Translations under genes and position numbers: made by a program
Part shown: one piece after another, positions 1-27,564 of the stretch
Layout: each line of letters starts with the position of its first letter
Position numbering within the stretch: position 1 is the first letter of the stretch
Source: a virus
Virus record (IMG/VR): IMGVR_UViG_3300010885_073138
Location: 1 to 27,564 of that record
Reading direction: 5' to 3' (one strand)
DNA: 27,564 nucleotides
Notes under the pieces: generated by a model
The model's database searches: none
Seen by the model: the letters and a program-made list of their open reading frames with translations, nothing else
Told to the model about the DNA's origin: nothing

Positions 1-120
1 ATTTTCGTGTAATAGGGCGGTTCGAGACTGATTGATTGGCAAAGTGCCACAAAACGTAAATGCAAACGATAACAACGCATATGGAGCTTTTGCGCTAGCC
101 GCATAAGAATTCTGGAGTCC
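1..120. other. Window-edge stretch without a recognised gene
   Basis: No convincing gene is seen here. On the + strand one frame is open from the window edge to a TGA at 31-33 and could be the last ten codons of an upstream gene, but this is too short to judge. A small stem-loop (37-41 with 45-49, 5 bp, 3-nt loop) follows it and has no T run, so it is a weak terminator candidate at best. A TTCGA at 21-25 resembles a tRNA T-loop, but the flanks do not form a T stem. Confidence 0.3.
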
Positions 121-172
121 GGTGGGAACTTAGCAACAGAATCCCACCAACACACACTACACACACAAAGGA
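121..172 (+). promoter_or_regulatory. Leader of the 68-aa gene: stem-loop, A/C-rich stretch and RBS
   Basis: A perfect 7-bp stem (121-127 with 142-148, 14-nt loop) is followed by a G-free, CA-repeat-like stretch at 147-169 and an AAAGGA ribosome binding site at 167-172, 7 nt before the ATG at 180. The G-free leader resembles the one in front of gp32 in this window. What is seen is the stem and the composition; a role in translational control or as the end of an upstream transcript is inferred. Confidence 0.45.
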
Positions 173-179
173 AATTAAA

Positions 180-386
180 ATGTCTAAAACACCATATGAA
201 GTCCGTCTCGAAATTGTAAAGATGGCACAAGATCAAGCTAACGCAAAGTACTATAGTCAGTGCGAGCAGGTTTATCGTAAAGAAGCCGCCGGCGAAACTC
301 ACCTGGGAGAGTTTCCGAATTTTCCCACTGCAGAAGAAATTCTAACCGAAGCAACAAAACTTAAGGCGTTCGTTGATCAAGGGTAA
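180..386 (+). CDS. Small conserved T4-like phage protein, function unknown
   Basis: This 68-residue protein begins MSKTPYEVRLEIVKMAQDQA and ends with PTAEEILTEATKLKAFVDQG. From memory, similar small proteins with a TPYE.RLE start and a PT.EEI..EA.KL end occur in cyanophage-type T4-like genomes, where they are unannotated. It looks soluble and helical, with no cysteine pair, signal peptide or membrane segment. The start is supported by AAAGGA seven bases upstream. It stands alone between a structured leader and a 510-nt gene-free region, upstream of the wall hydrolase and the 33-59-32 cluster. The reading frame is convincing; no function is proposed. Confidence 0.75.
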   Translation: MSKTPYEVRLEIVKMAQDQANAKYYSQCEQVYRKEAAGETHLGEFPNFPTAEEILTEATKLKAFVDQG

Positions 387-637
387 TTAATTTTAGTTTT
401 GGAAGTGGAGGGAGTTGCAACTTCTGACACAAGGCACACTATGAGGGACTTGATCCTGAACTGCTGAACCAAAAAATTCTGTGATGGTATTCTATCGCTT
501 CACAGTCTCAGTTAGGATAGAATATGACTCTAGTTGTCCGTCGATTAGAGCGAGATGAATGTTGTATCCCCTGGGTGAGACATAGGGCGGACCGTTTTCT
601 AAATGCGGTAGATCGATATAATTTTCTATCGCAGTGA

Positions 638-645
638 TATAAATA
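638..645 (+). promoter_or_regulatory. T4-type late promoter (exact TATAAATA)
   Basis: The octamer matches the consensus recognised by the phage late sigma factor gp55 together with gp33 and the sliding clamp. It lies in gene-free DNA, so it is more credible than the intragenic matches. Transcription would start near 650-652 and run through the hairpins at 658-878 into the SleB-type hydrolase. Roughly three to four exact octamers would be expected by chance in both strands of this window, so position is the main support. Confidence 0.65.
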
Positions 646-654
646 TAACGTTAC

Positions 655-676
655 TAAGGAGGTAAATTTTACCTCC
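655..676 (+). promoter_or_regulatory. Stem-loop hiding a perfect Shine-Dalgarno at the 5' end of the predicted late transcript
   Basis: TAAGGAGGT at 655-663 is fully complementary to the 3' end of 16S rRNA, and its GGAGGT is the left arm of a near-perfect inverted repeat (658-666 with 668-676). No ATG follows at normal distance; the nearest candidates are ATT at 677 and TTG at 678, about 15 nt away, the latter opening only an 11-codon frame. The hairpin would begin a few bases after the predicted start site. It could stabilise the mRNA 5' end or control translation; both are inference. Confidence 0.5.
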
Positions 677-896
677 ATTGACTCTTACAAAAGCTTCAAG
701 TCTTAGCGGCTAAGAAAGCGATGATTGTTTCGATAATCATCACAGACAGAAACACTAATGATTTTGCATTTCCAGTAAGAGGGAAATGGATGTAAAGATA
801 CCTAATAATAATACCCTGTATCTTCTCATAGTATAGCCGTCGACTGCGTAACTGTCGATGGTGATGACCAAAGTCATTAAACTAATGAGGATACAC

Positions 897-1520
897 ATGC
901 TAAAACTCTTCAACAAGAAGTTAGTTTTCCCGCGTCTTAATTTTGTGGAGAAACTTTTTGAACAGAAGATGGACTTCCCGGTACTTCAATTACTAACTGG
1001 TTTTGTTATTGGTTTGATGGCGATGATGTTAATCGCTGCAACCGTTCCTGAAAAAGTTATTGTTATAAAGACACCAGCGGAAGTCAAAATAATTGAGAAA
1101 CCTGTAACAGTCATTGTTAAGAAGCCTGTATATGTCAGTGCTAATGACCGCCAACAGATCCAATGCCTAGCAGAGAATGCTTACTTTGAAGCAGGCAATC
1201 AATCAACAAAAGGCAAAGCTGCCGTAACCCACGTTGTTATGAACAGGGTCGAGGATAAGAGATTTCCAAAGACACCTTGTGCTGTTGTGCATCAAAGAAC
1301 ACACAGAACATGCCAGTTCTCCTGGGTTTGTGAAGGTAACAAGAGAATCCGCAATGCGGAAATGTTTGCTGAAAGTAAGCGTGTAGCCGAACAAGTGTAT
1401 ATCGGTAATATTAAAGATGTTACTCGCGGCGCAAAATTCTATCATGCTAATTATGTCAATCCGGGTTGGAACATGACTCGGGTGGCTACAATTGGAGCAC
1501 ATATTTTTTATAGAGGTTAG
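897..1520 (+). CDS. Membrane-anchored SleB/CwlJ-type cell wall hydrolase
   Basis: This 207-residue protein has a short basic N-terminus, one strong membrane segment at about residues 28-50, a linker rich in Lys, Val and Pro (51-80), and a C-terminal Hydrolase_2 (SleB/CwlJ) domain at about 85-207. Family marks include CLAENAYFEAGNQ (90-102, with E98 the likely catalytic acid), VTHVVMNRV (110-118) and CQFSWVCEG (139-147). SleB enzymes cleave the glycan strand of peptidoglycan. The start at 897 is preferred over the in-frame ATG at 858 because GAGG (887-890) sits six bases before it and the extra 13 codons overlap RNA stem-loops. It is followed eight bases later by gp33. A lysis role, with the membrane segment delivering the enzyme to the periplasm, is inferred. 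Confidence 0.85.
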   Translation: MLKLFNKKLVFPRLNFVEKLFEQKMDFPVLQLLTGFVIGLMAMMLIAATVPEKVIVIKTPAEVKIIEKPVTVIVKKPVYVSANDRQQIQCLAENAYFEAGNQSTKGKAAVTHVVMNRVEDKRFPKTPCAVVHQRTHRTCQFSWVCEGNKRIRNAEMFAESKRVAEQVYIGNIKDVTRGAKFYHANYVNPGWNMTRVATIGAHIFYRG

Positions 1521-1527
1521 GATCACT

Positions 1528-1767
1528 ATGAGTGAAGTTTTGGTTAATAAATTGAATCCACAAGATTTCTATACTGAGATTAATAAAATTGTTAAAGAAC
1601 TGAAAGTCGAATATATTGATGCCGTCTGTTTTTATTGTGAGGAAAATGGAATCGAGATAGAAACAGCGGCATCAATGATCCGCACCAACGCAAAGATCAA
1701 ATCGTTCATCCAACTAGAGGGTGAGGAATTGAACATGTTGCCTAAGTCATCGAAGTTGCCTATATGA
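1528..1767 (+). CDS. Late transcription coactivator gp33
   Basis: This 79-residue protein matches the gp33 family of cyanophage-like T4 relatives: an N-terminal segment with KLNPQDFYTEINKIV, the central VEYIDAVCFYCEENGIEIET stretch, and an end in LPI. In T4, gp33 bridges host RNA polymerase and the sliding clamp, so late promoters fire from replicating DNA together with sigma gp55. It is shorter than T4 gp33 (112 aa), as is usual in this branch. The start at 1528 is chosen over the in-frame ATG at 1492, which lies inside the hydrolase gene. Its stop overlaps the start of gene 59 (ATGA at 1764-1767), so the two are translationally coupled. Identification rests on sequence style plus the 33-59-32 neighbourhood. 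Confidence 0.8.
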   Translation: MSEVLVNKLNPQDFYTEINKIVKELKVEYIDAVCFYCEENGIEIETAASMIRTNAKIKSFIQLEGEELNMLPKSSKLPI

Positions 1768-2336
1768 CACCTTTCGAAGCATATCAAATGTTTCAAGCCC
1801 TTAAGCAGCACTTCACGACCAAATCCTACGACTATTTCAAATACCATGGAAAGATCAAAGCGGATGCTAATTCCTTTGATGTTCGTAAGGACAAATACTT
1901 CTATTACAAGTTGTCAAAGAAAGAGGACCTACAAGGTTTTCTAATCGCAAACTTTATTGCAAATAATGTAAAATGGGTTGGAGATTTACTTGACAATAAT
2001 TCAGATCAATGTTATATTGATTATTCAAAGCGTCAACAAGCATTGACATATCTCTTTCGTGGTGATATCTCAGCACTTGATGATGACTTTGCAAAGAACT
2101 TTAAGGTTGTAGATGGGCAGTTTCCACCTGCTCTAAAACTCTACAATCGTAAAGAAATCTCGATTGAGACACTAGTTGTTCTTAATGAGATACTAGGTAT
2201 CTTCAATCACTGGAATAAGGAGATTGTAGATCCCATAGTGTGGCCTAGCATTTATCTAAAATGCGTGAAGTATAAACCCTTCATGAGTATGGATATTGCA
2301 AAGCTTAAGCAAACGCTACGGGATAAATATATCTAG
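1764..2336 (+). CDS. Helicase loader gp59
   Basis: This 190-residue protein starts MTPFEAYQMFQALKQHF and continues with SYDYFKYHGKI and KDKYFYYKLSKK, a stretch characteristic of gp59 in T4-like phages. gp59 binds fork DNA and gp32 and loads the gp41 replicative helicase for origin- and recombination-dependent replication. T4 gp59 is 217 aa, so this copy is slightly short, with the N-terminal DNA-binding part best conserved. It overlaps gene 33 by four bases and lies 61 bases before gene 32, whose product it must contact. In T4 these genes are also neighbours, but in the order 32-59-33; here the order is 33-59-32. Confidence 0.88.
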   Translation: MTPFEAYQMFQALKQHFTTKSYDYFKYHGKIKADANSFDVRKDKYFYYKLSKKEDLQGFLIANFIANNVKWVGDLLDNNSDQCYIDYSKRQQALTYLFRGDISALDDDFAKNFKVVDGQFPPALKLYNRKEISIETLVVLNEILGIFNHWNKEIVDPIVWPSIYLKCVKYKPFMSMDIAKLKQTLRDKYI

Positions 2337-2353
2337 ATATTATGCTTACGTGG

Positions 2354-2390
2354 AAAAAACAAACATACACAACATATACAACATACGGAG
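2354..2390 (+). promoter_or_regulatory. gp32 leader: 33-nt G-free unstructured run plus RBS
   Basis: The run 2354-2386 contains only A, C and T and cannot form a stable hairpin by itself. It ends at the GGAG ribosome binding site (2387-2390), seven bases before the ATG at 2398. T4 gp32 is known to repress its own translation by binding cooperatively along an unstructured leader that covers the ribosome binding site. The composition fits an equivalent autogenous operator; that role is inferred. Confidence 0.5.
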
Positions 2391-2397
2391 AATACAT

Positions 2398-3321
2398 ATG
2401 TCTTTTGCAGATATGAAGCGCAGTGCTCAAGCTAACCTCGAAAAGCTAACCAGCGAACTCGAGAAGCTTTCCAATCCCAACAACAACAATGATGATCAGA
2501 ACACCTGGTACCCATCTGTTGATAAGGCTGGTAATGGTTATGCAGTCATTCGCTTCCTCCCCGCTCCTAGCGGTGAAGATGTTCCATTCGTCCGCCTTTG
2601 GTCTCATGGATTCAAAGGTCCAGGCGGTTGGTATATCGAAAATTCTTTGACCACTATCGGTAAGCCAGATCCTGTATCTGAGCATAACACCGAGCTTTGG
2701 AATTCCGGCATTGAAGCTAACAAGAAGATTGTTAGTGGATTCGGTAAGGACAATCCTGGTTCAAAGCGTCAGTTAAACTACTATTCAAACATTCTGGTCA
2801 TCAGTGATCCTGCTAACCCTGCGAATGAAGGAAAGGTTTTCCTTTATAAGTATGGCGCAAAGATCTTTGAGAAGGTCAAGGATGCTATGAATCCACAGTT
2901 TCCTGGCGAAACTCCTATCAATCCTTTTGACTTCTGGGTTGGTGCTAATTTTCAGCTAAAGATTCGTCAAGTTGAAGGTTATCGCAATTACGATAAGTCA
3001 GAGTTTGATAAGCCTGCTCCTCTGTTTAATGATGATGCAGAACTTGAAGCCGTGTGGGCTCGTCAGTATTCACTTGCTGACCTTATCGCACCTGCCAAGT
3101 TCAAGTCATATGACGAACTGAAGAGCAAACTGCAGAAGGTTCTCGGCAATACTGTTGGGCTCGCTCCTAAGAGCGATGCACCATGGGATAACATGTCCCG
3201 CACTACTGCTGCACCGTCCTTTAAGGCAGCACCTACACCGGTACTTGCTACAGCACTTGCTAGTGCAGATTCTGATGATGAGGATATTGACTTCTTCAAG
3301 CGACTTGCTGAAGAGGATTAA
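2398..3321 (+). CDS. Single-stranded DNA-binding protein gp32
   Basis: At 307 residues this is close to T4 gp32 (301 aa). The N-terminal region (MSFADMKRSAQANLEKLTSE) carries the basic/Ser segment for cooperative binding. The core (about 35-245) includes TWYPSVDKAGNGYAVIRFLP and VRLWSHGFKGPGGWYIENS. The tail (290-307) is strongly acidic (DSDDEDID..), as in the T4 domain that recruits replication and repair partners. It coats ssDNA at forks and during recombination. The protein contains no cysteine, so the His-Cys3 zinc site of T4 is absent; the matching stretch (82-104, NSLTTIGKPDPVSEHNTELW) is of the cyanophage type. The start at 2398 is fixed by GGAG and by protein similarity; the upstream in-frame ATG at 2296 lies inside gene 59. 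It is the last gene before a strong terminator. Confidence 0.95.
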   Translation: MSFADMKRSAQANLEKLTSELEKLSNPNNNNDDQNTWYPSVDKAGNGYAVIRFLPAPSGEDVPFVRLWSHGFKGPGGWYIENSLTTIGKPDPVSEHNTELWNSGIEANKKIVSGFGKDNPGSKRQLNYYSNILVISDPANPANEGKVFLYKYGAKIFEKVKDAMNPQFPGETPINPFDFWVGANFQLKIRQVEGYRNYDKSEFDKPAPLFNDDAELEAVWARQYSLADLIAPAKFKSYDELKSKLQKVLGNTVGLAPKSDAPWDNMSRTTAAPSFKAAPTPVLATALASADSDDEDIDFFKRLAEED

Positions 3322-3325
3322 TCGG

Positions 3326-3352
3326 AATGGGGGGCTTCGGTCCCCCATTTTG
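3326..3352 (+). terminator. Rho-independent terminator after gene 32
   Basis: A 10-bp stem (3326-3335 with 3340-3349, one G-T pair) is closed by a C(TTCG)G tetraloop and followed by a short T-rich end. It begins five bases after the gp32 stop. It also lies just beyond the stop of the convergent 1074-aa gene (3357), but on that strand no T run follows, so it works best for the + strand. Confidence 0.88.
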
Positions 3353-3356
3353 TTAT

Positions 3357-6300
3357 CTAGCTCAAATGCCCCTTAATTTGTGCTGCACCATTCCTCTTTG
3401 GTGGAGGTTTAGGGGGTGTCTCATACACCTGTAAACCTAAGAAACGCCGAGCACTAGCATTTAAACTATTGGCCTTGTCGCTGACGTATACAACTGTCCT
3501 TTTAGTTGTATCTGCTACAGCGTCAATTGCTCTATCTGCTGAAGATTTGTAAACAGGTGGAGCTTTAGGTGGTACTGGTTTTGGCGTAGGTGCTGCAGGC
3601 GGTTTTGCAAGTTTACCCGCTATGTTTATTTCAACGTGCGGTGGATCGTATGAAGTAGCACCACTTCTATTATGAGCTCGACCGCCGAGCAATCCGTATT
3701 TTTGTAAAATTCCTAATCTGTTCATAATAGCAACATCAGGTGAATTTATATCCATAGCTTGACCGACCTCATGCCTAGAAGTACCCGGTAGTGCTTTAGG
3801 ATTACTGCCTGAGTCAATTCTTGCTTGATCACCCGGATATCTAAATCCAGAAGTCATTGTTACTATATGACCTGTTCTTGCTTTATACTCAGTAAAAGCC
3901 GCAACTAGTCTTTTTTCAAATTCGGGATGAAGGTTTGCAAGATTTCTAGCATGTCCTGTTATACCGCCATTCAATCTTAAAAGTTTACCAACGCTGTTTT
4001 TAAGCATGCCGAATGTGTTTGATATACCTGCGCCAACATCATAAGCTGTATCTGCAATATTTGAACCAAAGTTCCCTGCAGCATTACTGAATGCTGTGAA
4101 TCCAGATACAACTTTGCTAGGACCTAGTCCAATTTGTTTTCGCTTTCTACTAACCTGTTCAGTAAGATCGGAGATAGTAATTCCTCCGCTTTGATCAACA
4201 TCAAGACCTTTGTTTTGCTTATACCAAGAGCCACTTGGATTTTTTGGTGTTCCGCCTGGTGCAGCAATAACATAACTGGGCGGTTTTTTAACAAATGCTG
4301 GAAGGAACACAGAGGTATATAATTGCCCTGCCGATGCACCTCTAGGTAATCCAACATTATTAAAATATTTTTCAACAAGCGGCATTTGTTGTGCTCTAGA
4401 CATACCCCGAATTGCTTCTGTAGTAGTGCCTAGATTTTTTGCCGTTGCTGGCATAAACTGAATAAGACCTGAGGCGCCGCCACTCTTATTGTGCGCTGCT
4501 GGATTTATGTTAGACTCAGATTGCATCATACCTAGCAAATCATTGGCATCAATATTAAACTTCTGAGATACTCTATTTACTTCTGAAATAAACGGACCAT
4601 CTTTTACCCAGTCGCCTTTAGCACCACCAAGACTTGCTTCACCATATGATCCTGTCCCGACTCCGAAACTACTAGCTAAAGATTCTGAACCTGCTGCAAT
4701 ACCTTGACGAACTAGTTCTGCTACTCTATCAGGAATGTGCGAAACATAAGTGCTTACGTTTTGAAATGTTCCTCCAAGCCATCCTGAAAGTTTAGAACCA
4801 AATCCACCAAGCATTGGTTTACCTGATAGAATGTCCTGACGCTGCTTTTCTGCTTTATCTGTTTTATCTTTAACACCAACTGCCTGTGTTGTTGTTTTTA
4901 AGGTTTGTTGCTTTACAGAAGCACTTTCTCCACTACGTGGCGAAGCTCCCGGCATTTTGACGGCATCAGATCCTGCAGCCGGTGCGCCGGTCGCACTTGC
5001 ACCTTTTGGTGTGCTGCGTCGCTTGGCAGATCCATCAGGGTTGTGTGTTTCAACATATTGGCGCGCTCTTTCTGCGGATCCCCCTCTGTTGTTTGCGCCA
5101 TATCCATCTACTACATTTTTATAATATTCAGGAAGGTTTTCCCTACCACCCACATTCTTACCATTGATAACAAAGCCTTCAAAATTATTACCTGTGATGC
5201 CAAATTGAGAAATTCCGCTGTCTTGTTTGTTTCTTGCATCTACATTTGTATTTTTTATAAATTTGTCAGTGCCGTATAAAATTGCTCCGGTGGCTGCTGC
5301 AGCAGCCACAGCCGGGGCTGCAAACCTAGCAAACCTAGCTAATCTACCTGCTCCCTTTCCTTTCTTCCCGAAATCTAACAAATCTGTTAGATCAAAACCG
5401 GAGCTGCCATTAGAGCCTTGAAGGGCGCCGCCATTAATCAATTCAGTAAGTGTGTTTAATTGCTCTGTAACGTCAGGCAATGCATTTGCTAAATATTCGC
5501 TTGAACTATCGCCACCACCTGATGTAATAGGTGAAGGTGTGATATCTTTTTCTAAAGCATTTTCTTTAGCAACATCTGTAGCAGCATCTGATTGTGCTTT
5601 AAAGATAGCATTGATATTTTTAGAATAAACATCCATGCCATTAAATGCTGTTATCAAATCAGTGAATGAATTTGATAATACAGAAATGCTGGGCTTATCT
5701 AATGATTTAGAACCTTTGGGTTCTTTTTTTGTTTTAGCAGCCTCAGTTTCTTTTTCAGCAGTTTTATCTTCTGCTGCTTTTTCTCTTTTTTCTTTTTCTT
5801 CATCTAATGTTTGTTGTAAATCAATACCAAAGGTTGCAAGCGCGCCAGAAGCTAGGCCTTTGCCTATTCCTCTTACAAGTTGTTTTCTTTTCTCTATTTT
5901 ATATTGTTGCGTTGCTAGAATATCATATGCAGCAACCTTTGCGGGATTGATATACTTTCCTGTCTTAGCATCACGATATTTTTTTGCGCCACTTTCAGTT
6001 TCCTCAACTGTATAATAAGTATCAACAATTTCTTGATACCTTGCTTTTGCTTCTTCTTTCTTTTCTTTTTCTTCATCTAATGTTTGTTGTAAATCAATAC
6101 CAAATATAGCAGCACCGCCTGATGCTAATGCTTTGCCTGCACCTTTACCAAACGCTTTTAGTTTAGATCCTGCAGGAGGAACTTCTAGAGGCTCAGGTTC
6201 TTCTTTTGGGAGTTTAGGCTTTGGTTTTGCTTTTGGTGCCGCCTTTGGTTTTGTTGGCTTTGAAGTATCTTGAGCACCATTTACTTTTGACTTAAGACTG

Positions 6301-6581
6301 TTAAGCAGTTTAAGCATATCAGGTGCAGCAGGTTGTTTTGTCTTTGCATCAATCCAACCTATGTTTTTATCGAAAACATACTTTTCGTTAGGACCTAATG
6401 TGATTGGCTCAATTGAATTATCAACATCAACCTTTAATCTCGCCTTGACGGGTTTAAGGTCTAAGCTGTCAAGTAAACGAAGCAAACCTTTATCAGCAGG
6501 TTGCTTGGTTTTCTTATCAATCCATCCTTTCTTAGGATCTTTGATAAATGATTGTTCGCCGATGCTTACTGATTCTGACAT
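3357..6581 (-). CDS. Large tail protein with lytic transglycosylase and M15 peptidase domains
   Basis: This 1074-residue protein appears to be a tail-tip lysin. The N-terminal half is low-complexity and repetitive: a GWID.KTKQPA motif at 19-40 and again at 75-96, a Lys/Pro stretch at about 105-135, and a FGIDLQQTLDEEKEK block at 160-177 and 251-268. A hydrophobic Ala-rich segment lies at 421-437. An SLT-type transglycosylase domain follows at about 663-760 (catalytic Glu689 in QSESNINP, then GLIQFMPATA). An EF-hand-like loop sits at 794-805. An M15/VanY-like peptidase spans about 880-990, with metal ligands H937 and D944 (RHEVGQAMD) and H982 (PPHVEI). The C-terminus is Pro-rich. It starts three bases after the 589-aa gene. 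It probably cuts both glycan and peptide bonds during DNA entry, replacing the lysozyme missing from gp5. Domain calls are firm; placement in the virion is inferred. Confidence 0.85.
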   Translation of the reverse strand: MSESVSIGEQSFIKDPKKGWIDKKTKQPADKGLLRLLDSLDLKPVKARLKVDVDNSIEPITLGPNEKYVFDKNIGWIDAKTKQPAAPDMLKLLNSLKSKVNGAQDTSKPTKPKAAPKAKPKPKLPKEEPEPLEVPPAGSKLKAFGKGAGKALASGGAAIFGIDLQQTLDEEKEKKEEAKARYQEIVDTYYTVEETESGAKKYRDAKTGKYINPAKVAAYDILATQQYKIEKRKQLVRGIGKGLASGALATFGIDLQQTLDEEKEKREKAAEDKTAEKETEAAKTKKEPKGSKSLDKPSISVLSNSFTDLITAFNGMDVYSKNINAIFKAQSDAATDVAKENALEKDITPSPITSGGGDSSSEYLANALPDVTEQLNTLTELINGGALQGSNGSSGFDLTDLLDFGKKGKGAGRLARFARFAAPAVAAAAATGAILYGTDKFIKNTNVDARNKQDSGISQFGITGNNFEGFVINGKNVGGRENLPEYYKNVVDGYGANNRGGSAERARQYVETHNPDGSAKRRSTPKGASATGAPAAGSDAVKMPGASPRSGESASVKQQTLKTTTQAVGVKDKTDKAEKQRQDILSGKPMLGGFGSKLSGWLGGTFQNVSTYVSHIPDRVAELVRQGIAAGSESLASSFGVGTGSYGEASLGGAKGDWVKDGPFISEVNRVSQKFNIDANDLLGMMQSESNINPAAHNKSGGASGLIQFMPATAKNLGTTTEAIRGMSRAQQMPLVEKYFNNVGLPRGASAGQLYTSVFLPAFVKKPPSYVIAAPGGTPKNPSGSWYKQNKGLDVDQSGGITISDLTEQVSRKRKQIGLGPSKVVSGFTAFSNAAGNFGSNIADTAYDVGAGISNTFGMLKNSVGKLLRLNGGITGHARNLANLHPEFEKRLVAAFTEYKARTGHIVTMTSGFRYPGDQARIDSGSNPKALPGTSRHEVGQAMDINSPDVAIMNRLGILQKYGLLGGRAHNRSGATSYDPPHVEINIAGKLAKPPAAPTPKPVPPKAPPVYKSSADRAIDAVADTTKRTVVYVSDKANSLNASARRFLGLQVYETPPKPPPKRNGAAQIKGHLS
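5788..5831 (-). repeat. 44-bp exact direct repeat, copy 1, inside the 1074-aa gene
   Basis: This stretch is identical to 6061-6104. The offset is 273 bp, or 91 codons, so the reading frame is kept. It encodes the second FGIDLQQTLDEEKEK block. Similarity continues more weakly into the preceding GKGLASG segment, pointing to an internal duplication of a helical unit. Confidence 0.9.
6061..6104 (-). repeat. 44-bp exact direct repeat, copy 2, inside the 1074-aa gene
   Basis: This is the partner of 5788-5831 and encodes the first FGIDLQQTLDEEKEK block (residues 160-177). Perfect identity over 44 bases, while the flanks have diverged, suggests recent copying or gene conversion. Confidence 0.9.
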
Positions 6582-6584
6582 ATA

Positions 6585-8354
6585 TTATCCAAGGAACAAC
6601 AACTGAGAGATAAATGCATCATCGCCATTATAATTAGGATCGGGAACATTACCTTGCCCCCTATACCCTGCGCGTGAAGTCGGCATGTTTGAACGTTCAT
6701 TAACTCGAGCTGGCATCGAACCATCATTAATATTAGGTTGTGGTGGTATTGCATTGGCTGTAGCTGTTTCGAGTGCATTACCTGATGTGGCAGCCGGCTC
6801 TATCGGTTTTGCCATAGCGGTTTGTTGTTTTTCTGGCTGCACAGGCAAACTTGGCGCTGGCTTAGATTCAGTGCTGCTTGATCCCGTGATACCACCTGTC
6901 CCGCCTGCCATAGTGACTGGTGCAGCATCTGGTGCAGACGAACCACCATTTGTCGTTGCACCAGATGCTGCACCTGATCCGGCAGGCGCAGGTGCAGATT
7001 CAGGATTTGCAGCTTTAGGAACAGCCGGTGCTGAACCAGACGCGGGTGAAGCTGAAACTGCAGGAACTGATTGTTGTGGTATTTCATTTTTCTTACCTGT
7101 AGCAGATCCTTTTTTCACAACTTGCGGCGCCATAACTTCACCAGCAACTTCTTTTACACCTGACATAACTTCAGGAAAACGAGAATTAAATTCAGGATCA
7201 GCTTCTGGCTGAACACCATAAACACCTTGATAGATATCTCTGGCGATTGATGCAATAAGAGCAGGCACTGCTGTAAATGGACCTGCTAACCCTGATGCTG
7301 CTTCAATGCCGGCGCCAACCCAATCGCCCTGCAATAACCTTCCAATAGCAAATAATCCGCCCACGGCTGCACCCGCAAGAGGAATTGATTTTAGAGCTGT
7401 TTTACCCAGCCCTTTAGCAATTAGCGGTTTTGCTAATTTTTTAACAACAGACTTAACACCTTTGCCTAAACCTGTTTTACCTGCTGCAGCGGCACCGCCC
7501 GCAATTGCTCCTGTTAGTGCCTTAACACCTTTACTGCCTGATACGGCGCCAAGACCTCTACGAAGCATTCCTGGTTGTTTAGCTAATTTTGCTGCTTCTC
7601 CTGCGTTTTTACTAACAAATCTACCCGTCTTTGCATCTCGAAGAACTGTTTGACCTGTTTTAGTAACTTCTCTAGTTATACCTGCGGCTTTGCCTGCTTT
7701 AGCAGCTTTAGCAGCTTTTGCCGCTTTACTTTTCTTTCCGCCATCAAGCATGTCTAATAAACTACCGCCGCCGCCAGCGCTGTTTTGAATAGCTTCTGTG
7801 AGTGCGGTTAGTGCGGCAGCAAATCCATCAATCGCGCTGCTTACAGGACCAATATCAGATCCTGAACCTGTAGGTGCTTCAGGAATAGCATCTTGAGCTT
7901 TTTCAAGTTTAGCTTCTTTATCTACTCGAACTGCTTGGGCATTTTGGTTGACAAATTGTTCTTGTTGTGCTTTAAGATTATCGCTAATCCGCCCAGCAAT
8001 TGCAACGAGTTGATCTACTTGATCGATCAAAGATGCAAGTGTTGGATTAGAAACTTTAGCAGCAGTTTCGGGTGTATCTAATCCCGGTAACGTTGCACCG
8101 CCGCCGGGACCACCACCTGCACCTCCTGTTGCTGCACTTGCTGCTTTTTTTTCTGCTTCCTGTTTTCTTATTTCAGCAAGATCACCCCCGCCGAGCATAC
8201 CAACAAGTCCCGATAGTATAGATTCACCAGCAGCTTTAGCAAATCCTGACTTACCTAAACGTTTAGCACCTCGTCCTACAGCACGCTTGGTTACTCTAGC
8301 GCGCTTTGTTGCACGTTTTAATAGTTTACCGATGCCTCCACGCCGTCCTGCCAC
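6585..8354 (-). CDS. Tape-measure-like tail protein
   Basis: This 589-residue protein has a very basic N-terminus (1-37, many Arg/Lys), a Gly/Ala-rich segment, a helical region (about 105-200), an AAK repeat tract (about 207-222), an RDAKTGRFVS motif shared with the 1074-aa neighbour, and a hydrophobic SIPLAGAAVGGLFAIGRLLQ-type segment at about 323-372. The C-terminus is long and rich in Ala, Pro and Ser. It starts with GTG at 8354, three bases after the TAG that follows the gp51-like stop. The length matches T4 gp29 (590 aa), and it sits directly after the gp26/gp51 chaperone-like genes, where tape measures normally lie. I see no clear residue match to gp29, so the tape-measure role is inferred from context, length and composition. 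The neighbouring 1074-aa protein is the alternative candidate. Confidence 0.6.
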   Translation of the reverse strand: MAGRRGGIGKLLKRATKRARVTKRAVGRGAKRLGKSGFAKAAGESILSGLVGMLGGGDLAEIRKQEAEKKAASAATGGAGGGPGGGATLPGLDTPETAAKVSNPTLASLIDQVDQLVAIAGRISDNLKAQQEQFVNQNAQAVRVDKEAKLEKAQDAIPEAPTGSGSDIGPVSSAIDGFAAALTALTEAIQNSAGGGGSLLDMLDGGKKSKAAKAAKAAKAGKAAGITREVTKTGQTVLRDAKTGRFVSKNAGEAAKLAKQPGMLRRGLGAVSGSKGVKALTGAIAGGAAAAGKTGLGKGVKSVVKKLAKPLIAKGLGKTALKSIPLAGAAVGGLFAIGRLLQGDWVGAGIEAASGLAGPFTAVPALIASIARDIYQGVYGVQPEADPEFNSRFPEVMSGVKEVAGEVMAPQVVKKGSATGKKNEIPQQSVPAVSASPASGSAPAVPKAANPESAPAPAGSGAASGATTNGGSSAPDAAPVTMAGGTGGITGSSSTESKPAPSLPVQPEKQQTAMAKPIEPAATSGNALETATANAIPPQPNINDGSMPARVNERSNMPTSRAGYRGQGNVPDPNYNGDDAFISQLLFLG

Positions 8355-8357
8355 CTA

Positions 8358-8546
8358 TTATTGCCTTTGTTCTAATTCTTGTTTTTGTTTTTCTAAGAAT
8401 GCTAATAACAAATCAATATAGATGTCTCGCTCAAAAGGCATCAGGTCTTCAATTTCACTTATCGAATATTTATGATGTTGGGCTAACGAAAATATAGTCG
8501 TGTAATAGTTAGATAGACTATTGTGACTTAGCCCCAGGTAAAAAAA
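8358..8546 (-). CDS. gp51-position extension of gp26, made by -1 frameshift
   Basis: This -1-frame ORF has no start of its own. The nearest upstream stop in its frame (a TGA in gp26) is followed by GAA CCT CAG AGA TTT TTT TAC and no usable initiator; the first in-frame ATG would leave only 27 codons. From the T7 slippery site at 8546-8540 it continues for 60 codons past the end of the zero frame (YLGLSHNSLSNYYTTIFSLA, then QHHKYSISEIEDLMPFERD and a Lys/Gln/Glu-rich tail), stopping at 8360-8358. The HHKYSISEIE..MPFERDIY segment resembles the short gp51 proteins of cyanophage-like T4 relatives, as I recall them. A slip after FF would give a product of about 294 residues. This resembles the G/GT tail chaperones of lambda-type phages. 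A base-count error in the T run would instead make one continuous gene. Confidence 0.7.
   Translation of the reverse strand, partial: FFYLGLSHNSLSNYYTTIFSLAQHHKYSISEIEDLMPFERDIYIDLLLAFLEKQKQELEQRQ
8479..8546 (-). promoter_or_regulatory. Programmed -1 frameshift signal: U7 slippery site plus nested stem-loop
   Basis: On the minus strand the zero frame reads GAT TTT TTT ACC, so T TTT TTT (8546-8540) is a proper X XXY YYZ heptamer. After a 5-nt spacer (8539-8535) an outer 7-bp stem pairs 8534-8528 (GGGCTAA) with 8485-8479 (TTAGCCC). Inside it a 6-bp stem pairs 8520-8515 (ATAGTC) with 8498-8493 (GACTAT). The zero-frame stop TAA is within the outer stem. Spacer length and geometry are those expected of a stimulatory structure. 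Confidence 0.7.
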
Positions 8547-9241
8547 TCTCTGAGGTTCTCAAGTTCAATCGTTCTTACATGATCAAGTGAATTTGTATAT
8601 TCCAACTTATGATAAAGTTTCGGTAGATTGTCTAAGAAAGCACGAACCTTATTGAAAGATTCAATATCAATGCTGTCTAGGAACTCAGTGACTTCTTCTT
8701 CAGGTTGATCCTCAATAGGATACACTGTTTCTTCATCATAAATGCTTTCGATGCAACTACGAATTAAATAGTCAACAATGTCAGTTGACGTTGCATTTTC
8801 TGGAATGTTATCTAAGATAGTCACTGAAGGATATTTCATGATAATACCAACAGTGTCAGACACAGTGATCTTATTTGAAATTTCTGTTTCAGGATACTTG
8901 ACTTCGATTGTGTCTAGGTCGATCTCAAAATCATAGACCTTATCATCTTCAACGTCACGATAAGAAACCTCGATGATATTATTCACTGACTTAGCACGTA
9001 GTTTTAAGAACATATACTCAAGATCAAATGTGGTCAACTTGTCAACATCAAATGTTTGATCAAGAACACAATTCATTAGTACCTGCTTAATAGCGTAGAT
9101 TATATCTCTTTCAGTTTCACCTTGCTGTGCGACAAGTAAAATCTTTTCTTCTTTAACTAGAAACGGACGAAACCTCACTGCTTTCTTTTGTGAAGGGATG
9201 GTCATTTCAAATGTTGGTTTGTCGAGTTTAGGTAGTGACAT
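8528..9241 (-). CDS. Baseplate hub assembly protein gp26 (T4_baseplate family)
   Basis: This 237-residue protein starts MSLPKLDKPTFEMTIPSQKK and contains FRPFLVKEEKILLVAQQGE (about 23-42), a pattern typical of the gp26-type T4 baseplate family. It is slightly longer than T4 gp26 (208 aa). In T4, gp26 and gp51 are needed for hub assembly and are not prominent in the finished particle, which fits a chaperone for the tape measure. The ribosome binding site is AGGAA six bases before the ATG. The C-terminus (RDFFTWG) ends right after the slippery T7, so the zero-frame product is released three codons past the slip site while a fraction of ribosomes should continue into the gp51-like frame. Neighbours are the gp54-like gene upstream and the tape-measure-like gene downstream. 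Confidence 0.88.
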   Translation of the reverse strand: MSLPKLDKPTFEMTIPSQKKAVRFRPFLVKEEKILLVAQQGETERDIIYAIKQVLMNCVLDQTFDVDKLTTFDLEYMFLKLRAKSVNNIIEVSYRDVEDDKVYDFEIDLDTIEVKYPETEISNKITVSDTVGIIMKYPSVTILDNIPENATSTDIVDYLIRSCIESIYDEETVYPIEDQPEEEVTEFLDSIDIESFNKVRAFLDNLPKLYHKLEYTNSLDHVRTIELENLRDFFTWG

Positions 9242-9262
9242 AAAATTTCCTCATTCAGTTAA

Positions 9263-9988
9263 TTATGTTTCAATGATGCCGGATTGTAATAATTGGTTAT
9301 TTACGATAGTTTGCGGATTGATAATTTGACCTGTTGCATTTCTACTAATAGTTGGTAATTGTCCAGGAACAACTTTAGGTGGTTGTGCTATGGGTGCTGG
9401 TGTAGCGCCTCTAGGATTATCGTTACTAGGTTCAAAAAATTCAATATCATATGTTTTATATGAAAATGGAATTGATAGTTTAACAAGTGTTCCTTGCGCG
9501 TCCCAATTCAAATCAATTGCTGAAATAGATTTAGGATAAGCCCTTCTCATAGTCATTTTTTGAATTGGTTTCTGTGAAGAATCATACAAAGTAACAAAGA
9601 TTTCTGTCATGAAGTTTTGACGATAGCCTACTTCATATCCTCTTTCACCGTTAGAGGTGTTGTAGTTAACAATACAATTCATCCACCGATAGAAGTATTG
9701 ATATATTTCTGATTTACGATCTACAAGGAAACCTAAAGTGATATCATCAAATGTAACACCATAAGGTTGCTGTTCATTTGGACCAACACCTAGGCGCGGA
9801 GGACCTTCAGCACTTGCTAAGGTTACTCCTGGCATTGATGCGCTTTCGCAACGAACTGTTAAACTAGCAGGAGATGTTTTTGTAGAACTCATACACTCAG
9901 GTTTTCTAAAAACTGCATCAAAGCTGTGGGTGTGTAGCACACCTCTTTTGTTTATGTCTGTAGTAAATTCGCTGATCTTAAATGCCAT
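9263..9988 (-). CDS. gp54/gp19-like tail tube initiator protein
   Basis: This 241-residue protein has the layout of the T4 tube fold shared by gp19, gp48 and gp54: an N-terminal F.AVF strand, a VRCESASMPGVTLAS segment (about 45-59), FDDITLGFLVDRKSEIYQYF.RW (about 79-101), YEVGYRQNFMTEIFVTLYD, then AYPKSISAIDLNWDAQG and a final IPFSYKTYDIEFFEP, followed by a Pro/Asn-rich tail. It is shorter than T4 gp54 (320 aa). gp54 sits on the baseplate hub with gp48 and nucleates the tube. The start abuts the stop of the 199-aa gene (TAA then ATG). It could instead be a second tube protein, but its company of baseplate genes favours gp54. gp48 is encoded on the other strand. Confidence 0.65.
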   Translation of the reverse strand: MAFKISEFTTDINKRGVLHTHSFDAVFRKPECMSSTKTSPASLTVRCESASMPGVTLASAEGPPRLGVGPNEQQPYGVTFDDITLGFLVDRKSEIYQYFYRWMNCIVNYNTSNGERGYEVGYRQNFMTEIFVTLYDSSQKPIQKMTMRRAYPKSISAIDLNWDAQGTLVKLSIPFSYKTYDIEFFEPSNDNPRGATPAPIAQPPKVVPGQLPTISRNATGQIINPQTIVNNQLLQSGIIET

Positions 9989-10588
9989 TTAGCGAGTCCC
10001 GTTGATAATTCTTTTACTGTCAGCCCAAACTTGTGTTTTGCTGGCTTTGACGAAGCGTTCTGTTGGAAGAAATAAGGCAATGTCCCATTCCGAAGGATAC
10101 ACATACATGAAACGAGTCTGAACATGACTGAAAAGATATTGCTTGACACAAGGTTGAAACCATTTAAACTTTGCTGATCGATCAAGCAAGGCGTAACTCA
10201 TGCGTAACCGAGTTAGTTCATCATAACGACTGTTATTAGCAAGGTCATATAGCGCATCCATCAATCTAGCACGCAATGGAAGGGGTAGATAGTGCATATT
10301 TAGCCCCCAAAACCGGTCACTTTCAACTTTAAATGGGAAAACTAGAGGAAATCTGTCATAAAAAGGCAGTTCTTCCTTCCATTTTGGGTCATAGTAATAC
10401 ATATACATTGAGCCGGGCAAAATCTTGCTTGTCAACCGGGTTTGATCTGAGCTAATTAGTTTACGTTCATTGACTCTCTTAAATTCTCCGGCAGCACCAC
10501 GATACCACTCACGAGCCTCGGATGTTCTAGCGGGCAATTGACCGGCACGAACTCCCTTCGTGATTAGTTCATCAAATACATTCGCCAT
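9989..10588 (-). CDS. Conserved T4-like phage protein, function unknown
   Basis: This 199-residue protein is rich in aromatic and basic residues. Notable stretches are EAREWYRGAAGEFKRVN (24-40), MYMYYYDPKWKEELPFYDRF (61-80), FPLVFPF, HYLPLPLRARLMDALYDL and an end in PTERFVKASKTQVWADSKRI. I recall very similar proteins with a YYDPK....LP.YD.FPLV.P signature beside gene 4 in cyanophage-like T4 relatives, without a known role. No membrane segment or enzymatic motif is visible. Its ATG overlaps the gp4 stop by one base (TAATG), and its stop abuts the gp54-like start, so the three genes are translated together. A role in head or tail completion is only a guess from position. Confidence 0.75.
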   Translation of the reverse strand: MANVFDELITKGVRAGQLPARTSEAREWYRGAAGEFKRVNERKLISSDQTRLTSKILPGSMYMYYYDPKWKEELPFYDRFPLVFPFKVESDRFWGLNMHYLPLPLRARLMDALYDLANNSRYDELTRLRMSYALLDRSAKFKWFQPCVKQYLFSHVQTRFMYVYPSEWDIALFLPTERFVKASKTQVWADSKRIINGTR

Positions 10589-11028
10589 TAAAACTTAATA
10601 CCCAGTTCGTGTTCTGTGAAAATCATGAACTTCCATCCGCGATCTTTGCAATATTCCTGCGCTTGTGTCCATTTTGATTTATTTATACCATACGTATGAA
10701 CCTCCTGAATATACCGCCTGGTTATATTCGATTGAACTTTGGGTTCTAGCGTCTGTGCATATGGTTTTACTTCGATAATGATGCTTTCAATGACACCTTC
10801 TCGGTTTTTTCGTTTCACATAGAAGTCAGGAAAGTATCGGTGGAGTTTCCCATCGATAGGTGACCGATAAGGAATGACAATTTCCTCCGAAGACCACTCG
10901 AGCACATCAGGATGCTCGTCTAATTTTTTCATCAAAACCAGTTCCCAACGGCTCCTATAAATAACGTTAGAAGGATCACCTTTATATTTTTTGGGATTTA
11001 TGGGTCTGAACTTACCTTTATATGCCAT
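10588..11028 (-). CDS. Head completion protein gp4, PD-(D/E)xK nuclease
   Basis: This 146-residue protein starts MAYKGKFRPINPKKYKGDPS and aligns along its length with T4 gp4 (150 aa): YRSRWE (24-29), EEIVIPY (48-54), RYFPDFYV (64-71), IIIEVKPY (83-90), RYIQEVHTYGINKSKW (105-120) and a C-terminal KFMIFTEHELG. P67-D68 and E86-V-K88 form a PD-(D/E)xK nuclease signature, with E48/E49 a possible further ligand. In T4 the product acts on filled heads before tail joining. The start is placed at 11028, not the upstream in-frame ATG at 11118, because the protein match begins there and the longer form would run into the divergent gene. No clear ribosome binding site precedes it. It is the first gene of the leftward block. 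Confidence 0.9.
   Translation of the reverse strand: MAYKGKFRPINPKKYKGDPSNVIYRSRWELVLMKKLDEHPDVLEWSSEEIVIPYRSPIDGKLHRYFPDFYVKRKNREGVIESIIIEVKPYAQTLEPKVQSNITRRYIQEVHTYGINKSKWTQAQEYCKDRGWKFMIFTEHELGIKF
10680..10687 (-). promoter_or_regulatory. Possible late promoter inside gene 4 (exact TATAAATA on the minus strand)
   Basis: The minus-strand octamer matches the T4 late consensus and lies about 90 bases before the 199-aa gene, pointing toward the leftward tail genes. It falls in the YGINKS codons, a conserved protein stretch, so it may be coincidental. A few exact matches are expected by chance in this window. Confidence 0.3.
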
Positions 11029-11033
11029 AAATA
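11026..11033 (+). promoter_or_regulatory. Possible late promoter for the rightward baseplate operon (CATAAATA)
   Basis: This one-mismatch variant of the late octamer lies in the 32-nt divergent gap and overlaps the gp4 start codon. A transcript would start near 11039 and reach the AAGGA ribosome binding site (11049-11053) and the ATG at 11061. The position fits well for a promoter of the long operon starting with the 134-aa gene. Confidence 0.5.
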
Positions 11034-11060
11034 TATGTATAATAAAACAAGGATGCAAGA

Positions 11061-11465
11061 ATGGGTATCGACCTCGGCAGTGCGGTAAAATTTGTTCAAG
11101 ACACTTTATTGTCACCAACAGAAAAGATTGTTGGAGGCATTACTTCATCAATTGTTGGTAACTTGCCTTTAAACACAACAAGCGTAGCAAAATCTACAGC
11201 AGAAACATTATTTAATATTGGTGCTTCATATGATAGTATCAGTTCGGTTGCTGCAGCAAAAACAGATAGTATTGTTAGTGGTGCCCCTGATGAGTTTTTT
11301 GCCTTCGCAGGTAAGAATGTAAGTAGAGCTTCAGGTGTTGATATTGCAAAGTTAAGAGGATTGAGTACAGAAACTTCACAATATTATATTAATAAAATTA
11401 ATCCTTCAACAAAATTAGCTCGTGCTCAAGAAGACCGTGCTGATATTTTCATCTCGGTATTATAA
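11061..11465 (+). CDS. Small protein before gp48, function unknown
   Basis: This 134-residue protein begins MGIDLGSAVKFVQDTLLSPT, is rich in Ser, Ala and Thr, and has a C-terminal charged segment (KLARAQEDRADIFISVL). The middle is probably helical and moderately hydrophobic. No membrane helix or catalytic motif is apparent. The start is supported by AAGGA seven bases upstream. The stop overlaps the gp48 start by one base (TAATG), so it is likely co-translated with the tube cap and may help baseplate-tube assembly or be a minor virion part. That is inference from position only. It is the first gene of the rightward structural block. Confidence 0.75.
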   Translation: MGIDLGSAVKFVQDTLLSPTEKIVGGITSSIVGNLPLNTTSVAKSTAETLFNIGASYDSISSVAAAKTDSIVSGAPDEFFAFAGKNVSRASGVDIAKLRGLSTETSQYYINKINPSTKLARAQEDRADIFISVL

Positions 11466-12631
11466 TGGCTGATCCTGTCGCAGCACCTGTAGCAAACACA
11501 GCTGCCAAGGGTGCCGCAATCTCACCTGTTGTGGAAGAAACCTCAAAAAGCCGGTCGTTTGTGTCTGGCGGTACAAAAGCCGATCCGGCCGGAATTTTTG
11601 CAGGTGAATTGTCGAAATACTATTGCACACTAACATTTAGCAATTATGACCGACCTAAGCCATTTTCTTCGGCAAAATTTATACCAAATTTGACAGTGTG
11701 TCTTCCTTTACCTAACGAATTAAATGATAATACTGGCGTAGATTATGATAATCAAAATCTTGAAGCTGTAGGTGATATCATAAACGGAGCAGCAGTATCT
11801 GGTGTAGGGTCTGCAGCTCTTAGAAATAGTGGTGCATTATTAACTGGCGGCCTTGGTAAATTCGCTAAAGGTTTCCAAGCTGGAGGTGGAAAAGGAGTTG
11901 CCGGCGCTATAACTAAGGCAATTGGCGGGGCAATTGAAGGTATCATACCCGATGCAGCTCAAGTTACATCTGCAATTCAGCAAAGTATGGGATTAGCTCC
12001 CAATCCAAATCCTTCTGTAATGTTTCGGGGTCCTCAACTAAGAGAATTTACCTATACATGGACTATTTTTCCAGACAACGCGACACAAAGTGCAGCATTG
12101 CGCCTTATGATAAAAAATATTAAACAAAGAGTTCTACCTAAAGCCGGCAGTTCTGATGAAGCCGCAGTTTTAGAATATCCAAATATGGTTCAAATAAACT
12201 TCTTTCCTTGGGATTCTGCGGGAGGAAATAACCCCTGGGGCTGGGGTGATAATACTATTATTAAAATCAAAAAATGTGTTATAAAATCTTTCAATGTAAA
12301 TTACACACCTACCAACGTTCCTGCATTTTTTGATTCTAAAGACGCGGGAAATTTTCCTCATCCTGTTGCTACTAATATTACAATAACTCTTCAAGAGATT
12401 GAATATATGTTAGCAGATGACTGGGGTGGTGGCACGGGAACCGGTTTGATGGAAAAAATTGTTGCAGGAACTAAATCGATAGGCGGGCAAATTATTTCCG
12501 GTAATAGAGATAACGCTGAAGGTGCTGCAGTGTTGGTTGCTGACGAAAAGGCAGTCACGGATGCCACTGCCGCAGCGGAGTCAGAAACCTCCGAAGAAGC
12601 AACTGCTGCTGCACAAGATCCACCAGGTTAG
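11465..12631 (+). CDS. Baseplate tail tube cap gp48
   Basis: This 388-residue protein is close in size to T4 gp48 (364 aa). It has a disordered N-terminus, an Ala/Gly-rich region at about 95-175, and a tube-fold second half: MFRGPQLREFTYTWTIFPDN (from 186), PKAGSSDEAAVLEYPNMVQI, IKIKKCVIKSFNVNYTPT and ATNITITLQEIEYML (about 302-316). The FTYTWTIFP element matches the VFTWDLTP strand of T4 gp48. The C-terminal 60 residues are Ala/Glu-rich and probably flexible. gp48 binds the top of the hub and starts tail tube polymerisation with gp54. It is followed eight bases later by gp53. Confidence comes from both the strand pattern and the order 48-53-27-5. Confidence 0.82.
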   Translation: MADPVAAPVANTAAKGAAISPVVEETSKSRSFVSGGTKADPAGIFAGELSKYYCTLTFSNYDRPKPFSSAKFIPNLTVCLPLPNELNDNTGVDYDNQNLEAVGDIINGAAVSGVGSAALRNSGALLTGGLGKFAKGFQAGGGKGVAGAITKAIGGAIEGIIPDAAQVTSAIQQSMGLAPNPNPSVMFRGPQLREFTYTWTIFPDNATQSAALRLMIKNIKQRVLPKAGSSDEAAVLEYPNMVQINFFPWDSAGGNNPWGWGDNTIIKIKKCVIKSFNVNYTPTNVPAFFDSKDAGNFPHPVATNITITLQEIEYMLADDWGGGTGTGLMEKIVAGTKSIGGQIISGNRDNAEGAAVLVADEKAVTDATAAAESETSEEATAAAQDPPG

Positions 12632-12639
12632 GGCGTATA

Positions 12640-13512
12640 ATGAACTATTTCGATAAACTACCAATCATTTCGTATAATAATAATCTTGCTAGAAATATTT
12701 TAGCACGAGCAAAATTCACACAGAATACGATGAAGAATCGAGCAACATATTATCCATACACCATTGAGAACGGACAGCGTGCGGATTCGCTTTCAGATGA
12801 TTATTACAATAATCCTGGATACGAGTGGTTGATTTATTTTGCTAATGATATCGTAGACCCTTACTATGATCTCCCCATGACTGAAGATAACTTTTATAAT
12901 CATGTTGTTAGTAAGTATGGCACCTATGAAATAGCAATGCGGAAAATTTTATACTATAGACATGATTGGGCAAATGCTATAGAAGAACGTATAACTGTTG
13001 CAGAATTCGATGCTTTGAGTTTTGCCTATAAAAAGTATTATGATCCTGTCCTCGACTACAATCTACAACCAGCAAGTTATAAAAGAAACACTGAAGATTG
13101 GGTTGCTTCGACAAATAAAATTATCACTTTGACGCTAACTGGCGTCACAGGAACATTCTTATATGATGAAGAAGTGCAAGTTAATAGCAGTAATTACGGC
13201 ACCGTCACTTATGTTGATACCGGTGTTGTTTACCTACAACACATCGTGGGGACATTTACCGCAGGTGCAACAGTTACTGGTGTAACGTCAGGTGCCACTG
13301 CGACTATTGCCGCCGATGGTGTGGCAACATCAGTGAACATACAAGATGGTACTGTTGCAGGAAAGCCTGATGAAAGAGCTTTCTGGGCACCAGTCACTGC
13401 GTTTCAACATGAAGAAGAAGAGAATGCCAAGAAGAAAGAAATCCGATTGATGGACGTTCGCTATAAATCAACAGCAGACGATATGCTTAGGCAGGTTCTA
13501 AAAAGCAAATGA
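12640..13512 (+). CDS. Baseplate wedge protein gp53 with an inserted domain
   Basis: The first 150 residues are gp53-like: MNYFDKLPIISYNNNLARNI, then ATYYPYTIENGQRADSLSDD, NNPGYEWLIYFAND and an aromatic-rich stretch to DHDW-like residues near 115. gp53 links wedges to each other and to the hub. At 290 residues it is much longer than T4 gp53 (196 aa). The extra part is a beta-rich block at about 159-227 (TLTLTGVTGTFLYDEEVQVN, then GTFTAGATVTGVTSGATATI), which looks like a small phage decoration module. The C-terminus (EEEENAKKKEIRLMDVRYKS) returns to a wedge-like sequence. The stop overlaps the gp27 start by four bases (ATGA). Confidence 0.87.
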   Translation: MNYFDKLPIISYNNNLARNILARAKFTQNTMKNRATYYPYTIENGQRADSLSDDYYNNPGYEWLIYFANDIVDPYYDLPMTEDNFYNHVVSKYGTYEIAMRKILYYRHDWANAIEERITVAEFDALSFAYKKYYDPVLDYNLQPASYKRNTEDWVASTNKIITLTLTGVTGTFLYDEEVQVNSSNYGTVTYVDTGVVYLQHIVGTFTAGATVTGVTSGATATIAADGVATSVNIQDGTVAGKPDERAFWAPVTAFQHEEEENAKKKEIRLMDVRYKSTADDMLRQVLKSK

Positions 13513-14897
13513 AATTAAATTCTATTCTTAAGTCAATTGAAAAAGCTATTCTCAACGGAATTGAGGATGGCTTTAAGTTTGCGTCAAAATCTGGAAACTC
13601 AGATCAATTCATTGCAGGTGATGTTGATATCATTGATATCACTGTTATGAGTGAAGATCAACAGCGTCGCTATAGTTTGATGACTATGTGTAAAGCTATT
13701 ATGGTTTATGAAAGCATTTTATCACCAGCAATTTTTGCAGAGCTTAAGATTGTTGATCCTAATGGTATTCGCCAGGATTTTCCAATTATTGCAGAAGAGT
13801 ATATTGTCATTACTTTTAAAACGCCAGGTTCTGCTGAACCCGCTAAGTATTTCCTTAGAATTAATGCAGTTGGTGATTCGGATATTAAGCAAGGTAATAA
13901 AACTCAAACATATACGCTGCAATGCTGCAGCGTTGAAATATTAACTAACGCTAAAACACCAGTAAATAAAACATTTAATGCAACTGCAGATCAATGCGTC
14001 GATGAGTTGTTGACTGATAAAGCATACCTTGGCACACAAAAACCTTTTATTAAAGAATCATGTAAAGGTGTCTTTGAAGGTATTTGTCCTGGAAATGCCA
14101 ATCTCAAAGGAACGTCTGGATCACCTACACCTTTTGTTGCAATTGATTATCTCAGAAGATATAAATCTTTCTCTACAAAATATATTTCACACTCATTTGT
14201 TTTTTTTGAAAATAGACACGGATTTAATTTTGTTACAATTGAAAAAATGATGGAAGATGGCGCAAAAGCAATGGCTGCTGGTGCGTCTGATAAACAATTT
14301 TATTTTGACTCTAATAGTAAATTAGATGCTAGAAATATTACTGTAAGAGATATCATTGCATACAACCAAGCAACCTTTGCTTCTGCAGTGTCAAAAGTTG
14401 AAAGCGGCGCACAATATAAAATTGTAAACCAGGTTGACTTATTAACAATGAATACTATACAATATAATTATACCGATAATGAAGGTTCATCAAAGTTTAA
14501 TGTAGCAGATGGTGCCTCAGCTGCGGGAACGTCAAGCACGTCTTTTCAAAATGAACACGGAAAAACTACAGCAGAATCTGTGGCTAGGTTCAGTTGTCTA
14601 GTTCCACACAAACAAGATAATTATGCCGAAAAACTTAGCGTCATATCTAGTTATGCAGAAAAACTCGCACAAAATATAACATATATTCACATCTATGGCG
14701 ATACAGAAATTACTGTCGGTGATATGATCAAGTGTACTTTACCTTCAGCAAAAGATACGGATGATAATACAGGTAAGTCTCGACTAGACAGCGGTAATTA
14801 TTTAGTATCAAAACTATGCCATATTATTTTAAATACCGATAGACCACAACATACAATTGCGCTTGAATTGATCAAGGGCGGATTTACAGAGAATTAA
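13509..14897 (+). CDS. Baseplate hub protein gp27
   Basis: This 462-residue protein occupies the gp27 position directly before gp5. Its sequence fits the hub fold: DVDIIDITVMSEDQQRRYSL near the N-terminus, a beta-rich domain with YESILSPAIFAELKIVDPNG and FRINAVGD-type strands, the FVAIDYLRRYKSF segment in the middle, and a C-terminal domain with ITVGDMIKCTLPS and NYLVSKLCHIILN. gp27 forms the trimeric ring that holds gp5 and matches the tube symmetry. T4 gp27 is 391 aa, so this one has extra loops. Four-base overlap with gp53 and a two-base gap to gp5 indicate tight coupling. No enzymatic domain is seen. Confidence 0.82.
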   Translation: MKLNSILKSIEKAILNGIEDGFKFASKSGNSDQFIAGDVDIIDITVMSEDQQRRYSLMTMCKAIMVYESILSPAIFAELKIVDPNGIRQDFPIIAEEYIVITFKTPGSAEPAKYFLRINAVGDSDIKQGNKTQTYTLQCCSVEILTNAKTPVNKTFNATADQCVDELLTDKAYLGTQKPFIKESCKGVFEGICPGNANLKGTSGSPTPFVAIDYLRRYKSFSTKYISHSFVFFENRHGFNFVTIEKMMEDGAKAMAAGASDKQFYFDSNSKLDARNITVRDIIAYNQATFASAVSKVESGAQYKIVNQVDLLTMNTIQYNYTDNEGSSKFNVADGASAAGTSSTSFQNEHGKTTAESVARFSCLVPHKQDNYAEKLSVISSYAEKLAQNITYIHIYGDTEITVGDMIKCTLPSAKDTDDNTGKSRLDSGNYLVSKLCHIILNTDRPQHTIALELIKGGFTEN

Positions 14898-14899
14898 TT

Positions 14900-15865
14900 A
14901 TGACACAACTATCTGGAGAATTTCATTGGTTTATTGGGAGCGTCATTGACGTTGAGGATCCTTTAAAGCTAGGTCGAGTGAAGGTTCGTATTTTTAATGA
15001 ACATGACTCAAATGTAGGGATAGATGATCTTGGTTGGGCAATTGCTATGACTCCAACGACTAGTGCTAGTTTACAAGGTGCAGGTGATTCTCCTTCGCTT
15101 TCACCAGGTTCTACTGTGGTTGGGTTTTATGTCGATGGGGCAGAAAAACAAACAATAATGGTCATGGGATCTTTCCCGTTCATTCCTGACAATGATGTTG
15201 CAAAGCATGGCGTGTCAGCTCTAGCTAGAGGCGAATCTCAATTAGATAAACCCAAGTTTGGTTTTGAACCAAATAATCCTTATAAAGCACAATATCCTTA
15301 CAACAGAACTATTACATCAAAGAGTGGACATGCTATTGAGTTAGATGATACACCGGGTGAAGAACGAGTTCATATATTTCATAAGTCCGGTAGCTATATT
15401 GAGATACATAGTGATGGAACTGCAGTTCATAAATCGATGCAGGACCAGTATGAAGTTATTGTAAAGAATAAAACTGTGTCTGTTGGTGGCGATGTTCTAA
15501 TGCGAGTTATTGGAAACTGCACAGCGCAAATTGACGGCAATATGTCTACTAACGTTAAAGGCAATCTTGTTACAAACGTTCTAGGTGATTCTGTTCATAA
15601 CATTAATGGTAACTCTCTTACCAATGTGAGTGGTGATGCAACATATAATGTGTCGGGTAGTATAAAATTTAATGGCATGGGTGGTGCTTCTATTGCTAGC
15701 GGCACTGGTATTGCATTAAAGGCGCCCGGCGGCGTGGTTCTCCCTTCAGGGAGTTTAACAGTTGCTGGTGGTATGGTATCAGGTGCGGGTGTAACAGGAA
15801 CATTTACTTCGGTTACAGGTGAAATTATAAGTGTCCAAAAGGGCATTGTCACAAATATTACTTAA
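14900..15865 (+). CDS. Baseplate spike gp5, lacking the lysozyme domain
   Basis: The N-terminus (about 8-95) is an OB-fold as in gp5 and VgrG (GEFHWFIGSVIDVEDPLKLG, RVKVRIFNEHD, then VVGFYVDGAEKQTIMVMGSF). A linker leads to a middle SGHAIELDDTPGEERVHIFH segment typical of spike proteins. The triple-helical beta-prism is seen as seven VxGxxxxx octapeptides at 203-258 (VIGNCTAQ to VSGSIKFN), as in the C-terminal part of T4 gp5. The glycoside hydrolase domain that lies between OB-fold and helix in T4 gp5 (575 aa) is absent; at 321 residues there is no room for it. The protein forms the membrane-piercing needle with gp27. The C-terminal Gly/Val-rich tail (about 262-321) probably extends the spike tip. 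Confidence 0.9.
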   Translation: MTQLSGEFHWFIGSVIDVEDPLKLGRVKVRIFNEHDSNVGIDDLGWAIAMTPTTSASLQGAGDSPSLSPGSTVVGFYVDGAEKQTIMVMGSFPFIPDNDVAKHGVSALARGESQLDKPKFGFEPNNPYKAQYPYNRTITSKSGHAIELDDTPGEERVHIFHKSGSYIEIHSDGTAVHKSMQDQYEVIVKNKTVSVGGDVLMRVIGNCTAQIDGNMSTNVKGNLVTNVLGDSVHNINGNSLTNVSGDATYNVSGSIKFNGMGGASIASGTGIALKAPGGVVLPSGSLTVAGGMVSGAGVTGTFTSVTGEIISVQKGIVTNIT

Positions 15866-15874
15866 GGTGTTATA

Positions 15875-17329
15875 ATGGCAACGGAAGAAATTGTAGTAAC
15901 AGCACAGAAAAACCGAATCATCGCAGCATTGGAGCGCGGTGATGCAGCTGAGCCTCTTTTATTGAATTTAAGTATTGATTTAAGCGCTATCCCGATGCCG
16001 CCCAATTTGGGGCAGAGTGATTTAGTAGTCAATACCGAACATATTAAAGAATTAATCAGGCAGATAAAGTATGTCACTGATTGTGACTCATTAAAGTTGA
16101 TTGTCAAGCAGCATCTTGATGAAGTCAAATCACTAATCAAAGCTGCCCTTCAAGAGCAAATTAAGCAATTAGAGAAAATTTTACCAATTCTAAAACTACC
16201 CGGTCCTAATCCTTTTGCCATTATTAAGTGGCTTGCTAAATTAGTTACCGGAACAGCAATTCCTCAGCTTGAAGCGTATATTAAATACGTCCAACAAATC
16301 ATTGCATTGGTGCAAGCAGTTGCCGATTTAGTAGATGCTATTGCTGATGCAATTCCTCGATTAGAAGCTTGTGCTTTGGAAATCGTTAATCAAACAAAAG
16401 AAGATATTGAACAAACAATTACTAATACAATTGAAGATGCTATATCAGACATCCAGAAAATGGTCGGCGATGAAGTCAACGAATTTGCTAGCGAATTAGG
16501 TCTTGACAAAGTTCTTAAAGCAATCAATGATATTAAAGACACTATAGATGATGTTAACACATTAGTTGATACTATTTCAGATATTAAAAATCAAATGGAA
16601 ACAGCAATCGGAGTAGGTTTGTCTAAGGTTGCGACAACACAAGCATTGATCACAACAGCTACAGGGGTGCCCGCAGCTGTTGATACATCAAGCAAAGAAG
16701 CTTTTACAACATCTGTCGCAGGCGGTGCTTTGAATACACTAAAAACAAACACTCAAGCATTCGTTGATGCAGAACCTCCTGTTAATACTGTTGCCGGAAC
16801 AATCACAGGAACAACAGAATTCACTTCAACATTAACGGTTGACAATGGCACTTGGACGGGATATGATCCTATTACATACGCATATCAATGGAATCGTTCA
16901 GGTGTTGCTATCGAGGGAGCTACAACTAGCACGTATACTTTGGTGTTGGCAGATGTTGGTGCCACTATTAGCGCTACTATCACGGCAGAAAATATTGCCG
17001 GATATGTTTCTGCAGAAACAACAGCTACAGCAGTAATTACTAACCCATATGCGCCACCAGTCAATACAGTTGCGCCGGCTATCACAGGGACAGTGACTGT
17101 TGGAAGCACGTTGACTTGTTCGCAAGGAACTTGGACAGGTGAACCAACTATCACATTCGCATTTCAGTGGCAGTTTGCAAGAACCGGAACTGCTATCGCT
17201 GGTGCTACGAGTAGCACGTATGTTATCGACGTTGAAGATAAAAACAGAACCTTAAATTGTAAAGTGACTGCAACAAACATTTCAGGTAATGTTTCTGCAA
17301 CTTCTAGTGCAACCATAGTCGTCCCATAA
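15875..17329 (+). CDS. Virion-associated protein: long helical region plus two Ig-like domains
   Basis: No family is recognised for the first 290 of 484 residues. They are predicted mostly helical, with a hydrophobic stretch at about 95-170 (FAIIKWLAKLV, IIALVQAVADLVDAIADAI) and coiled-coil-like repeats to about 250 (DIEQTITNTIEDAISDIQKM, INDIKDTIDDVNTLVDTISD). Residues 301-393 and 394-484 are two tandem bacterial/phage Ig-like domains, each starting PPVNTVA, with GTWTG and Y/F-QW core motifs, A.EGATTSTY or AIAGATSSTY, and a final SA....A strand. Such domains decorate many phage surface proteins and are thought to bind carbohydrates weakly. Its place between gp5 and gp25, nine bases after gp5, makes a baseplate location likely. 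Confidence 0.7.
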   Translation: MATEEIVVTAQKNRIIAALERGDAAEPLLLNLSIDLSAIPMPPNLGQSDLVVNTEHIKELIRQIKYVTDCDSLKLIVKQHLDEVKSLIKAALQEQIKQLEKILPILKLPGPNPFAIIKWLAKLVTGTAIPQLEAYIKYVQQIIALVQAVADLVDAIADAIPRLEACALEIVNQTKEDIEQTITNTIEDAISDIQKMVGDEVNEFASELGLDKVLKAINDIKDTIDDVNTLVDTISDIKNQMETAIGVGLSKVATTQALITTATGVPAAVDTSSKEAFTTSVAGGALNTLKTNTQAFVDAEPPVNTVAGTITGTTEFTSTLTVDNGTWTGYDPITYAYQWNRSGVAIEGATTSTYTLVLADVGATISATITAENIAGYVSAETTATAVITNPYAPPVNTVAPAITGTVTVGSTLTCSQGTWTGEPTITFAFQWQFARTGTAIAGATSSTYVIDVEDKNRTLNCKVTATNISGNVSATSSATIVVP

Positions 17330-17340
17330 AGAGAAAATAA

Positions 17341-17760
17341 ATGGCAAGAGTAGACAAATTCACTGCATCTGATAAACAAAATCAAATCTATAGTGATTTT
17401 CTGACCAACCTTAGTTCGCACCCTGCGTCTAGTGACATTGTTCGTTTTGTCAATGAAAATGCCGTAACTCGTTCTATCAAGAACTTAATGTTGACTGATA
17501 AGGGTGAAAGATTATTTCAACCTAAGATAGGTTCAAACATTCGGCGCATGTTGTTTGAGCCTATGGGTCCAGCAACAGCAACTGCTATTAGTAAATATGT
17601 TTCTGACACTATTGAAAATTATGAGACTAGAGCTAAAGTGATTAGAATAGATGTAATTCCTAACTATACCCGCAACGCATACACTATTAACATCGTGTAT
17701 TTTATCATAAATAAACAAGAACCTGTTACCACACAAATCACTTTATATCGAGTACGATAA
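17341..17760 (+). CDS. Baseplate wedge protein gp25
   Basis: At 139 residues this matches T4 gp25 (132 aa). It has the gp25-like core: SIKNLMLTDKGERLFQPKIG followed by SNIRRMLFEPMGPATATAIS (about 65-84), then YETRAKVIRIDVIPNYTRNA and a final strand NIVYFIINKQEPVTTQITLY. gp25 joins the wedge to the sheath and acts as the nucleus for sheath polymerisation; the same fold occurs in R-type pyocins and type VI secretion (TssE). The ribosome binding site is AAAGAGA upstream. The stop overlaps the gp6 start by one base (TAATG). No truncation is seen. Confidence 0.95.
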   Translation: MARVDKFTASDKQNQIYSDFLTNLSSHPASSDIVRFVNENAVTRSIKNLMLTDKGERLFQPKIGSNIRRMLFEPMGPATATAISKYVSDTIENYETRAKVIRIDVIPNYTRNAYTINIVYFIINKQEPVTTQITLYRVR

Positions 17761-19547
17761 TGGCAGCTAATACGAGCATAGTTTTAACTAACATAGATTT
17801 TGATACGCACAAGAATACTTTAAAGTATTACTTGAAGCAGCAAGATAGGTTCAAAGACTATGACTTTGATGGCAGTAACATGTCTGTCCTTCTTGACATT
17901 TTATCTTACAACACATATCATAATGCCTTCTATCTAAACATGATTGGCAGCGAGATGTTTCTTGACACCGCTGTTATTCGTGATAGCGTAGTATCACATG
18001 CTAAAGAATTAAACTATACACCCGGTTCGTTCAAATCTGCTCAAGCAAATGTTGATATCAATATTCTAACTACAAATCGATTGAAGCGTTCATTTACTAT
18101 TGCAAAAGGCACAACCTTTAATTCACGTTTTGGTAATAAAAACTATACCTTCTCAATTGGTGAAAATATTGTTATTCGTGACTATCAATCTGCAAGCGCA
18201 ACACAGAATAGATTCCTAGGAACTGATATCACCCTCTATGAAGGTTATTATGTAACTGATCAATTTACAGTAAATTCTGCTGAAAATAAAAGATATGTTA
18301 TGTCAAATAGAAACGTTGACATTTCTAGTATTTCTGTTACAGTAATTGAGGATATGGGTTCTTCAAACTACACTTACACAAGAGCGACTTCACTGTTTGG
18401 TTTAACTAGCACTTCAAGAGTGTTTTTCGTTCAAGGTGCTGAAAATGAATCTTATGAAATTGTATTTGGTGACGGTGTAATTGGTCGTAAACCAAAAGAA
18501 GGTTCGACTATTTCTATTGAGTATCGTATCTCAAACGGCGAACTTCCTAATGGTTGTAGTTCGTTTACTTCAGATGGCACAATCGAAGGTGAGTCGGGCA
18601 TTGTTGTTCTCACTAACGAAAAGGCAGCTGGCGGTTCAGTTTCTGAGTCTGTAGAAAGCATTAAGTTCAATGCTCCCCGTCACTTCACAACACAAGAACG
18701 AGCAGTCACTACAGAAGATTATGAGAATCTTTTGAAACTAAACTTCCCAGAAATCAATACAGTTGCTGCCTATGGTGGCGAGGATTTAAATCCTCCACAG
18801 TTTGGCAAAGTGTTTGTTTCAATTGATCTTAAAGCAATCGACGCGCTACCAACTGTTAAGAAGAATGAATATTATGCATTTCTAAAACCACGTTCACCCG
18901 TGTCAATCGATCCAGTGTTTGTTGATCCCGATTATCTTTATATCGCCGTTCAAACAAATGTTAAGTACAATCTTAATGTTACTCGGTTAACTGAAGATGA
19001 TATTAAGACGCTCGTCGTTTCTGCTGTCCTTGATTACGCTAGCACAAATCTAAACAACTTCAATAAAATTATGCGATATTCAAAGTTGACATTTGCTATT
19101 GATACTTCGCAACAGTCTATTGTGTCAAACGAAACCAAGATCAAAGCGATCAAGAAAGTTATTCCAACAGTCGGCACCTCTAGCACATTTGATGTTGCTT
19201 TTGATATGGCACTAGATTCTACTAGCACACAGTCTATAGGATACAGCATTACATCATCTGCATTTACAGCTGCTGGCAAGCGGGCTACAGTTCAAGATGA
19301 TGGGTTAGGCAATCTTCAAATTCTAACAGCAACAGATTCTATTAGTAGAAAAATTGCTGATATCGGCAAAGTTAATTATACCACTGGGTTATTACAGATC
19401 ACTAACTTTGATATTACTGCGTTTGAAGGTAATGGCATTAAATTTTATGCAACGCCAAAATCAAATGATATATCCTCAAATAAAAATGTTATCTTAAATA
19501 TCCTGGAAGAAGATCTGAGTATCAATATTACGGGTGTGAGAGAATAG
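17760..19547 (+). CDS. Baseplate wedge protein gp6 (J-like)
   Basis: This 595-residue protein is somewhat shorter than T4 gp6 (660 aa). The N-terminus (DFDTHKNTLKYYLKQQDRFK, then FDGSNMSVLLDILSYNTYHN and YLNMIGSEMFLDTA) is typical of gp6 in this phage group. FGDGVIGRKP at about 236-245 is the baseplate-J-type signature, followed by the FTTQERAVTTEDYENLLK element (about 310-327). gp6 dimers form the inner ring that holds wedges together and rearranges at contraction. It overlaps gp25 by one base and lies four bases before the 1490-aa gene. T4 has the same order 25-6-7-8. Confidence 0.93.
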   Translation: MAANTSIVLTNIDFDTHKNTLKYYLKQQDRFKDYDFDGSNMSVLLDILSYNTYHNAFYLNMIGSEMFLDTAVIRDSVVSHAKELNYTPGSFKSAQANVDINILTTNRLKRSFTIAKGTTFNSRFGNKNYTFSIGENIVIRDYQSASATQNRFLGTDITLYEGYYVTDQFTVNSAENKRYVMSNRNVDISSISVTVIEDMGSSNYTYTRATSLFGLTSTSRVFFVQGAENESYEIVFGDGVIGRKPKEGSTISIEYRISNGELPNGCSSFTSDGTIEGESGIVVLTNEKAAGGSVSESVESIKFNAPRHFTTQERAVTTEDYENLLKLNFPEINTVAAYGGEDLNPPQFGKVFVSIDLKAIDALPTVKKNEYYAFLKPRSPVSIDPVFVDPDYLYIAVQTNVKYNLNVTRLTEDDIKTLVVSAVLDYASTNLNNFNKIMRYSKLTFAIDTSQQSIVSNETKIKAIKKVIPTVGTSSTFDVAFDMALDSTSTQSIGYSITSSAFTAAGKRATVQDDGLGNLQILTATDSISRKIADIGKVNYTTGLLQITNFDITAFEGNGIKFYATPKSNDISSNKNVILNILEEDLSINITGVRE

Positions 19548-19551
19548 TCGA

Positions 19552-22500
19552 ATGAAAGACATCGAAACTTTAATTTCGCCGTTTATCGAAAATCAATTCC
19601 CGTCCTTCTACAAGGATCAGGGTGAAAACTTTATTTTATTTGTTAAGGCTTACTTTGAGTGGTTAGAGCAAAATCATCAATTATTGACTCTTGAAAGTTA
19701 CACAGATTTCAACGTAGGTGATACACTCGCCCAGGGAACCACTACGGGTAAAATTGTTGCTTATGTTGATGGCGAACTCCTAGTATATGTCAACGGGTTT
19801 GATACGTTCAAATGCCTGAGTGTTTGTTCTGATATCACCCCTATCACTAGTTCTTCAGGCGGCGCTACTATTATTAAAAAGGGTGGCAGAACAAAGCGAA
19901 TGGGTTCGTTGTTCTTTGCTCGAAACCTACCCAAACTTAGAGACATTGATAAAACAATCGATATCTTTATTCTACACTTCAAAGAGAAGTATCTAAAAAA
20001 TATTGAGTTTGATACAGCAACAAACCAGCGCTTGCTAGTCAAAAATTCACAAGACCTTTATCGGTCAAAGGGCACTGAGCGATCAATCGACTTGTTCTTC
20101 AAATTAATTTATGGCGTAGATACCGATGTGTATTATCCCGCAGATGACCTGTTTAGATTATCTGACGGCGAATGGGTTGTTCCGCAATACTTAGAAATCG
20201 CTTCACCCAATTATGTAATAACTACTGTAGAATTTCCATTCTCTGCAAACGCAACTTCTGTCACGGTCGGTAACTCTAGTGTTAATGGTTTCATCACACT
20301 AGGAACAAACACAGCCTTCCTTGCAACCAATGATGTTATAAATTACAAGGTCCCTACTTCAAACACTGCAGTCGGTGGCCTTGCAAATAACGGTAACTAC
20401 TATGTTATTGTTGCTAACTCAACAGCAATTCAGTTAGCTGCTACACCAACTGGTCCTGCAATCAACCTTGCTTCGGTTGGCACTGGCGCGCAGCCTCACA
20501 CATTAATCCGCGAAACTGTTACAGCAACTAATCGTTCAATTGATTTAGTAGGTAAGCAAATTAAAGGTGTAACATCTGGTGCAACTGCTTTCGTTGAAAA
20601 ATACATCAAGCGTAAAATCAAAAGCGGATTTGTTCATATTTTCAACGTATCTGCAGTTGCAGGTGCCTTTTTTAATAATGAAATTTTAGTTGCAGACGAT
20701 ACTATTTTTGATGACTCGCCTAGATTGATCGGGTCATTGAATAGAGTTGAAATTGGTGCGGCAGCCGGAACAGGATTTGCTGTTGGTGATATTGTTTCGT
20801 TTGTAAATAGCGGATATGGCGACTATGGTTTAGCTCGAGTTGATGCTGTTGCTGATGATACAGGTATTGTGGATTTTATCTTTCTTGATGGCGGATGGGG
20901 ATATACCTCATCATCTAATTCAGATTTATCTGCGCTAGAGCTAGCTAAACGTTCGCAGTCAATTGTATCAGAAAAGGTATTAACACTTTCAAACGTTGTC
21001 ACTTCAAACACAGTTGATGTTATTAACGTAACCGCCGGTGGGCTGGGATATAACAATACAGATGTTATTACGATTACAACAGCATTTGTTAATGCCGTTG
21101 CTAAACCAACAACAAATGCTACCGGCGCTATTCAATTCGTAACCGTAACCAACCCAGGATCTGGTTTCTATACTGCAACAGTTCCTACTGCAAACATCAT
21201 TGTTAAAAATTCAAGTGGCGGGTCAACAAGTTCAAATGCAACATTAACCGCGACAACTAAAGTTAACAAAGGTTATTTTAACTATTTTGAAAGTTTCATA
21301 CAACCTAAAAGAACAATTAATTATGCAAATGCTACAGTAGTTATTGCATTCTCTGCCAACTCAACTTCTGTTACAGTAGGCAACTCAACTGTCAATGGTT
21401 TTATCACACTAGGAACCAACACAGCCTTTCTTGCAAACAATGACATAGTGAATTATCGGGTCCCTGCTTCAAACACTGCAATCGGCGGCCTTGCAAACAA
21501 TGGTAACTACTATGTTATTGTTGCTAACTCAACAGCAATTCAATTGGCTGCTTCAGCAAGTGGTCCTGCAATCAACCTTGCTTCAGTTGGCACTGGCGCC
21601 CAGCCCCACACATTAATCCGCGAAACTGCTACAGCATTTACTGAAGGGTCACTAGTTCGTTTTGGTAACAGCACAGTTAACACAGCACATGGCGTCATTT
21701 TATCAAATGAACTAGGAACATCTGCAAATGGTGTTATTCTAATTTCGTTAGTTAATGGTTCGTTTAATTCAACAAACAGTATGTTTCTTTCCGGCAATTC
21801 TTCTGTTTCCTCTGCAAACTTAACTGGAGGCGTTTCTAATACCTCAGCTAATGCAGCAGTTATGGGCATTCCTACTGAAGTTACATTAACAATTTCGAGC
21901 CTCGTAGGTTCTATTAGTAGAGATAATGTTCTTTATCAACAACTAAGCACCGGTGAAATTATAGGTAGGGGTATTGTATCAACAACCTCGTTAGTTGGCA
22001 CTTCTGGTTCAATTACAATATCAAATGTTACTGGTGCGTTTCGAAAAGGTTATACTCTTTATAATGAAACTGTTGTGGGAACTACTGCAACAATTACTGA
22101 AGTTGGTTTGACTGTTGGATTATATAATATCACAGGTAATTATACCAATGTATATAATGCCTTTGTGTATTCTATGAATACTGCAACAACTGCAAATGTT
22201 GTTGTGGTGAGTCAAGGTACCGGTGCCGGATTTAAAGTGAATGCTTTAGCAGACACCGAGACCGTATTTTTGAATACGGATCTTCTAGGTGCCAACAATA
22301 TTGGCTACTCTGCAGCTAATAGCACCGTTATGGCAAACCAAGCATTTATGTCATTACCTGTTGCTAACTATGCGTATGGATTTCCAAAAAGCCCACAAGG
22401 CAATTCAGCATCGATCATTTGGTCGTGTCTCAACTTTGATCTGTATGAATTGGGAACAATTGGAACGCTTTCCGCAATCAACCCGGGCGCTGATTATAAT

Positions 22501-24024
22501 ATTGACCCATATGTTCTTGTTAGGCAACCATTCATTTCATCATTAAATTATCATGATTATAACATGACCATTAGTGGTGCGACCAAAAACTTCTTGCCGG
22601 GTGAATACATTTATCAGACAAGCGCAAGTTTAGCCCAATACAACTTAGTTGTCTCTAATGAAACTGGATATCAGGTAGGCGAAAAGGTATATCAAGGTGC
22701 AAGTCTTGCGGGCTCTACTGCAAATGGTATTATTGTTAGCATCTCACCTACCGCAAATTCAATTCAAGTCAAAGATGTGGGCGGCACTTTTGCTACAAGC
22801 ACAGCGCTGAAAAGTGTTGTCAATGTTTCATTGAGTGCAACAGTATTGAGTTCAACACTACAAACTGTCACATCATCAGCAAGAGGAATTGTCAAAGCAG
22901 GATCTACTACATCTGTTCTTAAAATTAAAAGAATTAATTTAGAGAATGGGTTTGTTGCTGGACAAACAATCTCAGGGCAATCTACACAAGCAAATGCCAC
23001 TATCGTGAGCGTAGCAGAAGATTTCGATACGTTACCAATTGGATTTAATGCTTCAATTCAAGCAAATGTTGTTACTTCTAACGGAACAATCACAGCATTA
23101 ACAGTTGTTGATTCCGGCGTGGGTTACTCCCTTAATGGCAGCGATCCAGTGGAATATCGTTCAGAAGATGGTCTTCGAACAGGTGAAGCAAAATTAATCA
23201 TTGACGGTATTGGCACAGGTTCAGGTTACTTCAAGTCATCAAAAGGCTTCTTAAGCACCAATAAATATATTCATGATGGTGATTATTATCAAGAATATTC
23301 ATATGAGATTTTGACGAAAATCCCATTCTTAAAATATTCTGATATGTTCAAGAAAGTTATGCACACCGCGGGAACTCGTTTCTTTGGTTCGGTGTTACTA
23401 GAAAACACAGCGACTGCTTCTGTTGATGTTATCGATGACTCAATTAGCAACAGCACAGTATCAACAATTCAATTTAATAGTAATTCTTCAGTATCAGCTA
23501 ATGCTATTTTGTTTGACAATGACCCAACAATATTTGCTGATGGTGCTAAAGTTACATATTACACTAGTACAGGAAATACCGTATTGGCTAAATTAGCTAA
23601 TGCCGCAACTTATTATGTTACCGGATCAAATGCGACTAGTATTCAATTAAAAACTAATCCTAGAACTTTAAGCTACAGTTTCAATCCTAACAGTAGTATT
23701 ATATCAGTTGGCAATTCAACTGTCAACTCATCTTTTGTAAGCATTACAAGACATAATTTAAACAATGGCGATGCTTTAAAATACACAACATCTGTCGGAA
23801 ATACTGCACCTACTGGATTAACCAACAATGCCTTATATTTTGTAGTGGCATCAAATGCGGCAGGAATTTCAATTTCTGCAACTCGCGCTGGTGCCAATTT
23901 GACAATTACACCTGGCGCAAATCAAACCGGTCACTTCTTCGCAATTGCTCCGATAAACATCACAGCTAATACTACTGCAAGTGGTGCAGCGACCAACGGG
24001 CATTTTATAGCAACCTTCGTGTAA
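19552..24024 (+). CDS. Giant baseplate wedge protein in the gp7 position, with repeated modules
   Basis: The first 130 residues (ETLISPFIENQFPSFYKDQG, FVKAYFEWLEQNHQLLTLES, then RNLPKLRDIDKTIDIFILHF) are the conserved start of the large wedge protein of cyanophage-type T4 phages, and RSKGTERSIDLFFKLIYGVD follows at about 170. The rest of the 1490 residues is Asn/Thr/Ser-rich beta structure. Modules of about 100 residues with NYYVIVANSTAIQLA-type cores occur at 226-325 and 596-695 and in weaker form twice near 1305-1475. Several VTSGATA and NPGSGFY-type short repeats lie between. T4 gp7 is 1032 aa. Order between gp6 and gp8 supports the gp7 call; direct sequence similarity to T4 gp7 is not apparent to me. 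The modules probably project from the baseplate and may contact glycans. Confidence 0.75.
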   Translation: MKDIETLISPFIENQFPSFYKDQGENFILFVKAYFEWLEQNHQLLTLESYTDFNVGDTLAQGTTTGKIVAYVDGELLVYVNGFDTFKCLSVCSDITPITSSSGGATIIKKGGRTKRMGSLFFARNLPKLRDIDKTIDIFILHFKEKYLKNIEFDTATNQRLLVKNSQDLYRSKGTERSIDLFFKLIYGVDTDVYYPADDLFRLSDGEWVVPQYLEIASPNYVITTVEFPFSANATSVTVGNSSVNGFITLGTNTAFLATNDVINYKVPTSNTAVGGLANNGNYYVIVANSTAIQLAATPTGPAINLASVGTGAQPHTLIRETVTATNRSIDLVGKQIKGVTSGATAFVEKYIKRKIKSGFVHIFNVSAVAGAFFNNEILVADDTIFDDSPRLIGSLNRVEIGAAAGTGFAVGDIVSFVNSGYGDYGLARVDAVADDTGIVDFIFLDGGWGYTSSSNSDLSALELAKRSQSIVSEKVLTLSNVVTSNTVDVINVTAGGLGYNNTDVITITTAFVNAVAKPTTNATGAIQFVTVTNPGSGFYTATVPTANIIVKNSSGGSTSSNATLTATTKVNKGYFNYFESFIQPKRTINYANATVVIAFSANSTSVTVGNSTVNGFITLGTNTAFLANNDIVNYRVPASNTAIGGLANNGNYYVIVANSTAIQLAASASGPAINLASVGTGAQPHTLIRETATAFTEGSLVRFGNSTVNTAHGVILSNELGTSANGVILISLVNGSFNSTNSMFLSGNSSVSSANLTGGVSNTSANAAVMGIPTEVTLTISSLVGSISRDNVLYQQLSTGEIIGRGIVSTTSLVGTSGSITISNVTGAFRKGYTLYNETVVGTTATITEVGLTVGLYNITGNYTNVYNAFVYSMNTATTANVVVVSQGTGAGFKVNALADTETVFLNTDLLGANNIGYSAANSTVMANQAFMSLPVANYAYGFPKSPQGNSASIIWSCLNFDLYELGTIGTLSAINPGADYNIDPYVLVRQPFISSLNYHDYNMTISGATKNFLPGEYIYQTSASLAQYNLVVSNETGYQVGEKVYQGASLAGSTANGIIVSISPTANSIQVKDVGGTFATSTALKSVVNVSLSATVLSSTLQTVTSSARGIVKAGSTTSVLKIKRINLENGFVAGQTISGQSTQANATIVSVAEDFDTLPIGFNASIQANVVTSNGTITALTVVDSGVGYSLNGSDPVEYRSEDGLRTGEAKLIIDGIGTGSGYFKSSKGFLSTNKYIHDGDYYQEYSYEILTKIPFLKYSDMFKKVMHTAGTRFFGSVLLENTATASVDVIDDSISNSTVSTIQFNSNSSVSANAILFDNDPTIFADGAKVTYYTSTGNTVLAKLANAATYYVTGSNATSIQLKTNPRTLSYSFNPNSSIISVGNSTVNSSFVSITRHNLNNGDALKYTTSVGNTAPTGLTNNALYFVVASNAAGISISATRAGANLTITPGANQTGHFFAIAPINITANTTASGAATNGHFIATFV
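20227..20526 (+). repeat. 300-bp in-gene direct repeat, copy A
   Basis: This copy encodes residues 226-325 of the 1490-aa wedge protein. Aligned by hand without gaps to 21337-21636, I count about 39 differences in 300 bases (about 87% identity), with one identical stretch of about 41 bases around the YYVIVANSTAI codons. Most differences are at third positions. Confidence 0.88.
21337..21636 (+). repeat. 300-bp in-gene direct repeat, copy B
   Basis: This copy encodes residues 596-695 of the 1490-aa wedge protein and is the partner of 20227-20526. Both end in a conserved PHTLIRET.TA segment. The copies are 1110 bp apart, so the frame is preserved. Confidence 0.88.
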
Positions 24025-24042
24025 AGAGACATAAATAACGCT

Positions 24043-26127
24043 ATGACAAAAAAACTAGTATCCAAAAAAATGAATATCAATAACGCTGATAAGTTCGTGC
24101 AATCTGTATCGACTTATGAAGATTCATATTACGTCTTTGCGGGTAAACATACACCTTATGTTGGAAGTAGCGATCTTGTTATAACCCAACCTGAGGATAG
24201 TGTCAAGCAAAATGTTATCAGTGTTTATGACGATATGCTTTTTGGTAAGCGAGTAACAGCTACGGACGTTAACAAAGTTATTCCTCGTTATGATTGGACC
24301 AACGGCAACGTTTATGCACAGTATGATGATATTGATGGCGAATTGCTAACCAAAGAATTTTACGCGGTTGTTAATGCGGGCGCACAGTATTTAATATACA
24401 AGTGTCTTTATAATAACAATGGTGCAAATTCTACTGTAGAGCCTTCAGGCACAGATCAGAACCCCTTCGAAACACCAAATGATGGTTATATTTGGAAGTA
24501 TATGTATACTGCAAATGATACGTATATGTCTAAGTTTGCAACAGCAAGTTTCATGCCGGTGATTGCTAACACTTCAGTAGCAACAAATGCAACAGATGGT
24601 TCTATCGAAGTTATTGCAATTGATCCAGACAATGCCGGTAATAAGTATGATAATTACTTTAGCGGAACTTTCGTCTCGATTGATGATATTAAAGTCGGCG
24701 GTAATGAACTAATATACAACATTAGTGCTTCTGCCAGTGGACTAGATCACTTTTATGATACTTGCATTATCAAAATGACCTCTGGTGCTGCATCCGGGGA
24801 GTTTAGAATTATTACAGGATACACTGGGTCAACTCGTCAAATCGTCCTTGAGTCGGGTGACGGCGGATTTAATGGTGCTGTTGCAATCGGCGATACTTAT
24901 GAAATCAATCCTTATGTTGTGGTGTTTGATAATGGCGGAACAAAACAAACTAATTGTATTGCTCGAGCTGTTATCTCATCAACATCCGGTAACAGTGTCT
25001 CTAAAGTAGAAATTTTAAACGCAGGATCGGGATATCGTTCAGCAACTGCTGTAATTCTAGCAGCTAATGTAATTACATCACATCAAGAGTGGTCAAACGC
25101 TTCTCTAAGGGCTATTATGTCACCTCCCGGCGGTCATGGGTCGAATCCTGAAAGTGAACTAGGTGCTAATCGTGCCTGCATTAGCATAAAGTTCCAAGAA
25201 AATGAAAGCGGGTTTGTCACGCTAGAAAATGATTATAGACAAGTTGGAATTTTAAAGAATCCGCTATTTGCTAATCTACATTTAGTGCTTGATATTGCTC
25301 AACAAAGAGGCAATTTTTCTATCGGTGAGAATGTATACACATACACACCAACTGTCCTCGCAGGAAATGTCGCTATCAATTCAACTAGTGCTGCTGTTAT
25401 AGGAGCAGGCACGTATTTTGAAGAATCATTACAGGTGGGTGATAAAGTATTAATCACGGACGGCACGACTAACATTTTTACCAACGTAGCTTCTATTGCA
25501 TCAAATACATCATTATCTCTTGCTGTGAATGGAAGCTTCACATCCGGATCTGCTACAATTTCTAGAATGCTAGTTAATGATGCAGGTGTAGTCGTAGGCA
25601 ATACCAGCGGTATTACAGTAACAGGCTTTAGTGTCGCTGGCATCTCACCAACAACATATATTTCAAGAATCGTGGGTGAGGACACATATGCTACGGGTGT
25701 GCTTGATGTAACGGATCCTTTGCCCGCGTCAATCAACGGAACAAGTCCAAACTTCTTCACAACATTTAACCAGTTAACAAAATTTGTGGGTGATAAGCAA
25801 GGCGGAACAAACTTTATTGCTGATGAAGTGTTGTATGGTGAAGATACAGGTGTTGTTTATACTAGAGCTCAAGCAAGGTTCCATTCGTATGTAGACGATG
25901 CTGCGGGTCCATCAGATATAGTTTATGCTACAAACGTAAAAAACATTTTCCCACTAGGTGCAGCACCAATGACTGGTAATACCAGCACAGCTGTCATGAA
26001 TTTATCCTATAAATATGATGGATCGCTTGTAAAGGATAGTGGGGACGTTGTTTATGTCGAAAATGTTGACCCGATCACCCGTGCAAACAATAAATCAGAA
26101 ACAGTCAAGCTGATCCTGGAGTTCTAA
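24043..26127 (+). CDS. Baseplate wedge protein gp8, enlarged
   Basis: The first 210 residues are gp8-like in the cyanophage manner: an early FVQSVSTYEDSYYVFAGKHT stretch, then ISVYDDMLFGKRVTATDVNK, VIPRYDWTNGNVYAQYDD, and TPNDGYIWKYMYTANDTYMS (about 145-164). At 694 residues it is twice the length of T4 gp8 (334 aa). The extra length is beta-rich, including a module at about 440-510 (NVAINSTSAAVIGAGTYFEE, then LQVGDKVLITDGTTNIFTNV) of a type often added to phage tail proteins. gp8 connects gp6/gp7 with the outer baseplate and changes position on sheath contraction. A CATAAATA lies at 24030-24037, but too close to the ATG to be a useful promoter. The stop abuts the homing endonuclease ATG. Confidence 0.85.
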   Translation: MTKKLVSKKMNINNADKFVQSVSTYEDSYYVFAGKHTPYVGSSDLVITQPEDSVKQNVISVYDDMLFGKRVTATDVNKVIPRYDWTNGNVYAQYDDIDGELLTKEFYAVVNAGAQYLIYKCLYNNNGANSTVEPSGTDQNPFETPNDGYIWKYMYTANDTYMSKFATASFMPVIANTSVATNATDGSIEVIAIDPDNAGNKYDNYFSGTFVSIDDIKVGGNELIYNISASASGLDHFYDTCIIKMTSGAASGEFRIITGYTGSTRQIVLESGDGGFNGAVAIGDTYEINPYVVVFDNGGTKQTNCIARAVISSTSGNSVSKVEILNAGSGYRSATAVILAANVITSHQEWSNASLRAIMSPPGGHGSNPESELGANRACISIKFQENESGFVTLENDYRQVGILKNPLFANLHLVLDIAQQRGNFSIGENVYTYTPTVLAGNVAINSTSAAVIGAGTYFEESLQVGDKVLITDGTTNIFTNVASIASNTSLSLAVNGSFTSGSATISRMLVNDAGVVVGNTSGITVTGFSVAGISPTTYISRIVGEDTYATGVLDVTDPLPASINGTSPNFFTTFNQLTKFVGDKQGGTNFIADEVLYGEDTGVVYTRAQARFHSYVDDAAGPSDIVYATNVKNIFPLGAAPMTGNTSTAVMNLSYKYDGSLVKDSGDVVYVENVDPITRANNKSETVKLILEF

Positions 26128-26682
26128 ATGAAAGCATTTTTATATTGTTGGGTAAACACACAAAATAATAAACTTTATATCGGATCTCATGTTGGGTGTG
26201 ATAATGACGGTTATGTGTGTTCTAGCAAAGTTATGCTAAAAGAATATAAAAATAATTCATACATTTTTAAAAGATCTATTATTGCTCATGGTACTGAATC
26301 TGATATTAGACATTTGGAAACCGTATTATTGAAAAAACTAGATGCGGCAAAGTCAGACGAATTTTATAATTTAATCAATCATGCGTTCCCACAAAAAACC
26401 GGCTGGAATCATTCATTAGAAGCTCGAGCTAAAATTTCAGCTGCTGGGATCGGAAATAAAAGATCATGTGGGCCATCGGAGCGCAAGAAAATAGCAAATT
26501 CAAGAAAGCGCCATACAGAAGAACATAAAGCAAGAATACATATCTGGGCTGCTGGAAATAAAAGTAATACTGGTAAAATTTGGATAAATAATGGTAGTGA
26601 CTCGATCATGTTTAATAAAAATCAACAAATTCCTGAAGGCTATTCAATAGGCCGCGGAAATAAAAATATTTGGAGTAAGTAA
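26128..26682 (+). CDS. GIY-YIG homing endonuclease
   Basis: This 184-residue protein has an N-terminal GIY-YIG nuclease domain, with FLYCWVN (4-10) in the GIY position, KLYIGSH (15-21) as YIG, likely catalytic E64 in LETVLLKKL, and YNLIN (80-84). DNA-binding NUMOD3-like helices follow (HSLEARAKIS at 95-104 and HTEEHKARI at 129-137). The C-terminus has the GKIWINNG...IPEGY..GRG pattern (149-177) common in phage homing enzymes. The first Gly of GIY is replaced by Phe. It is free-standing, inserted between gp8 and the next structural gene. Its ATG directly follows the gp8 stop, and its ribosome binding site (GGAG, 26118-26121) lies inside gp8. It should cut a site in related phages lacking the insert and spread by repair. 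Confidence 0.9.
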   Translation: MKAFLYCWVNTQNNKLYIGSHVGCDNDGYVCSSKVMLKEYKNNSYIFKRSIIAHGTESDIRHLETVLLKKLDAAKSDEFYNLINHAFPQKTGWNHSLEARAKISAAGIGNKRSCGPSERKKIANSRKRHTEEHKARIHIWAAGNKSNTGKIWINNGSDSIMFNKNQQIPEGYSIGRGNKNIWSK

Positions 26683-26686
26683 TTTG
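26672..26686 (+). promoter_or_regulatory. Ribosome binding site and TTG start of the last gene
   Basis: GGAG at 26672-26675, within the last codons of the endonuclease, lies eight bases before TTG at 26684. The frame read from TTG gives PIQTDLSISPYFDDY, the usual N-terminus of this family directly after its Met. No ATG or GTG fits that position, which decides the start. Confidence 0.75.
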
Positions 26687-27564
26687 CCGATCCAGACCGA
26701 TCTTAGCATCTCACCATATTTTGACGACTATAGCGAGACCAAAGACTTTTATAAGATTCTTTTCCGTCCTGGTGTGGCGGTACAGGCTCGTGAGCTCAAT
26801 CAGCTACAAACAATCCTTCAGAAGCAGATCGAGCGGTTTGGCGATAATATCTTCAAGCGCGGCACGATTGTTGATGGTTGTGATATCAAGTTTCATGATG
26901 TATTCCCATATGTAAAAATTAAGGATAACCAGCTTGATGGTCAACCTGTTAATATTTCACAATATGAAGGATATTATGTAAACAATCAGGCGAACCTTTC
27001 GCCGCTTATTGCACAGGTTTCTACAACCATACCAGGGTTTGAATCTAGATCACCCGACCTAAACACACTTTATGTGTCATATGTAAACTCAGGTTATGCG
27101 AATGTTGCAAGTGTAAGAACCGAAGTTATTACATTTGCTGCCAATGATATATTGACTGTTTACAGCCCAAGTTATATCATCGAAGCAATTACTTCGACTA
27201 ACGACTCAACAGGATTTGCAAATAGCGATAGTGTTATTATTAGCCCTGCGATTGCTATTCAAAATACAACCGGCGGTACAACTTTCACTAATAACTATTA
27301 TGTGAATGATGAAATTAGGTCAGGCACTGCAAACGTTAAAATTACAGCAATTGATACTACAACAAATTCTGAAGTAGTTATCCTTAGAGTTAAACCACTA
27401 ACAAGTGACTTGCAAAATTATAATACCGCTAAGTGGACGTTTGCAGTCAACAACAACATCACTTCGGCGAACGCAACTGTTGCTAGTACTGCAAATGTTG
27501 TTCAAGTTATCGGTAGTGGCGCTGTTGCATCATTGAAAACAGGCAATCTTGGTGAAGTAGATTC
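26684..27564 (+). CDS. DUF4815-type structural protein, 5' part only
   Basis: The open frame runs from the TTG at 26684 to the window edge (293 codons, no stop). The N-terminus (PIQTDLSISPYFDDYSETKD, then FYKILFRPGVAVQARELNQL and QTILQKQIERFGDNIFKRGT) is the DUF4815 signature found in large tail or fibre-associated proteins of cyanophage-like T4 phages. The remainder is Thr/Asn/Val-rich and beta-like. In T4 the genes after 8 are 9 and 10, the fibre connector and outer wedge; this protein sits in that place, but no clear similarity to gp9 or gp10 is seen. Function is inferred as baseplate periphery or fibre attachment. It has a weak start codon and depends on the ribosome binding site inside the homing endonuclease gene. 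Confidence 0.82.
   Translation, partial: MPIQTDLSISPYFDDYSETKDFYKILFRPGVAVQARELNQLQTILQKQIERFGDNIFKRGTIVDGCDIKFHDVFPYVKIKDNQLDGQPVNISQYEGYYVNNQANLSPLIAQVSTTIPGFESRSPDLNTLYVSYVNSGYANVASVRTEVITFAANDILTVYSPSYIIEAITSTNDSTGFANSDSVIISPAIAIQNTTGGTTFTNNYYVNDEIRSGTANVKITAIDTTTNSEVVILRVKPLTSDLQNYNTAKWTFAVNNNITSANATVASTANVVQVIGSGAVASLKTGNLGEVD

Follow-up and report, generated by a model that had tools for sequence, protein, structure and literature searches.

Tail assembly chaperones of the lambda gpG/gpGT type, produced with a −1 frameshift, were reportedly described by Xu, Hendrix and Duda in 2004, and Vladimirov et al. (Virology 2022) are reported to have identified the tail assembly chaperones of T4-like phages, including a two-gene solution. 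In a 2016 review, the G/GT frameshift is considered widespread except in T4 (PMC5009743). According to two later papers, in some T4-like phages a short chaperone gene and a second, fused long one take the place of the frameshift (PMC10885494, citing Vladimirov et al. 2022), and poly-T sequences in TAC-N genes of the T4-like group already count as known −1 signals (PMC12846349, citing Vladimirov et al., Virology 2022). The initial annotation of the locus studied here had raised the possibility of a novelty in T4-like phages, which is not supported: the chaperones and the two-gene solution were published in 2022 and poly-T signals are called known, and the link of gp26 and gp51 to chaperones is not new, having already been proposed for T4-like proteins. 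The exchange of stimulators proposed below, a stem versus a GAGGG element, may be undescribed.

The locus lies in a viral DNA stretch of 27,564 nucleotides (IMGVR_UViG_3300010885_073138), called here the window. Its arrangement resembles that of lambda gpG/gpGT, with one gene for a short and a −1 extended long form, a slip close to where the short frame ends and a position in the tail block; it differs from lambda in its slip site, U UUU UUN, and in having no detectable protein sequence relation. In other phage families, Vandenendeviridae and Andersonviridae (phage Adele; PMC12846349), the chaperone locus has an invariant GTTTTT and is likened to the window by slip-site features; there too the short gene ends with a poly-T −1 site, and the tail is annotated as a separate gene. 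Pelagibacter phage HTVC008M shares the gene order and has the same T run where gp26 ends, but is annotated with two genes, and a 110-aa gene precedes its putative tape measure gene. T4 gp26 and gp51 belong to the same protein family as the short and long forms of the window; in T4 they are encoded by two paralogous genes on opposite strands, whereas the window has one gene and a −1 shift.

A slip site and an open −1 frame at the end of gene 26

Gene 26 of the window (8528–9241, minus strand) encodes a predicted tail assembly chaperone short form of 237 aa (PF12322, E 6e-57; phrog_150, E 9e-60). On the minus strand its 3′ end reads AGA GAT (8548–8546) TTT TTT ACC TGG GGC TAA (8530–8528), and thus contains the heptamer U UUU UUU (8546–8540) in the gene 26 frame. 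The −1 frame reads TAC CTG GGG CTA... from 8540 and ends with TAA at 8360–8358, which gives an extension of 60 codons plus stop (8358–8540, minus strand) and a computed fusion product of 294 aa. As in G/GT-type genes, an in-frame heptamer stands near the end of the short gene and is followed by an open −1 frame. Upstream of the slip the −1 frame is closed by a TGA (8561–8559, minus strand), and no ATG, GTG or TTG is found between this stop and the slip in the window; the first start codon past the slip is an ATG at tail residue 34, within the conserved tail. The initial annotation had claimed the in-frame heptamer, the 60-codon −1 ORF open from the slip, the absence of an initiator ahead of it and a fusion of about 294 aa, all of which were recovered.

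In-frame X XXY YYZ heptamers number 38 in the 8428 codons of the window (about 1 in 220), two of them T TTT TTN. Because such heptamers are this frequent, the slip site alone is weak evidence and by itself proves little; it is the comparison of sequences among relatives that raises it above chance.

Conservation of the slip site among relatives

The junction was compared in 175 loci, from 80 close viral contigs, 80 cyanophage-like contigs and 15 named phages. In line with the alignment that the initial annotation had suggested as a check, T TTT TTN was kept in phase near the gp26 end in 172 of the 175 loci, as T TTT TTT or T TTT TTC and once as TTTTTTG, mostly 7–16 nt ahead of the gp26 stop. 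The phages that keep it include cyanophages and phages of Caulobacter, Rhizobium, Vibrio, Delftia and Aeromonas. There were three exceptions. In L074 the heptamer is present and a stop lies upstream of it. Serratia phage 3M, an Ackermannviridae relative (L092:1501-2262), has G GTT TTC followed by an open −1 tail. L149 (L149:2001-2894, contig IMGVR_UViG_3300049043_000112) encodes an in-frame gp26–gp51 fusion devoid of the heptamer; no second gp26 copy was found in this 236-kb contig, and the fusion may be a solution with the long form only or else reflect a change in assembly. The G GTT TTC of Serratia phage 3M resembles the GTTTTT motif described in phage Adele and its relatives.

Two phages were examined separately. 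In HTVC008M, gp26 ends with AGT TTT TTT TAA, which keeps the heptamer, and the −1 frame, as judged by eye, encodes the same kind of tail. In S-CAM7, gp26 ends with TCT TTT TTC GCG TAA, like other loci.

At 85% identity, 78 loci are non-redundant; they were drawn from the heptamer-bearing loci, omitting just L074, Serratia phage 3M and L149. All 78 have TTT as the first Phe codon, preceded by a codon with T in third position whatever the amino acid it encodes (mainly Asp, Ser or Ala). The probability that such a codon pattern arises by chance, estimated from codon usage, is less than 10^-12 in each of three groups, an optimistic figure given shared ancestry. A continuous frame was looked for in the closest relatives, L002 and L003, and ruled out, both having T7 and split frames.

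The −1 tail is a selected coding sequence of the gp51 family

The tail matched phrog_634 (E 4e-24), annotated as 'baseplate hub assembly catalyst', i.e. gp51; by their profile matches (PF12322, phrog_150, phrog_634), the short form and the tail belong to the T4 gp26/gp51 family. In 67 tails of the window's clade, for the region past the overlap, the median pN/pS was 0.05 in the −1 frame versus 0.96 and 1.72 in the other phases. None of these tails has a stop in the −1 frame, which is the only stop-free phase. These comparisons indicate that the tail is under strong purifying selection, and in the −1 frame only.

T4 itself offers a comparison for the two products. A model of the fused product aligned with T4 gp26 over positions 14–237 and with T4 gp51 over 24–282 of 296, spanning the junction, and each match outscored every one of 1000 shuffled controls. 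A model of the tail alone matched T4 gp51 and not T4 gp26, and phrog_150 was matched by both T4 proteins, the genes of which, 26 and 51, lie on opposite strands. Since gp26 matches the short form and gp51 the long form, these alignments indicate that T4 encodes the two forms as two paralogues and does with two genes what others do by frameshift. The tie of gp26/gp51 to the G/GT paradigm, put forward in the initial annotation, is supported, the alignment of T4 gp51 running through the junction and that of T4 gp26 covering the short form.

Gene 51 could instead be a small gene in its own right that overlaps or adjoins gene 26 and starts translation independently. It is annotated in this way in P-SSM4, S-RIM8, DLP_6, HTVC008M and others, and many loci do have an early start codon, an ATG at tail residue 4 in the cyanophage-like loci or a start codon at residue 2 in the window's clade. 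We nevertheless regard a separate gene as improbable: 156 of 157 loci lack a start codon in the interval from the upstream stop to the slip, the first one past it scatters across loci from tail residue 2 to 45 (34 in the window), the invariant phase of the heptamer is left unexplained, and T4 gp51 is a full-length fusion. Judged from the aligned loci, the −1 extension is a selected coding sequence that has no consistent start of its own.

Candidate stimulators of frameshifting

Downstream stems and upstream Shine–Dalgarno (SD) elements are known stimulators of −1 shifting in bacteria. In the window, a predicted outer stem of 7 bp (GGGCUAA, 8528–8534, with UUAGCCC, 8480–8486, minus strand) starts 5 nt past the heptamer, the spacer that had been reported initially, and encloses a 6-bp inner stem (AUAGUC, 8516–8521, with GACUAU, 8494–8499, minus strand), which differs from the stem conserved in relatives. 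Both stems had been noticed in the initial annotation, with three of the four arm coordinates one base off; the outer 3′ arm, for instance, had been placed at 8485–8479. Folding of 8541–8470 gave −15.4 kcal/mol (z −3.5), and none of 200 shuffles was as good; the z value was only −1.8 for a longer stretch with more flank.

The window's clade has a 12-bp stem (A1 columns 11–23 with 62–74), the homologue of which lies at 8473–8536 (minus strand) in the window. It is 96% paired over 44 sequences, compared with 21–43% for slid controls, and three of its pairs are changed on both sides, a count that was unexceptional in a shuffle control (59/500). On this alignment the 12-bp stem of the clade is conserved and covarying; the window uses a shifted 7-bp register and has lost part of the register of its clade.

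Upstream of the slip, an SD-like GAGGG precedes T TTT TTC in 37 of the 43 non-redundant cyanophage-like loci (e.g. L082, L096, L098-L177); it is absent from all 24 loci compared from the window's clade. Because GAGGG falls within a conserved LEG motif, its conservation is partly amino-acid conservation, and the informative part is the use of GAG instead of the commoner GAA. GAGGG is likely to be a second kind of stimulator. A candidate stimulator of a programmed −1 signal is present in each group, the covarying stem downstream of the slip in the window's clade and GAGGG upstream of it in the cyanophage-like loci.

These elements bear on the possibility that the frames are joined during transcription, by slippage on the T run, and not by the ribosome. 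Seven consecutive T (eight in HTVC008M) could serve for this, but in most cyanophage-like loci the run is just T6 and neither the codon phase nor the T ahead of TTT varies, while the conserved downstream stem and the SD-like element upstream are features of ribosomal shifting; we consider transcriptional slippage even less probable than a separate gene 51. A sequencing error or a recent frameshift mutation splitting one gene, for which the continuous fusion of L149 might speak, is almost certainly wrong and already refuted by sequence comparison, as at least 172 loci from many phage families have the split and T7 recurs in near-identical contigs of other metagenomes: three close independent contigs (L002–L004) carry the same T7, so that it is not a sequencing error, and the different T count giving one frame that the initial annotation had envisaged was not seen in them.

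Proposed mechanism and evolution

It is very probable that the tail assembly chaperone gene of this T4-like phage contains a programmed −1 ribosomal frameshift. The −1 shift joining gp26 to a gp51-like tail, as first suggested from the window, is in agreement with the phase-locked heptamer, selection in the −1 frame only, the lack of a consistent start and the covarying stem. Most ribosomes would terminate at the gene 26 stop and release the short form, and a minority would pause at the downstream stem, where both tRNA-Phe would slip one base back on U UUU UUU; reading would go on in the −1 frame for 60 residues to yield the 294-aa gp26–gp51 fusion, the long form. If lambda gpG/gpGT is a guide, the short form would serve as a coat for the tape measure protein and the long form would use its tail to bring in tail tube subunits. 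What the sequences show is the slip site, the selected −1 frame, the conserved stem of the clade and the match of the two T4 genes to the short and long forms; from these we infer that ribosomes shift at the site, the ratio of the two products, and a chaperone role for gp26 and the fusion.

For the T4-like phages as a whole, we incline to a scenario in which the U UUU UUN frameshift, which is common, would probably be ancestral, T4 genes 26 and 51 would be a derived duplication, and stimulators would have been exchanged between lineages, with a stem-loop in the window's clade and GAGGG in the cyanophage-like phages. If gp51 is the long form of a G/GT-type chaperone, its role becomes directly testable, and the relatives would be phages in which the frameshift version is still in use. 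In hundreds of phage records gp51 is listed as a separate gene; annotation as the product of a frameshift would be preferable.

Gene neighbourhood and predicted fold

The neighbourhood of gene 26 is a T4-like tail module, with a tail-tube-like protein, a DNA end protector, a head closure protein, and baseplate cap and wedge proteins; the gene order of HTVC008M is the same. The upstream neighbour (9263–9988, minus strand) encodes the tail-tube-like protein (phrog_45, E 4e-32; PF23849, E 9e-10). The downstream neighbour (6585–8354, minus strand) encodes a 589-aa protein, a candidate tape measure by position, for which no tape-measure homology was found. The initial placement of the shift just before the tape measure gene is, for the window, a positional inference. 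Annotated tape measure genes follow the chaperone gene nearby in Cr30 and HTVC008M. The genes after the chaperone gene (3357–8354, minus strand) encode the 589-aa protein, which is Ala/Gly-rich, and a 1074-aa protein with SLT and VanY-like domains. One of these two proteins is probably the tape measure; both were also compared with the HTVC008M tape measure as possible homologues, and neither matched.

The fold of gp26 was predicted with a pLDDT of 86.5 and matched the HK97 chaperone 2ob9 weakly (E 1.6, probability 0.35). A sequence-profile search of solved structures gave no meaningful match, and in a comparison with the Pfam chaperone families one member matched Phage_TAC_12, at an E value of only 0.014. 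The predicted structure does not establish common descent with lambda-type chaperones.

The second in-frame T TTT TTT of the window lies at codon 231 of 13509–14897, midway through a tail protein gene (phrog_350), and is probably due to chance.
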